Assembly: GCF_001685355.1 (NCBI RefSeq)
Contig: NZ_CP016438.1
Coordinates: 8,184,001-8,248,000, forward strand
Length of the DNA: 64,000 bases
Source of the DNA: Streptomyces lincolnensis
GTDB taxonomy: Bacteria > Actinomycetota > Actinomycetes > Streptomycetales > Streptomycetaceae
Direction: 5' to 3'
Shown here one piece after another: positions 1 through 64,000 of the stretch; within the stretch, counting starts at the first letter, position 1; each line of letters starts with the position of its first letter. The position numbers and the translations under genes were made by a program. Below the pieces are notes generated by a model that worked only from the letters and a program-made list of their open reading frames with translations, ran no database searches and was not told the DNA's origin.

Positions 1-1
1 A

Positions 2-877
2 CGCGGGGAGCGGTGGGGCCGGATCGTGCTGTGCGGCTACCGCGGCGACACCGCCACCGGCCGGCTGCTCGCCGACCGCGCCGCCGAGGCGCTCGTGCTG
101 CACCGCATGCTCGGCGGGAACTCCGCCCACACCTGGGAGGAACAGTCCGCGCAGAGCCTGCTGACCGACCTGGTCAGCGGGGTCGTACCGGCACGGCAGC
201 TGCTGCCCCGCGCGCGGGCGGCGGGACTGCCGGTCAACCGGCGCACCTTCGTCCCGCTGGTCGTGCGGGACGCCGATCCGGCCGAACTCGACCGGGTCCT
301 GCGGCTGGTGGGCCTGCCCGGGCTCGTCGCCGAACTCGCCGACGGCGCCACCGCCGTCCTGCTGAGCCTGGCCCGGGACCAGGACGCCGCGGTGCTCACG
401 GCGAACTTCGCGGCCCGGGTGCGCTCCGGGGCCGCGCGGACCGTCGTGGCCGCGGCCGACCCGCGGATCGTCTGGGAGGACGTCCCCGCCGGTCTGCGCG
501 AGGCCCAGCACGTGGCCGACGCCGTCGCGGACTCCTCGGGCGTGCTGGACCTCCCCGCCGTCGTGCGGCTGAGGGACGTCCATCTGCGCGGGCTGATCCG
601 GCTGCTGCGCGACGACCCGCATGTGCAGTCCTTCGCGGAGCGCGAGCTGGACGGGCTGCTGTGCGGGGCGGGGGAGGACCTGCTCACCGTCCTGCGGACC
701 TATCTGGCCACCGGACGCAACAAGTCCCGTACCGCCCAGCTCCACCACGTCTCGCGACCGGCGCTCTACCGCCGGCTGGAGGCGATACAGACGCGGCTCG
801 GTGTCGACCTCGACGATTTCGAACAGGCCGCATCCGTGCACATCGCGCTCCTCGCACACGACGCGCAACAGGGCTGA
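2..877 (+). CDS. PucR-family transcriptional regulator, 5'-truncated by window edge
   Basis: C-terminal part of a PucR/CdaR-type regulator; the reading frame is open from base 2, so the start lies upstream of the window. The last ~60 residues form the PucR helix-turn-helix, with the signature RTYLATGRNKSRTAQ followed by RPALYRRLEAIQTRLG. The preceding ~200 residues match the GGDEF-like middle region that usually lies before this HTH. Such proteins commonly activate purine, pyrimidine or amide catabolism. It sits directly upstream of, and on the same strand as, a pyrimidine-degradation gene set, so that set is the likely target. The sensory N-terminus is not visible, so no ligand can be proposed. 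Confidence 0.85.
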   Translation, partial: RGERWGRIVLCGYRGDTATGRLLADRAAEALVLHRMLGGNSAHTWEEQSAQSLLTDLVSGVVPARQLLPRARAAGLPVNRRTFVPLVVRDADPAELDRVLRLVGLPGLVAELADGATAVLLSLARDQDAAVLTANFAARVRSGAARTVVAAADPRIVWEDVPAGLREAQHVADAVADSSGVLDLPAVVRLRDVHLRGLIRLLRDDPHVQSFAERELDGLLCGAGEDLLTVLRTYLATGRNKSRTAQLHHVSRPALYRRLEAIQTRLGVDLDDFEQAASVHIALLAHDAQQG

Positions 878-927
878 AACCTGCGACGACCTGGGAAAAC
901 GGCGGTGAAACATGGGCTCACGACAGG

Positions 928-988
928 GTGACACCGTGGCACGCCCGACGCCCGCAGACGTGACACCGTGCAACTCAAAGCCGGCTTT
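928..988. promoter_or_regulatory. Candidate operator region of the pyrimidine cluster: repeated 11-mer plus 12-bp palindrome
   Basis: The gap between the regulator and the first catabolic gene holds two exact copies of GTGACACCGTG, at 928-938 and 960-970. The starts are 32 bp apart, about three helical turns. A perfect 12-bp palindrome AAAGCCGGCTTT follows at 977-988. Same-face spacing and position ~110-170 bp before the beta-ureidopropionase start suit an activator site for the adjacent PucR protein. This assignment is inference; no -35/-10 pair is clear here. Confidence 0.4.
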
Positions 989-1101
989 CGGACTTCCTAG
1001 CCTTCTGGGGCGGGCGTCGGAAGTGCCCTCTGCCCCGCGGCGCCCGGCACGCACTCTCGCCGCGACGCCCGCCCCAGCACACCGAGCGACCGGAGGTCCC
1101 G

Positions 1102-1944
1102 ATGAGCACAGTGATCCGTGCCGCCCTCTTCCAGACCGCCTGGACCGGCGACAAGGAATCGATGATCCAGGTGCACGAGCAGGCCGCCCGCGACGCGGCC
1201 GCGCAGGGTGCCCAAGTCCTGTGCTTCCAGGAGCTGTTCTACGGACCGTACTTCTGCCAGGTCCAGGACAAGGCGTTCTACGAGTACGCCGAGCGGATCC
1301 CCGACGGCCCGATCGTCCAGCGCTTCCAGGCGCTGGCCCGGGAACTGGGCATCGTCCTGATCCTGCCCATGTACGAGGAGGAGCAGCCCGGCGTCCTCTA
1401 CAACACGGCGGCCGTGATCGACGCCGACGGCACCTACCTCGGCAAGTACCGCAAGCACCACATCCCCCAGGTCCCGGGCTTCTGGGAGAAGTTCTACTTC
1501 CGCCCCGGCAACAGCGGCTGGCCGGTCTTCGACACCAAGGTCGGCAGGATCGGTGTCTACATCTGCTACGACCGCCACTTCCCGGAGGGCTGGCGGGCGC
1601 TGGGGCTCGCGGGCGCCGAGATCGTCTTCAACCCCTCGGCCACCTCGCGCGGCCTGTCCGGCTACCTCTGGCAGCTGGAACAGCCGGCGGCGGCCGTCGC
1701 CAACGAGTACTTCGTCGGCGCGATCAACCGGGTCGGGGTCGAGGAGTACGGCGACAACGACTTCTACGGCACGACGTACTTCGTCGACCCGGAGGCCCAG
1801 TTCGTCGGCGAGGTGGCCAGCGACAAGGAGACCGAACTGGTCGTCCGCGACCTCGACCTCAACAAGCTCCGCGAAGTACGCGACCGCTGGCAGTTCTACC
1901 GCGACCGCCGTCCCGACGCGTACACCCCGCTGACCGCCCCGTAA
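1102..1944 (+). CDS. Nitrilase-superfamily N-carbamoyl-beta-alanine amidohydrolase (beta-ureidopropionase type)
   Basis: A 280-aa cytosolic carbon-nitrogen hydrolase. The Glu-Lys-Cys triad is visible: E44 in FQELF, K118 in YRKHHIP and C155 in YICYDRHFPE. Length and the tract GFWEKFYFRPGN match the carbamoyl-amide branch (beta-ureidopropionase, N-carbamoyl-D-amino-acid hydrolase, N-carbamoylputrescine amidase). The hydantoinase gene 190 bp downstream favours hydrolysis of an N-carbamoyl amino acid to CO2, NH3 and the free amino acid. The start has GGAGG at 1092-1096, 5 nt before the ATG. N-carbamoylputrescine amidase (AguB) is the main alternative by sequence and is not supported by the neighbours. 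Confidence 0.85.
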   Translation: MSTVIRAALFQTAWTGDKESMIQVHEQAARDAAAQGAQVLCFQELFYGPYFCQVQDKAFYEYAERIPDGPIVQRFQALARELGIVLILPMYEEEQPGVLYNTAAVIDADGTYLGKYRKHHIPQVPGFWEKFYFRPGNSGWPVFDTKVGRIGVYICYDRHFPEGWRALGLAGAEIVFNPSATSRGLSGYLWQLEQPAAAVANEYFVGAINRVGVEEYGDNDFYGTTYFVDPEAQFVGEVASDKETELVVRDLDLNKLREVRDRWQFYRDRRPDAYTPLTAP

Positions 1945-2134
1945 GCGTCCTGGACCGCCGTCGGTTCTCAGGGGGTCTTGTGGATCCGGCCGGGGGCGCG
2001 GGGTCTGGCACGCACTCCCCCAGAGGGGGCACCCCCAGCCGCGTTGCCGTCGGTTGCCGACTCCCCCAGACACCCCCTGCACAGGGGCCGGACCGGCGGC
2101 ATCGATCGACTCGTACGACACCAGGAGAGGGAAC

Positions 2135-3538
2135 ATGAGTAGCCGTACCGTCATCCGCGGTGGCCTCGTCATCACCGCGTCCGACGAGATCCACGCCGAC
2201 GTCCTGATCGAAGACGGCCGGGTCGTCGCGCTCGCGGCCTCCGGCACCCCGACCGCCGAGGCCTGGACGGCGGAGCGCGTCATCGACGCCACCGGGAAGT
2301 ACGTGATCCCGGGCGGCGTCGACGCCCACACCCACATGGAGCTGCCGTTCGGCGGCACCTTCGCCTCCGACACCTTCGAGACCGGCACCCGGGCCGCGGC
2401 CTGGGGCGGCACCACGACGATCGTCGACTTCGCGGTGCAGAGCGTCGGCCGCACCCTGCGCGAGGGCCTCGACGCCTGGCACGCCAAGGCCGAGGGCAAC
2501 TGCGCGATCGACTACGCCTTCCACATGATCGTCGCCGACGTGAACGACGACACGCTCAAGGAGATGGACCTGCTGGTCGAGGAGGGCGTCACCTCCTTCA
2601 AGCAGTTCATGGCCTACCCCGGCGTCTTCTACAGCGACGACGGCCAGATCCTGCGCGCCATGCAGCGCTCCGCCGAGAACGGCGCGCTGGCCATGATGCA
2701 CGCGGAGAACGGCATCGCCATCGACGTCCTGGTCGAACAGGCCCTGGCCCGCGGCGAGACCGATCCGCGCTACCACGGCGAGGTCCGCAAGTCGCTCCTG
2801 GAGGCCGAGGCCACCCACCGTGCGATCAAGCTCGCGCAGGTCGCGGGCGCCCCCCTGTACGTCGTGCACGTCTCGGCCATGGAGGCAGTGGCCGAGCTGG
2901 CGCGGGCCCGCGACGAGGGGCTGAACGTCTTCGGGGAGACCTGCCCGCAGTATCTGTTCCTGTCGACGGACAACATGGCCGAGCCCGACTTCGAGGGCTC
3001 CAAGTACGTGTGCAGTACGCCCCTGCGCCCGAAGGAGCACCAGGCCAAACTGTGGCGGGGCCTGAGGACCAACGACCTCCAGGTCGTCTCCACCGACCAC
3101 TGCCCCTTCTGCTTCGTGGGCCAGAAGGACCTCGGCCGCGGCGACTTCTCCAAGATCCCCAACGGCCTGCCGGGCGTGGAGAACCGTATGGACCTGCTCC
3201 ACCAGGCCGTCGTCGACGGGCACCTCACCCGCCGCCGCTGGATCGAGATCGCCTGCGCCGCCCCGGCCCGGATGTTCGGCATGTACCCGAAGAAGGGGAC
3301 CATCGCCCCGGGCGCGGACGCCGACATCGTCATCTACGACCCGAACGCCGAGCAGGTGCTGTCCGTCGAGACCCACCACATGAACGTCGACTACTCGGCG
3401 TACGAGGGCAAACGCGTCACCGGCCGTGTCGAGACCGTCCTCTCGCGCGGCGAACTCGTCATCACCGAGCGGGAGTACACCGGACACGCCGGTCAAGGCG
3501 CGTACGTGTCCCGCTCCACCTGTCAGTACCTCATCTAG
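2135..3538 (+). CDS. hydA: Dihydropyrimidinase / D-hydantoinase
   Basis: A 467-aa cyclic amidohydrolase that opens dihydropyrimidine or 5-substituted hydantoin rings to N-carbamoyl amino acids. Binuclear metal ligands are in place: H65 and H67 (DAHTHME), carboxylated K156 (SFKQFM), H189 (MMHAENG), H245 (VVHVSA) and D321 (STDHCP). The ATG at 2135 follows AGGAGAGG; an earlier in-frame ATG at 2054 would add 27 proline-rich residues unlike the family. It supplies the substrate for the preceding amidohydrolase and is followed after 11 bp by the LLM oxidoreductase, so the two probably share a transcript. Native substrate (uracil-derived or hydantoin) cannot be read from sequence. Confidence 0.93.
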   Translation: MSSRTVIRGGLVITASDEIHADVLIEDGRVVALAASGTPTAEAWTAERVIDATGKYVIPGGVDAHTHMELPFGGTFASDTFETGTRAAAWGGTTTIVDFAVQSVGRTLREGLDAWHAKAEGNCAIDYAFHMIVADVNDDTLKEMDLLVEEGVTSFKQFMAYPGVFYSDDGQILRAMQRSAENGALAMMHAENGIAIDVLVEQALARGETDPRYHGEVRKSLLEAEATHRAIKLAQVAGAPLYVVHVSAMEAVAELARARDEGLNVFGETCPQYLFLSTDNMAEPDFEGSKYVCSTPLRPKEHQAKLWRGLRTNDLQVVSTDHCPFCFVGQKDLGRGDFSKIPNGLPGVENRMDLLHQAVVDGHLTRRRWIEIACAAPARMFGMYPKKGTIAPGADADIVIYDPNAEQVLSVETHHMNVDYSAYEGKRVTGRVETVLSRGELVITEREYTGHAGQGAYVSRSTCQYLI

Positions 3539-3549
3539 GAGTGGCGCCC

Positions 3550-4569
3550 ATGGACTTCGGACTCGTGCTCCAGACCGACCCGCCGGCCTCCAAGGTCGTC
3601 AGCCTGATGAAGCGGGCCGAGCGCAACGGTTTCACCTACGGCTGGACCTTCGACTCCGCCGTGCTCTGGCAGGAACCGTTCGTGATCTACAGCCAGATCC
3701 TGGCCAACACCGCGAAGCTGAAGGTCGGCCCGATGGTCACCAACCCGGGTACCCGTACCTGGGAGGTCACCGCCTCCACCTTCGCCACCCTCAACGACAT
3801 GTTCGGCAACCGCACGGTGTGCGGCATCGGCCGCGGCGACTCCGCGATGCGCGTCGCGGGCCGCACACCGAACACCCTCGCCCGCATCAGCGAGGCCATG
3901 AAGGTCATCCGCGCCCTCGGCTCGGGGCAGGAGGCCGACCTCGGCGGCACGGTCGTGAAGTTCCCCTGGACCAAGGAGGACGCCGAACTCCCCGTCTGGA
4001 TGGCCGCGTACGGCCCCAAGGCGCTGAAGATGACCGGCGAGGAGGCCGACGGGTTCATCCTCCAGCTCGCCGACCTGTACCTCACCGAGTACATGGTGAA
4101 GGCGGTCAAGGACGCGGCCGTCGCCGCCGGGCGCGATCCGTCGGAGGTGACGATCTGCGTGGCGGCCCCCGCCTATGTCACCGAGGACGACTCGCCCGAG
4201 GCGCTCGCCCACGCGCGCGAGCAGTGCCGCTGGTTCGGCGGCATGGTCGGCAACCACGTGGCCGACCTGGTGTCGAAGTACGGCGAGCACTCGGCTCAGG
4301 TCCCCGACGAACTCACCGACTACATCAAGGCCCGTGAGGGGTACGACTACTCCCACCACGGGCGCAGCGGCAACCCCGACACCCAGTTCGTGCCCGACGA
4401 GATCGTGGACCGGTTCTGCCTCATCGGGCCGGTCGAGAGGCACATCGAGAAGCTGAACGCGTTGCGCGAACTGGGCGTGGACCAGTTCGCCGTGTACGAC
4501 ATGCACGACGCTCAGGAAGCCGTGATCGACGCCTACGGCTCGAAGGTCATCCCCGCCCTCAACGCCTGA
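3550..4569 (+). CDS. LLM-class (luciferase-like, F420/FMN) oxidoreductase
   Basis: A 339-aa TIM-barrel oxidoreductase of the luciferase-like family. N-terminal MDFGLVLQTDPP, central GIGRGDSAMR and LPVWMAAYGPKALK, and a C-terminal DRFCLIGPVERHIEKL are typical of F420-dependent LLM proteins. The start lies 11 bp after the hydantoinase stop, with AGGAG overlapping that stop. A longer in-frame extension upstream lies wholly inside hydA and is rejected. Fixed placement beside hydantoinase suggests it acts on the ring, either reducing the pyrimidine to the dihydro form or oxidising a related cyclic amide. The cofactor (F420 or FMN) is not provable here. A 12-bp hairpin follows the gene. Confidence 0.88.
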   Translation: MDFGLVLQTDPPASKVVSLMKRAERNGFTYGWTFDSAVLWQEPFVIYSQILANTAKLKVGPMVTNPGTRTWEVTASTFATLNDMFGNRTVCGIGRGDSAMRVAGRTPNTLARISEAMKVIRALGSGQEADLGGTVVKFPWTKEDAELPVWMAAYGPKALKMTGEEADGFILQLADLYLTEYMVKAVKDAAVAAGRDPSEVTICVAAPAYVTEDDSPEALAHAREQCRWFGGMVGNHVADLVSKYGEHSAQVPDELTDYIKAREGYDYSHHGRSGNPDTQFVPDEIVDRFCLIGPVERHIEKLNALRELGVDQFAVYDMHDAQEAVIDAYGSKVIPALNA

Positions 4570-4598
4570 CCACCCCCGCGACCCCCCACACCTTGTCG

Positions 4599-4628
4599 CC
4601 TCCCTCCCCGCCGTTCCGGGGAGGGAGG
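4599..4628 (+). terminator. Strong 12-bp hairpin between LLM oxidoreductase and NCS1 permease
   Basis: CCTCCCTCCCCG (4599-4610) pairs perfectly with CGGGGAGGGAGG (4617-4628) around a 6-nt loop. There is no T-run, as is usual in Streptomyces. It could terminate the catabolic transcript or damp read-through into the permease gene, which starts 53 bp later. Confidence 0.65.
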
Positions 4629-4681
4629 AACCGAGGCCCCGCACGGCCTGTCCCGTCCCGTCCTGATCGATTGGCCTGCTC

Positions 4682-6238
<1,557 letters not shown>

Positions 6239-6260
6239 GAAGCCGTGCGGTGGGGGACGG

Positions 6261-6926
6261 TCAGCTCTTCGGGCCGTCCTCCAGCGCCGCCACCGCCTCC
6301 TTGGCGGCCTTGATGGCGCCCTTGTTGATCTCGTCCGTGCTGGGCGCCTTCTTCGACTCGAAGTCGCTGCCGTTGTACGTGATCGTCACCAGCGCGTTGG
6401 ACGCCAGGGTCACCACCACGCCCTCACGGGTCTGTTGCTTGTCCTCGGTGGTGAGGTTCACGACCGAGTACGCCGAGTCGCCGAGACCGGGGACGGCACC
6501 GCCGCCGCTCTTCTCGGTGACGGTCTCCTTGTAGGACTTCTGTGCCGCCTCGTCCGACTCCATGATCTCGTAGGAGACGTCGAGCCAGCGGTAGTCGTAG
6601 CCCTTGAGCGCGTTCCAGGAGCAGGTGCGGCGCAGCTTCGAGTCCGTCGACGGGATCTCCTTGCCGGCCGTCTTGGCGCCCGGCACCAGCGACTTGACCG
6701 ACTTCTCGGCGACGGCGTCGCAGGGTGCGGGTGCGGCCGCGTACGTCTTCGAGGCGGCCGACGTCGCCGGGGCGGAGGCGGACTGCGTCCCGGTGCGTTG
6801 CTCGTCCTTGGGGCCGGCGGCCGAGGTGTCGGCCGGTCCGGAGGTCAGCGCCCATCCCGACACGGCGAGCACGACGACCGGGGACAGACGCGCGGTGAGG
6901 GCGAGCGGCAAGGAGAGAGGACGCAC
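6261..6926 (-). CDS. Secreted DUF3558-like protein
   Basis: A 221-aa exported protein of unknown function. Residues ~1-30 form a signal-type hydrophobic stretch without a lipobox Cys. A low-complexity Ala/Ser/Thr/Pro linker (~30-65) follows, then a globular domain with two cysteines, C69 (PAPCDAV) and C102 (RRTCSW). That cysteine pattern, with a conserved GLGDSAY turn and a VTITYNG strand, matches the DUF3558-type secreted proteins common in Streptomyces. It ends 22 bp from the convergent permease stop. The family assignment rests on pattern only. Confidence 0.7.
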   Translation of the reverse strand: MRPLSLPLALTARLSPVVVLAVSGWALTSGPADTSAAGPKDEQRTGTQSASAPATSAASKTYAAAPAPCDAVAEKSVKSLVPGAKTAGKEIPSTDSKLRRTCSWNALKGYDYRWLDVSYEIMESDEAAQKSYKETVTEKSGGGAVPGLGDSAYSVVNLTTEDKQQTREGVVVTLASNALVTITYNGSDFESKKAPSTDEINKGAIKAAKEAVAALEDGPKS

Positions 6927-7038
6927 GGCGCACTTTTCGTGGGGGACGGTGCGGAGATGGTCCGCACTGCGGACGGGACGCCAGTGTCACACGACTCCCT
7001 GTGGGGCGAAAGTGTCAACTCGCTCCGTACCTGGCCCG

Positions 7039-8076
7039 TCACTGTGCCCACTGATTGATGCGCCGTGTGTCCGTGTATGTCCGCGTGAGGGGGCGGGGGA
7101 GGGCGGACTCGATACGGTCCACGGCGAGGAACGCCCCGTACGCCACCAGGTGCACCAGACAGTGGTCGGTGTGCTCCGGCCGCCGCCAGGCCGCCACGTC
7201 CTCGGCCGTGATCCGGTACGGCGCGAGCGCCGCCAGCAGCGCGAGGCGGGCGCCGGGACGCTCCCGGCGGTCCGGGAACCCGTCGAGGGTGAGCGGCGGA
7301 TGGGCGCCGTCCCAGCTCTGGAGGGTGTCCTCCACGAGGTCCGGCTCGTCGCCGTCGAGCAGGCCGGCGCCCGCCATGGCCGCCCTGAGCAGCGCCGCGT
7401 ACGCCGGGCCCACGGCCGTGCCGCACGCCCACGCGGGGGCCTCGCCGGCGTCGGGGAGGTCCAGCAGCGCGAGCGCCTCACCGGGCCGGGCGGGACGCCG
7501 TACGGCCCGGGCGAGGGTGCGGCCCGTCAGGCTGCGTACCGTCCTGAACCGCTGGGCGCCCGCCGGCAGCAGCTGCTCGGTGAGCAGGGCCGACACGATC
7601 CGGTTGATGAAGTGGAAGGCGAGCGCGGTCCCCAGATAGCCGGGCGCGTGCTCACGCGGGAACGGATACGGCTCCAGGTCGGCGCCCGGCACGCGCGTGT
7701 GCTCTCCCCAGTCGAGCACACGCGCGTGCTCCTCGTTCTCCGGGCGCTCCCCGCGGGCGATGCGCTCGGCGAGGGCGTGGTCGCCGGTGGCGTGCAGCAG
7801 CACGGTGTGCGCGTCCACGCAGAACGGGCACTGGTTGGCACGCGACACCCCGAGCGCCGCGAGCTCCTTGCCGGTACGGCCGCCCGGGCCCGCGATCAGC
7901 GACTCGCGCATCAACGCCCAGGTCGGGGCGAGGAGTTCGGGGGCCGAGGACAGGACGACGAAGGTGGCCGGTTCGGCGATGCCGAAGTCGCGGGCGATCT
8001 GCTCGTACACCTCGGCGACGCGACCGGTGGCCGACTTGGGCGGCAGGGGTTCGGTGAAGCGGAAGGATGTGGACAT
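7039..8076 (-). CDS. Carboxymuconolactone decarboxylase / AhpD-like protein
   Basis: A 345-aa protein with an AhpD-type alkylhydroperoxidase core. C83 and C86 (NQCPFCVDAHT) and H90 give the CxxC...H redox site near residues 80-95. The long alpha-helical C-terminal half (roughly 150-345) is typical of the larger single-chain members. AhpD-like proteins reduce peroxides or recycle peroxiredoxins; a peroxidase role is inferred from the intact CxxC. It stands alone, divergent from the two-component system at 8243. Start chosen as the first ATG, giving a family-like N-terminus (FTEPLPPKSATG). Confidence 0.82.
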   Translation of the reverse strand: MSTSFRFTEPLPPKSATGRVAEVYEQIARDFGIAEPATFVVLSSAPELLAPTWALMRESLIAGPGGRTGKELAALGVSRANQCPFCVDAHTVLLHATGDHALAERIARGERPENEEHARVLDWGEHTRVPGADLEPYPFPREHAPGYLGTALAFHFINRIVSALLTEQLLPAGAQRFRTVRSLTGRTLARAVRRPARPGEALALLDLPDAGEAPAWACGTAVGPAYAALLRAAMAGAGLLDGDEPDLVEDTLQSWDGAHPPLTLDGFPDRRERPGARLALLAALAPYRITAEDVAAWRRPEHTDHCLVHLVAYGAFLAVDRIESALPRPLTRTYTDTRRINQWAQ

Positions 8077-8242
8077 GCACAGCAGCGTGCGCTTCCGGGC
8101 CGGGTGGGGTCGTCGTACCGCCGAAGGCAGTTGAGGCTGCGCCGGCGGGCCGGGACCGGTCGCGCACTACTGCGTGGGGAGTAGCGCGGGAGTTGTCCAC
8201 AGGGCTGACGCGGGGGTCGGTGCGGGGAGCTACCGTGCGTGC

Positions 8243-9352
8243 ATGAGCGGACACGTCGTCGACCAGGTCGCACGCGGGCGGTTCGCCGACGCGGCCCTCG
8301 CGGTCGTGGTCGGCGCCCTCGTCGTGACCACGGCCGCGTTCGACGGCGACACGACCGCCGTCGACCACGCGCTGATCGTGCTGGGCGCGGCCGCCCTGGC
8401 CTTCTACCGCGCGGCCCCTCGGGCGGTGCTGGCCGTGGCCACGGCGACCGGCGCCGCGTACGTCCTGCACGCGCACCCGGGACCGGTCGCCGCGCTGCCC
8501 GTCCTCGCCGCCATGCACACCGCCTCCCGCGTGGGACACCGGGGATGGGCGGCCGGGGCGGGCGGGGTGTACCTGGCGGCGTTCGTGGCGACGGACCCGA
8601 CGAACGGGGAGGTGGCCGAGAGGGCGGCCCTGCTCGCGGGCTGGTTCCTGTGCGCGGTGGTGACGGGGCTGGCCGACCGCAACTGGCAGGCCTACCTGCG
8701 CCAGACCGAACAACGCGCCCTGGAGGCCGAACGCACCCGCGAGGAGGCCGCCCTGCGCCGCGCCGGGGAGGAACGTCTGCGCATAGCCCGGGAGTTGCAC
8801 GACTCGCTCACCCACAGCATCTCCATCGTCAAACTCCAGGCGGGCGTCGCGGTGCACCTGGCCCGCAAGCGCGGCGAGGAGGTGCCGCCCGCGCTGCTCG
8901 CCATCCAGGAGGCCGGCGGCGAGGCGATGCGCGAACTGCGCGCCACGCTGGAGATCCTGCGTACCGACGAACCGACCGGCACCCCCGCGCTGCTCGTGGA
9001 GCGGGCGCGGGCGGCGGGCCTCACGGTCGACCTGATGGTGACTGGCGAGGAAAAGTCCCTGCCCGCCACCCTCGACCGGGCCGTGTACCGGATCGTCCAG
9101 GAGGCGCTGACGAACGCGGCACGGCACGCGGGCGGGGCGAAGGTGCGGGTCGAACTCGCCTACGGCGACGACGTGACGATACGGGTGGACGACGACGGCA
9201 CCGCCGACCCGGACCGCCCGCCGGAGCCCGGCATCGGCCTCACCGGCATGCGCGAACGCGTCACGGCCCTCGGCGGCACCCTGCACACGGGCCCCCGCCC
9301 CGAGGGCGGCTTCTCGGTACGGGCCGAACTGCCGCGGGGGGAGGCCGGATGA
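8243..9352 (+). CDS. Sensor histidine kinase (NarL/HisKA_3 class)
   Basis: A 369-aa membrane kinase. Four to five short hydrophobic segments occupy residues ~15-145 with little extracellular sequence. A coiled linker (~150-175) follows, then HisKA_3 with phospho-acceptor H186 in RIARELHDSLTHS, and an HATPase_c domain (NAARHAGG, VDDDG, GIGLTGMRERV). It is translationally coupled (ATGA) to the response regulator. The ATG at 8243 lies 6 nt after a TACCGT -10-like hexamer (8231-8236) and has no Shine-Dalgarno, so the message may be leaderless. The short sensor suggests detection of a membrane signal, typical of cell-envelope systems. Confidence 0.9.
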   Translation: MSGHVVDQVARGRFADAALAVVVGALVVTTAAFDGDTTAVDHALIVLGAAALAFYRAAPRAVLAVATATGAAYVLHAHPGPVAALPVLAAMHTASRVGHRGWAAGAGGVYLAAFVATDPTNGEVAERAALLAGWFLCAVVTGLADRNWQAYLRQTEQRALEAERTREEAALRRAGEERLRIARELHDSLTHSISIVKLQAGVAVHLARKRGEEVPPALLAIQEAGGEAMRELRATLEILRTDEPTGTPALLVERARAAGLTVDLMVTGEEKSLPATLDRAVYRIVQEALTNAARHAGGAKVRVELAYGDDVTIRVDDDGTADPDRPPEPGIGLTGMRERVTALGGTLHTGPRPEGGFSVRAELPRGEAG

Positions 9353-10014
9353 TCACCGTGGCACTCGTGGACGACCAGGCGCTGATGCGCGCCGGGTTCC
9401 GGGCCCTGCTCGACGCCGAGGACGGCATCGAGGTCGTCGGGGAGGCGCCGGACGGGGAACGGGGCGTGGAGCTGGTGCGCGCCCGGGTGCCCGACATCGC
9501 GCTGATCGACGTCCAGATGCCGGTCATGACGGGCATCGAGGCGACCCGCCGGATCGCCGCGGACCCCGCCCTGGCCGCCGTCCGGGTCGTGATCCTCACC
9601 AACTACGGCCTCGACGAGTACGTCTTCGAGGCACTGCGGGCCGGCGCGAGCGGCTTCCTGCTGAAGGACACCGAGCCGGCCGACCTCCTCCAGGCCATCG
9701 AGGTCGTCGCCCGCGGCGAGGCGCTGCTGTCCCCGTCGGTCACCCGCACCCTGATCGGCGAGTTCGTCTCCCGCCCCCCGGACCGGACCACCGCCCCCGG
9801 CCTGGAATGCCTCACCCGCCGCGAACGCGAGGTGACCGCGCTGGCGGCACGGGGGCTGACCAACGAGGAGATCGCCGCGCACATGGTCATCAGCCCGTTC
9901 ACGGCCAAGACACACATCAGCCGCGCGATGACGAAACTCGGCGCCCGCGACCGGGCCCAACTGGTGGTGTTCGCCTATGAGTCGGGGTTGGTGACGGCAC
10001 GGGGCGGTGGATAA
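9349..10014 (+). CDS. NarL/LuxR-type response regulator
   Basis: A 221-aa partner of the preceding kinase. Receiver domain (1-120) has acidic residues D8/D9, phospho-acceptor D54 (IALIDVQMP) and the conserved Lys in GFLLKDTEP. The C-terminal LuxR HTH is at about 150-215 (LTRREREVTALAARG, NEEIAAH, AKTHISRAMTKLG). The start codon overlaps the kinase stop by 4 nt, so the two are made together. Target genes are unknown; the divergent AhpD-like gene is the nearest candidate besides autoregulation. Confidence 0.92.
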   Translation: MITVALVDDQALMRAGFRALLDAEDGIEVVGEAPDGERGVELVRARVPDIALIDVQMPVMTGIEATRRIAADPALAAVRVVILTNYGLDEYVFEALRAGASGFLLKDTEPADLLQAIEVVARGEALLSPSVTRTLIGEFVSRPPDRTTAPGLECLTRREREVTALAARGLTNEEIAAHMVISPFTAKTHISRAMTKLGARDRAQLVVFAYESGLVTARGGG

Positions 10015-10054
10015 ACCGTTGCCCGCCGCGGCCGGCGATCAGCAGTCTGGAGTG

Positions 10055-10873
10055 ATGACAGAGACGACACCACAGGTGCATGAGGAGATCCTCGCCTACT
10101 ACTCCCGGGGCGAGGAGGACGCCCGCCTCAGAGAGGGCGGCGCCTCCGCCGGGCGACTGGAGTTCTGGCGTACGCAGGACGTACTGCGGCGCTTACTGCC
10201 GCCGACGCCCGCCCGGGTGCTGGACGTCGGCGGCGGCAGCGGCATCCACGCCGCGTGGCTCGCGGAGGACGGATACGAGGTCGACCTCGTCGATCCCGTA
10301 CCGCTCCACGTCGAACAGGCGTCCCGTCTGCCGGGAGTGACCGCGCGCCTCGGGGACGCGCGCGACCTGGCCGCCGCCGACGCCGCGTACGACGTGGTCC
10401 TGCTGCTCGGACCGCTGTACCACCTGCACGAACGGGCCGACAGGGTACGGGCGTTGGCCGAGGCGCGCCGGGTGGCCGGGCCGGGCGGACCGGTGGTCGC
10501 GGCCACCATCAACCGGTTCGCGCAACTGCACGACCTGCTGCGTAAGGAGCGGTACTTCGAAGCGGTCCATCGCGAGCGGACCGACGCCACCCTGAGGGAC
10601 GGCCGGCACCGCTTCTACGAGGGCGGCCTGTTCACCCGCGCGTACTTCGCCCGGCCGGACGAGGTCGTCACCGAGTTCGGCGAGGCCGGCCTCGCCGTCG
10701 ACGGCCAGTACGGTGTCGAGGGCGCCGCCTGGCTGATGGGCGGTGTCGAGGACTGGCTGGACGACCCGGAGCGCCGGGAAGCCGTGCTGGCGGCGAGCCG
10801 GCACGTCGAGTCCGAGCCGTCGCTGCTGGGCGTGAGCGGGCATCTGCTCACGGTGGGCGGGCGTCGGCGGTAG
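10055..10873 (+). CDS. Class I SAM-dependent methyltransferase
   Basis: A 272-aa methyltransferase with motif I VLDVGGGSGIH (about residues 53-63), acidic motif II VDLVDPVP, motif III GDARDLAAAD and motif IV VVLLLGPLYHL. The C-terminal half carries a YEGGLFTRAYF helix typical of small-molecule or tRNA-wobble-like methyltransferases. Substrate unknown. ATG at 10055 was chosen because GGAG lies just before it; an in-frame ATG at 10007 would overlap the response regulator and add 16 residues unlike the family. It follows the two-component genes after 40 bp and may be cotranscribed. Confidence 0.83.
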   Translation: MTETTPQVHEEILAYYSRGEEDARLREGGASAGRLEFWRTQDVLRRLLPPTPARVLDVGGGSGIHAAWLAEDGYEVDLVDPVPLHVEQASRLPGVTARLGDARDLAAADAAYDVVLLLGPLYHLHERADRVRALAEARRVAGPGGPVVAATINRFAQLHDLLRKERYFEAVHRERTDATLRDGRHRFYEGGLFTRAYFARPDEVVTEFGEAGLAVDGQYGVEGAAWLMGGVEDWLDDPERREAVLAASRHVESEPSLLGVSGHLLTVGGRRR

Positions 10874-10970
10874 CCGCGTACCGCTGCCTGCGGCGCCGCG
10901 TACGGGCGCGAACCGCTGGGTACGGCTGCGTACGATCATCCGATCGTCGCCGTGCTGTGAGGAGCCTGCC

Positions 10971-12824
10971 GTGTTCACCACCCGACCCACTCTCCAGGGC
11001 ACCTTCGGCATGGTGTCCTCCACGCACTGGCTGGCCTCGCAGTCGGCGATGGCGGTGCTGGAGGACGGGGGCAACGCCTATGACGCGGCGGTGGCGGGTG
11101 CCTTCGTGCTGCACGTCGTCGAGCCGCACCTCAACGGGCCGGCGGGCGAGGTGCCCATCCTGCTCGCTCCGGCGGGTGGTGAGGTGCGGGTGCTGTGCGG
11201 GCAGGGTGTGGCGCCCGCCGGGGCGACCGTCGCGCACTACAAGGGGCTGGGGCTGGACCTCGTCCCCGGCACCGGACCCCTCGCCGCCGCCGTCCCCGGT
11301 GCCTTCGACGCCTGGATGCTGCTCCTGAGGGACCACGGCACCAAGCCGCTCGCCGACGTCCTGAAGTACGCCGTCGGGTACGCCGAGCACGGGCACGCGC
11401 CCGTGGAGAACGTCGGCGTGACCGTCGAGACGGTACGGGAGCTGTTCGAGACGGAGTGGACCACGTCGGCGGACGTGTACCTGCCCGGAGGGAAGGCGCC
11501 CCGCCCCGGCGAGCTGCTGCGCAATCCCACCCTCGCCGCCACCTGGAAGCGGCTGCTCGCCGAGGTCGCCGGGGCGGGCGACCGGGAGGCGCAGATCGAG
11601 GCCGCCCGGGAGGTGTGGCGCACCGGCTTCATCGCCGAGGCGCTGGTGCGGCAGGCCCGGCGGCCCACCATGGACACCAGCGGCGAGCGCCACACCGGCA
11701 CGCTCACGGCCGCCGACCTGGCCGGCTGGTCCGCCACCTACGAGGCGCCGGCGACGTACGACTGGAACGGCTGGACCGTGTGCAAGGCCGGCCCCTGGAG
11801 CCAGGGCCCGGTCCTCCTCCAGCAGCTGGCCCTGCTCCCGCCCGAACTGCCCGAGTACGGGTCGGCCGACTACGTCCACCTGCTGGTCGAGGGCTGCAAG
11901 CTGGCCATGGCCGACCGCGAGGCCTGGTACGGCGACGCGGCCGAGGTGCCGCTCGACGAGCTGCTGTCCGCGGAGTACAACGCGGGGCGGCGCGAGCTCG
12001 TCGGGGACAAGGCCTCCCACGAGCTGCGGCCCGGCAGCCCCGGCGGCCGCACCGCGCGGCTGAGCGCCCACGCGGACCTGGTGGCGACGGGCGAGCCCGG
12101 GTTCGACCCCCTGGGCGCCGGGGAGCCGACGGCCGCGATGGGGGCGGGGGAGCCGACGGTCGCCAAGCTGCCGGCCTCACCCGTGCCCGGTGAGCCGGAC
12201 GTCGCCGCCGACGGCTCCACCCGGGGCGACACCTGCCACCTCGACGTCGTCGACCGCTGGGGCAACATGGTCGCCGCCACCCCCAGCGGCGGCTGGCTCC
12301 AGTCCAACCCCGTCGTGCCCGAGCTGGGCTTTCCGCTCGGCACCCGGCTCCAGATGACCTGGCTGGAGGAGGGCCTGCCGAACTCGCTCACCCCGGGGCG
12401 CCGCCCCCGCACCACCCTCACACCCTCGATCGCGCTGCGCGACGGGATCCCGGTCATGGCGTTCGGTACGCCCGGCGGGGACCAGCAGGACCAGTGGCAG
12501 CTGCACTTCTTCCTCGCCGTCGCGCTGCGCGCCCGGGTCCGCGGCGGTCTCGACCTCCAGGGCGCCATCGACGCCCCGAACTGGCACAACGACAGCTTCC
12601 CCGGCTCCTTCTACCCGCGCGGCATGCGGCCGGGCAGCGTCACCGTCGAGGCCCGCATGGACCCGGGCATCGCGGCGGAGCTGCGCCGGCGCGGGCACGA
12701 GGTGACCGTGGGCCCGCCCTGGTCGGAAGGGCGGCTGTGCGCGGTCGCACGGGACCCGCGGACCGGGATCCTGTCGGCGGCGGCGAATCCCCGGGGCATG
12801 CAGGGGTACGCGGTAGGACGCTGA
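10971..12824 (+). CDS. Gamma-glutamyltransferase-family Ntn hydrolase, no signal peptide
   Basis: A 617-aa member of the gamma-glutamyltranspeptidase superfamily, self-processing N-terminal-nucleophile enzymes. The predicted processing and catalytic Thr is T421 in GDTCHLDVV. Supporting motifs are GGNAYDAAVAGAF near residue 35, NSLTPGRRPRTTL and AFGTPGGDQQDQWQL. There is no secretion signal, unlike classical periplasmic GGT, so it probably acts in the cytosol, perhaps on acyl-amino acids or glutathione-like amides. An internal ~60-residue acidic, proline-rich linker (~365-415) precedes the nucleophile. GTG start at 10971 with GAGGA 8 nt upstream. Confidence 0.85.
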   Translation: MFTTRPTLQGTFGMVSSTHWLASQSAMAVLEDGGNAYDAAVAGAFVLHVVEPHLNGPAGEVPILLAPAGGEVRVLCGQGVAPAGATVAHYKGLGLDLVPGTGPLAAAVPGAFDAWMLLLRDHGTKPLADVLKYAVGYAEHGHAPVENVGVTVETVRELFETEWTTSADVYLPGGKAPRPGELLRNPTLAATWKRLLAEVAGAGDREAQIEAAREVWRTGFIAEALVRQARRPTMDTSGERHTGTLTAADLAGWSATYEAPATYDWNGWTVCKAGPWSQGPVLLQQLALLPPELPEYGSADYVHLLVEGCKLAMADREAWYGDAAEVPLDELLSAEYNAGRRELVGDKASHELRPGSPGGRTARLSAHADLVATGEPGFDPLGAGEPTAAMGAGEPTVAKLPASPVPGEPDVAADGSTRGDTCHLDVVDRWGNMVAATPSGGWLQSNPVVPELGFPLGTRLQMTWLEEGLPNSLTPGRRPRTTLTPSIALRDGIPVMAFGTPGGDQQDQWQLHFFLAVALRARVRGGLDLQGAIDAPNWHNDSFPGSFYPRGMRPGSVTVEARMDPGIAAELRRRGHEVTVGPPWSEGRLCAVARDPRTGILSAAANPRGMQGYAVGR

Positions 12825-12930
12825 CGCGGCCGCCCCGGCCGACGGTCCCCGAATCCACGATTCACGGCGATTCCATCGGCTGTGCACCGGACGGGTGGGG
12901 ATTGTCAGTGACGCGTGCTCTCATGGAGTC

Positions 12931-13773
12931 ATGATCGAGAACAAGGAAACCATCGACGAGTTTCTCGCCCGGCACGCCACGGACGTGGAGGAAGCCGTGC
13001 GCAAGGCGGCCGCGGCGGAGATCATGCCGCGCTTCCGCCGGCTCGCCGCGCACGAGGTCGAGCAGAAGACCGCGCCGCACGACCTGGTGACCGACGCCGA
13101 CCGCAAGGCCGAGCTGTACCTGACCGAGGTGCTCGCCGCCCTGCTGCCCGGCTCGGTCGTGGTCGGCGAGGAGGCGGTGCACGCCAACCCGGTGTCCTAC
13201 GAGGCGATACAGGGGGACGCCCCGGTCTGGATAGTCGACCCCGTGGACGGCACCCGGCAGTTCGTGCACGGCGACCCCGGCTTCTGCACCCTGGTCGCGC
13301 TCGCCCAGGGCGGCGTCCTGCGGGCCTCGTGGACCTACGCCGCCGTACCCGACCGGATGGCCACGGCGGTGCGCGGCCAGGGCGCGTTCCTCGACGGCGA
13401 GCGGCTGCGCTCCGGCTCCCCGGAACCGGGGCGTGACCTGCGCGTGGCCACCTCCCACCCGGACTACACGACCGACGACGAGAAGCGCGCCCTGCTCGGC
13501 CTGCGCACCGAGGGTGTCGCACCGCGCCCGTGCGGCTCGGCGGGCCTGGAGTATCTCGCCGTCGCCCGCGGCGAGTCGGACGCGACCGCCTTCTCCTGGG
13601 AGGCGGCCTGGGACCACGCGGCGGGCATCCTCCTGGTCGAGGAGGCGGGCGGCACCCACCTGACCCGGGCGGGCGAGCCCTTCCGCATCACCGGCCACAA
13701 CGCCCTGCCGTTCACCGCCGCCCGGGACGAGGCGACGGCCCGCCGGGTGACGGAGCTGCTGCGGGCACAGTAG
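12931..13773 (+). CDS. Inositol-monophosphatase-family phosphatase
   Basis: A 280-aa Mg2+-dependent, Li+-sensitive-type phosphatase. Metal ligands are visible: E80/E81 (VVGEEAVH), the signature DPVDGT (D103, D106, G107, T108) and D228 in AAWDHAAG. Family substrates include inositol phosphate, histidinol phosphate and 3'-phosphoadenosine phosphate (PAP). Hydrolysis of PAP would fit the sulfotransferase system 2 kb away but is speculative, since that system is on the other strand. ATG at 12931 chosen (GGAG just upstream); 12895 is an alternative. A 12-bp hairpin terminator follows. Confidence 0.85.
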
Positions 13774-13795
13774 GCCGCGGCGGGCCCTGGTGAGG

Positions 13796-13832
13796 GCCCC
13801 GCCCCGGAAAGAGACGGCTCCCGGGGCGGGGC
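13796..13832 (+). terminator. 12-bp perfect hairpin after the IMPase-family gene
   Basis: GCCCCGCCCCGG (13796-13807) pairs with CCGGGGCGGGGC (13821-13832) across a 13-nt loop, beginning 22 bp after the phosphatase stop and before the FAD-oxidoreductase start. It should separate the two transcription units. Confidence 0.7.
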
Positions 13833-13900
13833 TGTCGGTACTCCGTCATATCCTGATCTCAACTGGCCACCGGCTGACGAAGGGGTCCGAGGTGCCGTCG

Positions 13901-15310
13901 ATGCTCGATGTGGTCGTGGTGGGAGCGGGGCCGAACGGGCTGACGGCTGCCGTGGAGCTGGCCCGCCGCGGCTTCTCCGTGGCCGTCTTCGAGGCCCGCG
14001 ACACCGTCGGCGGGGGAGCCCGCACCGAGGAGCTCACCCTCCCCGGCTTCCGGCACGACCCCTGCTCCGCCGCCCACCCGCTGGGCATCAACTCGCCCGC
14101 CTTCCGCGCGCTGCCCCTGGAGCGCTACGGCCTCCAGTGGCTGCACGCGGACCTGCCCATGGCGCACCCCTTCCCCGACGGCACCGCCGCCGTCCTGGCC
14201 CGCTCGGTCGGCGAGACGGCCGCCTCCTTCGGGCCGCGCGACGCGGGCACGTACCGCAGGCTGGTGGCGCCCTTCCTGCCCAAGTGGGACACCCTGGTCA
14301 GGGACTTCATGTCCCTGCCGCTGACCGCGCTGCCCCGCGACCCGGTCACCCTCGCCCGCTTCGGCCTTGTCGGGCTGCCCCCGTCGACCTGGCTGATGCG
14401 CCGCTTCCGCGACGAGCGGGCCAGGACCCTGTTCGCCGGGCTCGTCGCGCATGTCATGGCCCCGCTCGGCGGCTTCGCCACCGGCGCCATCGGCCTCGTC
14501 TTCGCGCTCGCCGCGCACGCCCGCGGCTGGCCCGTGGCCCGCGGCGGCTCGCAGTCCATCTCGGACGCGCTCGCCGACTACCTCAAGGACCTCGGCGGCA
14601 CGATCCACACCGACTACGAGGTCAAGCGCCTCGACGACCTGCCGCCCGCCCGCGCCTACGTCTTCGACACCTCGCCCACCGCCCTGGCCCGCATCGCCGG
14701 CTTCGGCAGCCACTACGCGGGCTACCGGTACGGCCCCGGCGTCTTCAAGGTCGACTACGCCCTGGACGGCCCCGTGCCCTGGACCGCCCCGGAGGCCCAC
14801 CGCACGACCACCGTGCAGATCGGAGCGAGCACCGCCGAGATCGGCACCGCCCTGCGGGCCGTGTCCCGCGAGGGCCGGGCACCCGACAAGCCGTTCATGA
14901 TCACGGTCCAGCCCGGTGTCGTCGATCCCGGCCGGGCTCCGGAGGGCAAGCAGGTCTTCTGGGCGTACGGCCATGTCCCCAACGGCTGGACCGGAGACCT
15001 CACCGACGCCATCGAACGCCAACTGGAGCGTTTCGCCCCGGGCTTCCGCGACCGCGTCCTCGCCCGCGCGACCGCCGGCCCGCCCGAACTCGCCACCCGC
15101 AACGCCAACTACGTCGGCGGCGACATCGGCTCCGGCGCGGTCGCCGGCCTCCAGATCCTGCTGCGGCCCAAGCTCTCGCTGTTCCCCTACGGCACTCCGC
15201 ACCCGGCCGTCTTCATCTGCTCCTCGGCCACCCCGCCCGGCCCCGGCGTGCACGGCATGTCGGGCCACAACGCGGCGAAGGCGGTCTGGAGGAGGCTCCG
15301 TCAGACATGA
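13901..15310 (+). CDS. FAD-dependent oxidoreductase, phytoene-desaturase/CrtI-like
   Basis: A 469-aa flavoprotein. The N-terminal dinucleotide fold [14 protein letters not shown] (residues 4-17) is followed by [17 protein letters not shown], the usual Rossmann and GG-doublet arrangement of CrtI/amine-oxidase-like enzymes. A mid-protein [14 protein letters not shown] motif matches the FAD ribityl contact region. The ATG at 13901 has GAGG 8 nt upstream; GTG at 13892 is possible. There are no carotenoid genes nearby, so a carotenoid role is not supported; this soluble subfamily (NAD(P)/FAD oxidoreductases, PYROXD2-like) usually has unknown substrates. It overlaps the macrodomain gene by 4 nt. 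Confidence 0.85.
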
Positions 15311-15840
15311 CCGCCCTCACCCTCACCCAGGGCGACATCACCCGCGTCAGCGCCGACGCGATCGTCAACGCGGCCAACTCCTCGCTGCTGGGCGGCGGCG
15401 GGGTCGACGGGGCCATCCACCGGCGGGGCGGTCCGGCGATCCTCGCGGACTGCCGCAGACTCCGGGCCGGTCACTACGGCAAGGGCCTCCCCACCGGCCA
15501 GGCCGTCGCGACGACCGCGGGTGAGCTGGACGCCCGCTGGGTGATCCACACGGTCGGTCCGCGGTACAGCCAACAGGAGGATCGCTCCGAGCTGTTGGCG
15601 TCCTGCTATCGCGCGTCCCTGCGTGTCGCCGACGAGCTGGGCGCCCGTACGGTCGCGTTCCCCGCCGTGTCCGCCGGGATCTACGGCTGGCCGATGGACG
15701 ATGCGGCGAGGATCGCGGTGGAGACGGTACGGAGCACGCGGACCGCCGTCGAAGAGGTCAGGTTCGTCCTCTTCGACGAGCGGTCCCACGAGGCGTTCGC
15801 CGCGCGGCTTCGCACGACTAGCCGTGATAGCCGTACCTGA
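15307..15840 (+). CDS. Macrodomain protein, O-acetyl-ADP-ribose deacetylase type
   Basis: A 177-aa stand-alone macrodomain (MacroD/YmdB type). It shows the ADP-ribose pocket motifs GDIT (9-12), [20 protein letters not shown] (~18-37), an HTVGP strand and [13 protein letters not shown], including the catalytic-loop Asn and Gly-rich stretch. It should remove ADP-ribose from acidic side chains or hydrolyse O-acetyl-ADP-ribose made by sirtuins. The start overlaps the oxidoreductase stop (ATGA), so both are translated together. Its last 23 bp overlap the convergent sulfotransferase gene. Confidence 0.92.
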
Positions 15841-16732
15841 GCATCAGGGGCGCCACCCCGGCGAAGGCCGCCAGCTTCCCGGGCCGCGACATGCTGTCGC
15901 GCCAGGGCTCGTGGCGCTTGATCTCCACGCGGCCCTGTTGCAGGCGGTCGGGGTTGCCGGTGATGGTGTGGTTGGTGCCGAGCAGGACGGAGGAGTCCTC
16001 GTCGAACCCGATCGCCGAGATATCCTCGTGTCCCGTGAACCGGGCGATCTTCCCGGTGACCGCGCGTGGCCGCCGGACGAAGTCCTCGTAGCGGATCCGC
16101 AGATACCGTCCGCCGCCCAGTGACCGGCCCACGGCCTCCGACGCCAGGTTGAATCCCGCCCAGTAGGACAGGGTCCTCGCCGCACTCATCCGCTCCAGGT
16201 ACTGCTTCGGCGACAGGTACGACGACACGGTGGCCCGCGGGTCGCGCACGATGTGCAGCAGCCGGACGTCGAGGTCCTGACGCCGGGCGAGCACCGCCGC
16301 GTCCGCCGCGTTCTTCGAACTGTCGATGATCAGCCCCGGGCCGTTCGCGGCCGTGATGCCGTGATGGACCGCGGCGATCGCGTCACTGAGTTCACCCACC
16401 TCGGCCGGGGCGTCCCTGCGTCCGCGCGACTCCGCCAGGCGCGCGGCGGTGTGACGCGTCCGCAGGTGACGTTCCTGAAGTCCCCACAGCCGTCGGGCCT
16501 TTCGGTCGTCCACCTCGCCGAGATGACCGGACCACACCTCGCACTTCAGCAGGTCCAGTCCGCAGCCGCACAAGGAGTTCGTACCGTCCCGCAGGAGTGC
16601 GTTCTTCCACAGGAAGTACCGCTCACCGATGTGCACCGCGCCCGGCAGTTCGTTGAGGACGTTGCCGACGAAGGTGCTGCCACAGCGCATCATGCCCGTG
16701 ATGTACAGGATCTGCGGCTTGCCGGCGGGCAC
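15818..16732 (-). CDS. PAPS-dependent sulfotransferase, last gene of the encapsulin operon
   Basis: A 304-aa sulfotransferase. The 5'-phosphosulfate loop is ITGMMRCGSTFVGNVL (residues 11-26) and the 3'-phosphate-binding element is RDPRATVSSYLS (163-174). The middle contains a Cys-rich segment (C55, C57, C64) found in many bacterial small-molecule or carbohydrate sulfotransferases. It lies 3 bp after the shell-protein stop, so the two are tightly coupled. CysC, CysD and CysN of the same operon would make its PAPS donor. The acceptor is unknown. Its 3' end overlaps the macrodomain gene on the other strand. Confidence 0.9.
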   Translation of the reverse strand: MPAGKPQILYITGMMRCGSTFVGNVLNELPGAVHIGERYFLWKNALLRDGTNSLCGCGLDLLKCEVWSGHLGEVDDRKARRLWGLQERHLRTRHTAARLAESRGRRDAPAEVGELSDAIAAVHHGITAANGPGLIIDSSKNAADAAVLARRQDLDVRLLHIVRDPRATVSSYLSPKQYLERMSAARTLSYWAGFNLASEAVGRSLGGGRYLRIRYEDFVRRPRAVTGKIARFTGHEDISAIGFDEDSSVLLGTNHTITGNPDRLQQGRVEIKRHEPWRDSMSRPGKLAAFAGVAPLMLRYGYHG

Positions 16733-16735
16733 CGC

Positions 16736-17623
16736 TCAGTCCTCCTCGTGGTGGTGGAGGACGAAGTGCTGGGGAACGTGCACCGCGAGTCCCATCCTGG
16801 TGCGCGCGGTGATGATCCGCCGGTCCGCCGCCTGCGGGTCCTTGCTGAGCGTGAGCGTGGAGACGTTGGGATTGAGCAGGGTCGCGCCCGCGCGGAAGTC
16901 GCCGAGCAGCGCGCTGCCCCGGGGCATCATGCGGGTGCGCGACACGGTGACGCCCGCACTCTTGAACCTCTCCAGGAACCCGTTCTCCGCGGCGAGCCAG
17001 TACAGCTCCGGGTGGATGACGATGCCGTCGCAGGAGCCGCCGGTCTCCTCGACCTCGCACGCGGCGAGGGACAGTGCCCGGAAGACGTCCCCACGGCCGG
17101 ACTGGGTGCGCAGGCCCTTCATGTTGAGCAGGCCCTCGACGGCGCCGTCCTTGCTGCCGTACAGCAGGATCTCGTTCTCCTGGGTCCACATGCGGACGAA
17201 CATGCGGTAGTCGATGAAGCTGGCCAGTAATCCGGGCTTGCGGACGAACTCCACGGGCACGTTCAGCGCCATCTCCACGTCGGTGAAGCCGGCCGTCCGC
17301 AGGGCCGAGCCGAAGGTGGACTCCGGCGTCGCCTTGTACGCGATGCCGCTCGGTGCCACATCCACCCGGGTGAACTCCTCCAGGTAGTCGCCGTGTCCCT
17401 CGCGGACCCGGCCCACCTTGAGCAGGTGCCGGACCATGTAGCGGGGCCGGGTCTTCAACAGGGGGAAGGACGCGGGGAGGTAGGCGTGGAACGGGACGAC
17501 GACCTCGTCCTCGTCGGTCCTCGACGCGACGCAGCGCGCGAAGTCCTCGCCGGGGGTGAGGTTCTCGTTGTACGAGTCCTCGTAGGGGATCTCTATCTCA
17601 CTGCCGAGCTGCTGGGTGGTCAT
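16736..17623 (-). CDS. HK97-fold encapsulin-like shell protein (family 3 / natural-product encapsulin type)
   Basis: A 295-aa protein with the layout of an HK97-type capsid. It has an N-arm and E-loop-like region to ~110, then a spine helix ~130-150 (LASFIDYRMFVRMW) leading into ILLYGSKDGAVEGLLN (152-167), the position where encapsulins and phage capsids have G-x-G...GLL. GDVFRALSLAACEVEE (178-192), IVIHPELYWLAAEN (201-214), MMPRGSALLGDFRAGA (232-247) and RTRMGLAVHVPQHFVL (274-289) follow as in capsid A-domains. No portal, terminase, protease or tail genes are near. Location inside a biosynthetic operon matches the actinobacterial natural-product encapsulins. ATG at 17623 chosen for GGAGACGAG before it. 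Confidence 0.83.
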   Translation of the reverse strand: MTTQQLGSEIEIPYEDSYNENLTPGEDFARCVASRTDEDEVVVPFHAYLPASFPLLKTRPRYMVRHLLKVGRVREGHGDYLEEFTRVDVAPSGIAYKATPESTFGSALRTAGFTDVEMALNVPVEFVRKPGLLASFIDYRMFVRMWTQENEILLYGSKDGAVEGLLNMKGLRTQSGRGDVFRALSLAACEVEETGGSCDGIVIHPELYWLAAENGFLERFKSAGVTVSRTRMMPRGSALLGDFRAGATLLNPNVSTLTLSKDPQAADRRIITARTRMGLAVHVPQHFVLHHHEED

Positions 17624-17700
17624 CTCGTCTCCGATGGGGGTGAGGTGGAACAGGTCAGGGGTGCGGTCGTTCGGGGACGGGCCGCGCATCGGTAGCCGGC

Positions 17701-18849
17701 TCAGCCGGTGACGCGCGCCGCGTACGCGCGGTACTTGGCGTCGAGCTCCTCGGCCCAGTCCGCGGACTCCGCCAGCGGCATGGTCCGGCACTCGTAGCCG
17801 AGGAGCCTCTTCATGATCGACATCTCGCGTTCGGCGAAGGTCACCGTCCCGTCGTCGTCGATACGGTCGATGCCGTCCGCCCGCTGGCACTCCTCGTTGA
17901 TCGCGACGGCGGTGTCCACCGGCATCCCGTCCGGCAGATCCAGGGCCGGGCCGTCCCGGCCGACCCGCACCGGGTAGCCGCCGGGCAGCCCGTTCGGGGC
18001 GGGGGCGTGGGCCCGCACACCGCTGTCGGTCGCCATCGCGTGCAGGATGCGCATCGCCGAGGAGGCGGTGAGCAATTGGCCGGCGTCTCCGCCGAGCCTG
18101 CGCAGCCGGCCGCTGAGGTGCGCGAAGACCTCCCCGTGCGGAATGTCGTCGAGAGGCTTGCCGTGCGCGGTCGCCGACATGTGGTAGCGCCCGTTGCCCT
18201 CGTTGCCGAACCGGGGGACGTAGTGGCTGAAGTAGTGCTGGGCGACCAGGCGCAGTTCCACCGACGACGGATCGACGCCCGCCTCAATGGCGTAGCCGAA
18301 GGTCAGCGCCGGGATGATGTTGGCGACGTTGCCGATGCCCGCCGTGGGGGCCAGCCCGACCTTGTCCAGGATCGGGCCGACCGCGTCCGGGAAGGCCGCG
18401 TTGAGCACCTTCGGTGAGGTGCCGGATTCGCGGACCGCCGCCGCGAGGCGGTGGTTCAGCGTCAGGTGCATGGGCAGCCAGGGGCCGAACTGGGCCTCGT
18501 CCAGCGCCTCGAAGTGCTCCTTGGGCAGCTTCGTGATGATCCGCCACGACTGCAGGGACGCCGCCATGAAGACGATGTCCGGCCGCACCCGCGCCAGAGT
18601 CCCGGCGGTCGCGGCGATGTCGTCGAGGTCGATCCGTTCGACGCTCACCTCCGGGATCAGACCGAGGTTCGTCGCGGTGAACCGCGCGAGGTTCACCGTC
18701 CTGGTCATCTTCTCCACGTCCCGGCCGGTCAGCACGACCCGGTTGGTGTCCGGTGTGTGCAGCAGCATGCTGAGCAGCCGCGCGGCCAGGTCGCCGCAGC
18801 CCACCACCATGATGAGCGGCTTCTCGCGGTCCGGATGGTCCAGGGACAT
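17701..18849 (-). CDS. NAD(P)-binding Rossmann dehydrogenase of uncertain family (encapsulin operon)
   Basis: A 382-aa protein. It begins with a Rossmann dinucleotide site, IMVVGCGDLAARLLSMLL (residues 13-30), followed by VVLTGRD at the end of beta-2 and PDIVFMAASLQSW at beta-4. The arrangement VLNAAFPDAVGPIL, then GIGNVANIIPALTFG, recalls lactate/malate dehydrogenase or saccharopine-dehydrogenase-like folds, but the family catalytic motifs are not obvious. A conserved-looking HYFSHYVPRFG may contribute to the active site. It probably performs a redox step on the sugar-derived intermediate made with the transaldolase. ATG at 18849 has GGAAGGAC upstream; 32 bp separate it from the transaldolase. 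Confidence 0.72.
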   Translation of the reverse strand: MSLDHPDREKPLIMVVGCGDLAARLLSMLLHTPDTNRVVLTGRDVEKMTRTVNLARFTATNLGLIPEVSVERIDLDDIAATAGTLARVRPDIVFMAASLQSWRIITKLPKEHFEALDEAQFGPWLPMHLTLNHRLAAAVRESGTSPKVLNAAFPDAVGPILDKVGLAPTAGIGNVANIIPALTFGYAIEAGVDPSSVELRLVAQHYFSHYVPRFGNEGNGRYHMSATAHGKPLDDIPHGEVFAHLSGRLRRLGGDAGQLLTASSAMRILHAMATDSGVRAHAPAPNGLPGGYPVRVGRDGPALDLPDGMPVDTAVAINEECQRADGIDRIDDDGTVTFAEREMSIMKRLLGYECRTMPLAESADWAEELDAKYRAYAARVTG

Positions 18850-18881
18850 CTGTCCGTCCTTCCTTCCTGTCGGTGGGCTGG

Positions 18882-20195
18882 TCAGGAGCGGCGTCCGCCC
18901 GCGTACCCGGCGTTCCGCACGGACACGGGCAGTTCGTCGATGTGGTGCTCTATGAAGTCGATCAGCCGGCGCGTGTTCTGGTTCACCTCGGATCGGGTGG
19001 TGACGAAGGCGCCGTGATCGGCGAACTGCTCGGGCCGCATACCGTCCGGTTCGACGGCCCGCCGGAAGTACGGCAGCCGGTTGAGCCGGGCCAGGACGTC
19101 CGGGGGCACCGGCTGGTCGATCGCGTCCGGGGCGAAGCCGACCAGGTCCTCCTCGCGTCGCATGGTCGCCTCGACGAAGGCCGGCTTGCAGGTGTAGGCG
19201 ATGTCCGCCCCGGCCGTCTGCTCCAGATGCATGCTCACCACGTCCGTGCCGACGCGCGGGTCCTCGACCTCCAGGCTGGACAGCAGCATCTTCACCGGGT
19301 GGTGACGGGTCCCGAGGATCTGCTGGATCCGCTTCAGCACCGCGACCTCCGCCCAGCGCACGTCCAGCGGACCGAGCTCGACACCGACCTCCTCGGCGTC
19401 CTTGAGCAGGTCGCCGTTCGAGCCGTAGCGGCCGATCATGTGTGTGATCACCGCACGCCAGCGGTCGGTGCCGATGCCGGCCCGCTGCGCCGCCGCGAGT
19501 CCGTCCTCCACCGCGCGAACGCAGGCCAGGAACTGCGGCACCGTGTAGGTGAGCGTGTTGTTGATCGAGACGGCCCTGGCGACCAGTTCCCTGATCACCT
19601 CGTACCCCGCGGGCGTGCCCGGCACCTTGACCATTACGTTGGGGCTCTGCTGGGCCAGGGTGAGCGCCTCGTCGAGCATCTTGTCCGGGTCGAACATGCT
19701 GCGCGGGTCGAGCTGGGCCGACACCCAGCCGTACCGGCCGTCGGTCTGCTGCCACATCGGCACCATGGCGATCGCCGACTGCGCGACGACCTCGCGGTAG
19801 ATCAGGCGGAACACCGACTCCGGGTCGAACGTCTTCTGCTGTGTGGCCTGCCGCCGGACCTCGCGGGACCACTTCTGGGGCGCGTTGAGGACGCTCTTGG
19901 CGATGAGTGACGGATTCGTCGTCACCCCGCGCACTAAGGACCCCTCGGGGTCGTTCGGTGTCATGAACCGCTCGAACTGGGCGGCCCATCGCCTGCGAAC
20001 CGCCGGACCGGGAGCACGGCTGAGCACCTCGTCCCGCCAGGCCGGAAAGTCCAGGGGCGGGGAGTCCCACCAGATCTCGGCGGAGCGGTTGGTCCGCTGG
20101 AGCCTTTCCAGAACGCTCAGGCCGGTGGAGCCGTCGAGGTCCCGGGCCGGCCCTGCGGCGGGCGCACGGTCGGGGGGTCGGTGCAGTACGGACAT
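18882..20195 (-). CDS. Transaldolase (encapsulin operon), with N-terminal extension
   Basis: A 437-aa transaldolase-family enzyme that would transfer a dihydroxyacetone unit between sugar phosphates. GVTTNPSLIAKS (90-101) is the family N-terminal signature, and K190 in NVMVKVPGT is the expected Schiff-base lysine. SINNTLTYTVPQF and a C-terminal VVSMHLEQTAGAD complete the barrel. It is longer than usual enzymes (~320-390 aa), with ~30 extra N-terminal residues rich in Pro/Ala/Asp that look disordered. Housekeeping transaldolase normally sits with transketolase and zwf; here it is in a secondary-metabolic operon. It overlaps the HAD gene stop by 1 nt (TGATG). Confidence 0.9.
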   Translation of the reverse strand: MSVLHRPPDRAPAAGPARDLDGSTGLSVLERLQRTNRSAEIWWDSPPLDFPAWRDEVLSRAPGPAVRRRWAAQFERFMTPNDPEGSLVRGVTTNPSLIAKSVLNAPQKWSREVRRQATQQKTFDPESVFRLIYREVVAQSAIAMVPMWQQTDGRYGWVSAQLDPRSMFDPDKMLDEALTLAQQSPNVMVKVPGTPAGYEVIRELVARAVSINNTLTYTVPQFLACVRAVEDGLAAAQRAGIGTDRWRAVITHMIGRYGSNGDLLKDAEEVGVELGPLDVRWAEVAVLKRIQQILGTRHHPVKMLLSSLEVEDPRVGTDVVSMHLEQTAGADIAYTCKPAFVEATMRREEDLVGFAPDAIDQPVPPDVLARLNRLPYFRRAVEPDGMRPEQFADHGAFVTTRSEVNQNTRRLIDFIEHHIDELPVSVRNAGYAGGRRS

Positions 20196-20956
20196 CAGGG
20201 CATCCCTTCCAGGGGTGCTAATGGGGGACTGGTGTGGTCGGGGAGCGTCGAGCGCCATCTGCGCAGCAATGCCGGCAGCTCTCGCATGGAGGTGAACGAA
20301 GTGACGGGATTCCGGGGTTCTTCGGCCCTGCCGGGGGTCCCGGCCGCCTCGTCGACGGCCACTGCGTCGACGGTCGCCTCGTCGACGGCCGGGGCTCCGT
20401 CCGGCGCGTAGGCGAAGACCGTCATCCCCGCGCGTATCCCCGCCCGTACGCCCGGTGCGCTGTCCTCCACGACCGCGCACCGTTCCGGTGCGACGCCGTG
20501 CCGCGCGGCGGCGTGCAGGAACAGACCGGGGTCCGGCTTCCAGACCTTCACTTCGTAGGCGCTGTAGAGGCGGTCCTCCGGGAAGAAGCGCAGCAGCCCG
20601 GTGTGGCCGAGGACGTGCCGGATCTTCTGCATCGGTGCGCTGGAGGCGCAGCAGAAGGGGGGATCCATCGCGGTGAGCACGTCCTCGATCCCGTCTATGG
20701 CGACGAGGTCCCGGTCGAACGCGTCCGTGCAGCGTTTCCGGAATTCCGGGACGAAGCCCTCGGGGAGTTCCCGGCCGACCATCTCGCTCAGTTCGGCCGT
20801 CCATTCGGCCACCTTGCGGCCCTGGATGAACGCGAGCGCGGAGTCACCGGTGAAGGACGCGCCGTATTCCCGTGCCATGGTCCGCATGACCTGGGCGGAC
20901 AGGGTCTCGCTGTCCACCAGGACGCCGTCGCAGTCGAAGATCACCAAGTGGGACAT
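20195..20956 (-). CDS. HAD-superfamily phosphatase (encapsulin operon), with disordered C-terminal tail
   Basis: A 253-aa HAD hydrolase of the beta-phosphoglucomutase/phosphatase subfamily. Motif I is FDCDGVLVDSE (residues 6-16), motif II CCASSAPMQKI, motif III Lys in VKVWKPDPGLFL, and motif IV AVVEDSAPGV. The nucleophile and acid/base pair DxD is intact. After ~185 residues the core gives way to a low-complexity acidic stretch and a proline-rich end (SPPLAPLEGMP), atypical for the family. It may dephosphorylate the transaldolase product. ATG at 20956 was chosen (GGGG 8 nt upstream); 20962 and GTG 20965 are alternatives. Confidence 0.87.
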   Translation of the reverse strand: MSHLVIFDCDGVLVDSETLSAQVMRTMAREYGASFTGDSALAFIQGRKVAEWTAELSEMVGRELPEGFVPEFRKRCTDAFDRDLVAIDGIEDVLTAMDPPFCCASSAPMQKIRHVLGHTGLLRFFPEDRLYSAYEVKVWKPDPGLFLHAAARHGVAPERCAVVEDSAPGVRAGIRAGMTVFAYAPDGAPAVDEATVDAVAVDEAAGTPGRAEEPRNPVTSFTSMRELPALLRRWRSTLPDHTSPPLAPLEGMP

Positions 20957-21017
20957 GCTCATCACCCCATGCGTGAGATGGCGAAACGTGGCTGGCGAAG
21001 TGGGAGGTGGCGACGGG

Positions 21018-22262
21018 TCAGCACACCATCCCGGCCGTGACGGTCGTGCCGTCGTCGGGGGCGATGAGCAGGAAGGAACCGGTGCGCCGTGAGTCGGCGT
21101 AGAGGTCGACGGGCAGCGGTTCGGACAGCCGCAGCACCACCCGGCCGATGTCGTTGGCCGCCAGGTGTCCGGGAGCCGGGTGCTGGGAGAGGTCGTCCAG
21201 CGCGAGGCGGGACGGGATCTCCTCGACGACGGCCCTGACGGTCCGGGTCGTGTGCTTGAGCAGCACCCGGGAGCCGGGTTCGAGCGGGGTGTCGTGCAGA
21301 TGGCAGACGGTCGCGGTCAGATTCCGCGTCGGCGTCACCGAGGCGTCCTCGGGCACGATCATGTCACCGCGGGAGACGTCCGGATCGTCGGTCAGCCGGA
21401 CGGTGACCGACTGGGGAGCCCGGACCAGGTCGACGGACCGGCCGAGTACGTCGAGGCCGGCGATGGTGCTGCGGCGCCCACTCGGCAGGACCGTCACGGG
21501 CTGGCCCACCCGCAGCACACCGGAGGCCACCTGGCCCGCGCAGCCGCGGCCGGAGGGCTCCTCGGGGGCCGCGGGGATGACGTACTGGACCGGGAACCGG
21601 GCCACCTCGCGCCTCGGGTCGTGGTCGACGTCCACGCTCTCCAGGTGCCCGAGCACCGTCGGGCCGCCGTACCAGGGCATGTTCGGCGAGGCGGTCACCA
21701 CGTTGTCGCCGTGCAGCGCGGAGATGGGAACGGCGGTGATCTCGGGGACCCCGAGAGAGGCGGCGTAGGCACCGAACTCCTCGGCGACGCGGCCGAAGAC
21801 CGTCTCGTCGTGGTCGACCAGGTCCATCTTGTTGACGGCCAGCACCACGTGCGGGACCCGCAGCAGCGCGGCCACCGCGGCGTGCCGGCGCGTCTGCTCG
21901 ACCACGCCGGCCCGCGCGTCCACCAGGACGACGGCCAGCTCGGCGGTCGAGGCGCCGGTGACCATGTTGCGGGTGTACTGCACATGCCCCGGTGTGTCGG
22001 CCAGGATGAACCGGCGGCGCGGGGTGGCGAAATAACGGTGGGCGACGTCGATGGTGATGCCCTGCTCCCGCTCGGCGCGCAGGCCGTCGGTGAGCAGCGC
22101 GAGGTCCGGAGTGTCCTTGCCGCGGGTGCGGGAGGCGTGTTCGACGGCTTCCAGCTGGTCGGCGAGGACCGACTTGGAGTCGTGCATCAGTCGTCCGACC
22201 AGGGTGGACTTGCCGTCGTCGACGGAGCCCGCGGTGGCGAACCGAAGTGTGTCGACGGTCAT
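21018..22262 (-). CDS. cysN: Sulfate adenylyltransferase large subunit, GTPase (CysN)
   Basis: A 414-aa EF-Tu-like GTPase that drives ATP sulfurylase (sulfate + ATP to APS). G1 GSVDDGKST (12-20), G3 DTPGH (89-93) and G4 NKMD (144-147) are intact, and two beta-barrel domains follow. There is no fused APS-kinase domain; a separate CysC is encoded two genes upstream. Two bases separate it from CysD. Being in one operon with a sulfotransferase argues for dedicated PAPS supply rather than cysteine synthesis. Confidence 0.93.
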   Translation of the reverse strand: MTVDTLRFATAGSVDDGKSTLVGRLMHDSKSVLADQLEAVEHASRTRGKDTPDLALLTDGLRAEREQGITIDVAHRYFATPRRRFILADTPGHVQYTRNMVTGASTAELAVVLVDARAGVVEQTRRHAAVAALLRVPHVVLAVNKMDLVDHDETVFGRVAEEFGAYAASLGVPEITAVPISALHGDNVVTASPNMPWYGGPTVLGHLESVDVDHDPRREVARFPVQYVIPAAPEEPSGRGCAGQVASGVLRVGQPVTVLPSGRRSTIAGLDVLGRSVDLVRAPQSVTVRLTDDPDVSRGDMIVPEDASVTPTRNLTATVCHLHDTPLEPGSRVLLKHTTRTVRAVVEEIPSRLALDDLSQHPAPGHLAANDIGRVVLRLSEPLPVDLYADSRRTGSFLLIAPDDGTTVTAGMVC

Positions 22263-22264
22263 GG

Positions 22265-23215
22265 CTAGAAGTACCCCTCGCGCTTGCGGTCCTCCATGGC
22301 GGCCTCGGACATCTTGTCGTCGGCCCGGGTGGCGCCGCGCTCGGTCAGCCGGGCCACGGCGATCTCCTCGATGACCCGCTCGACGGTGTCGGCGTCCGAG
22401 TCGACCGCTCCGGTGCAGGACATGTCGCCCACGGTGCGGTAGCGCACCCGGCGGGTCGCGGTCCGTTCGCCCTCCTTGGGGCCGCCCCACTCACCGGGGG
22501 CGAGCCACATGCCGTCGCGGAAGAAGAGGAATCGTTCATGCGCGTAGTAGATCGCCGGCAGTTCGATCCTCTCGCGCGCGATGTACTGCCACACGTCGAG
22601 CTCGGTCCAGTTCGACAGCGGGAAGACCCGCGTGTGTTCGCCGGGGGAGCACCGGCCGTTGTACAGCTGCCACAGCTCCGGCCGCTGCCGGCGCGGATCC
22701 CAGCCGCCGAACTCGTCGCGCAGCGAGAACACCCGCTCCTTGGCGCGCGCCTTCTCCTCGTCCCGGCGTCCGCCGCCGAACACCGCGTCGTGGCGGCCCT
22801 CGCCGATGGCGTGCAGCAGCGGCACGGTCTGGAGGGGGTTGCGGGTCCCGTCCGGGCGCTCACGCAGCTCACCGGAGTCGATGAAGTCCTGCACGTGGGC
22901 CACCCGCAGCCGCAGTCCGTGTTCCTCCACGGTGCGGTCCCGGTACTCCAGCACCTCGGGGAAGTTGTGTCCGGTGTCCACATGGAGCAGCCCGAAGGGC
23001 AGCGGCGCGGGCGCGAACGCCTTGAGCGCCAGGTGCAGCATCACGGCGGAGTCCTTGCCGCCCGAGAAGAGGATCACCGGGCGCTCCAGCTCCCCGGCCA
23101 CCTCCCGGAAGATGTGCACCGCCTCCGCCTCCAGGATGTCCAGGTGCGTCAGCGTGTGGAGGCCGGCGCCGTCCGCCGTCCGGTCCTCGGCCGTCCGTGT
23201 CGTCGTGGTGGTCAT
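22265..23215 (-). CDS. cysD: Sulfate adenylyltransferase small subunit (CysD)
   Basis: A 316-aa PP-loop ATP pyrophosphatase subunit that binds ATP and sulfate. The PP-loop SGGKDSAVML is at residues 51-60; LLHVDTGHNFPEV, FGGGRRDEEKARAKERVFS and the C-terminal RKREGYF are diagnostic of CysD. Its start overlaps the CysC stop by 4 nt (ATGA). An N-terminal Thr-rich 15-residue stretch is slightly longer than usual. Together with CysN it makes APS. Confidence 0.95.
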   Translation of the reverse strand: MTTTTTRTAEDRTADGAGLHTLTHLDILEAEAVHIFREVAGELERPVILFSGGKDSAVMLHLALKAFAPAPLPFGLLHVDTGHNFPEVLEYRDRTVEEHGLRLRVAHVQDFIDSGELRERPDGTRNPLQTVPLLHAIGEGRHDAVFGGGRRDEEKARAKERVFSLRDEFGGWDPRRQRPELWQLYNGRCSPGEHTRVFPLSNWTELDVWQYIARERIELPAIYYAHERFLFFRDGMWLAPGEWGGPKEGERTATRRVRYRTVGDMSCTGAVDSDADTVERVIEEIAVARLTERGATRADDKMSEAAMEDRKREGYF

Positions 23216-23820
23216 CGGGCGAGCCCCCTCTCGACGAGCAGCTCCGTTAGCGCGGCGGTGCACTCCTGGATGTCCTGACGGTGTGTCTCCAGCACCAGAT
23301 CGGGGCTCGCCGGTTCCTCGTAGGGGTCGTCGACACCGGTCAGGCCGGATAACTCACCGGCCGCCTGCCGCGCGTACAGGCCCTTCACGTCGCGGTCGGC
23401 ACACACCCGGGAGGGGGTGGCGACGTACACCTCCAGATAGGGCGTCCCACTGCGCTCGTGGCGCTCGCGCACCGCCTCGCGGCTGTCCGCGTAGGGGGCG
23501 ATCACCGGCACCAGGACCAGAACGTCGTTTCGGGCGAGGATCTCCGCCACCAGTCCGGTGCGCCGCACGTTGCTGTCCCGGTCCTGCCGGGAGAAACCCA
23601 GCCCCTCCGAGAGCGAGCCGCGGATCTCGTCCCCGTCCAGCGTCTCCACCCTGCGATGCTCCTCCCGCAGCCGGTCCGCGACCGACATCGCGATCGTCGT
23701 CTTGCCCGAACTCGGCAGCCCCGTGAGCCACACCGTTCCACCGGGCCGGCACCTGCATATCGGACTCGTGCTCAAGTCGGTCACCTCACTGCTGTGATCG
23801 GTTCGCGGAAAGACGGCCAT
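23212..23820 (-). CDS. cysC: Adenylylsulfate kinase (CysC)
   Basis: A 202-aa APS kinase that phosphorylates APS to PAPS. The P-loop GLPSSGKTT is at residues 34-42; LDGDEIRGSLSEGLGFSRQD and DRDVKGLYARQAAGE follow as in the family. The N-terminus before WLTGLP is ~20 residues longer than typical, so a start at a downstream GTG (VTDLST, codon 13) is possible. It begins 9 bp after the MFS stop. With CysDN and the sulfotransferase it completes a sulfate-activation and transfer route. Confidence 0.93.
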   Translation of the reverse strand: MAVFPRTDHSSEVTDLSTSPICRCRPGGTVWLTGLPSSGKTTIAMSVADRLREEHRRVETLDGDEIRGSLSEGLGFSRQDRDSNVRRTGLVAEILARNDVLVLVPVIAPYADSREAVRERHERSGTPYLEVYVATPSRVCADRDVKGLYARQAAGELSGLTGVDDPYEEPASPDLVLETHRQDIQECTAALTELLVERGLAR

Positions 23821-23829
23821 CCGGTGCCA

Positions 23830-25119
23830 CTACCCCCGCACCGCGGAGCCGGATGCGGTCGTTTTGCGCCGTTTCGCCGGGTCCGGCCCGTGCGCGGCCC
23901 GGTAGGTGGTCCAGGCGAGGGTGAGCACCGCCGGCACGGCGGTCAGCAACAGCAGCTCCGAGGCCGGCACCACGTGCTCGATCACGGCCAGCAGATACGG
24001 CGCCCCGAAGCCGAGATAGGCGAACGCCTGGAAGATCGCGGTCAGCCGGCCCAGGTTCTCGGCGCTCGCCATGCGCTGCACCTCCATCAGGCCGCACACC
24101 AGGCAGCAGCCGTAGCCGGCGCCTAGCACCAGCGCGGCGATGCCGACGAGCCACCAGTGCACGGTCGTCGCGGCCAGCGCGCCGAGCAGCAGTCCGGCCA
24201 CCACGATGCTGAGCGAGGTGGCGATCAGACGGGGCTTGTCCGGGTGGTTGACCCGACGCGCCAGGGGCTGTACGGCGATGCCCGCGACCATGGTCAGCAT
24301 GGTCACGACCGCGCTGAACATCAGCGCGTTGTCGCCGAGCCGGTCCAGCACCAGACCGGGAAGGTAGGCCAGGGCGATCGAGGACGCGCCGAACACCCAG
24401 GGCGCCAGCGGCGCGATGACGCTCCAGAACCGGCGGCTGCTCGCCTCGGGCAGCCGCAGCGGGGACCAGAGCCTGGCCTCCTCGTTCGGCCGGTGCACCT
24501 CGGGGGTCCGCAGCACGAAGGGAACGGCCGCGAGGGTGAGTGCCACATGCGGCAGGTAGGAGCTGACCACCGGGTTCGGTGCCAGCTGCGCCAGCAGTCC
24601 CGCGATCAGCGGACCCACGGCGAAGCCGGTGGTCATCCCGATCGTCGCGCGGCGGGCGCCGGTGTGCTCGTCCTGACCGGAACCGCTGACGGTGAGTTCC
24701 TTGATCCACGCGGTGCCCGAGCTGAAGGCCGCCCCACTGGCGGCGCCGGCGACCAGCCGTCCGACGAACAGCCAGCTCAGCCCCGATCCGGCCAGCATCA
24801 GCAGTCCGCTGGCGAGCGCCGAGATGATCAGCGCCGGTACGAGCACCCGACGGCGGCCGTACCGGTCGGAGAAGGGGCCGCCGAGGAGCAGCCCGGGGAT
24901 CAGTCCGACCGCGTAGAGGGCGTAGGTCGCCTCCACCGTGGTCGTCGCGACGCCCAGTTCCGAGCGGTACATCAACAGCAGCGGGGCGAACTGGTTCGCG
25001 CCCCAGCCGACGGCCGCGACACCCAGGGCGATCGCCAGCCAGGCACGGCCGGCGGCCCCGGAGAGCCGTGTGTCCTCGCCGCGGGTCCCCCGGTACGTGT
25101 GTGCTGTCGGATTGCTCAT
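23830..25119 (-). CDS. MFS transporter, first gene of the encapsulin operon
   Basis: A 429-aa major-facilitator protein with twelve predicted membrane segments. The loop 2-3 motif GGPFSDRYGRRRVLVPALI (near 80-98) is intact, and motif C-like GLVAGAASGAAFSS-type helices follow. It heads the operon and is divergent from the GlxA-type regulator, a layout seen for product exporters. Export or self-resistance for the sulfated product is inferred; sulfate uptake is unlikely for MFS of this type. ATG at 25119 (MSNPTAH) was chosen over an upstream ATG that would run into the regulator promoter. Confidence 0.87.
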   Translation of the reverse strand: MSNPTAHTYRGTRGEDTRLSGAAGRAWLAIALGVAAVGWGANQFAPLLLMYRSELGVATTTVEATYALYAVGLIPGLLLGGPFSDRYGRRRVLVPALIISALASGLLMLAGSGLSWLFVGRLVAGAASGAAFSSGTAWIKELTVSGSGQDEHTGARRATIGMTTGFAVGPLIAGLLAQLAPNPVVSSYLPHVALTLAAVPFVLRTPEVHRPNEEARLWSPLRLPEASSRRFWSVIAPLAPWVFGASSIALAYLPGLVLDRLGDNALMFSAVVTMLTMVAGIAVQPLARRVNHPDKPRLIATSLSIVVAGLLLGALAATTVHWWLVGIAALVLGAGYGCCLVCGLMEVQRMASAENLGRLTAIFQAFAYLGFGAPYLLAVIEHVVPASELLLLTAVPAVLTLAWTTYRAAHGPDPAKRRKTTASGSAVRG

Positions 25120-25190
25120 GTCTACGACCCTGACGCGGGCCGGCGGTCTCCTCAACCGGCCGAAAGGACATCGAGCGTACAATTCGTGCC
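25120..25190. promoter_or_regulatory. Divergent promoter region, encapsulin operon / GlxA-type regulator
   Basis: Only 71 bp separate the two start codons. TACAAT at 25178-25183 is a near-consensus -10 for the regulator, placed so that transcription would begin at about its ATG (25191); no Shine-Dalgarno precedes that ATG. An inverted repeat GGCCGG...CCGGCC (12-nt spacer) lies at about 25139-25162 and could be the regulator's site. The operon promoter itself could not be defined. Confidence 0.5.
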
Positions 25191-26201
25191 ATGACCTCTG
25201 TGGCGCTGGCCGTGACCGACGGGATGCCTCTGTTCGAGCTGTCCATCCCCTGCACGATCTTCGGACCCGGAAATCCGGAGGCGGCCGGGGCCGGCTACGA
25301 GCTGGCCGTCTGTGCCTCCCCCGGGGCCAATGTCGGGGGCTGGCTGCGCTCCGAGGCGGCGCACACGCTGGACGACCTGATGAAGGCGGACACGGTGATC
25401 GTCCCGGCCTGTGACGAGGCCATGGAGCGGCCGCCCGCCGACCTGGTGGCCGCCGTACGAGCGGCGCACGACCGGGGCGCGCGGGTCGCCTCCATCTGCA
25501 CCGGGGCCTTCGTGCTGGCCGCCGCCGGACTGCTCGACGGGCGGCGCGCGACCACCCACTGGATGTACACCGGACGGCTGGCCGAGCGGTATCCGGAGGT
25601 CGAGGTGGACCCCGGTGTGCTGTACATCGACGACGGCGACGTGCTCACCTCCGCGGGCCAGGCCGCCGGGATCGACCTCTGCCTGCACATGGTCCGCAGC
25701 GACCACGGCGTGGTCATGGCCAACACCCTGGCCCGACGGCTCGTGGCGGCTCCGCACCGGGCGGGCGGACAGGCGCAGTTCATCGCCACCCCGCTGCCCG
25801 GGAGCGACGGCCAGGGCTCCGTCGGCGACCGGTACGGACTGTCCGCCCTGCTCGACCGGACGAGGGAGCGGCTCGACGAACCGGTCACGGTCGCCGAGCT
25901 CGCCCGCCGGGCGAACATGAGCCCGCGCCACTTCAGCCGCCAGTTCATCGCGCTCACCGGCACCAGCCCCCTTCAGTGGCTGCTCGCCCAGCGCATCCGT
26001 CGCGCACAGGAACTGCTGGAGACCACCGACGAGAGCATCGAGCACATCGCCGCCCAGGTCGGCATGGGGACGGCGACGACCTTGCGCCGCAACTTCAACC
26101 GCGTCGTCGGCGTGTCACCGGCCGCCTACCGGCGCGCCTTCACCGAGTCCACCGGTCTGCGGGCCGACGCCGACCAGGCCCCCGCCGGACAGGCCGACTG
26201 A
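25191..26201 (+). CDS. GlxA-type transcriptional regulator (DJ-1/PfpI domain + AraC HTH)
   Basis: A 336-aa regulator. Residues ~5-175 form a DJ-1/PfpI class-I-amidotransferase-like domain; ICTGAFVLAAAGLLDGRRAT holds the nucleophile-elbow Cys position. Residues ~225-325 form an AraC/XylS double HTH (VTVAELARRANMSPRHFSRQF and ATTLRRNFNRVVGVSPAAYRR). Relatives sense small nitrogenous metabolites. It is divergent from the MFS-cys-encapsulin operon and is the obvious pathway-specific regulator. The transcript is probably leaderless. Confidence 0.92.
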   Translation: MTSVALAVTDGMPLFELSIPCTIFGPGNPEAAGAGYELAVCASPGANVGGWLRSEAAHTLDDLMKADTVIVPACDEAMERPPADLVAAVRAAHDRGARVASICTGAFVLAAAGLLDGRRATTHWMYTGRLAERYPEVEVDPGVLYIDDGDVLTSAGQAAGIDLCLHMVRSDHGVVMANTLARRLVAAPHRAGGQAQFIATPLPGSDGQGSVGDRYGLSALLDRTRERLDEPVTVAELARRANMSPRHFSRQFIALTGTSPLQWLLAQRIRRAQELLETTDESIEHIAAQVGMGTATTLRRNFNRVVGVSPAAYRRAFTESTGLRADADQAPAGQAD

Positions 26202-26323
26202 CCGCTCGTTTCCGTCCGCCGCACCCGCGCGCACGCCCCTCGCCAACGGGATGGCACCCCCGCACCGTGGAAAGCGGTGCGGGTCACAGGCGGCGGACAC
26301 GCAGGCCGGGACGGGGGAGTGGC

Positions 26324-27516
26324 GTGGCGCGGATGGCGGTGGTGGGCGGCAGTATCGCCGGGTGCGCGGCGGCGGGGACGGGCGCGGGCCACGAGGTGGT
26401 GGTGCACGAGCGCACCGAACGGGGCTTCGCGGACCGCGGGTTCGGGATCGCCGTGCCGCCGGGGCTGCTGGACGAGTGGGTGAAGACCGGCTACCCGGAT
26501 CCCGCGATGCCGTTCCTCCCGGTCACGGAGCGGGCGTGGCTGCACATCACCGACCGGGGTGCCGAACGCGAGCTGTGGCGGCAGCCGATGGAGGGGGCCG
26601 TCTGCAACTGGTACCTGCTGTGGCGGTCGTTGCGCGCCCGGGTGGAGCGGGCGGACTACCGGCCCGGCTCCCGCGTGGACGGCATGCACCGGGACGGCGA
26701 CGCGGGCGGCGCCACGGTCCTGGTCAACGGCGAGGAGCACCGCTACGACCTCGTGGTGGGCGCCGACGGGCACCGGTCGGTGGTCCGCGGCCTGGTGGCG
26801 CCGGAGGCGGTGCCCGAGTACGCGGGATACGCGCTGTGGCGCGGATGTCTGCCGGAGTCGGCGTTGAGCCGGGCCGTCGTGCGGGAAGCGGAGCGCGCCT
26901 CGTCACCGTGGTCTTCCCCGGCGGACACGGGATCTTCTACCTGATGCCGGCGACCGACGGCGGCCGCCTCCTGAACTGCGGCGTGTACATGTTCCCGCCC
27001 GCGGGCACGCCGTACGACCCGTCGGCCGCCCATCCGCCGGGCGCCGCCCCGGAGTTGGCGGCCCGCGTCAAGGACGTCGCGCGCCGGCACTTCCCGGCCC
27101 GGCGGGCCCAGGTCGTGGAGTCCTGCGCCGACTCGGCGATCGCCGTGCAGCCGATGCTGGACCCGCCGTTGCCCCGCTGTGCCGCCTCGGGCGTCGTCCT
27201 CGCCGGTGACGCCGGTGCGCCGACCCGGCCGCACACCGCGAGCGGTGCCGTGAAGGCGATCGAGGACGCCCGCTGCCTGGAGCGCGCCCTGCGGGCCACG
27301 CCCTCACCGCGGGAGGCGCTGTCCCGCTACGACGCCGAACGGCGCGAGGAGGCCAACAGGCTCACCGCACTGGGCCGCCGTATCGGCCGTGCCCAGGTCG
27401 AGGAGACCCCCGACTGGCAGACGACGGGGCCCGCCGGGAGGGCCGCCTGGACCCGCGCCACCCTCTCGGGCACGGCCCACTACCTGTACCGGGACCCCGG
27501 CGACGACACGACGTGA
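26324..27516 (+). pseudogene. FAD-dependent monooxygenase, frameshifted
   Basis: An aromatic-ring-hydroxylase-like (PHBH-fold) flavoprotein split between two frames. The N-terminal half runs from the GTG at 26324 (VVGGSIAGCAAAG, the FAD-binding start; then DLVVGADGHRSVVRG) to about 26900. The C-terminal half (VVFPGGHGIFYLMP, then VVLAGDAGAPTRPHTASGA) is in the frame one base back, to 27516. A -1 shift near 26880-26910 is needed to join them. The first Rossmann helix is also about two residues shorter than usual (GCAAAGTGAGHEV), which suggests real decay rather than only a sequencing error. ATG 26333 is an alternative start. Function if repaired: hydroxylation of a small molecule. Confidence 0.8.
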
Positions 27517-27532
27517 ACAGCGGCCGGAGCCG

Positions 27533-27557
27533 GGCCGCCGCCCGTCAGGCGGCGGCC
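27533..27557. terminator. Convergent 10-bp hairpin at the end of the response-regulator gene
   Basis: GGCCGCCGCC (27533-27542) pairs perfectly with GGCGGCGGCC (27548-27557) over a 5-nt loop that includes the stop codon of the minus-strand regulator. It lies between convergent genes and could serve both. Confidence 0.5.
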
Positions 27558-28255
27558 GCCAGCGCCCCGGCCCACCGCTGCGGTTCCGGGGTCGGCAGGG
27601 GCTGGGCGGGGCGCACCAGGCCCGTCTCGTAGGCGAAGGTCACCGCCTGCACCCGGGCTCGGGCGCCGATCTTGGTGAGGATGTGGCTGACGTGGGACTT
27701 GACGGTCGTCGGGGCGATCGACAGCCGCTCGGCGATCTCCGCGTTGGAGCAGCCGCGGGCGACCGCGGTGAGCACGGCGCGTTCGCGTCCGGTGAGGCTG
27801 TCGAGCCGGTGTGCCCGGTCGGGAGCGGCGACCTCCACCGGGCGTTCCCTGCGGACGGCGTCGATGAGTTCGCGGGTCAGACCGGGTGAGACGACGGCGT
27901 CGCCGACGGCGACGGCGTGCACGGCGGCGGCCAGTTGCTCGGGTGTGACGTCCGGGAGCACGAATCCGCCGGCCCCGGCGCGCAGCGCGGCGTACATGGG
28001 CGCGTCGTCCCCGGAGGGGCTCAGCAGGAGGACGCGGGAGAACCGGGCGACGCGGCGCACCGTCTCCACGCCGCTCGGGCCGAGACCGCCGCCGTCCATC
28101 ACGACGACGTCCGGGTGGAGCCGCTCGCTCGTCCGGATCGCCTCGGCCGCGCCGGCCGCCTCCCCGATCACGGTGAGAGCGGGCTGGGCCGCCAGGAGCA
28201 GACGCAGACCGAGCCGCTGCAAGGACTGTCCGTGCACCACGAGAACGGTGGTCAT
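27545..28255 (-). CDS. Atypical LuxR-family response regulator with degenerate receiver
   Basis: A 236-aa protein with receiver (1-120) and LuxR HTH (~155-215; LTGRERAVLTAVARG, SNAEIAERL, TTVKSHVSHILTKIG). The phospho-acceptor position is kept (D54 in VVVMDGGG), but the acidic pair after beta-1 is missing (VLVVHGQSLQR instead of VDDQ) and the conserved Lys of beta-5 is Pro (GFVLPDV). It probably does not use normal Mg2+-dependent phosphorylation. No kinase gene is adjacent. ATG at 28255 follows AGGAAGGAC; longer starts are not family-like. Its upstream region carries two operator-like palindromes. Confidence 0.87.
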   Translation of the reverse strand: MTTVLVVHGQSLQRLGLRLLLAAQPALTVIGEAAGAAEAIRTSERLHPDVVVMDGGGLGPSGVETVRRVARFSRVLLLSPSGDDAPMYAALRAGAGGFVLPDVTPEQLAAAVHAVAVGDAVVSPGLTRELIDAVRRERPVEVAAPDRAHRLDSLTGRERAVLTAVARGCSNAEIAERLSIAPTTVKSHVSHILTKIGARARVQAVTFAYETGLVRPAQPLPTPEPQRWAGALAAAA

Positions 28256-28304
28256 GTCCTTCCTCCTGCCTTCTCTCTGAGGGCGACGCTCTGTACCGCT
28301 TCTA

Positions 28305-28321
28305 AACGAAACGGTTTCGTT
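28305..28321. promoter_or_regulatory. 17-bp operator-like palindrome, copy 1
   Basis: AACGAAACGGTTTCGTT: two perfect 8-bp arms (AACGAAAC / GTTTCGTT) about one central base, 50 bp upstream of the response-regulator start. The shape suits a TetR- or LacI-type dimer site. No such regulator is encoded nearby. Confidence 0.6.
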
Positions 28322-28354
28322 CACCTCGTTGAGTTGAGGCTACCCCCGGTATCT

Positions 28355-28371
28355 ATCGAAACGGCGTCGTT
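28355..28371. promoter_or_regulatory. 17-bp operator-like palindrome, copy 2 (imperfect)
   Basis: ATCGAAACGGCGTCGTT matches copy 1 at 14 of 17 positions and starts exactly 50 bp from it, nearly five helical turns, so both would face the same side of the DNA. It lies between the response regulator and the beta-galactosidase promoter and could control either or both. Confidence 0.5.
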
Positions 28372-28416
28372 TTCTTAGTGGTCTGCGTCACAGCTGGCCG
28401 ATAGGCGTCCCTGTAG

Positions 28417-32439
<4,023 letters not shown>

Positions 32440-32446
32440 CCCGCCG

Positions 32447-32478
32447 GGCCGGGGCGCCGTCGACACGGCGTCCCGGCC
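32447..32478. terminator. 14-bp convergent hairpin after beta-galactosidase
   Basis: Bases 32447-32460 pair with 32465-32478 (GGCCGGGGCGCCGT / ACGGCGTCCCGGCC, one G-T wobble) over a CGAC loop. It lies between the beta-galactosidase stop and the convergent ABC operon end, so it can serve both strands. Confidence 0.7.
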
Positions 32479-32511
32479 TCGGCCCCGGCTCCGGCTGCGG
32501 CTCCGGGAAAC

Positions 32512-34035
32512 TCAGCCGCCGAGCGGGACCCCTGTCGCCAGGGCCGCCGTCACCGGATGCGACGGCGAGGCGAACAGCCGTGCCGTGGGCCCCGATTCGA
32601 CGACCCGGCCCTCGGAGAGGACGACGAGGGTGTCCGTGCGGTCGGCGACCATACGCAGGTCGTGGCTGACCAGGACGAGCGCCAGACCCCGCTGCTCGCG
32701 CAGCCGGGCCAGCAGGTCCATCACGGCGACGGCGGTGTCCGCGTCAAGCGCGGAGGTGATCTCGTCGCAGATCAGCACGTCCGGATCGGCCGCCAACGCG
32801 CGGGCGATCGCGGCGCGTTGCCGCTGTCCGCCGGAGAGCTCGTGCGGCCGGCGGTCCGCGAAGGCCGCCGGCAGGCCCACGCTCTGGAGGAGCTCCAGGA
32901 CCCCTTCCGACGCCCGCGCCCGGTCCGTACGGCCGTGCAGGAGCAGGGGGCGGCGCAGCGTGGCCCCGATCGTGCGGCTCGGGTTGAGGGTGCCGAGCGG
33001 GTCCTGCGGGACCAGTTGGAGGCGTCGGCGCTGGTCCCGGGAGCGGCCTTGCGCGGCGGGGGAGAGGCGGGTGCCGTCCAGGGTCACCGTGCCCGCCGTC
33101 GGCCGGTGCAGTCCGACGAGGGTCCGCAGCAGCGTGGTCTTGCCCGAGCCGGAGACGCCGACCACGCCCACACTGCCTCCGGCGGCGACATCGAGGCCGA
33201 CGCCGTGCAGGACCGGGGTGCGGTGACCGCGGTGGGTGTGGGCGGCGTGCAGGCCGGAGGCGGCTAGGACGGTCGGACCCTCCGAGGGAGCGGGGACCGC
33301 GGCGGTACGGGGTGCGGGCACCGGGCGCGCGCCGCCCAGGTCCACCACCTCGTCGGCGAGCCGGGCCACCAGATCGGGATCGTGGCAGGCCAGGGCCACG
33401 GCGATCCGGTGGGTCCGGGCCAGGTGCCGCAGCAGGTCGGCGATCTCGTCGCGCAGTGCGGGATCCAGCCCGGCGGTGGGTTCGTCCAGGAGCAGTACCG
33501 CGGGACGGCGGGCGAGCGCCCGGGCGAGCGCCACCCGGCGCTGCTGTCCGCCCGACAGCCCGCCGATACGGCGGTCCGCGAGGCCCGTGCCGACCGGCAG
33601 CCGTACCTCGGTCAGCAGCGCCTCGATCGCCTCCCTGCCACGGTCGACGGCGACTTCGGCGAGCAGCCGGCGGACCTTCATGCGCGGGTTGAGACCGGAT
33701 CCCGGGTCCTGGCCGACGTAGGCGAGCCGGTGCCGGCGCAGGGCGCGCAGGTCCGCCGGGGGCAGGGTGAGCGGATCCCCGCCCAGGACGGCGAGCGTTC
33801 CGGCGGTGCGGCGGGCGCCGGGTGGCAGCGCGCCCGCGACGGCCCGCAGCAGGGTCGTCTTGCCGCAGCCGGAGGGGCCGGTGACGGCGGTGATACGGCC
33901 GGGGCGCAGCTCCAGGCGGGCGCCGTCCAGCAGCAGGCGGCCGTCCGGGGCGGCCACGGTCAGGTCCGCGACCTCGACCGCCACGTCCCCTTCGGACTCC
34001 TGTCCCTCGGGACGCCGGGTGGGCATGTGGTTCAC
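32512..34035 (-). CDS. ABC transporter ATPase with two fused nucleotide-binding domains (DppD-DppF type)
   Basis: A ~507-aa double ATPase of the peptide/nickel family. The first domain has Walker A GPSGCGKTT, signature LSGGQQRRVALARAL and LLLDEPTAGLD; the second has GVSGSGKTT, LSGGQRQRAAIARAL and ICDEITSALD. The second Walker B motif has I-C-D-E rather than L-D-E, still with the catalytic Glu. A GTG at 34035 overlaps the permease stop (GTGA) with GGAAGG upstream; ATG 34026 is the alternative. It energises the two permeases encoded just upstream. An iron box precedes the operon's first gene. Confidence 0.92.
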   Translation of the reverse strand: MNHMPTRRPEGQESEGDVAVEVADLTVAAPDGRLLLDGARLELRPGRITAVTGPSGCGKTTLLRAVAGALPPGARRTAGTLAVLGGDPLTLPPADLRALRRHRLAYVGQDPGSGLNPRMKVRRLLAEVAVDRGREAIEALLTEVRLPVGTGLADRRIGGLSGGQQRRVALARALARRPAVLLLDEPTAGLDPALRDEIADLLRHLARTHRIAVALACHDPDLVARLADEVVDLGGARPVPAPRTAAVPAPSEGPTVLAASGLHAAHTHRGHRTPVLHGVGLDVAAGGSVGVVGVSGSGKTTLLRTLVGLHRPTAGTVTLDGTRLSPAAQGRSRDQRRRLQLVPQDPLGTLNPSRTIGATLRRPLLLHGRTDRARASEGVLELLQSVGLPAAFADRRPHELSGGQRQRAAIARALAADPDVLICDEITSALDADTAVAVMDLLARLREQRGLALVLVSHDLRMVADRTDTLVVLSEGRVVESGPTARLFASPSHPVTAALATGVPLGG

Positions 34036-34877
34036 AGCGCGGGCACCGCCTTCCGGCCGGTCGCGGGGACGAGGGCGGCGGCCGCCAGATTGACGCTCAT
34101 GGCGAGCAGCCCGATGCCGATGCCGGGCGCGAGCACCGCCCAGGGGTTGAGGAGGATGCCGCCGGAGTTCTCGCGGATCATCAACGCCCAGTCGGCGGTG
34201 GGAGGTTGGGGGCCCACCTGGAGGAATCCGGCGGTGGCGACCAGGTACACGGCGGCGACGAAACGCAGCCCGAACAACGCCAGCAGGGTGGCCCGCAGGT
34301 TCGGCAGCACCTCCCGCACGACCAGGTACCACAGCCGCTCCCCGCCGACGGCCGCCGCCTCCACGTACCCGGTCGCGGCCACCGGCGCGGCCGCTCCCGC
34401 GACCAGCCGGACCGCGTACGGCACCCCCAGCACGACCGACACGGTGACGACGGCGAGCCGTCCGCCGTCGGGCCAGGACAGGGTGACCAGGAGGATGCCC
34501 AGGACGGCGGGCAGCAGCATCAGTACGTCGGCGGCGCGTTCCACGAGCCGGCCGACGGCCGGGCGCAGCGCGCCGACCGTGCCCAGCACGGCCGCGAGGA
34601 CCGTGACCAGGACGGCCACGAGCAGGGAGGTGACGACGAGTTCGCGTCCCCCGGCGAGCATCCGGCTGAGCACGTCCCGGCCCAACTGGTCGCCGCCCAA
34701 GGGTGCTTGACCGCCGGGCTCCGCGTAGGGCGCGGCGACCGGCGCGTCGATGGCGTGCGGGGCGAGCCAGGGCCCGATCAGCGCGAGCGTGACGAGCAGC
34801 AGCGCGGGGAGCACGCGCAGGACGGTGCCGCGCAGCGCGGGCCGTACGGCGGGCCGGGGTTTCACCAGGGTGCTCAT
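34032..34877 (-). CDS. ABC transporter permease, DppC type
   Basis: A 281-aa inner-membrane permease with about six segments. The N-terminal TM is followed by PLGGDQLGRDVLSRMLAGG, the hallmark of DppC/NikC-type subunits, and the EAA loop is EAAAVGGERLWYLVVREVLPN. The start overlaps the previous permease stop (ATGA) and the end overlaps the ATPase start, so the genes form one translational unit. It pairs with the DppB-type permease. Confidence 0.92.
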   Translation of the reverse strand: MSTLVKPRPAVRPALRGTVLRVLPALLLVTLALIGPWLAPHAIDAPVAAPYAEPGGQAPLGGDQLGRDVLSRMLAGGRELVVTSLLVAVLVTVLAAVLGTVGALRPAVGRLVERAADVLMLLPAVLGILLVTLSWPDGGRLAVVTVSVVLGVPYAVRLVAGAAAPVAATGYVEAAAVGGERLWYLVVREVLPNLRATLLALFGLRFVAAVYLVATAGFLQVGPQPPTADWALMIRENSGGILLNPWAVLAPGIGIGLLAMSVNLAAAALVPATGRKAVPAL

Positions 34878-35896
34878 GTGCGGCCTCCCGAGGCCCAGGT
34901 GCGTACCAGGTCGGCGAGCAGGAGCACACCGGTGATGACGACTCCCGTCACGGCGACCACCCCGGCGATCACCGGGCTGTCCCGGTCGGTGACGGCGCCG
35001 GCCAGCACGGAGCCGATGCCGGGGTAGTTGAAGACGGTCTCCACGACGACGGCCCCGCCCAGGAGCATGCCGGTCGACGTGGCGAGGCCCGCCGCGATGG
35101 TGGGCAGCGCGCCGGGCAGCAGGTGGTGGGTGAAGATCCGGTGCCGGGGGAGCCCGTCGAGGACCGCTGTCTCGATGTGGGGGGCCTTGGACTCGTCGGC
35201 GAGCGCGGCCCGCACGATCCGGGTGTTCCAGCCGATCTGCGGGACGGCCAGGGCGAGGGTGGGCAGCACGAGCATCTCCCAGGAGGCGGGTGAGCCGTCG
35301 GCGTCGGTGAGCGTGACGGCGGGCAGCCAGTCCGTCCACAGGGCGAAGACCAGCACCAGGGCCACCGCGACGACGAACTCCGGCAGCGCCAGGACGGCGG
35401 TCGCGCCGCCCGACACGGCCCGGTCCACCGCCCCGCCCGGCCTGGCCGACGCCCAGCAGCCCAGCGCCAGGGACACCACCAGGGTGACCAGCAGGGCCAG
35501 GCCACCGAGCAGCAGGGTGTTGGGGAACGGGCGGGAGAGCAGGTCGGCGACCGGCTCCCCGCGCGCGGAGGTGCCGAGGTCGCCGGTGGGCAGACCGGTC
35601 ATCCACTGCCCGAACCGCTCCAGGACGGGCCGGTCCAGGCCGAGCAGATGGCGGCGCGCGGCCAGGTCGGCGGCGCTCTCCCCGCGTTCGGAGGTGGCGG
35701 TCGCCGCGTCGCCGGGGAGCAGCTCGACGGCGGCGAACACGAACGCCAGCAGGACGGCCAGCAGCAGGGCCCGGCGTGCCAGTACGCCCGACACGTACCG
35801 GACGGCGCGCGACAGGGCCGGGACCGGCCGGGGACCGGTGCCCCCGGCCGGCCCGCCCCTGTCGTACCGCGCCGTCCGTGTCAGCGGGCCAGCCAT
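34874..35896 (-). CDS. ABC transporter permease, DppB type
   Basis: A 340-aa permease. The first TM segment (RRALLLAVLLAFVFAAVELL) is followed by the LPGD turn, ARRHLLGLDRPVLERFGQW and GDLGTSARGEPV typical of DppB/NikB subunits, with an EAA loop near TAVLDGLPRHRIFTHHLLPG. The ATG at 35896 overlaps the binding-protein gene by 16 bp; a longer start is not family-like. Forms the channel with the DppC-type subunit. Confidence 0.9.
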   Translation of the reverse strand: MAGPLTRTARYDRGGPAGGTGPRPVPALSRAVRYVSGVLARRALLLAVLLAFVFAAVELLPGDAATATSERGESAADLAARRHLLGLDRPVLERFGQWMTGLPTGDLGTSARGEPVADLLSRPFPNTLLLGGLALLVTLVVSLALGCWASARPGGAVDRAVSGGATAVLALPEFVVAVALVLVFALWTDWLPAVTLTDADGSPASWEMLVLPTLALAVPQIGWNTRIVRAALADESKAPHIETAVLDGLPRHRIFTHHLLPGALPTIAAGLATSTGMLLGGAVVVETVFNYPGIGSVLAGAVTDRDSPVIAGVVAVTGVVITGVLLLADLVRTWASGGRT

Positions 35897-37434
35897 GCCG
35901 ACTGGAGCTGGACACGCCCGTAGCCCGGCAGGGTGGGCAGCCCGCGCACCGCCGCCGCGGCGAGGTCGATGCCGTCCGCCATGCCCCACAGCAGGTAGCC
36001 GGACTCGTCGTGCTCGATCCGCTGGAGCTCGCGCAGCACCTTCGCGCGCTCGGCCGTGTCCTTGGTGCCCATCGCCTTGCGGTACGCCGCGTCGAACGCG
36101 GTGTTCTTCCAGCCGGCCTCGTTCTGGCCGGAGTCGGAGACCATGGTCTTGCTGGCGAAGAAGACCACGGAGTCGTTGGTGCCCCAGTAGGTGGTGTACA
36201 GATCGCCCTTGAGCCAGGTCCTGTCCCAGAACGTCGCGGACTCCTGCTTGACCACCTTCACCTTGATGCCGGCCTCGCGGACCTGGGAGGCGAAGAGCGT
36301 CGCGGACTCCGCGAGGCCGGAGATGTCCTCCGTGGTGAGCAGCTCGTACGTCCTGGACAGGTCGAAACCGGCCTCGTCCAGCAGCGACTTGGCCCTGGCC
36401 AGATCACGGGTGCGCTGGGCGATGTCCTTGGCGTAGGCGGGGTCGCCGGTGCCGAGGATGTCGTTGCCGACCGTGCCGTAGCCCGACAGCACCTGCTTGA
36501 CCATGGCCTCGCGGTCCACCGCGAGCCGGAGCGCCTCGCGCACCTTCGGGTCGGCGAACGGCCCGTCGGCGGTGCGCATCACGATCGGCATCGCCATGTC
36601 GTTGGGCCGGCGCACGACCTGGACGTCCTCGCGCCGCTCGGCCGTACGGGCCGCGACCGCACCGACGTTGGAGGCCACGTCGATCTGCCCGGCGAGCAGG
36701 GCGTTCGCCATCGCCTGCGGGCTCTCGAAGATCTTCACCTCGATCGCGTCGAGGAGGACGTCACCGCCGTACCAGTCCTCGTTGCGCACCAGCCGGGCGT
36801 TGCCCGAGCGGAACCAGTCCAGCTTGAACGGGCCGGTGCCCGGCGCCTTGCCGAGGTCCTTGTCGGCCGTGTCCTTCTTCAGGACGAAGGTGGTCAGCCG
36901 GGTCAGCTGGGGCAGTTCGGCGTTCGGGTAGTCGGAGACGAGTACGACGGTGCCGGTGCCCTCGGCCTTGATGTTCCCGGGCTTGATGCCGGGCAGCCGG
37001 GAAGCGCCCGAGGGCGTGTTGCGCAGCCGCTTGAGCGACCAGACGACGTCCTCGGCGGTGACCGGTGTGCCGTCGTGGAACGTCGCTCCCTCGGCGAGGG
37101 TGAACCGCCAGGTCTTCAGGTCGTCGGAGGGTGTCCAGCTCGCCGCGAGCCGGGGCGCGGTGTTGGGCCTGGCGCCGGGAACCGTCAAGGTGTCGTGGAC
37201 CAGCGAGATGATCAGGTAGTCGCTCTCGTTGGTCTGCGTGCCGTGCGGATCGCGCGTCACGGCCGAGGCGCGGCCCAGGGCGCCGACTCTGAGCGTGCCG
37301 CCCTTGCGAGGCTTCTCGTTCTTCTCCGACGGGGACTTGGACGAGGACTCGTCACCGCCGCCGCATGCCGCCAGGAGAGCGGCCGCGCCTATTCCGCCGC
37401 CGGCCCAGAGCACTTGGCGCCTGTTCACGTTCAT
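35881..37434 (-). CDS. Lipoprotein substrate-binding protein, SBP_bac_5 family
   Basis: A 517-aa lipoprotein. The signal peptide ends in a lipobox LLAACGGG (lipidated C24) and a Ser/Lys-rich tether. The body has the family-5 order: RGGT-like GGTLRVGAL, WTPSDDLKTWRFTLAEGATFHDGTPVTAEDVVWSL (the signature region), then YPNAELPQL and FADPKVREALRLAVDR. Family members bind oligopeptides, nickel or metallophores. A 19-bp iron box 32 bp upstream suggests iron-dependent expression and a siderophore-like or iron-peptide ligand. First gene of a four-gene operon. Confidence 0.92.
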   Translation of the reverse strand: MNVNRRQVLWAGGGIGAAALLAACGGGDESSSKSPSEKNEKPRKGGTLRVGALGRASAVTRDPHGTQTNESDYLIISLVHDTLTVPGARPNTAPRLAASWTPSDDLKTWRFTLAEGATFHDGTPVTAEDVVWSLKRLRNTPSGASRLPGIKPGNIKAEGTGTVVLVSDYPNAELPQLTRLTTFVLKKDTADKDLGKAPGTGPFKLDWFRSGNARLVRNEDWYGGDVLLDAIEVKIFESPQAMANALLAGQIDVASNVGAVAARTAERREDVQVVRRPNDMAMPIVMRTADGPFADPKVREALRLAVDREAMVKQVLSGYGTVGNDILGTGDPAYAKDIAQRTRDLARAKSLLDEAGFDLSRTYELLTTEDISGLAESATLFASQVREAGIKVKVVKQESATFWDRTWLKGDLYTTYWGTNDSVVFFASKTMVSDSGQNEAGWKNTAFDAAYRKAMGTKDTAERAKVLRELQRIEHDESGYLLWGMADGIDLAAAAVRGLPTLPGYGRVQLQSAWLAR

Positions 37435-37465
37435 TCGTCCTCGTTCCACGAGTGGGGCAAATTGC

Positions 37466-37484
37466 TTAGGTGTGCCTACCCTAA
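37466..37484. promoter_or_regulatory. Iron box (IdeR/DmdR1-type operator)
   Basis: TTAGGTGTGCCTACCCTAA is a 19-bp interrupted palindrome. Its reverse strand matches the actinobacterial iron-box consensus (TTAGGTTAGGCTAACCTAA) at 16 of 19 positions, with both TTAGG/CCTAA ends intact. It lies 32 bp upstream of the binding-protein start and 135 bp upstream of the divergent MATE gene, so Fe2+-DmdR1 should repress at least the importer. Confidence 0.8.
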
Positions 37485-37618
37485 GATCTTGCTGTACACA
37501 AGGGGGATTATCGTCGGACGTCCGTGGTGTGAGACGCCGACCCGCGTGTCCGCCCCGCCCCCGGGCCCGGCTATGGTCGCGCTGGTCAACCGACCGAACC
37601 CCGCGAGAACTGACACCG

Positions 37619-39028
37619 ATGCCGACACCGCTCACTACCCTGCTCCGTGACAGCCGCGCCCTGGCCACCCTCGCCGTACCGCTCGTCCTGACCCAGCTCG
37701 CCCAGGTCGCCCTCACCACCACGGACACGGTGATGATGGGGCTCATGGGCGCCGAGGCCCTGGCCGGCGGCGGACTGGCCATGGTGATCTTCAACCAGCT
37801 GCGCACCATGGGCGTCGGCATGGTCACCGCGGTGGGCAACCAGGTGTCCACGGCATCCGCCCACGCCGAGGACGCCGAACTCACCGAGGCCGCCCGGGAA
37901 GAGGTGCGGGACATCGTCCGCGCCGCCCTCGCGCTGGCCACGCTCTCCGGCCTCGTCGGCGCGCTCGTCATCCTGCTCGTCGGACGGGCCGTGGCCTTCC
38001 TCGGCCAGGACCCCGAGGTCGTCGACACCGCCTGGCCGCTCCTCCTCGCCCTCGCCCCCGGTCTGATCCCCTGTCTGTGGTTCCAGACGATCCGCCAGTT
38101 CACCGTCGGCATGCGTCGCCCCCAGGCGCTCCTCCAGATCACCATCGCCTCGGTCGCCGTCAACGCTGCCCTCAACTGGGGGCTCATCCACGGCAGTTGG
38201 GGCCTGCCCGAACTGGGCCTCACGGGTATCGGCGTCGCCACGTCCCTCGTGTACGGCCTGACCTGCGTCGCCCTGTACGTGTCCGCGCGCCGGGACCCGC
38301 TCCTGGCTCCCCTGATGGACATCCGTGTCTGGAAGGCCCGCCGGAGCACCCTGCGCCGGCTCACCGGCCTGGGCCTGCCGATCGCCGCCACCTACGGCTC
38401 CGAGGCCGGGTTCTTCTCCGTCGTCGCCCTCCTGATCGGCACGTTCGGCAGTGCCGCCCTGGCCGCCCACACCGCCGTCAACCAGCTCGTCTACATCGTC
38501 TTCCAGATCGCCGTCGGCCTCTCCCACGCCGCGTCCATCAACGTCAGCCGCGAACTCGCCCTCGACCGCGTCGCCGCCGCGCGGCGCATCAAGAACACCG
38601 CGCTGGCCTGCGCGGCGGCCGTGATGACGGTGGTCGGCGTCCTCTACCTCGCCGTCCCGAAGCTGGTCCTGCGCCCCTTCCTCGACCCCTCGTCACCCGC
38701 CGAGGCCGCCGCGATCGACATCGCCACGAGCCTGCTGCTGGTCGCGGCCGCCCTCCAGTTCTTCGACTGTGCCCAGAACATCGGCGTCGGTCTCCTGCGC
38801 GGCCTCGACGACACCAGGAGCGGCTTCCGCCTCACCCTCGTCGGCTACTGGCTCATCGGCCTGCCCGCCGCCTGGCTGCTGGGCCGCCCCGCCGGCCTGG
38901 ACACCGTCGGAGTCTGGCTCGGCCTCCTCACCGGCCTCGCCGCCACCGCGGTGCTGCTGCTGCGCCGCTACAACCGAAGCCTCGCGCTCCGTGCGACGAC
39001 GAGCGGCGAACCGGCTGCGGCGGCCTGA
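37619..39028 (+). CDS. MATE-family multidrug/metabolite efflux protein
   Basis: A 469-aa MATE exporter with twelve membrane segments in two six-helix halves. The first helix (LAVPLVLTQLAQVALTTTDTVMMG) is typical; TYGSEAGFFSVVALLIG and AAHTAVNQLVYIVFQIAVG mark the second half. The pump is driven by H+ or Na+. It is divergent from the iron-box importer and shares its 184-bp intergenic region, so it may export a siderophore or related metallophore (inference). ATG at 37619 has a poor ribosome-binding site, but longer starts would run through the iron-box region. Confidence 0.9.
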   Translation: MPTPLTTLLRDSRALATLAVPLVLTQLAQVALTTTDTVMMGLMGAEALAGGGLAMVIFNQLRTMGVGMVTAVGNQVSTASAHAEDAELTEAAREEVRDIVRAALALATLSGLVGALVILLVGRAVAFLGQDPEVVDTAWPLLLALAPGLIPCLWFQTIRQFTVGMRRPQALLQITIASVAVNAALNWGLIHGSWGLPELGLTGIGVATSLVYGLTCVALYVSARRDPLLAPLMDIRVWKARRSTLRRLTGLGLPIAATYGSEAGFFSVVALLIGTFGSAALAAHTAVNQLVYIVFQIAVGLSHAASINVSRELALDRVAAARRIKNTALACAAAVMTVVGVLYLAVPKLVLRPFLDPSSPAEAAAIDIATSLLLVAAALQFFDCAQNIGVGLLRGLDDTRSGFRLTLVGYWLIGLPAAWLLGRPAGLDTVGVWLGLLTGLAATAVLLLRRYNRSLALRATTSGEPAAAA

Positions 39029-39376
39029 GGGGGCGGGGGGTTCCTCGGGGCTGACGGGGTTGTCGCCGGGGCATGAGCTGGGTCCGGGGGCTGGTCGGCG
39101 GGCGGGAGCGGTCGCCGAGGCTGGGGGTTCGCCGGGGCGTAGACGCTGCGGCGAGGTTGGTCGAGGCCGTGATCCGGGTGCGGTCGGCGTGAGGTCCGCG
39201 CGTTCACGGGCACGGCCCAGTCGTCGGCGTGCGCATGGAGATCGAGACCAGAACGGACGCCGAGACCGGGTCACCGTCCCGGCGCGGTGGGTGAGCCGGC
39301 GCCCTCACCGAACACGGCGTCCTCACCGGACCCGGCGCCTTCAAGGGACTCGGTGCCCTCACCGGACCCGGCACGG
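39029..39376. other. Intergenic region between convergent MATE and MFS genes
   Basis: A 348-bp stretch with no supportable gene. It contains a four-copy 18-bp tandem repeat (separate entry). Open frames crossing it are Gly/Arg-rich on all strands and show no family features. No clear terminator hairpin was found. Confidence 0.5.
39301..39372. repeat. 18-bp tandem repeat, four copies
   Basis: Four head-to-tail 18-bp units begin at 39301, 39319, 39337 and 39355 (form GCCCTCACCGGACCCGGC). Units 2 and 4 are nearly identical and unit 3 is most diverged. The array ends 5 bp before the MFS stop on the other strand. Likely slipped-strand expansion. Confidence 0.65.
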
Positions 39377-40606
39377 TCACGACGACCGCGCGCAGCCGCC
39401 ACGCGCCCCACCACGCACGCCGCGCCCGCCGAGCCGAACCACCTCCGGTCGCCCGGAGGCCGTTTCACCGCACCCCGCCACTGCCTCGTCGCCGACCCGC
39501 CATCCCACCGCCCCGCACACCAACACCACCGCCAACACCCCGTACCCGTACGACAACGTTGCCGCCGCAGCCACCCCCGCCACCAGCAACGGCCCACCCG
39601 CGTCGCCCAGTTCGCGCCCCAGCTCGGCCGCGCCCATGGTCTGCCCGAGCCGTTCCCTCGGGGTCGAGGAGGCGAGTGCGGCGAAGCCCAACGGCGTGAT
39701 CAGTCCCGTCCCGACGCCGATCAGTGCCGCGGCGAGCAGGACTCCCGTGAGGCCGGGCAGCGTCGCGCAGGCCAGTCCCGCCCCGGCCAGCGCCAGACCG
39801 ATGCCGAGCCCGCCCCGGGGGCCGATCCGCCCCTCGTCCAGCGCCCGTCCGGCCCGCGGCTGTACCACCGCCGCGCAGGCCGCCAGCACCGGCACCGCGG
39901 CGCCGGTCGCCACCGGACCGAGCCCGGCCGCCGTACCGGAGACGGGCAGGAAGCCCACGCCCACCGACAGTGCCGCGGTGGCCCCCGCGAGCGCGGCCGT
40001 CGGCACCAGGAACACCGGGTCCGCGAGCCGTCGTACGAGATCCACGACGGTCTGCCGGGAACGCGGGAGCGGGGGTACGACGGGGACGGCGACCAGCGCC
40101 CACACGGCCACGAGCGCGCCCAGCCCGGCCAGGACGACGAACAGCAGCCGCAGCCCGCCCGCCCAGACCAGCACCCCGCCGAGCAATGGCCCCAGCGTGT
40201 AGCCGACCGACTTGTGGAAGCCGTAACTCCCGAAGGCGCGGCCCTGCTCGGCCGCCGGGTTGAGCCGGGCCACCAGCGCGGACGCGGCGGGGGAGAAGGC
40301 CGAGGCGCTCGCCCTCTGTCCGAGCCGCGCGGCCCAGAGCCAACGGGTCGAGTCCGCGACGGCGTACAGCGCGGAGGCCACGGCGAAGGCGATCAGGCCG
40401 CCCAGCAGTACGGGCCGCGCCCCGATCCGGTCGGCGAGGGTGCCGAACACCGGCTTCAGCAGCACCTCGGCGCCGTCGTAGAGGGCCAGCAGTCCGCCGA
40501 GGACGAGCAGCGAGGTGACCGCGTCCTCGGTGTCCCCGCCGAGGTTCGCGGCGATGCCGTGCGCCCCGAAAGCGGTGGTGAACCCGGCCGCGTACAGCGG
40601 CCACAA
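39377..40606 (-). CDS. MFS transporter downstream of ArsR repressor
   Basis: A ~409-aa major-facilitator protein with twelve hydrophobic segments. It shows the TM2-3 loop GTLADRIGARPVLLGG and the GYTLGPLLGGVLVWAGG region of drug or metal exporters. No ATG or GTG is available near the expected N-terminus; the TTG at 40606 (LWPLYAAGFTTAFGAHG) is the best start, 16 bp after the ArsR stop, so translation is probably coupled. The C-terminal 35 residues are Gly/Arg-rich and unlike the family. Likely controlled by the adjacent ArsR protein and functionally linked to the metal ATPase. Confidence 0.82.
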   Translation of the reverse strand: MWPLYAAGFTTAFGAHGIAANLGGDTEDAVTSLLVLGGLLALYDGAEVLLKPVFGTLADRIGARPVLLGGLIAFAVASALYAVADSTRWLWAARLGQRASASAFSPAASALVARLNPAAEQGRAFGSYGFHKSVGYTLGPLLGGVLVWAGGLRLLFVVLAGLGALVAVWALVAVPVVPPLPRSRQTVVDLVRRLADPVFLVPTAALAGATAALSVGVGFLPVSGTAAGLGPVATGAAVPVLAACAAVVQPRAGRALDEGRIGPRGGLGIGLALAGAGLACATLPGLTGVLLAAALIGVGTGLITPLGFAALASSTPRERLGQTMGAAELGRELGDAGGPLLVAGVAAAATLSYGYGVLAVVLVCGAVGWRVGDEAVAGCGETASGRPEVVRLGGRGVRGGARGGCARSS

Positions 40607-40622
40607 ATGACGTCGGGAGACG

Positions 40623-40982
40623 TCACCCGGCGGGGTCGTTGAGGCCGAGGCGCAGGTGCTCCACGTGGTAGACGGCCTGGTCGAGGAGTTCGGCGACATG
40701 GTCGTCGTGCAGCGTGTACACGACCGACCGGCCGCGTCGCTCGCCCACCACGAGGCCCAGGTTGCGCAGCAGCCGCAGCTGGTGCGAGCACGCCGACTGC
40801 TCCATGCCCACCTCCGCGGCCAACTCCGTGGCGGGCAGCGGTCCTTCACGCAGCCGCGCCAGGATCAGCAGCCGGGAGGGGGTGGACAGGGCCTGGAGGG
40901 TCGTCGCGACCTTGGCGACATTGTCCGCGTCCAGACGTACGCGCTCCGTGGCTGTCTGCGCTGCGGCGGCTCCATGACCCAT
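40623..40982 (-). CDS. ArsR/SmtB-family metal-responsive repressor
   Basis: A 119-aa winged-helix repressor. The recognition helix is MEQSACSHQLRLLRNLGLV, followed by the beta-wing (GERRGRSVVYTL). The C-terminal helix HDDHVAELLDQAVYHVEHLRLG is rich in His/Asp/Glu and matches the alpha-5 metal site (D-x-H ... H-x-x-H pattern) of Zn/Co/Ni sensors such as NmtR and SmtB. A single Cys (C-S in the recognition helix) argues against an As(III) trithiolate site. ATG at 40982 is 7 nt from a TAAGAT -10 and lacks a Shine-Dalgarno, so it is probably leaderless. ATG at 41000 is the alternative. Confidence 0.92.
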   Translation of the reverse strand: MGHGAAAAQTATERVRLDADNVAKVATTLQALSTPSRLLILARLREGPLPATELAAEVGMEQSACSHQLRLLRNLGLVVGERRGRSVVYTLHDDHVAELLDQAVYHVEHLRLGLNDPAG

Positions 40983-41029
40983 GGCGGGTATCTTACTCAT
41001 CACACATGAACAGATGAATGAGTCTTCAT
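40983..41029. promoter_or_regulatory. Divergent arsR / P1B-ATPase promoter-operator
   Basis: A minus-strand -10 TAAGAT lies at 40995-40990. Half-sites ATGAA (41006-41010, 41014-41018) and inverted TTCAT (41025-41029) overlap the promoter spacer; such TGAA/TTCA motifs are common in SmtB-type operators. A plus-strand TATGGT (41039-41044) would place transcription of the ATPase at about 41052, where an in-frame GTG occurs. Confidence 0.5.
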
Positions 41030-42968
41030 GCGTTCCTGTATGGTGGTGCGGGTGTCCACGACTCTCACCTCCACCGCCGTGCCCACGTCCGCCCGACCCG
41101 CGCCCCGCCGCCGCACCCGTGTCCTCGCCCTGCCCGAGGCCCGCTGGGCCCTGGCGGCGACCGTCGCCTTCCTGCTGGGCCTGGCCTTCGACCTGGGCGG
41201 CACGCCCGCCTGGCTGTACGGGCCCCTGTACGCGGTCGCCTATGCCACCGGCGGCTGGGAACCGGCCCTCGAAGGACTGCGCGCGCTGCGCGAGAAGACC
41301 CTGGACGTCGACCTGCTGATGATCGTCGCGGCCCTCGGCGCCGCCTCGATCGGCCAGGTCCGCGACGGCGCCCTGCTGATCGTCATCTTCGCCACCTCCG
41401 GCGCCCTGGAGGCCCTGGCCACCGCCCGCACCGCCGACTCGGTGCGCGGACTGCTCGACCTCGCGCCGACCACCGCGACCCGGCTCACCGACGACGGCCG
41501 GGAGGAGACGGTCGCCACCGCCGACCTCGCCGTCGGCGACCTCGTCCTGGTCCGCCCCGGCGAGCGCATCGGCGCCGACGGACAGGTCCTGGACGGGATG
41601 AGCGAGGCCGACCAGGCCACCATCACCGGCGAACCCCTCCCGGTCGCCAAGGGCCCCGGCGACGAGGTCTTCGCGGGCACCCTCAACGGCACCGGCGCCC
41701 TGCGCGTCCGCGTCGAGCGCGACCCGGCGGACTCGGTGATCGCCCGGATCGTGACCCTGGTCGAGGAGGCCTCCCGCACCAAGGCGCCCACCCAGCTGTT
41801 CATCGAGAAGATCGAACAGCGGTACGCGGTCGGCATGGTCGCCGCCACCGTCGCCGTCTTCGCGATCCCGCTCGCCTTCGGCGCCGACCTCACGGCCGCG
41901 CTGCTGCGCGCGATGACCTTCATGATCGTCGCCTCGCCGTGCGCGGTCGTCCTCGCCACCATGCCGCCACTGCTGTCCGCCATCGCCAACGCCGGCCGGC
42001 ACGGCGTCCTGGTCAAGTCGGCCGTCGCGATGGAACGCCTCGGCGAGATCGACGCCACCGCCCTCGACAAGACCGGCACCCTCACCGAGGGCGCCCCCGA
42101 GGTGACGGCCGTGACCCCGCGGCCCGGCTCCGGCCTCGACGAGAACGCCCTGCTGGCCCTGGCCGCCGCGGCCGAACACCCCAGCGAGCACCCCCTGGCC
42201 CGCGCCGTCGTGACCGCCGCCCGGGCCCGCGGACTGCGGATCGCGCCCGCCGAGGACTTCACCGCGGCACCCGGCCGCGGGGTCACCGCGGTCGTCGAGG
42301 GCCGGACCATCACCGTCGGCCGCGCGGACGACGCCGACAGCGACGCCACCGTCGTCCTCGTCACCCGCGACAACGCCCCCGTCGGCACCCTCACCCTCAC
42401 CGACCGCCTGCGCCCCGACGCCGCCGCGACCACCGCCGCCCTCACCGCGCTGACCGGCACCGCCCCCGTCCTGCTCACCGGCGACAACCCCCGGGCCGCC
42501 GCCCGCGTCGCCGACGCCACAGGCCTCACCGACGTCCGCGCCGAACTGCTGCCCGAGGACAAGGTCGCCGCCGTACGCGACCTCCACGCCGCCGGCCGCA
42601 AGGTGCTCTTCGTCGGCGACGGCGTCAACGACGCGCCCGCCCTGGCCGCCGCCCACTCCGGCATCGCCATGGGCCGGGCGGGCTCCGACCTCGCGCTGGA
42701 GACCGCGGACGCCGTCGTCGTACGCGACGAACTCGTCACCGTCCCGGCCGTCGTGCGGCTCTCCCGCGCCGCCCGTCGCCTGGTCGTGCAGAATCTGGTG
42801 ATCGCGGGCACCTTCATCACCGGGCTCGTCCTGTGGGACCTGATCGGACACCTGCCGCTGCCGCTCGGCGTCGCCGGGCACGAGGGCTCGACGGTCCTGG
42901 TCGGCCTGAACGGACTGCGGCTGCTGAGGGAGTCGGCATGGCGATCCGGCACGGCCCAGGACACGTGA
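41028..42968 (+). CDS. P1B-4-type heavy-metal-translocating ATPase (CtpD/CoaT-like)
   Basis: A 646-aa metal pump. It has an actuator TGEPLPV, the membrane SPC motif (S303-P304-C305, IVASPCAVV), phosphorylation motif DKTGTL (D347) and the HP motif (SEHPLA). GDGVNDAPAL marks the hinge, and HEGST (H618-) is in the last membrane segment. SPC plus HEG(G/S)T and the lack of an N-terminal metal-binding domain define P1B-4 ATPases, which export Co2+, Ni2+ or Fe2+. It is divergent from ArsR. The start may be the GTG at 41052 (leaderless) instead of the ATG at 41028. Confidence 0.93.
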   Translation: MRSCMVVRVSTTLTSTAVPTSARPAPRRRTRVLALPEARWALAATVAFLLGLAFDLGGTPAWLYGPLYAVAYATGGWEPALEGLRALREKTLDVDLLMIVAALGAASIGQVRDGALLIVIFATSGALEALATARTADSVRGLLDLAPTTATRLTDDGREETVATADLAVGDLVLVRPGERIGADGQVLDGMSEADQATITGEPLPVAKGPGDEVFAGTLNGTGALRVRVERDPADSVIARIVTLVEEASRTKAPTQLFIEKIEQRYAVGMVAATVAVFAIPLAFGADLTAALLRAMTFMIVASPCAVVLATMPPLLSAIANAGRHGVLVKSAVAMERLGEIDATALDKTGTLTEGAPEVTAVTPRPGSGLDENALLALAAAAEHPSEHPLARAVVTAARARGLRIAPAEDFTAAPGRGVTAVVEGRTITVGRADDADSDATVVLVTRDNAPVGTLTLTDRLRPDAAATTAALTALTGTAPVLLTGDNPRAAARVADATGLTDVRAELLPEDKVAAVRDLHAAGRKVLFVGDGVNDAPALAAAHSGIAMGRAGSDLALETADAVVVRDELVTVPAVVRLSRAARRLVVQNLVIAGTFITGLVLWDLIGHLPLPLGVAGHEGSTVLVGLNGLRLLRESAWRSGTAQDT

Positions 42969-43023
42969 GGTCGATGTCGGATTCTCGCCAGCCTCCGGCC
43001 CGGCCGTGGCCGATCCTTGAGGC

Positions 43024-44511
43024 ATGCAGAGGGGAATGCACACCGACACCGAGCGCTGCGTGCGCGCCGTCCGGTCCAAGGACGCGCGGTTCGACGGCTG
43101 GTTCTTCACGGCCGTCCTGACCACCCGCATCTACTGCCGGCCCAGCTGCCCGGTGGTGCCGCCCAAACCCGAGAACATGACCTTCCTGCCGAGCGCGGCG
43201 GCCTGTCAGCAGGCCGGCTTCCGGGCCTGCAAGCGCTGCCGCCCCGACACCAGCCCCGGCTCCCCGGAGTGGAACCAGCGCGCCGACCTCGTCGCCCGCG
43301 CCATGCGGCTCGTCACCGACGGTGTCGTGGACCGCGAGGGCGTCCCCGGCCTCGCCGCCCGGCTCGGCTACAGCACCCGGCAGATCGAACGCCAGCTGCT
43401 CGCCGAGCTGGGCGCGGGCCCGCTCGCCCTCGCCCGCGCCCAGCGCGCCCAGACCGCGCGCCTCCTCATCGAGACCACCCCGCTGCCGATGGCGGAGATC
43501 GCCTTCGCCGCCGGGTTCTCCTCCATCCGTACCTTCAACGACACCGTGCGCGAGGTCTTCGCGCTGTCCCCGAGCGAGCTGCGGGCCCGGCTGCCGAAGC
43601 GGGACGCCCAGGCACCGGCCACCTCCGGCGCCCTCACCCTGCGCCTGCCGTTCCGCGCCCCCCTCAACCCCGACAACCTCTTCGGCCACCTCGCGGCGAC
43701 CGCCGTCCCCGGGGTCGAGGAATGGCGGGACGGCGCCTACCGCCGGACCCTGCGCCTGCCGTACGGCCACGGCATCGTGGCCCTCACCCCGAAGCCCGAC
43801 CACATCGCCTGCCGCCTCACCCTCAGCGACCTGCGCGACCTCACGGTCGCCAGTAGCCGCTGCCGGCGCATGCTCGACCTGGACGCCGACCCGGTCGCCG
43901 TGGACGACCAGCTGCGCACGGATCCGCTGCTCGCCCCCCTGGTCGACAAGGCCCCCGGCCGACGCGTCCCCCGCACGGTCGACGAGGCGGAGTTCGCCGT
44001 CCGCGCGGTCCTCGGCCAGCAGGTCTCCACCGCCGCGGCCCGCACCCACGCCGCCCGCCTGGTCACGGCGTACGGCGATCCGGTCGAGGACCCCGAAGGC
44101 GGCCTCACCCACCTCTTCCCGACCCCCGAGCGCCTCGCCGACCTGGACCCCGAGTCGCTGGCGATGCCCCGCACCCGCCGCACCACCTTCACCACCCTGG
44201 TCACCCAACTCGCAGACGGATCACTCCAGTTGGGCGTGGAGAGCGACTGGTCCGAGACCCGCGCCCGGCTCCTGGCCCTCCCCGGCTTCGGCCCCTGGAC
44301 CGTCGACGTCATCGCCATGCGCGCCCTCGGCGACCCCGACGCCTTCCTCCCCACCGACCTCGGCATCCGCCGCGCCGCCCAGGAACTGGGCCTGCCCGCC
44401 ACCCCGGCGGCCCTCACGGCCCGCGCGGCGGCCTGGCGGCCCTGGCGGGCGTACGCGGTCCAGTACCTGTGGGCGACGGACAGCCACCCCATCAACTTTC
44501 TTCCCGTGTAA
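43024..44511 (+). CDS. Ada-AlkA fusion: methyl-sensing regulator and 3-methyladenine DNA glycosylase
   Basis: A 495-aa repair protein with three parts. The Ada zinc domain has Cys38, Cys42, Cys69 and Cys72 at exactly the E. coli Ada numbers (IYCRPSC, CKRC); C38 accepts methyl groups from phosphotriesters. An AraC HTH follows (~95-195; EIAFAAGFSSIRTFND), then an AlkA-like glycosylase with helix-hairpin-helix LPGFGPWTVDVIAM (419-432) and catalytic Asp D445 (LPTDLGIRR). It would sense alkylation and excise damaged bases. The Ogt gene follows after 11 bp. The start could be 43036 instead of 43024. Confidence 0.93.
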   Translation: MQRGMHTDTERCVRAVRSKDARFDGWFFTAVLTTRIYCRPSCPVVPPKPENMTFLPSAAACQQAGFRACKRCRPDTSPGSPEWNQRADLVARAMRLVTDGVVDREGVPGLAARLGYSTRQIERQLLAELGAGPLALARAQRAQTARLLIETTPLPMAEIAFAAGFSSIRTFNDTVREVFALSPSELRARLPKRDAQAPATSGALTLRLPFRAPLNPDNLFGHLAATAVPGVEEWRDGAYRRTLRLPYGHGIVALTPKPDHIACRLTLSDLRDLTVASSRCRRMLDLDADPVAVDDQLRTDPLLAPLVDKAPGRRVPRTVDEAEFAVRAVLGQQVSTAAARTHAARLVTAYGDPVEDPEGGLTHLFPTPERLADLDPESLAMPRTRRTTFTTLVTQLADGSLQLGVESDWSETRARLLALPGFGPWTVDVIAMRALGDPDAFLPTDLGIRRAAQELGLPATPAALTARAAAWRPWRAYAVQYLWATDSHPINFLPV

Positions 44512-44522
44512 GGACGTACGCG

Positions 44523-45017
44523 ATGCATGCCATGAAGCACCACACCGTGATCGACAGCCCGTACGGCCCCCTCACCCTCGTCGCCGACGACGGTGTCCTG
44601 TGCGGCCTCTACATGACCGAGCAGCGGCACCGCCCGGCCGATGAGACCTTCGGCCCCCGCGACGACCTCCCGGCCTTCGCGGAGGCGACCGACCAGCTGA
44701 AGGCCTACTTCGCGGGCGAGTTGAAGGACTTCACCCTCGAACTCCGCCTGCACGGCACCCCGTTCCAGCGCACCGTCTGGGACCGGCTGCGCAGCATCCC
44801 CTACGGCGAGACCCACTCCTACGGCCAACTCGCCGGCTCCCTCGGCAATCCCGCCGCCTCCCGAGCCGTCGGCCTCGCCAACGGCAAGAACCCGGTCGGC
44901 ATCATCGTCCCCTGCCACCGCGTCGTCGGCGCCGACGGCAGCCTCACGGGGTACGGCGGCGGCCTGGACCGCAAGCGCCGCCTGCTGGACTTCGAACGGG
45001 GGACGGCGCTGTTCTAG
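44523..45017 (+). CDS. ogt: Methylated-DNA-[protein]-cysteine S-methyltransferase (O6-alkylguanine repair)
   Basis: A 164-aa suicide alkyltransferase. The acceptor is C131 in IIVPCHRVVG; the recognition helix region is YGQLAGSLGNPAASRAVG with the Arg finger, and GLDRKRRLLDFE ends the protein. AAGGA lies 8 nt before the ATG at 44523. It is 11 bp behind ada-alkA, so it is probably induced with it after alkylation. Confidence 0.95.
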   Translation: MHAMKHHTVIDSPYGPLTLVADDGVLCGLYMTEQRHRPADETFGPRDDLPAFAEATDQLKAYFAGELKDFTLELRLHGTPFQRTVWDRLRSIPYGETHSYGQLAGSLGNPAASRAVGLANGKNPVGIIVPCHRVVGADGSLTGYGGGLDRKRRLLDFERGTALF

Positions 45018-45026
45018 GCGCCCGCT

Positions 45027-45764
45027 CTACTGGATGCCCGTCTCCCCGAGCCGCCGCAGCAGCTCGGGCAGGGCCGTGCCGATCGGTTCCCGGATCACTT
45101 CGTCGGCCCGTTCGTCGTACGGCGTCGGCTCGGCGTTGACGATGATCAGCCGGGCTCCGTGGTCGGCGGCGACGCCCGCGAGCCCGGCGGCGGGCTGGAC
45201 CTGGAGGCTGCTGCCGACGGCGACGAACACCTGGCACGCCTTGCTGATCGCGAGCGCGTCGCCCAGCACCACCGGGTCGAGGCGCTCACCGAACATCACC
45301 GTCGCCGACTTGAGGATCCCGCCGCACTCCAGACACGCCGGATCCTCCTCCCCGGCCTCGACCCGGGCCAGTGCGTCCGCCATCGGCCCGCGGACGTGAC
45401 ACCTGGTGCACACGAACTGCCGTGCGGTGCCGTGCAGTTCGAGCACCTTGCGGGCGGGCATACCGGCCAGCTGGTGCAGCCCGTCCACGTTCTGCGTGAT
45501 CACCCGCACCGGCACCCCGGCCCGCTCCAGCTCCGCCACGGCGAGGTGCGCCGCGTTCGGCTCGGCCTTCAGCGTCCGGTTCTTCCGCCGCATCTGCCAC
45601 GAGCGCCGCCTGATCTCCGGATCGCCCATGTAGTACTCGTACGTCACGAGCTTCTCGGCCTCGGGATCCTTCCGCCACAGCCCGTTCGGACCGCGGTAGT
45701 CGGGGATCCCGGAGTCGGTGGAGATACCGGCCCCGCTGAGGAGGGCGACGAGGGGCTTGGTCAT
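45027..45764 (-). CDS. NAD+-dependent protein deacylase (sirtuin)
   Basis: A 245-aa Sir2-family enzyme that removes lysine acyl groups and releases O-acetyl-ADP-ribose and nicotinamide. NAD site GAGIST (11-16), TQNVDGLH (90-97), catalytic H111 (ELHGT), and a zinc ribbon C119/C122 and C144/C147 are all present. The ATG at 45764 was chosen because GAGIST should be near the N-terminus. It converges on ogt with 9 bp between stops. The downstream-strand neighbours (Nudix, ADP-ribosylglycohydrolase) also handle ADP-ribose-like molecules. Confidence 0.94.
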
Positions 45765-45873
45765 GGGGCGAGGGTAGGTCGCCCGGACGGGGCGGGGCGA
45801 CCGCATATCGGGATACGGGGGAGCGGCGACCGCCTGTCGGAGTCGGGCGTCGCCTGTCAGCGCCGGCCCTGCC

Positions 45874-46368
45874 TCAGGCCACCCGGTGGCCGTTCTCCAG
45901 CTCCGCCGTGCCCGAGCCCTCGGTCAGGACGTCCAGGGCGGCGAGGACGCGGCGGCCCAGCGAGCCCGGCAGGTACTCGGGGAGCTCCTCGCGGGGGACC
46001 AGGCGCCAGGAGAGCAGCTCCTCCTCCTGGAGGCGGATCGCCTTGAGGGCGTCCTCGGGCAGGACGCCACCGTCGTAGAGGTAGGCCACCACCGGCGGGC
46101 GGCCGGCTCCGTGCACCCAGTCCACCGCGAGGAGGCGGCCGAGTTCACGGTCGAGGCCGATCTCCTCCGCGGTCTCACGGCGGGCGCCCTGACGTGGGGT
46201 CTCGCCGTCGTCGGACTCGATCGTGCCGCCCGGGAGCGCCCAGCCCTCACGGTAGTTGGGCTCGACGAGCAGCACCCGGCCCGACGCGTCGCGGAAGAGG
46301 GCGGCGGCGCCGGCGAGGACGCGGGGGAGACCGGCGATGTACGTGGCGAAGTCCTGGGTGGTGGTCAT
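45874..46368 (-). CDS. Nudix hydrolase
   Basis: A 164-aa pyrophosphohydrolase. The Nudix helix is present (GETPRQGARRETAEEIGL, with REtaEE intact), but two extra residues lie between the leading Gly pair and the first Glu (GGTIESDDGE), compared with the usual GX5E spacing. WALPGG precedes it as in 8-oxo-dGTPase and ADP-sugar pyrophosphatases. Substrate is unknown; ADP-ribose is attractive given the sirtuin and ADP-ribosylglycohydrolase beside it. ATG at 46368 chosen; the longer frame upstream lies in a short tandem repeat. Confidence 0.88.
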   Translation of the reverse strand: MTTTQDFATYIAGLPRVLAGAAALFRDASGRVLLVEPNYREGWALPGGTIESDDGETPRQGARRETAEEIGLDRELGRLLAVDWVHGAGRPPVVAYLYDGGVLPEDALKAIRLQEEELLSWRLVPREELPEYLPGSLGRRVLAALDVLTEGSGTAELENGHRVA

Positions 46369-46394
46369 CCTGGAAGGGTATCCAGCGCCCGGCC

Positions 46395-46454
46395 CTCGAC
46401 CGTGTGCGCCGGTTCTCCACCATGTGCGCCGGTCCTCCATCGAGTGCGCCGGCG
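46395..46454. repeat. 20-bp tandem repeat, three copies
   Basis: Three adjacent 20-bp units start at 46395, 46415 and 46435 (form CTCCACCATGTGCGCCGGTC), sharing about 15 of 20 positions. They fill the gap between the Nudix and ADP-ribosylglycohydrolase genes. No coding role is apparent. Confidence 0.7.
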
Positions 46455-46459
46455 CGTCC

Positions 46460-47533
46460 CTACCCCTCCGTCCCCACCAACCGCACCGTCCGCTCCGCCA
46501 GTTCGCTGATCCGCACCCCGTCGAAGCCGAACACCGCGCTGTGCACGGTGTCCTCCAGCGGGTCCTTCCACTGCGCCGGGATGGCGTCCGCGCCGGTGAG
46601 CACGCCGGCCACCGAGCCCGCGGTGGCGCCGTTGGAGTCGGTGTCCAGGCCGCCGCGGATGGTGAGCGTGATGGTGCGGGTGAAGTCGCCGTCGCCGTAC
46701 AGGAGCCCGGCGGTGAGCACGGCGGCGTTGGGGACGGCGTGGATCCAGCCGAGCCCGGCGGTCTCCTGAGCCACCGTGGTCAGCGTGTCCTCCCAGGTCA
46801 TCCGGGCGTCGTGGAGGGACACGACCCGCCGCACGGTCCGCGCGAGGCGGCTGCTCCCGGGGACGACGGCCAGGGCCTGGTCCATGGCCTGCCGGACCGT
46901 GCCGGCCGTGAACGCGGCCGAGACCAGTGCCGCCGCCCACATCGCGCCGTAGACGCCGTTGCCGGTGTGCGACAGCACCGCGTCCCGGCGGGCGAGCGAG
47001 GCGGCGCGGCGCGGGGCGCCGGGGCAGGTCCAGCCGTAGATGTCGGCACGGATCAGGGCGCCGATCCACTCCTGGTACGGGTTGTCGTAGGTGGCGGTCA
47101 GGGGCGGTTTCAGCCCGTTGGCCAGGTTGCGGTACGCGGCCCGCTCGGCGGTGAAGGTCTGGAGGTACGGCAGCCTCAGCAGCCACAGGTCGCCGACCTG
47201 CTCGGTGCTGAAGCCGAAGCCGTGGGTCTCCAGGAGGTCGAGGCCGAGGATGGCGTAGTCGACGTCGTCGTCGCGGCAGCTGCCGTGGATGCGGCCGCGC
47301 ACGCACTGGCGCCACTCGGGGCGCAGCTCGACGCCGTCGCTCTCGCCGACGGGCTCGGGCAGGTAGTCGGTCAGCGGCAGGGCGGCGGCCCGCCGCAGAT
47401 AGCGGTCGATCCGGTCCCGCGTCCACAGGTCGCCCTGCTCGACCGGCTTGCCGAGCATGTTGCCCGCGATCCGGCCCAGCCAGCCCCCGAGGACGCGGTC
47501 GGCGAGCTCTGGCTCGGTGCCCACAGGGGTCAT
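46460..47533 (-). CDS. ADP-ribosylglycohydrolase-family protein (DraG/ARH fold)
   Basis: A 357-aa all-helical hydrolase. It has the N-terminal GGWLGRIAGNMLGKPVE, the first metal cluster CRDDDVDYAILGL and the second, GGLDTDSNGATAGSVAG, which together bind two Mg2+ ions. Family members remove ADP-ribose from Arg, Ser or small molecules, or act on ADP-ribosyl metabolites. ATG at 47533. Two genes away is a sirtuin, and 31 kb away a macrodomain. Whether it is a true ADP-ribosyl hydrolase or a related nucleoside hydrolase is unproven. Confidence 0.88.
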   Translation of the reverse strand: MTPVGTEPELADRVLGGWLGRIAGNMLGKPVEQGDLWTRDRIDRYLRRAAALPLTDYLPEPVGESDGVELRPEWRQCVRGRIHGSCRDDDVDYAILGLDLLETHGFGFSTEQVGDLWLLRLPYLQTFTAERAAYRNLANGLKPPLTATYDNPYQEWIGALIRADIYGWTCPGAPRRAASLARRDAVLSHTGNGVYGAMWAAALVSAAFTAGTVRQAMDQALAVVPGSSRLARTVRRVVSLHDARMTWEDTLTTVAQETAGLGWIHAVPNAAVLTAGLLYGDGDFTRTITLTIRGGLDTDSNGATAGSVAGVLTGADAIPAQWKDPLEDTVHSAVFGFDGVRISELAERTVRLVGTEG

Positions 47534-47713
47534 GCTTCCGGTCTACCCGATTCCGGAGCCGTCCGCCCGGGGTTCGGGCCGCCGCGCACCGGGGGCTTGC
47601 GGGGCCGTCCCACGGTCCGGGCGGGGCATGACGGCGGGGGTGTCCTGCGGTTAAGGTCGCAGCGGCGCGACTGGCCCCATGTTCGTGGGGCCCGGAGAGC
47701 AAGGGGACAACTG

Positions 47714-48844
47714 GTGACACAGCGGGTGCTCATCGCCGCGGACAAGTTCAAGGGCTCGCTGACGGCCGTGGAGGTCGCCGAGCGGGTGACGGCGGGGCTG
47801 CGCCGGGTCGTACCGGGCCTGGAGGTCGAGGCGCTGCCGGTGGCCGACGGCGGCGACGGGACGGTGGCCGCGGCGGTGGCCGCGGGCTTCGAGCGCCACG
47901 AGGTGCGGGTCGCAGGGCCCCTCGGCCACGAGGTGACGGCCGCGTTCGCGCTGCGCGGCGACACCGCGGTCGTGGAGATGGCGGAGGCGAGCGGCCTCCA
48001 GCGGCTGCCCGCCGGCGTCTTCGCACCCCTTGCGGCCTCCACGTACGGCTCCGGCGAACTGCTGCGCGCCGCCCTGGACGCGGGCGCGCGGACCCTCGTG
48101 TTCGGCGTCGGCGGCAGTGCCACCACCGACGGCGGCGCCGGCATGCTGTCCGCGCTGGGCGCGCGGTTCCTGGACGCGGAGGGCGAGCCGGTGGCCCCGG
48201 GCGGCGGGGGCCTCGCCGACCTGGCCTCGGCCGACCTGTCCGGCCTCGACCCGCGGCTGGCGTCCGTCGCGTTCGTCCTCGCCAGTGACGTCGACAACCC
48301 GCTGACCGGACCGAAGGGCGCCCCGGCGGTCTACGGCCCGCAGAAGGGCGCCTCCCCGGACGACGTGGAGACGCTGGACTCCGCCCTGGCCCACTACGCC
48401 GAGGTGCTGGAGAAGACGATCGGCGCGAAGGCCGCGGAACACGCCGCCGCCCCGGGCGCGGGGGCCGCCGGCGGCATCGGCTACGGCGCCCTGCTCGTCG
48501 GCGCCCGGTTCCGGCCCGGTATCGAGGTCATGCTCGACGTCCTGGGCTTCGCGGCCGCGCTGGAGAAGACCACGCTGGTGATCACCGGCGAGGGCTCCCT
48601 GGACGAGCAGACCCTGCACGGCAAGGCCCCGGCGGGCGTCGCCGCGGCGGCCCGCGCCGCCGGCAAGGAGGTCGTCGCCGTCTGCGGCCGCCTCGCCCTC
48701 CCCCCGGAGGCCCTCGGCCGCGCCGGCATCCGCCGCGTCTACCCCCTCACCGACGCCGAGCCCGACGTGGCGAAGTGCATCGCCGACGCGGGCCCCATCC
48801 TGGAACGCGTCGCCGAACAGATCGCCCGCGACTTCCTGACCTGA
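47714..48844 (+). CDS. Glycerate kinase (GlxK/GarK type)
   Basis: A 376-aa glycerate kinase that phosphorylates D-glycerate to 2-phosphoglycerate. IAADKFKGSLTAVEVA (7-22), LPVADGGDGT (41-50), FGVGGSATTDGGAGML, and LASDVDNPLTGPKGA are family signatures. TGEGSLDEQT is near the C-terminus. GTG start at 47714 with AAGGGGA upstream. It could assimilate glycerate formed from glyoxylate, a link to the ethylmalonyl-CoA pathway in the same window, though the genes are not adjacent. Confidence 0.93.
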   Translation: MTQRVLIAADKFKGSLTAVEVAERVTAGLRRVVPGLEVEALPVADGGDGTVAAAVAAGFERHEVRVAGPLGHEVTAAFALRGDTAVVEMAEASGLQRLPAGVFAPLAASTYGSGELLRAALDAGARTLVFGVGGSATTDGGAGMLSALGARFLDAEGEPVAPGGGGLADLASADLSGLDPRLASVAFVLASDVDNPLTGPKGAPAVYGPQKGASPDDVETLDSALAHYAEVLEKTIGAKAAEHAAAPGAGAAGGIGYGALLVGARFRPGIEVMLDVLGFAAALEKTTLVITGEGSLDEQTLHGKAPAGVAAAARAAGKEVVAVCGRLALPPEALGRAGIRRVYPLTDAEPDVAKCIADAGPILERVAEQIARDFLT

Positions 48845-49594
48845 CGCCGACCGGGCGGGCCTCCGGTGGGACCAGCGCCGGGCGCCCCGGGCCTCGGACG
48901 CCGGCGCCGGGCGGCTCCGCGGCCGTAGCCTCCGGACGTCCCGAGCCTCTGGCGTCCCCGGGCGCTTCCTGGCTCGCGGATCCTTCGGACGGTCCCGAGC
49001 CCCGGCCGCCGTCGTCTTCGGGTGCCCTGGGCCTGTGGCCTTTGTTGCTTTCGGGCGTCCCGAGCCTTTGGGGTTCCTGGGCGTTCCCGGCCCGGGCTCT
49101 TTCGGGTGGTCCCGGGCCCCGGTCGTCGTTGTCTTCGGGTGTCCTGGGCCTGTGGCCTTTGTTGCTTTCGGGCGTCCCGAGCCTTTGGGGTTCCTGGGCG
49201 TTCCCGGCCCGGGCTCTTTCGGGTGGTCCCGGGCCCCGGCCGTCGCCTTCGGGTGCCCTGGGCCTGTGGCCTTTGTTGCTTTCGGGCGTCCCGAGCCTTT
49301 GGGGTTCCTGGGCGTTCCCGGCCCGGGCTCTTTCGGGTGGTCCCGGGCCCCGGCCGTCGTCGCCTTCGGGTGCCCTGGATCTCCGGCCCTTGTCGCCTCC
49401 GGACGCCCCAGGCCGTCTGGGCTCCCAGGGCCCGGCCCCTTCGGGTGCCCTGCACTCCCCGCGTCCATCGCCCCCAGGCGTCCCGGCCCCGTCCCCGGTC
49501 AGCCATCCTCAGCTCCGGTACCGCCCCCGGTCGGGCAGAGCCCCCCAGTCACCCCGCCCCGCCGGGGCGCCGCCGCCAGCAGTCACCCGCCCCC
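48845..49594. other. 750-bp non-coding interval holding a minisatellite
   Basis: Lies between glycerate kinase and the PucR-type regulator stop. Frames stay open through it on both strands only because repeat units are multiples of three; translations are low-complexity and differ in every frame, so no gene is supported. The final ~140 bp (49451-49594) are C-rich without recognised features. Confidence 0.6.
48915..49450. repeat. Minisatellite: ~117-bp units with internal hairpin
   Basis: Three near-identical units start at 49032 (117 bp), 49149 (114 bp, one 3-bp loss) and 49263 (117 bp). Diverged copies flank them at about 48915-49031 and 49380-49450. Each good copy contains CCTTTGTTGCTTTCGGG, unusually T-rich for this genome, and an 8-bp inverted repeat GGCCCGGG-N14-CCCGGGCC. 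The outer copies have lost the inverted repeat. Confidence 0.9.
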
Positions 49595-50791
49595 TCACCT
49601 CCGCACCCCCGACAACCGATACGCGTCCAAGGCCAACGTCATCTCGATCAGATCCCGCGGTCGGGCCAGGGAGCGTGCCGTCAGTTGTTCCAGCCGCCGG
49701 AGACGGTTGAAGACCGTGTTGCGGTGGCAGTAGAGGCGTCCGGCGGCGCGGCCCGCCGAGCCCTCGCAGGTCAGCCAGACGTCGAGGGTCTCCAGCAGGA
49801 CGGCACGGTCGCCCGGCTCCAGGGTGAGGAGTTCCCCGAACACGTCCGAGACCAGCCGGTCGGCGAGTTCGGGCTGGCTGACCACGAGGGCGGTCGGCAT
49901 CCGCTGGTCGAGGCGGACGACGGCGGTGGCGTCCGGCGGGCAGGTGCGCAGCGCCAGTTCGGCCAGCCGCCGGGCCCGCCCCAGCTCGGCCAGGCCCGGC
50001 ACCACAGGACTGATACCGCCGGGCCCCGCGCACCGCCCGTCGAGCGCCCGGGCCACCCCGTCCAGGCCCTGACCGGGGGTGAGCGCCACGACCCCCACCT
50101 CGCAGTCCGCCCGCATCCGCCAGATGAACCGGAACCCCGCACCCCCCACCGGCCGCTCGCACGCCTCCCGCCGCTCGGCCCGCAGCACCACCACGACGTA
50201 CGGCCCGTGCTCCGGCAGATCCAGGCCCGCGGCCGCCCGAGCGGCCAGCCCCGGCGTCTCCTGCCCCTCCAGCAGCGCGTCGAGCAGCGCCTGCAACTGC
50301 TCGTCCGTCCGCCGCCGCAGCTCCGCCTCCGTGGCCCGGTACGCCTCCGACGCGGCCTGCGCCTGCGCGTCCACCGCCGACCACACCATCGTCGTCGAGC
50401 GCATCAGCGCCCCCAGCCGCTCCGGCTCCCGCCCCGACGCCCCCTCCACCAGCGCGTCCCAGACCAGATAGCCGGCGTTGCGGTAGGCGTGCACCAGCAG
50501 GTCCAGCGGCAGCCCCTGCCGGGCCCGCCGCCGGCCCGCGTCCTCGGCGTACTCCAGATCGCGGCGCGGCGAGTCCCGGGGCGCGGAGATCGTCTCGATG
50601 CCGACCCGCATCGCCTCCTCGGCCTCCCGCCACTGCTGGTCGTACGGCAGCACCTGCCCGTAGACGGGGGAGTACTCGGTGAGTTGCCGCAGATGCTCGT
50701 CCACCAGCTCCGGCACTCGTTCCAGCAGAGCCCCGCAGGACTCGGCGAGCAGCTTCCAGTCATGACCGGTCCGCGGCCGTCGCGCTCCCAT
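49595..50791 (-). CDS. PucR/CdaR-type transcriptional regulator
   Basis: A 398-aa regulator. The N-terminal helical part carries a conserved-type LPLDLLVHAYRNAG motif (about residues 92-105), the middle is a GGDEF-like domain, and the C-terminal PucR HTH is at about 335-395 (TCEGSAGRAAGRLYCHRNT, VFNRLRRLEQLT, EMTLALDAYRL). It is divergent from the branched-chain-type ABC operon, so it probably controls that uptake system in response to the imported compound. ATG at 50791. An 18-bp palindrome lies in the shared promoter region. Confidence 0.9.
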   Translation of the reverse strand: MGARRPRTGHDWKLLAESCGALLERVPELVDEHLRQLTEYSPVYGQVLPYDQQWREAEEAMRVGIETISAPRDSPRRDLEYAEDAGRRRARQGLPLDLLVHAYRNAGYLVWDALVEGASGREPERLGALMRSTTMVWSAVDAQAQAASEAYRATEAELRRRTDEQLQALLDALLEGQETPGLAARAAAGLDLPEHGPYVVVVLRAERREACERPVGGAGFRFIWRMRADCEVGVVALTPGQGLDGVARALDGRCAGPGGISPVVPGLAELGRARRLAELALRTCPPDATAVVRLDQRMPTALVVSQPELADRLVSDVFGELLTLEPGDRAVLLETLDVWLTCEGSAGRAAGRLYCHRNTVFNRLRRLEQLTARSLARPRDLIEMTLALDAYRLSGVRR

Positions 50792-50843
50792 GGCCGGAGG
50801 ATGCCACCGGTGGGCGCCCGCGCACAGGCCCCTGACACGCGAC

Positions 50844-50861
50844 GTTGTGCGCGCGCACAAC
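50844..50861. promoter_or_regulatory. 18-bp perfect palindrome, candidate PucR operator
   Basis: GTTGTGCGCGCGCACAAC is fully self-complementary and lies between the divergent regulator (start 50791) and the liv-type operon (start 50973). The position suits a dimeric regulator controlling both. Some palindromicity comes from the CG-alternating core, but the GTTGTG/CACAAC arms are specific. Confidence 0.55.
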
Positions 50862-50972
50862 CCCCGGCCCGGCCCGCTGGGCACCCGCAGCGTTTCGGCC
50901 TCGGGCCGTGGACGGACGCCCCCGCCGGTGCTGGGGTGAGCGCCACACCGAGTGACGACAGGGGGGAAGTCC

Positions 50973-51773
50973 ATGGGCGGATCCGGACTGGTCGTACGCG
51001 ACCTGTCGGTCGGATACGGACCCGTGCGGGCACTGCGCCGCGTGTCTCTGGAGGTGCCCGAGCGAGCCGTGGTGACGGTGCTCGGCGGCAACGGCGCCGG
51101 CAAGTCCACGCTGCTGCGGGCGATCAGCCGGACGCTGTCCTTCCACGGCGGCGCGGTCACCGAGGGCGGAGTGACCCTGGGCGGCCGACGGCTCGACCGG
51201 CTCCCGCCGGACCGGGTGGTGGCCGCCGGAGTGTCCCAGGTACCGGAGGGCCGGCGGGTGTTCGCCCGGATGACGGTCGCCGACAACCTGCGCGCGGGCG
51301 CCCTCGGAGGGGACCGCTCGGGCCGCGCCGCCGCCCTGGGCCGTGTCCACGAGCTCTTCCCCGTGCTCGCCGAACGCGCCGGGCAGCGCGCCGGCCTGCT
51401 CTCCGGCGGCGAACAGCAGATGCTCGCCGTCGCCCGCGCCCTGATGGCCGCCCCGAAGGTCCTGCTCCTGGACGAACCCTCGCTCGGCCTGGCCCCGCTC
51501 ATGGCCGAGCGGATCGCCGACACCGTCCGCGAGATCAACACCCAGGGCACCTCCGTCCTCCTCGTCGAACAGAACGCCGCCCTCGCCCTACGGCTCGCCA
51601 CGCGCGCGTACGTCCTGGAAGTGGGCGAAGTGACCCTGTCGGGCCCGGCCGCCGAACTGGCCGCCTCCGACGAGGTGCGCCGCCGCTACCTGGGTGTGGT
51701 CGACGAGGACGCGGCGGCGGACGCCGAACAGACCGCCGCCACCCGGCGGACGCTCACCCGGTGGAAGGGGTGA
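50973..51773 (+). CDS. Branched-chain-amino-acid-type ABC transporter ATPase, LivF type
   Basis: A 266-aa ATPase. Walker A GGNGAGKST, LSGGEQQMLAVARALM signature, and Walker B LLLDEPSLGLAPLM with VSQVPEGRRVF are diagnostic of LivF. A GTG at 50952 is in frame, but the ATG at 50973 has GGGGGGAAG upstream. It is the first gene of an F-G-H-M-K ordered operon, reversed from the common order. A C-terminal ~25-residue Ala/Thr-rich tail is unusual. Confidence 0.92.
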   Translation: MGGSGLVVRDLSVGYGPVRALRRVSLEVPERAVVTVLGGNGAGKSTLLRAISRTLSFHGGAVTEGGVTLGGRRLDRLPPDRVVAAGVSQVPEGRRVFARMTVADNLRAGALGGDRSGRAAALGRVHELFPVLAERAGQRAGLLSGGEQQMLAVARALMAAPKVLLLDEPSLGLAPLMAERIADTVREINTQGTSVLLVEQNAALALRLATRAYVLEVGEVTLSGPAAELAASDEVRRRYLGVVDEDAAADAEQTAATRRTLTRWKG

Positions 51774-51778
51774 GGCCC

Positions 51779-52543
51779 GTGGACGCCCTGGACATACGCA
51801 ACCTCACCGTCAGATTCGCCGGCCTCACCGCCCTCGACGACGTCAGCTTCACCGTCCGCCCCGGCACCGTGCACGCCCTCATCGGACCCAACGGCGCCGG
51901 CAAGTCCACCTGCTTCAACGTGCTGTCCGGGGTCTACCGGGCCACCGAGGGCAGTGTCCGCTTCGGCGACCACGAGCTGACCGGCATGCCGGCGCACCGC
52001 ATCGCCGACCTCGGCGTGGCCCGCATCTTCCAGAACCTCGCCCTGCCGCCCCTCGCCACGGTCGAGGACAGCCTGCTCCTCGGACGCCACCGGCTGACCC
52101 GGACCGGCTTCCTCGCCGCCGGACTGCGGCTGCCCTCGGCGGCCCGCGAGGAACGGCTGCACCGCGCACGCGTCCGCGAGATCGCCGAGTTCGTCGGCAT
52201 CGCCGACTGCCTGCACCGCCCGGCCGGCTCCCTGCCGTACGGGCAGCAGAAGCTCGCCGAACTCGCCCGCGCGCTGTGCATGGAGCCGCGCCTGCTGCTC
52301 CTCGACGAGCCGGTCGCCGGCATGACCGCCGACGAACGGCGCCGGACCGCCGCCGTCATCGCGGGCGTCCGGGACGGCCTCGGCATCTCGATCGTGCTGG
52401 TCGAACACGACATGGGGGTGGTGATGCGGCTCGCGGACGCGGTGACCGTACTGGACTTCGGGCGCCGGATCGCCGACGGCGCCCCCGCCGACGTACAGAA
52501 CGATCCGGCCGTCGTACGGGCGTACCTGGGGGCCGGGTCATGA
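51779..52543 (+). CDS. Branched-chain-amino-acid-type ABC transporter ATPase, LivG type
   Basis: A 254-aa ATPase. Walker A GPNGAGKST, the LivG-specific IFQNLALPPLATVEDSLLLG, LPYGQQKLAELARALCMEP and LLLDEPVAGMT are present; the signature is Y-G-Q-Q rather than LSGGQ, as usual in this group. GTG at 51779 is preferred (AAGGGG 8 nt upstream); GTG 51770 would overlap the livF stop. Partner of the LivF-type ATPase. Confidence 0.92.
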   Translation: MDALDIRNLTVRFAGLTALDDVSFTVRPGTVHALIGPNGAGKSTCFNVLSGVYRATEGSVRFGDHELTGMPAHRIADLGVARIFQNLALPPLATVEDSLLLGRHRLTRTGFLAAGLRLPSAAREERLHRARVREIAEFVGIADCLHRPAGSLPYGQQKLAELARALCMEPRLLLLDEPVAGMTADERRRTAAVIAGVRDGLGISIVLVEHDMGVVMRLADAVTVLDFGRRIADGAPADVQNDPAVVRAYLGAGS

Positions 52544-53430
52544 GCACCTTCGCCGAGATCCTGCTCAACGGCGTCTCGCTGGGGTCGGTGTACGCCCTCA
52601 TCGCGCTCGGCTTCGTGGTGATCTTCCGGGCCACCGAGGTCGTCAACTTCGCCCACGCCTCGCTGCTGCTCGCGGGCGGCTATGTCACCGCGACCCTCCA
52701 CGACGACCTCGGCTTCTGGCCCGCGCTGCTCGTCGGCATCGCGGGCGCCGCGCTCGTGGGAGCGGCCGTGGAGTTCCTGGTGATGCGGCGTTACCGGGGC
52801 ACCGACCACAGCGTCCTGGCCATCGTCACCATCGGCGTCGACATCCTGCTCACCACCGAACTGACCCGCCGTATCGGCACGGACGTCCTCACGCTCGGCG
52901 ACCCCTGGGGGGACGCCGTCCTCACACTCGGGCCGATCTCCCTCGCGCACACCCGGATCGCCGCGTTCGTGGCGGCGGCGCTGCTCATCACCGCGTTCCT
53001 GCTGGCCTTCCGGTACACCTCGTGGGGCGTGGCGATGCGCGCGGCGGCGGAGAGCGCGGAGACGGCCGCGCTGATGGGCGTACGGCTGGGGCGGGTCTCG
53101 CTGGGCGCGTGGGCGGTGGCGGGCGGGCTCGCCGCCGTGGCGGCCCTGTTCCTCACCGTCTTCCCCACGCCGGGGCTGGAACGGGCGACATCACTGGCCG
53201 CCCTGAAGGCGTTCCCGGCGGCCATCCTCGGCGGCCTCGACTCCACGACCGGCGCGCTCGTGGGCGGACTGCTGGTCGGTGTCACGGAATCCCTGGCCAC
53301 CGGCTACCAGAGCGAACTGACGTTCCTCGGGCGCGGTCTCGGCGACCTGGCGCCCTACCTGGTCATGGTCGCGATCCTGCTCGTCCGGCCCGCCGGGCTG
53401 TTCGGCACGAAGGAGCCGGCCCGTGTCTGA
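52540..53430 (+). CDS. Branched-chain-amino-acid-type ABC permease, LivH type
   Basis: A 296-aa permease with about eight hydrophobic segments. The N-terminus LLNGVSLGSVYALIALGFVVI and the tail KAFPAAILGGLDSTTGALVGG are family hallmarks. The ATG overlaps the livG stop (ATGA) and the end overlaps livM by 8 nt. It forms half of the channel. Confidence 0.93.
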   Translation: MSTFAEILLNGVSLGSVYALIALGFVVIFRATEVVNFAHASLLLAGGYVTATLHDDLGFWPALLVGIAGAALVGAAVEFLVMRRYRGTDHSVLAIVTIGVDILLTTELTRRIGTDVLTLGDPWGDAVLTLGPISLAHTRIAAFVAAALLITAFLLAFRYTSWGVAMRAAAESAETAALMGVRLGRVSLGAWAVAGGLAAVAALFLTVFPTPGLERATSLAALKAFPAAILGGLDSTTGALVGGLLVGVTESLATGYQSELTFLGRGLGDLAPYLVMVAILLVRPAGLFGTKEPARV

Positions 53431-54505
53431 AGCCCTGGTGCGACCCCTGCGAGCCGTACCCACCCGCCTGTACGTCTGGGCCGCCGGTACCGTCCTCCTC
53501 CTCGCGCTGCCCTTCTACCTGGACCGTTTCTGGCTCCAGGCGGGCCTGTTCGCGATGGCCGCCGCGATCGGTGCGATCGGCATCAACCTCCTCACCGGTG
53601 CCACCGGCCAGCTCTCCATGGGGCACGCCTTCTTCCTGGCCGTCGGCGCCTACGGCTACTGCGTCTTCGCTGCGGACGGCGGCGACGGCCTCACCGGCCT
53701 CGGCCTGCCGACCTGGCTGGCGGCCGTGCTCGCCGTCCTGGTCGCGGGCGTCGCCGGCGGCCTGTTCAGCCCCATCTCGGGCCGGCTCAGCGGCGCCTAC
53801 CTGGGCATCGCCACCCTCGCGCTGGTCTTCATCGGCCAGCACGTGATGTTCAACGCGCACGACCTGACCGGCGGCGCCAACGGCCGTGACGTACCGCCGC
53901 TGAGCCTCTTCGGCCTCACCTTCGACGACCGTGAACTCCTCGTCGCCGCCGTGCCGTTCGGGTCGGCGGAGAAACTCTGGTACGCCGGTCTCGTCCTGCT
54001 CCTCGCCGGCGCGCTGTTCGCCCGCGGAGTGCTGCGCGGCCGTCCGGGCCGGGCCATGAACGCCATCCGCGACCACCGCATCGCCGCGGGCGTGCTCGGC
54101 GTACCGGTCGCCCGCCACCGCGCGGCCGTCTTCGTGCTGTCGTCGATGTACGCGGGCCTCGCGGGCGTCCTCCTGGCCCTGGTGTTCCAGCGGACGGTGC
54201 CGGACTACTTCGGCATCACCCTGTCCCTGGAGTACCTGGCCATGATCGTCATCGGCGGGCTCGGCTCGGTCTCCGGCGCGGTGGCCGGGGCCGTGTTCGT
54301 CTCCCTGCTGCCGCAGCTGCTGACCCGCTACAGCGATGCGCTGCCCCTGGTCTCCGCCCCCGGCACGGGCGGGATCGCACCGGGCGAGGCATCCCGGTAC
54401 CTCTACGGCGCCGCCGTCGTGCTGGTGGTGCTGTTCCTGCCCGGCGGCCTGGTCAGGGTGGCCGCCCGGCGTCGCGTCACAACCCATCCAGGGGAGGAAC
54501 GATGA
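53423..54505 (+). CDS. Branched-chain-amino-acid-type ABC permease, LivM type
   Basis: A 360-aa permease. INLLTGATGQLSMGHAFFLAVGAY (about residues 54-77) and GRAMNAIRDHRIAAGVLG are typical; EYLAMIVIGGLGSVSGAVAGA marks the last helices. GTG start at 53423 with AAGGAG inside the livH end. Its stop overlaps the binding-protein start (ATGA), so the whole operon is translationally linked. Confidence 0.93.
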   Translation: MSEALVRPLRAVPTRLYVWAAGTVLLLALPFYLDRFWLQAGLFAMAAAIGAIGINLLTGATGQLSMGHAFFLAVGAYGYCVFAADGGDGLTGLGLPTWLAAVLAVLVAGVAGGLFSPISGRLSGAYLGIATLALVFIGQHVMFNAHDLTGGANGRDVPPLSLFGLTFDDRELLVAAVPFGSAEKLWYAGLVLLLAGALFARGVLRGRPGRAMNAIRDHRIAAGVLGVPVARHRAAVFVLSSMYAGLAGVLLALVFQRTVPDYFGITLSLEYLAMIVIGGLGSVSGAVAGAVFVSLLPQLLTRYSDALPLVSAPGTGGIAPGEASRYLYGAAVVLVVLFLPGGLVRVAARRRVTTHPGEER

Positions 54506-55773
54506 TCAGGACGTACGGTGCCAGGGCCGCCGCGGGTGCCCTCGCGGCACTGCTCGTGCTGGCCGGATGCAGCTCGAAGGCCAAGGACTCCGACAGCGGG
54601 GACGACGGCAAGGCGGCCGCGGGCGGCGTGAAGACCGGCGAGGGCGTCTCCGGCAAGACGATCACGCTCGGCGCGCTCACCGACATGACCGGCGTCTACG
54701 CGACCCTCGGCAAGAGCGTCACCCAGGCCCAGCAGCTGTACGTGAAGCAGCTGAACGCCGCCGGTGGCGTCTGCGGCTACAAGGTCCGGCTGTCCGTCCG
54801 CGACCACGGCTACGACCCGCAGAAGGCCGTCTCCGGCTACACCGAGCTGGAGCCCGAGGTGCTGGGCTTCGCACAGTTCATCGGCTCGCCGTTCGTCGCC
54901 GCGGTCAAGCAGCGCGTCGACGGCCAGGACAAGGTCCTGGTGCTGCCGCAGGCGTGGTCGGCGGCGCTCCTCGGCAGCCCGTACATCCGGGTCATCGGCT
55001 CCACGTACGACATCGAGACGATGAACGCCGTCGACTTCCTGATGAAGGAGAAGGGGATCAAGAAGGGGGACAGGATCGGTCACGTGTACTTCGAGGGCGA
55101 CTACGGCGAGAGCGCCCTGGCCGGCTCCCGGCACATCGCGGGGGAGGCCGGCCTGACCGTCGTGGAGCAGAAGATCAAACCGACCGACAACGACATGACC
55201 GCCCAGGTCGCGGCCCTGAAGCAGGCCGGCGTCAAGGCGATCGTCATCAGCGCGGGCCCGCGCCAGGCGGCCTCGCTCGTCGGTGTCGCCGCGGCGGGCG
55301 GTTTCGACGTGCCGATCATCGGCAACAACTCCGCCTTCGCGCCCCAGCTCCTCGCCACCCAGGCGGGCCCGGCCCTGGCGAAGAACTACTACGTCTCCTC
55401 GCCCTCGCTGCCCATCGGCGCGGACACCCCGGAGGCGAAGAAGCTCGTCGCCGACTACCGGGCGGCCTACCCGAAGGACTCCCTCGACAACGGCGTCGTC
55501 GCCGGCTGGACCGCCGCGTCGGCCTTCGGCGAGGCCCTGAAGAAGGCCTGCGCGAGCAAGGACCTCACCAGGGCGGGCGTCGACAAGGCCCTGCTGTCGA
55601 TCGACTCCTTCGACGTCGGCTTCGGCATCGCCCAGGACTTCACCGACCCGGCGGCCCCGTCGTCCCGGCAGAGCGTGATCCTCCAGCCGGACAAGAGCGT
55701 GACGGGCGGCATGAAGGTCGTCCGGGACGCCGGAGCCTCCGAGGTGGCGCAGGCGTACACGCCGGGGGCATGA
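54502..55773 (+). CDS. Lipoprotein substrate-binding protein, LivK/Peripla_BP_6 type
   Basis: A 423-aa lipoprotein. Lipobox LVLAGCSS lipidates C23, followed by a charged tether to ~50. The type-I fold starts at ITLGALTDMTGVYATLG. Two cysteines (GGVCGYK, KACASK) could form a disulfide. Such proteins bind branched-chain amino acids, but also amides, urea or aromatic acids; the PucR-type regulator beside it hints at a nitrogenous or aromatic ligand. Last gene of the operon, followed by a strong terminator. Confidence 0.92.
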   Translation: MIRTYGARAAAGALAALLVLAGCSSKAKDSDSGDDGKAAAGGVKTGEGVSGKTITLGALTDMTGVYATLGKSVTQAQQLYVKQLNAAGGVCGYKVRLSVRDHGYDPQKAVSGYTELEPEVLGFAQFIGSPFVAAVKQRVDGQDKVLVLPQAWSAALLGSPYIRVIGSTYDIETMNAVDFLMKEKGIKKGDRIGHVYFEGDYGESALAGSRHIAGEAGLTVVEQKIKPTDNDMTAQVAALKQAGVKAIVISAGPRQAASLVGVAAAGGFDVPIIGNNSAFAPQLLATQAGPALAKNYYVSSPSLPIGADTPEAKKLVADYRAAYPKDSLDNGVVAGWTAASAFGEALKKACASKDLTRAGVDKALLSIDSFDVGFGIAQDFTDPAAPSSRQSVILQPDKSVTGGMKVVRDAGASEVAQAYTPGA

Positions 55774-55777
55774 GAAG

Positions 55778-55808
55778 GCGGGTGGACGGGACACCCCCGT
55801 CCACCCGC
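55778..55808. terminator. 13-bp perfect hairpin ending the liv-type operon
   Basis: GCGGGTGGACGGG (55778-55790) pairs with CCCGTCCACCCGC (55796-55808) around ACACC. It lies between convergent genes 5 bp after the operon stop and can act in both directions. Confidence 0.8.
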
Positions 55809-55817
55809 TGCCGTACG

Positions 55818-56411
55818 TCACTTCACCGCGGCGAGCACCAGGTTGAACCCCGTGTCGGCGGCGAGACCCGCCTCCCGGAAGCCCGCCTCGGCGAGCAGTC
55901 GGATCCGGCGGGCGGGCCCGCCCTGGTTGCCGAGGCCGTACCGTCCCGGCTGGGCCGGCGAACCCGGCGTGCACAGCGCGGTCGAGGAGGCGTACTCGAT
56001 CCGGACCGTCGGATTGCCGATGCCGTCCTCCAGCCGGTCCGTCGACCAGGGCTCCACGGCGATCAGCAGCCCACCGTCGGCCAGCACCTCGTGGGCCCGG
56101 CGCAGGGCCGCGGGCGGGTCGCCGAGGTCGTGCAGGGAGTCGAAGAAGACGACCACGTCGTACGGGCCGGTCCCGATCCCGGCGGCGTCGGCCACCCGGA
56201 ACGAGACGTTGTCCGGGCTGCCCGCCTCGATGGCCTTGGCGATCGACGCCTCGTGCGCGTCGAAGCCGGTGACCGTGGACGCCGGCCGGCGCCGCCCGAT
56301 CAGCAGATCGGCCACCCCGTGGCCGCACCCCACGTCGGCCACCCCAGCCCCGCGCTCCAGCCGCTCCACCAGCCCCGGCACCGCCGGGAACCAGGCCGCC
56401 CCGATCTCTCC
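55818..56411 (-). pseudogene. SAM methyltransferase fragment lacking its N-terminal domain
   Basis: The frame encodes a class I methyltransferase core: VADVGCGHGVADLLI (motif I), VTGFDAHEASI, FRVADAAGIGTGPYDVVVFFDSLHDLGDP and AVEPWS. Relatives with this core (~350 aa) carry an N-terminal winged-helix dimerisation domain of ~150 residues, which is absent. Recognisable homology starts at about 56411. The open frame continues to an ATG at 56540 only by crossing the pssA terminator hairpin and the pssA end, which is implausible as a real N-terminus. Probably a 5'-deleted remnant; a truncated active protein is possible but has no visible start signal. Confidence 0.65.
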
Positions 56412-56454
56412 AGCCCCACGCCCGCCATTGTGGCGGTCCGGGCGCCACAACAAG

Positions 56455-56483
56455 AGGGCCCGAACCGGAGCGGTTCGGGCCCT
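56455..56483 (-). terminator. 13-bp hairpin terminator of pssA
   Basis: AGGGCCCGAACCG (56455-56467), loop GAG, CGGTTCGGGCCCT (56471-56483): a perfect stem 17 bp after the pssA stop. On the minus strand it is followed by CTTGTTGTGG, a modest T-rich tail. Confidence 0.85.
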
Positions 56484-56499
56484 TACGACAGTGCGACGG

Positions 56500-57354
56500 C
56501 TACGGCAGCTGGGCCGCCCGTGCCTCACGCCGGTTGTCACGGAAGTTGTGCACCCGGCGGGCCGTGGCGAACAGCGGGATCACCGCGCCCATGACCAGCT
56601 GGAGGGCACAGCCCGTCTGAAGAAGCAACTGTCCGCCCGGTGCGTCGAACGCCCAGGCCGCCAGCAGGCCCATGGCCGACACGATCCAGCCGAGCATCGC
56701 CACCGCGAGAATGCCGCGCGGCTTCGGGTACTCCACCCGGCTCACCATCAGCCACGCCGTCCCCAGGATGGCCATCAGCGTCGCCTCGAAGGGCAGCTCA
56801 AGGAGCACGATCGAGACCACGGTCAGTGCCCCGAACGGTGACGGCATGCCCTGGAAGGTGCCGTCCTTCACCGTCACACAGGAGAACCGCGCGAGTCTGA
56901 GTACCACCGCCAGGAGCACCACGATCGCCCCCACCGCCGCCACCCGCTGGGAGGCGTCGGCGGCGACCATGCCGTAGACGAGGACGAAGTACGCCGGTGC
57001 CAGGCCGAAGCTGACCAGGTCGGAGAGGTTGTCCAGCTCCGCGCCCATCGGCGAGGAGCGCAGCTTGCGCGCCACCAGGCCGTCGAACAGGTCGAAGACC
57101 GCCGCACAGAGCATCAGGATGACGGCGGTGGCCGCGCTGTTGCGGGCCATGCCGGACTCCTGGCTGTCCGTGAGGTGCGGGATCAGGATGCCGGTGGTGG
57201 TGAAGTACACCGCCATGAAGCCGCACGTGGCGTTGCCGAGGGTGAGGGTGTCCGCTATTGAGAGGCGGAGAGAAAGGGGCATCTCCTCCTCGTCGTCGGC
57301 CTCCTCGGCCTCGGGCACCCAGCCCGCTTGGGTCTCAGGATCAATCACGGTCAA
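56500..57354 (-). CDS. pssA: CDP-diacylglycerol-serine O-phosphatidyltransferase
   Basis: A ~284-aa CDP-alcohol phosphatidyltransferase that makes phosphatidylserine in the membrane. The family motif is complete: D88, D91-G92, A95-R96, G104, D108, D112 (DLFDGLVARKLRSSPMGAEL...D). About eight hydrophobic segments follow an acidic N-terminus (EAEEADDEEE). No ATG is available; the TTG at 57354 (GGGG 9 nt upstream) or GTG at 57348 starts the gene, overlapping the psd stop. With psd it makes phosphatidylethanolamine. Confidence 0.93.
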   Translation of the reverse strand: MTVIDPETQAGWVPEAEEADDEEEMPLSLRLSIADTLTLGNATCGFMAVYFTTTGILIPHLTDSQESGMARNSAATAVILMLCAAVFDLFDGLVARKLRSSPMGAELDNLSDLVSFGLAPAYFVLVYGMVAADASQRVAAVGAIVVLLAVVLRLARFSCVTVKDGTFQGMPSPFGALTVVSIVLLELPFEATLMAILGTAWLMVSRVEYPKPRGILAVAMLGWIVSAMGLLAAWAFDAPGGQLLLQTGCALQLVMGAVIPLFATARRVHNFRDNRREARAAQLP

Positions 57355-57997
57355 TGCGAGTCACCCCAGCCACGGTCTTCTGGCCGACCTCGACCGCGAC
57401 CTCCACGCCCTCGGGCAGGTAGATGTCGACGCGCGAGCCGAAACGGATCAGCCCGATGCGGTCGCCCTGCTCCACCTTCGTGCCCTGCGGGATGTAGGGC
57501 ACGATGCGGCGGGCCACTGCACCGGCGATCTGGATCATCTCGATGTCGCCGAGTTCGGTGTCGAAGTGCCAGACTACGCGCTCGTTGTTCTCGCTCTCCT
57601 TGTTGAACGCCGGAACGAACCCGCCGGGGATGTGCTCGACGGACGTGACCGTGCCGGAGAGAGGCGCGCGGTTGACGTGGACATTGAGCGGGCTCATGAA
57701 GATCGCGACGCGGGTGCGGCCGTCCTTCCACGGCATGATGCTCTGCACCACTCCGTCGGCGGGCGAGATGACCCGGCCCGGGGCGATCTCGCGCTCGGGG
57801 TCGCGGAAGAACCACAGCATGCCCGCCGCGAGCGCGGTGGCGGGCACGGCGACGGCCTTGGCGGCGCCGGACTTGCGCGCGCGTACCAGGCTGAGGGCTG
57901 CGGTGGCGACCGTCGGGAGGAGCCACGGCGATGCTCCGCGCGCGAGGCGTACGCCTGCCAGGCTGTCGCGAGGTGCAGAGGTTTGGCTGTGGGGCAT
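57341..57997 (-). CDS. psd: Phosphatidylserine decarboxylase proenzyme
   Basis: A 218-aa short-type decarboxylase that self-cleaves at G187-S188 (IRFGSRVDIYLP) to form a pyruvoyl group. FFRDPERE, ISPADGVVQ and IFMSPLNVHVNRAPLSGTV are typical. One or two membrane-associated segments lie near the N-terminus (~25-65). ATG at 57997 with AAGG upstream. It overlaps pssA by 14 bp, so phosphatidylserine synthesis and decarboxylation are coupled. It lies 170 bp behind the acyl-CoA dehydrogenase gene and may have its own promoter there. Confidence 0.94.
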   Translation of the reverse strand: MPHSQTSAPRDSLAGVRLARGASPWLLPTVATAALSLVRARKSGAAKAVAVPATALAAGMLWFFRDPEREIAPGRVISPADGVVQSIMPWKDGRTRVAIFMSPLNVHVNRAPLSGTVTSVEHIPGGFVPAFNKESENNERVVWHFDTELGDIEMIQIAGAVARRIVPYIPQGTKVEQGDRIGLIRFGSRVDIYLPEGVEVAVEVGQKTVAGVTRIDRD

Positions 57998-58167
57998 GGA
58001 TGACCTTCGTAGCGGATGATGCCGCGCTGCGTGAGGGGGACGGCGGCTTTCCCGGGATGGTACCGGTCGCGGGCCACAACTGGGCAAGCCAGGAAGCCGA
58101 GTCGGCGGCTGAAGAGCGTTGACGGGGTGTGATCTTCTTCTCGAGGAAAACACCCCATTCCAGACAT

Positions 58168-59382
58168 CTAGCCCTGGAGTCGATACTCTTCGAGCAGCCT
58201 GCGACCGATGATCATTTTCTGGATCTCGGCGGTACCTTCACCGATCAGCAGCATCGGTGCCTCCCGGTAGAGGCGCTCGATCTCGTACTCCTTGGAGAAG
58301 CCGTAGCCGCCGTGGATCCGGAAAGCGTCCTCCACGACCTCCTTGCAGTATTCGGAGGCGAGGTACTTCGCCATCCCTGCTTCAAGGTCGTTTCGTTCCC
58401 CGGAGTCCTTTTTGCGAGCCGCGTTCACCATCATCGCATGGGCGGCCTCGACCTTGGTAGCCATCTCGGCCAGCTTGAACTGGATGGCCTGGTGCTGGGC
58501 GATCGGCTTGCCGAAGGTGTGCCGCTGCTGGGCGTACTGGACGCCGAGTTCGAAGGCGCGCTGAGCGACGCCACAGCCACGCGCAGCCACGTTGACGCGG
58601 CCGACCTCCACGCCGTCCATCATCTGGTAGAACCCCCGGCCCGTGGTGCCGCCCAGCACACGGTTGGCCGGAATCCGCAGGTCATCCATGATCAGCTCAG
58701 TGGTGTCGACACCCTTGTAGCCCATCTTGTCGATCTTCCCGGGGATGGTGAGGCCGGGGCGGACCTCCCCGAAGCCGGGCTCCTTCTCGATCAGGAAGGT
58801 CGTCATCGACTTGTGAGGCTTGGCCGCCGCCTCTTCGGGGGAGTGTCCTTCGTCACTTCGGACGAGTACGGCGACCAGAGTTGACGTTCCGCCGTTCGTC
58901 AGCCACATCTTCTGGCCGTTGAGGACGTACTCGTCGCCGTCCCTGACCGCCTTGGAACTGATGGCAGACACGTCCGAACCGAGGCCCGGCTCCGACATCG
59001 AGAACGCGCCGCGCACCTCGCCGGCCGCCATCCTCGGCAGGAAGTGGTCCTTCTGCTCCTGCGTGCCGTGCTGCTTGAGCATGTACGCCACGATGAAGTG
59101 GGTGTTGATGATGCCGGACACCGACATCCAGCCGCGGGCGATCTCCTCCACGCACAGCGCGTACGTCAGGAGCGACTCGCCCAGACCGCCGTACTCCTCG
59201 GGGATCATCAGGCCGAACAGGCCCAACTCCTTGAGCCCGTCCACGATCTGCTGCGGGTACTCGTCGCGGTGCTCCAGGCCGGTCGCGACCGGGATGATCT
59301 CCTTGTCCACGAAGTCCCGGACGGTGGAGAGGATCTCCTGCTGGATGTCGGTCAGACCGGCGGTCTGGGCGAGTCGCGCCAT
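58168..59382 (-). CDS. Acyl-CoA dehydrogenase, probable (2S)-methylsuccinyl-CoA dehydrogenase
   Basis: A 404-aa FAD enzyme. FSMSEPGLGSDVSAI, WLTNGGTSTLVAVLV, the Arg-containing QRHTFGKPIAQHQAIQFKLAEM and FRIHGGYGFSKEYEIERLYREA are classic acyl-CoA dehydrogenase features; IGEGTAEIQ is near the end. Position behind the mutase, lyase and hydratase genes makes it the step from methylsuccinyl-CoA to mesaconyl-CoA. The ATG at 59382 is 2 bp after the hydratase stop; an upstream ATG would lie inside that gene. Mcd enzymes of proteobacteria are longer (~550 aa), so the specificity is inferred from context. Confidence 0.88.
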   Translation of the reverse strand: MARLAQTAGLTDIQQEILSTVRDFVDKEIIPVATGLEHRDEYPQQIVDGLKELGLFGLMIPEEYGGLGESLLTYALCVEEIARGWMSVSGIINTHFIVAYMLKQHGTQEQKDHFLPRMAAGEVRGAFSMSEPGLGSDVSAISSKAVRDGDEYVLNGQKMWLTNGGTSTLVAVLVRSDEGHSPEEAAAKPHKSMTTFLIEKEPGFGEVRPGLTIPGKIDKMGYKGVDTTELIMDDLRIPANRVLGGTTGRGFYQMMDGVEVGRVNVAARGCGVAQRAFELGVQYAQQRHTFGKPIAQHQAIQFKLAEMATKVEAAHAMMVNAARKKDSGERNDLEAGMAKYLASEYCKEVVEDAFRIHGGYGFSKEYEIERLYREAPMLLIGEGTAEIQKMIIGRRLLEEYRLQG

Positions 59383-59384
59383 GG

Positions 59385-59897
59385 CTACTTCTCCTGCTCC
59401 CTCAGCTGGGGCCGGCCGGGCTGCTCGCCGCCGCGCTCCTTGATGTACGTCTCGGTCGGCACCATCACCTTGCGGCGGAACACGCAGACCAGCGTGCCGT
59501 CCTGCTTGTAGCCCTTGGTCTCGACGTGGACGATCCCGCGGTCGTTCTTCGACTTCGAGGGCCACTTGTCGAGCACGGTCGTCTCGCCGTAGATCGTGTC
59601 GCCGTGGAAGGTCGGCGCCACGTGCTTGAGCGACTCGATCTCCAGGTTGGCGATCGCCTTGCCGGAGACGTCCGGCACGCTCATGCCCAGCAGGAGCGAG
59701 TAGATGTAGTTCCCGACGACGACGTTCTTGCCGAAGTCCGTCGTCTTCTCCGCGTAGTTGCTGTCCATGTGGAGCGGGTGGTGGTTCATGGTAAGGAGGC
59801 AGAAGAGGTGGTCGTCGTACTCCGTGACCGTCTTGCCGGGCCAGTGCTTGTAGACGGCCCCGACCTCGAACTCCTCGTAGGTGCGTCCGAACTGCAT
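59385..59897 (-). CDS. MaoC-family hydratase, probable mesaconyl-CoA hydratase
   Basis: A 170-aa single hot-dog domain. The hydratase region is FCLLTMNHHPLHMDSNYAEK, then GKNVVVGNYIYSLLLGM, with Asp/His candidates for the catalytic dyad. TFHGDTIYGETTVLDK follows. By operon position it hydrates mesaconyl-CoA to beta-methylmalyl-CoA. Proteobacterial Mch is about twice as long with two hot-dog units, so this would be a compact version. It starts 5 bp after the lyase stop. Confidence 0.86.
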   Translation of the reverse strand: MQFGRTYEEFEVGAVYKHWPGKTVTEYDDHLFCLLTMNHHPLHMDSNYAEKTTDFGKNVVVGNYIYSLLLGMSVPDVSGKAIANLEIESLKHVAPTFHGDTIYGETTVLDKWPSKSKNDRGIVHVETKGYKQDGTLVCVFRRKVMVPTETYIKERGGEQPGRPQLREQEK

Positions 59898-59902
59898 GGC
59901 CG

Positions 59903-60862
59903 TCACGCCTCCGGGATCTCGAACTTGGTGGTGCGCCGCATGCCGGCCGCGCGTCCCTTGCCGGAGATGACGAGCGCCATCTTGCGGCTGGCCTCGTCGA
60001 TCATCTCGTCGCCGAGCATCGCCGAGCCCTTTTTGCCGCCCGCCTCGGACGTGTAGTAGTCGTACGCGTCCAGGATCAGCTCGGCGTGGTCGTAGTCCTC
60101 CTGGGACGGCGAGAAGATCTCGTTGGACGCCTCTACCTGGCCCGGGTGCAGCACCCACTTGCCGTCGAAGCCGAGCGCGGCGGCGCGCTGAGCGACCTCG
60201 CGGTAGCCGTCGAGGTTGCGGATCTGGAGGTAGGGGCCGTCGATCGCCTGGAGGTCGTTGGCGCGGGCGGCCATCAGGATCTTCATCAGGATGTAGTGGT
60301 AGGCGTCCGCCGGGTAGCCGGGCGGCTGCTCGCCCACGACCAGCGACTTCATGTTGATCGACGCCATGAAGTCGGCGGGGCCGAAGATGATCGTCTCCAC
60401 GCGCTGGGACGCCGTCGCGATCTCGTTGACGTTGTTCAGTCCCTGCGCGTTCTCGATCTGCGCCTCGATGCCGATCTTGCCGACCTCGAAGCCCATCGTC
60501 TTCTCGATCTGGGTCAGCAGGAGGTCGAGGGCGACGATCTGCTCGGCCGTCTGCACCTTCGGCAGCATGATGCAGTCGAGGTTCTGGCCGGCGCCCTCGA
60601 CGACCGTGACGACATCGCGGTACGTCCACTCGGTCGTCCAGTCGTTGACGCGTACGACCCTCGTCTTGCCCGTCCAGTCGCCCTCGTTGAGGAACTTGAC
60701 GATGGTGTGCCGCGCCTCGGGCTTGGCGAGCGGCGCACACGCGTCCTCCAGGTCGAGGAAGACCTGGTCCGCCGGGAGGCCCTGCGCCTTCTCCAGGAAG
60801 CGGGGGTTGCTTCCCGGGACCGCGAGACACGAGCGACGGGGACGCAGACGGTTGACGGTCAT
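59903..60862 (-). CDS. HpcH/HpaI-family CoA lyase, (3S)-malyl-CoA / beta-methylmalyl-CoA lyase type
   Basis: A 319-aa TIM-barrel lyase. SCLAVPGSNPRFLEKA (N-terminal Arg for CoA binding), VFLDLEDACAP (acidic metal ligand region), IMLPKVQTAEQI, IGIEAQIENAQGLNNV (second acidic ligand) and KWVLHPGQVEASNE are family motifs. It cleaves beta-methylmalyl-CoA to glyoxylate and propionyl-CoA. The start overlaps the mutase stop by 4 nt (ATGA). Confidence 0.9.
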   Translation of the reverse strand: MTVNRLRPRRSCLAVPGSNPRFLEKAQGLPADQVFLDLEDACAPLAKPEARHTIVKFLNEGDWTGKTRVVRVNDWTTEWTYRDVVTVVEGAGQNLDCIMLPKVQTAEQIVALDLLLTQIEKTMGFEVGKIGIEAQIENAQGLNNVNEIATASQRVETIIFGPADFMASINMKSLVVGEQPPGYPADAYHYILMKILMAARANDLQAIDGPYLQIRNLDGYREVAQRAAALGFDGKWVLHPGQVEASNEIFSPSQEDYDHAELILDAYDYYTSEAGGKKGSAMLGDEMIDEASRKMALVISGKGRAAGMRRTTKFEIPEA

Positions 60863-62886
60863 GCGGGGACCTCCAGGGGGTCGAGCTTGTTCGCTTTCCG
60901 GATCTCGTCGACGATGCGGCCGATGATCCCGGTGATGTCGAAGTCCTTCGGGGTGAACACCGCGGCCACTCCGGCGGCCCTGAGCTGCTCGGCATCTCCA
61001 TTCGGGATGATGCCACCGGCGATCACGGGTATATCTGTGGCACCGGCCACACGGAGCCGTTCCAGCACGTCCGGCACCAGCTGGGCGTGCGAACCGGACA
61101 GGATCGACAGGCCGACCGCATGCACGTCCTCGGCGAGGGCCGCGTCCACGATCTGCTCCGGGGTGAGCCGGATCCCCTGGTAGACCACCTCGAACCCGGC
61201 GTCACGCGCGCGTACGGCGATCTGCTCGGCGCCGTTGGAGTGCCCGTCCAGGCCCGGCTTGCCGACCAGGAAGCGCAGCTTGCCGACGCCCAGGTCCTTC
61301 GCCGTCAGGTCGACCCTGCGGCGGACGTCGGCCATGGCCGAGCCCTCCTCCGCCGGGACCGCGACCGGCGCCGACGACACACCGGTCGGCGCGCGGAACT
61401 CGCCGAACACCTCGCGCAGGGCGCCGGCCCACTCGCCGGTCGTCGCCCCGGCGCGGGCGCACTCCAGGGTGGCCTCCATGAGGTTGCCGGTGCCGCGGGC
61501 GGCCTCCTTCAGCTTCTCCAGCGCCTTGCACGGCCGCGGGTGGTTGAAGGGAGGCTGGTAGCGGCTGTCCCGCCACTGCTGGAGCGAGGCGATGACACGG
61601 GCCTCGACCGCCGGGTCCACCGTCTGGATCGCGGTGTCCAGGTCGGCGGTCAGCGGGTTCGGCTCGGTGCCCTCGAAGATGTTGACACCGACGATCTTCT
61701 CCTGGCCGGACTCGATCCGGCCCCGGCGCACGGCGTGCGAGGCGACCAGCTGCGACTTGAGGTAGCCGGACTCGACGGCCGCCATCGCGCCGCCCATCTC
61801 CTGGATGCGGTCGATCTCGGCGAGCGACTCCTCGACCAGGCCCGCCACCTTCGCCTCGATCACCTTCGAGCCCTCGAAGATGTCCTCGTACTCCAGCAGA
61901 TCACTCTCGTACGCCAGCACCTGCTGGATGCGCAGCGACCACTGCTGGTCCCAGGGGCGGGGCAGGCCCAGCGCCTCGTTCCAGGCGGGCAGCTGCACGG
62001 CACGCGCGCGTGCGTCCTTGGAGAGGGTCACGGCCAGCATCTCCAGCACGATCCGCTGGACGTTGTTCTCCGGCTGCGCCTCCGTCAGGCCCAGGGAGTT
62101 GACCTGGACGCCGTAGCGGAAGCGGCGCTGCTTGGGGTTCTCGATGCCGTACCGCTCACGCGTGATGCTGTCCCAGATGCGGCCGAACGCCCGCATCTTG
62201 CACATCTCCTCGACGAAGCGGACACCCGCGTTCACGAAGAACGACAGGCGCGCCACGACATCGCCCATGCGCTCCTGCGGCACCTGGCCGGAGTCGCGCA
62301 CGGCGTCGAGGACGGCGATCGCGGTGGACATCGCGTACGCGATCTCCTGGACCGGTGTGGCTCCCGCCTCCTGGAGGTGGTAGCTGCAGATGTTGATCGG
62401 GTTCCACTTCGGGAGGTGGGAGACCGTGTACGCGATCATGTCCGTCGTCAGCCGGAGCGAGGGCCCCGGCGGGAAGACGTGCGTCCCCCGGGACAGGTAC
62501 TCCTTGACGATGTCGTTCTGGGTCGTGCCCTGGAGCTGGGTGATGTCGGCGCCCTGCTCCTCGGCGACGACCTGGTAGAGCGCCAGCAGCCACATGGCGG
62601 TGGCGTTGATGGTCATCGAGGTGTTCATCTGCTCCAGGGGGATGTCCTGGAACAGCCGGCGCATGTCACCGAGGTGCGCGATCGGCACGCCGACCCGGCC
62701 GACCTCGCCGCGGGCGAGGACGTGGTCGGAGTCGTAGCCGGTCTGCGTCGGCAGGTCGAACGCCACCGACAGGCCGGTCTGGCCCTTGGCGAGGTTGCGC
62801 CGGTACAGCTCGTTGGACGCCTCGGCCGTGGAGTGACCGGCGTAGGTCCGCATGAGCCACGGCCGGTCCTTCTGACGCTCAGTCAT
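60859..62886 (-). CDS. meaA: Ethylmalonyl-CoA mutase (B12-dependent, MeaA)
   Basis: A 675-aa adenosylcobalamin mutase. The TIM barrel begins with RTYAGHSTAEASNELYRRN and contains LSVAFDLPTQTGYDSDH and NTSMTINATAMWLL, as in methylmalonyl-CoA mutase. The C-terminal B12 domain has the base-off motif GLDGHSNGAEQIA (His ligand) and IPVIAGGIIPNGD. It differs from McmA in length and in fusion of both domains into ~675 residues, the MeaA pattern. It rearranges ethylmalonyl-CoA to methylsuccinyl-CoA. It lies 9 bp behind ccr. Confidence 0.94.
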   Translation of the reverse strand: MTERQKDRPWLMRTYAGHSTAEASNELYRRNLAKGQTGLSVAFDLPTQTGYDSDHVLARGEVGRVGVPIAHLGDMRRLFQDIPLEQMNTSMTINATAMWLLALYQVVAEEQGADITQLQGTTQNDIVKEYLSRGTHVFPPGPSLRLTTDMIAYTVSHLPKWNPINICSYHLQEAGATPVQEIAYAMSTAIAVLDAVRDSGQVPQERMGDVVARLSFFVNAGVRFVEEMCKMRAFGRIWDSITRERYGIENPKQRRFRYGVQVNSLGLTEAQPENNVQRIVLEMLAVTLSKDARARAVQLPAWNEALGLPRPWDQQWSLRIQQVLAYESDLLEYEDIFEGSKVIEAKVAGLVEESLAEIDRIQEMGGAMAAVESGYLKSQLVASHAVRRGRIESGQEKIVGVNIFEGTEPNPLTADLDTAIQTVDPAVEARVIASLQQWRDSRYQPPFNHPRPCKALEKLKEAARGTGNLMEATLECARAGATTGEWAGALREVFGEFRAPTGVSSAPVAVPAEEGSAMADVRRRVDLTAKDLGVGKLRFLVGKPGLDGHSNGAEQIAVRARDAGFEVVYQGIRLTPEQIVDAALAEDVHAVGLSILSGSHAQLVPDVLERLRVAGATDIPVIAGGIIPNGDAEQLRAAGVAAVFTPKDFDITGIIGRIVDEIRKANKLDPLEVPA

Positions 62887-62895
62887 GGACGCCCC

Positions 62896-64000
62896 TCAGA
62901 TGTTGCGGAAGCGGTTGATGGCGTCGATGTGCTGGGCGCGCTTCTCCGCGTCGCGCACACCGAGGCCCTCCTCGGGTGCCAGGCACAGCACGCCGACCTT
63001 GCCCTGGTGGAGGTTGCGGTGCACGTCGTAGGCGGCCTGCCCGGTCTCCTCCATGGAGTACACCTTGGACAGCGTCGGGTGGATCTTGCCCTTCGCGATG
63101 AGCCGGTTGGCCTCCCAGGCCTCGCGGTAGTTGGCGAAGTGCGAGCCGATGATCCGCTTCAGGGACATCCACAGGTAGCGGTTGTCGTACTCGTGGTTGT
63201 AGCCCGAGGTCGAGGCGCAGGTGACGATGGTGCCGCCCTTGCGGGTGACATAGACCGAGGCGCCGAAGGTCTCGCGACCCGGGTGCTCGAAGACGATGTC
63301 GACGTCCTCGCCGCCGGTGAGTTCGCGGATGCGCTTGCCGAAGCGCTTCCACTCGCGCGGGTCCTGGTGGTGTTCGTCCTTCCAGAACTTGTAGTCCTCG
63401 GCGGTGCGGTCGATGATCGCCTCGGCGCCCATCGCCCGGCAGATCTCCGCCTTCTGGGGACTGCTGACGACACAGATCGGGTTGGCGCCACCGGCCAGCG
63501 CGAACTGCGTGGCGTACGACCCGAGTCCGCCGCTCGCGCCCCAGATCAGGACGTTGTCGCCCTGCTTCATGCCGGCGCCGTTGCGGGAGACCAGCTGCCG
63601 GTAGGCGGTGGAGTTGACCAGCCCGGGCGCGGCCGCCTCCTCCCACGAGAGGTGATCGGGCTTCGGCATCAGCTGGTTGGACTTGACGAGCGCGATCTCG
63701 GCGAGCCCGCCGAAGTTGGTCTCGAAGCCCCAGATGCGCTGCTCGGGGTCGAGCATCGTGTCGTTGTGGCCGTCCGAGGACTCCAGCTCCACGGACAGGC
63801 AGTGCGCGACGACCTCGTCACCGGGCTGCCAGGCGTTGACGCCGGGACCGGTGCGCAGGACGACACCCGCGAGGTCGGAGCCGATGATGTGGTACGGCAG
63901 GTCGTGGCGCTTGGCCAGGTCGTTGGTGCGGCCGTAGCGCTCCAGGAACCCGAAGGTCGACAGCGGCTCGAAGATCGAGGTCCACACCGAGTTGTAGTTG
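62896..64000 (-). CDS. ccrA: Crotonyl-CoA carboxylase/reductase, 5' end outside window
   Basis: The C-terminal ~367 residues of an NADPH-dependent MDR-type reductase; the frame runs off the window end. HIIGSDLAGVVLRTGPGVN, the zinc-free core, NADP motif LIWGASGGLGSYATQFAL and CASTSGYNHEYDNRYLWM are characteristic of Ccr rather than of quinone reductases; the last supports crotonyl-CoA binding. It reductively carboxylates crotonyl-CoA to (2S)-ethylmalonyl-CoA, the entry step of the pathway and a polyketide extender source. First visible gene of the five-gene operon. Confidence 0.93.
   Translation of the reverse strand, partial: NYNSVWTSIFEPLSTFGFLERYGRTNDLAKRHDLPYHIIGSDLAGVVLRTGPGVNAWQPGDEVVAHCLSVELESSDGHNDTMLDPEQRIWGFETNFGGLAEIALVKSNQLMPKPDHLSWEEAAAPGLVNSTAYRQLVSRNGAGMKQGDNVLIWGASGGLGSYATQFALAGGANPICVVSSPQKAEICRAMGAEAIIDRTAEDYKFWKDEHHQDPREWKRFGKRIRELTGGEDVDIVFEHPGRETFGASVYVTRKGGTIVTCASTSGYNHEYDNRYLWMSLKRIIGSHFANYREAWEANRLIAKGKIHPTLSKVYSMEETGQAAYDVHRNLHQGKVGVLCLAPEEGLGVRDAEKRAQHIDAINRFRNI

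What the first reader, a model, noticed from the sequence alone, without database searches (positions are those of the whole stretch)
15818..26201. Encapsulin-type shell embedded in a self-contained sulfation operon
Seen: nine tightly packed minus-strand genes (MFS, CysC, CysD, CysN, HAD phosphatase, transaldolase, Rossmann dehydrogenase, HK97-fold protein, sulfotransferase) plus a divergent GlxA-type regulator. Five junctions overlap or have at most 9 bp between genes. Known: HK97-fold encapsulins of the 'natural product' group occur in actinobacterial biosynthetic clusters, sometimes with sulfotransferases. Inference: the shell houses part of a pathway that makes a sulfated, sugar-phosphate-derived metabolite and is fed by its own PAPS supply. 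The combination of full PAPS synthesis, transaldolase and shell in one operon is the strongest candidate here for an undescribed system.
Basis: partly seen in the sequence, partly recalled or inferred. Interest (0 to 1): 0.95.

Follow-up and report, generated by a model that had tools for sequence, protein, structure and literature searches.

The report
Virus-like shell in sugar-sulfation operon
A soil bacterium carries a conserved gene set in which a protein shell related to virus capsids sits beside enzymes that appear to build and sulfate a small sugar-like molecule, and close relatives of the pathway without the shell offer a natural way to find out what such shells are for.

The parts
15818..16732 (-). 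sulfotransferase (Sulfotransfer_3, 304 aa), directly downstream of the shell gene
   Evidence: Pfam PF13469 E 2.5e-13; same BLAST cluster in 25 of 37 shell loci; clade with the other four of this class 100/99
16736..17623 (-). Family 3 encapsulin shell protein, 295 aa
17701..18849 (-). LDH/MDH-fold dehydrogenase without a Pfam family (382 aa)
18882..20195 (-). Q-type transaldolase-like aldolase (437 aa): Schiff-base Lys kept, Glu96 to Gln, Phe178 to Met
   Evidence: PF00923 E 4.5e-28; residue comparison with E. coli TalB and FsaA and two canonical copies of the same genome
20195..20962 (-). HAD phosphatase (6-phosphogluconate-phosphatase/beta-PGM-like)
   Evidence: PF00702, PF13419; NF007854 155.5 bits, below its cut-off 211
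21018..22262 (-). CysN, sulfate adenylyltransferase large subunit (second full copy in the genome)
   Evidence: TIGR02034 506 bits vs cut-off 336; other copy at 7,908,183 of the chromosome
22265..23215 (-). CysD, sulfate adenylyltransferase small subunit
   Evidence: TIGR02039 435 bits vs cut-off 397
23212..23820 (-). CysC, adenylylsulfate kinase (makes PAPS)
   Evidence: TIGR00455 188 bits vs cut-off 139
23830..25119 (-). MFS transporter, probable exporter (start may be 25182)
   Evidence: PF07690 E 2e-34; same transporter cluster in all five loci of the class and no other of the 37
25191..26201 (+). divergent GlxA/FtrA-like AraC-family regulator
   Evidence: PF01965 + PF12833; NF006902 360 bits, below its cut-off 425; beside the MFS gene also in L002, L003, L060

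Best explanation
This is a biosynthetic operon of a distinct Family 3 encapsulin class. Shown: the shell gene is a Family 3 encapsulin by curated model and predicted fold, and this gene set recurs together. Inferred: the Q-type aldolase joins a C3 ketol unit (dihydroxyacetone, from a ketose phosphate or free) to an unidentified aldehyde; the HAD enzyme removes phosphate from a substrate or product; the LDH-fold dehydrogenase reduces a carbonyl to a hydroxyl; CysD/CysN/CysC make PAPS on site; the sulfotransferase, next to or inside the shell, sulfates that hydroxyl; the MFS protein exports the product; the GlxA-like protein regulates. The shell most likely houses the reductase and/or the sulfotransferase, because those two roles stay beside the shell in each class even when different protein families fill them.
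For: Curated model and fold. Of 37 Family 3 loci compared, a sulfotransferase lies within 3 genes of the shell in 35, a presumed carbonyl reductase in 34 and both in 32; of 201 genes more than 6 genes from the shell in the same stretches, 0 have a sulfotransferase within 3 genes. Sample members of each role were checked by Pfam: PF13469 or PF19798 sulfotransferases, SDR, AKR; the LDH-fold protein by its model. The five loci with aldolase and LDH-fold protein form one clade in the shell tree (36 rows, 100/100) and in the sulfotransferase tree (25 rows, 100/99). Lys, Asn, Asp and Thr of the aldolase site are kept. An extra cysN and two canonical transaldolases elsewhere suggest dedicated copies.
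Against: No terminal tag conserved through the class marks a cargo. The same core persists without a shell. The aldolase has Met where FSA has its Tyr and Gln where TalB has its Glu, so its acid/base and even its reaction are uncertain. No gene fixes the acceptor aldehyde. The Nocardia member is a long branch in both trees, and the program warns that such joins may be false. Two loci (L131, L132) have a sulfotransferase but no reductase within 3 genes, as does the damaged L067. Assembly and encapsulation are untested.
Confidence: 0.5

Rival explanations
1. Sulfate is a leaving group, not a product feature: the sulfotransferase activates a hydroxyl, which an internal nucleophile displaces to form a small strained ring (aziridine, epoxide, cyclic ether) or a substituted centre; the shell confines the reactive electrophile or its precursor.
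For: 14 of the 37 loci are of a class with LysX and transketolase, 12 of them with a LysW-like carrier called, resembling the gene set of diaminodihydroxyheptanoate pathways; a review states that this amino acid is sulfated and the sulfate displaced to give the aziridine (PMC9570651, passages; the primary JACS 2022 paper was not read). The window sulfotransferase is 44-53% identical to those of nine loci of that class. Transketolase there and aldolase here would both graft a ketol unit on an aldehyde.
Against: No aminotransferase, carrier protein or other amine source is among the ten genes of the window operon; nothing I read links the published reaction to a shell; product unknown.
Confidence: 0.22
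2. The shell houses the upstream carbon chemistry (aldolase, HAD) rather than sulfation; the shorter aldolase N-terminus of shell-less relatives reflects loss of a loading tag.
For: Aldolases of the window, S. lincolnensis L4, S. buecherae and G154 carry about 23-24 more N-terminal residues than shell-less ones, which mostly start with M followed by VLEELQ or similar.
Against: The extension shares no motif between the two pairs; P0243, whose contig length equals that of a shell homologue (P0007), has only about 10 extra; P0297 and P0303 have long N-termini with unknown shell status; other shell classes lack the aldolase.
Confidence: 0.13
3. The capsid-like protein no longer forms a closed shell; it acts as a scaffold or an enzyme partner.
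For: No row shown in the solved-structure searches is named a Family 3 encapsulin, and assembly is untested here.
Against: The predicted model aligns 247 of 295 residues with HK97 at 2.4 A, and 49 columns are invariant in 52 aligned sequences.
Confidence: 0.12
4. Prophage remnant capsid beside an unrelated operon.
For: HK97 fold; best PDB sequence hits are HK97 gp5.
Against: Above the Family 3 equivalog cut-off; only a weak PHROGs hit (E 0.37); no phage family in the Pfam and NCBIfam rows listed for the ten operon genes; the gene set is conserved from Streptomyces to Nocardia.
Confidence: 0.01

Closest known systems
Family 3 (natural product) encapsulins, Andreas and Giessen 2021 (PMC8346489; section 9 and passages read)
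   Same: Shell protein of the same curated family; Streptomyces among the main hosts; sulfotransferase and reductase neighbours; secondary-metabolism setting
   Different: Main text has no occurrence of 'transaldolase' or 'CysC' and names sulfotransferase, SDR, PKS, NRPS and carrier-protein neighbours; its figure panels and supplements could not be seen, so this class may be drawn there. The reductase here is LDH-fold, not SDR
Carrier-protein class of Family 3 loci (L054-L059, L068, L069, L071, L129-L133), resembling azinomycin/vazabitide precursor genes
   Same: Shell with sulfotransferase in 13 of 14 loci; at least one cys gene in 8 of 14 stretches; ketol-transfer enzyme
   Different: LysX and transketolase in 14 of 14, LysW called in 12; no Q-type aldolase, LDH-fold dehydrogenase or HAD of the window's types
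Shell-less HAD-aldolase-sulfotransferase-SDR-dehydrogenase-methyltransferase-MFS-cysCDN clusters (L096, L097, L100; partly seen in L095, L099)
   Same: Same aldolase subfamily (55-56% identity), LDH-fold dehydrogenase (64-67%), HAD and PAPS genes
   Different: No shell in the stretch; PF19798 (tested on L096) instead of PF13469 sulfotransferase; extra SDR and methyltransferase
E. coli TalB (transaldolase B) and FsaA (fructose-6-phosphate aldolase)
   Same: Schiff-base Lys, Asp17, Asn35, Thr156, Arg181, Ser226 equivalents
   Different: Gln at Glu96 as in FSA, but Met at Phe178/Tyr131; Arg228 equivalent is Glu in the window

Membership tests
Family 3 encapsulin | Score over the curated equivalog model NF041188 | tested here: met
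   335.4 bits vs 180, residues 24-287 against 1-266 of 266
Family 3 encapsulin | HK97 fold | tested here: met
Family 3 encapsulin | Embedded in biosynthetic genes, not in a prophage | tested here: met
   No phage family among the Pfam and NCBIfam rows listed for the ten operon genes; one weak PHROGs hit of the shell gene, E 0.37. Genes outside the operon were not scanned
Family 3 encapsulin | Self-assembly into an icosahedral shell | not testable with these tools
   -
Family 3 encapsulin | Dedicated cargo-loading signal | tested here: inconclusive
   No tail on the sulfotransferase of this class; aldolase N-terminal extension not conserved
Canonical transaldolase | Score over curated transaldolase models | tested here: not met
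   PRK03343 94.8 vs 367 bits; TIGR00876 79.3 vs 233.75
Canonical transaldolase | Acid/base Glu (TalB Glu96) | tested here: not met
   Gln in 120 of 120 homologues listed (1066 were found)
Fructose-6-phosphate aldolase | Gln59 with Tyr131; curated model | tested here: not met
   Gln present, but Met in 120 of 120 at the Tyr position; TIGR00875 39 vs 246 bits
Lactate/malate dehydrogenase superfamily | Fold | tested here: met
Lactate/malate dehydrogenase superfamily | Catalytic His, Asp and carboxylate-binding Arg | tested here: inconclusive
   Profile alignment with E. coli Mdh is weak (probability 0.3%, E 0.2); it places H205 at the presumed His, N177 near the Asp and P180 near the Arg; all three are invariant in 37 sequences (Mdh residue roles recalled)
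Carrier-protein (diaminodihydroxyheptanoate) pathway | LysW carrier, LysX ligase, transketolase | tested here: not met
   None called in the stretches of the five loci of the window class

The most novel reading that the evidence does not exclude
Family 3 shells are reaction chambers for sulfate-activation chemistry: a carbonyl is reduced, the new hydroxyl is O-sulfated from locally made PAPS, and the sulfate then leaves to give a reactive small molecule that the shell confines. The window operon would be the sugar-derived version, with a new aldolase type (neither transaldolase nor FSA) and a new LDH-fold sugar reductase.
Probability: 0.2. Interest if true: 0.88.

Novelty: new variant of a known kind. 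Interest (0 to 1): 0.62.

Why it matters
The 2021 paper states that the role of the Family 3 shell in its one experimentally studied cluster is unknown (PMC8346489, section 9), and no title listed by my ten paper searches reports a later experimental study (most subscription journals are not in that library). Two results make the question testable: the shell keeps a reductase and a sulfotransferase beside it although the protein families filling those roles change, and the same aldolase-dehydrogenase-HAD core exists with and without a shell, in two genomes (G025, G248) beside a separate shell cluster of another class. The operon is also compact (nine genes, no NRPS or PKS gene) and contains two enzyme subfamilies whose activities cannot be read from known relatives.

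Tried and rejected
Prophage capsid: rejected. Canonical pentose-phosphate transaldolase moved into the operon: rejected; two canonical copies lie elsewhere and the operon copy scores far below the curated cut-offs. Aldolase N-terminal extension as the loading tag: about 23-24 extra residues in four of five loci and about 15 in the fifth, but P0243 has only about 10 and no motif is shared. HAD C-terminal tail as tag: not conserved even between the window and S. lincolnensis L4. Loss of the phosphate-binding Arg228 as a family feature: rejected; Arg is present in 45 of 120 homologues. LDH catalytic-residue mapping: only weak profile support. Literature: ten searches; several lists were capped (15 of 59, 20 of 26). 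The phrase 'family 3 encapsulin' is in two held papers, both of 2021 (one read in part, the other not). In one search only one of seven listed papers holds 'transaldolase' (PMC8719888, not read). No supplement could be read, so absence from print is not shown.

Limits of the sample: the scans drew 392, 394 and 397 genomes, not all that exist. In some searches, 26 of 41 and 12 of 21 matching genomes were below the curated cut-off; of these I took only G145 and did not examine the rest. Of the 20 new genomes with a hit I fetched the 11 best; the nine left out scored E 2.0e-21 or weaker. 36 of the 37 shells pass the curated cut-off; L067 (G145) has a split gene whose called piece scores 170 vs 180, was assigned to its class by its sulfotransferase, and is absent from the 36-row shell tree. 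L060 has a split cysN. Both were counted as they stand. Near-copies (window/L003, L131/L132) are counted singly, so the loci are fewer than 37 independent events. Class labels are mine. Gene calls in the loci come from my own crude GC-frame caller, which writes the first residue as M, so starts are uncertain. Of the 17 genomes, L098 (G201) has the dehydrogenase at a contig start with unknown aldolase status, and four weak matches (G255, G033, G223, G158) were not examined. In the dehydrogenase tree the Nocardia members fall outside the Streptomyces/Amycolatopsis shell clade (some rows assigned only by equal contig length), so one or more shell gains or losses remain open.

Full report
WHAT IS THERE. 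The window lies in a 10.3-Mb single-contig chromosome at 8,184,001-8,248,000; the nearest named record is Streptomyces lincolnensis L4 (shell 98% identical). Nine minus-strand genes, 15818-25119, and a divergent regulator, 25191-26201, are there as described. Five of the eight junctions overlap or have at most 9 bp.

NEIGHBOURHOODS. I compared 37 shell loci: the window, three named genome contigs, 22 stretches, and 11. 36 of the 37 shells pass the curated cut-off. By gene content they sort into a carrier-protein/transketolase class (14), a class with DAO-type oxidoreductase, AMP-binding enzyme and aldo-keto reductase (10, of which L067 shows only the sulfotransferase and transporter), a DegT-aminotransferase/SDR class (7), the window class (5) and one orphan. 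The window class has in 5 of 5: shell, sulfotransferase, LDH-fold dehydrogenase, Q-type aldolase, HAD, CysD, CysN and its own MFS; CysC is separate in four and fused to CysN in Nocardia tenerifensis, where the order also differs. Shells of the class form one clade (36-row tree, 100/100), as do the sulfotransferases (25-row tree, 100/99); the Nocardia rows are long branches in both, which the program flags as unsure.

A COMMON TRIAD. A sulfotransferase lies within three genes of the shell in 35 of 37 loci (missing in L128 and L133), a presumed carbonyl reductase in 34 (missing in L067, L131, L132), both in 32; in a control, 0 of 201 genes lying more than six genes from the shell have a sulfotransferase within three genes. 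The sulfotransferases belong to two Pfam families: PF13469 (window, L004, L054, L073) and PF19798 (L061, L096). The reductases are SDR (L054), AKR (L061) or the LDH-fold protein; other loci were assigned to these by BLAST clusters. Andreas and Giessen already noted sulfotransferase-SDR pairs in many Family 3 clusters (PMC8346489, section 9); what is added is that the pairing survives replacement of both protein families. At least one cys gene occurs in 13 of 37 stretches, cysN in 11, so local PAPS supply is common but not general; some stretches end early, so these are lower bounds.

DEDICATED COPIES. The chromosome has another full cysN at 7.908 Mb and two canonical transaldolases at 2.657 and 8.481 Mb; that these serve housekeeping is inferred.

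A SHELL-LESS VERSION. Searching 295 genus genomes with the dehydrogenase gave 17 with a match at E <= 1e-20. Three have the shell operon (G000, G031, G154). Five (L095, L096, L097, L099, L100) have HAD-aldolase-sulfotransferase-SDR-dehydrogenase-methyltransferase with no shell in the stretch seen; L096, L097 and L100 also show MFS and cysC-D-N, L095 MFS and cysC. Of their genomes, G001, G044 and G119 are not among the 41 with any shell-model match, while G025 and G248 carry a separate shell cluster of another class. Their sulfotransferase is of the PF19798 type (tested on L096), the type that sits beside shells in the aldo-keto-reductase class (tested on L061). Four more (L101-L104) pair the dehydrogenase with a HAD gene without the aldolase, three of them near AMP-binding genes. 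One is unresolved and four weak matches were not examined.

CARGO. In six carrier-class loci the sulfotransferase has a variable, low-complexity C-terminal tail ending in a repeated peptide, RGEA[S/T/A] in four and WPGE[F/L]W in two, which looks like a loading tag; one more (L059) has a tail without it, six of the class have no such tail, and the window class has none. Aldolase N-terminal extensions are not conserved. The cargo is therefore unknown.

HOW IT PROBABLY WORKS. Ketol transfer to an aldehyde, phosphate removal, carbonyl reduction, PAPS formation and O-sulfation, with the shell around the last steps, then export. Each step is inferred from families; what is shown is shell family membership and the recurrence of the gene set. 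Retained sulfate (best reading) and sulfate as leaving group (rival, 0.22) cannot be separated by sequence.

NOVELTY. The shell family and its sulfotransferase neighbours are published. 'Transaldolase' does not occur in the main text of that paper; its figures and supplements were not available, and the window's shell may be among its 132. I therefore call it a new variant of a known kind.

Noticed in passing
L054:8330-9424, L055:10540-11562, L056:923-1972, L057:8477-9517, L058:8484-9506, L069:3590-4795: Sulfotransferases of carrier-class Family 3 loci carry low-complexity C-terminal tails ending in RGEA[S/T/A] (four) or WPGE[F/L]W (two): candidate cargo-loading peptides.
   Followed up: partly
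window 16736-17623, 18882-20195, 20195-20962, 23212-23820: Four genes of the operon each hold one TTA codon, rare in Streptomyces (recalled), which suggests bldA-dependent expression; in S. lincolnensis L4 cysC, aldolase and shell genes also have one, and in S. buecherae only HAD does among the genes called.
   Followed up: partly
L101-L104: The LDH-fold dehydrogenase is paired with a HAD gene and another conserved gene without the aldolase; in L101, L103 and L104 near AMP-binding genes.
   Followed up: no
L067 (G145): Shell gene split into two matches; described only.
   Followed up: no
L060: cysN called as two pieces; frame break or assembly error; described only.
   Followed up: no
L004:12713-14572: CysN-CysC fusion of 619 aa in Nocardia tenerifensis: GTP_EFTU and APS_kinase domains in one frame.
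   Followed up: yes
L070, L072, L073, L074, L136, L137, L138: A further Family 3 class with DegT aminotransferase, SDR, sulfotransferase and DAO-type oxidoreductase genes, and a methyltransferase in five of seven; shells with a long N-terminal stretch.
   Followed up: partly
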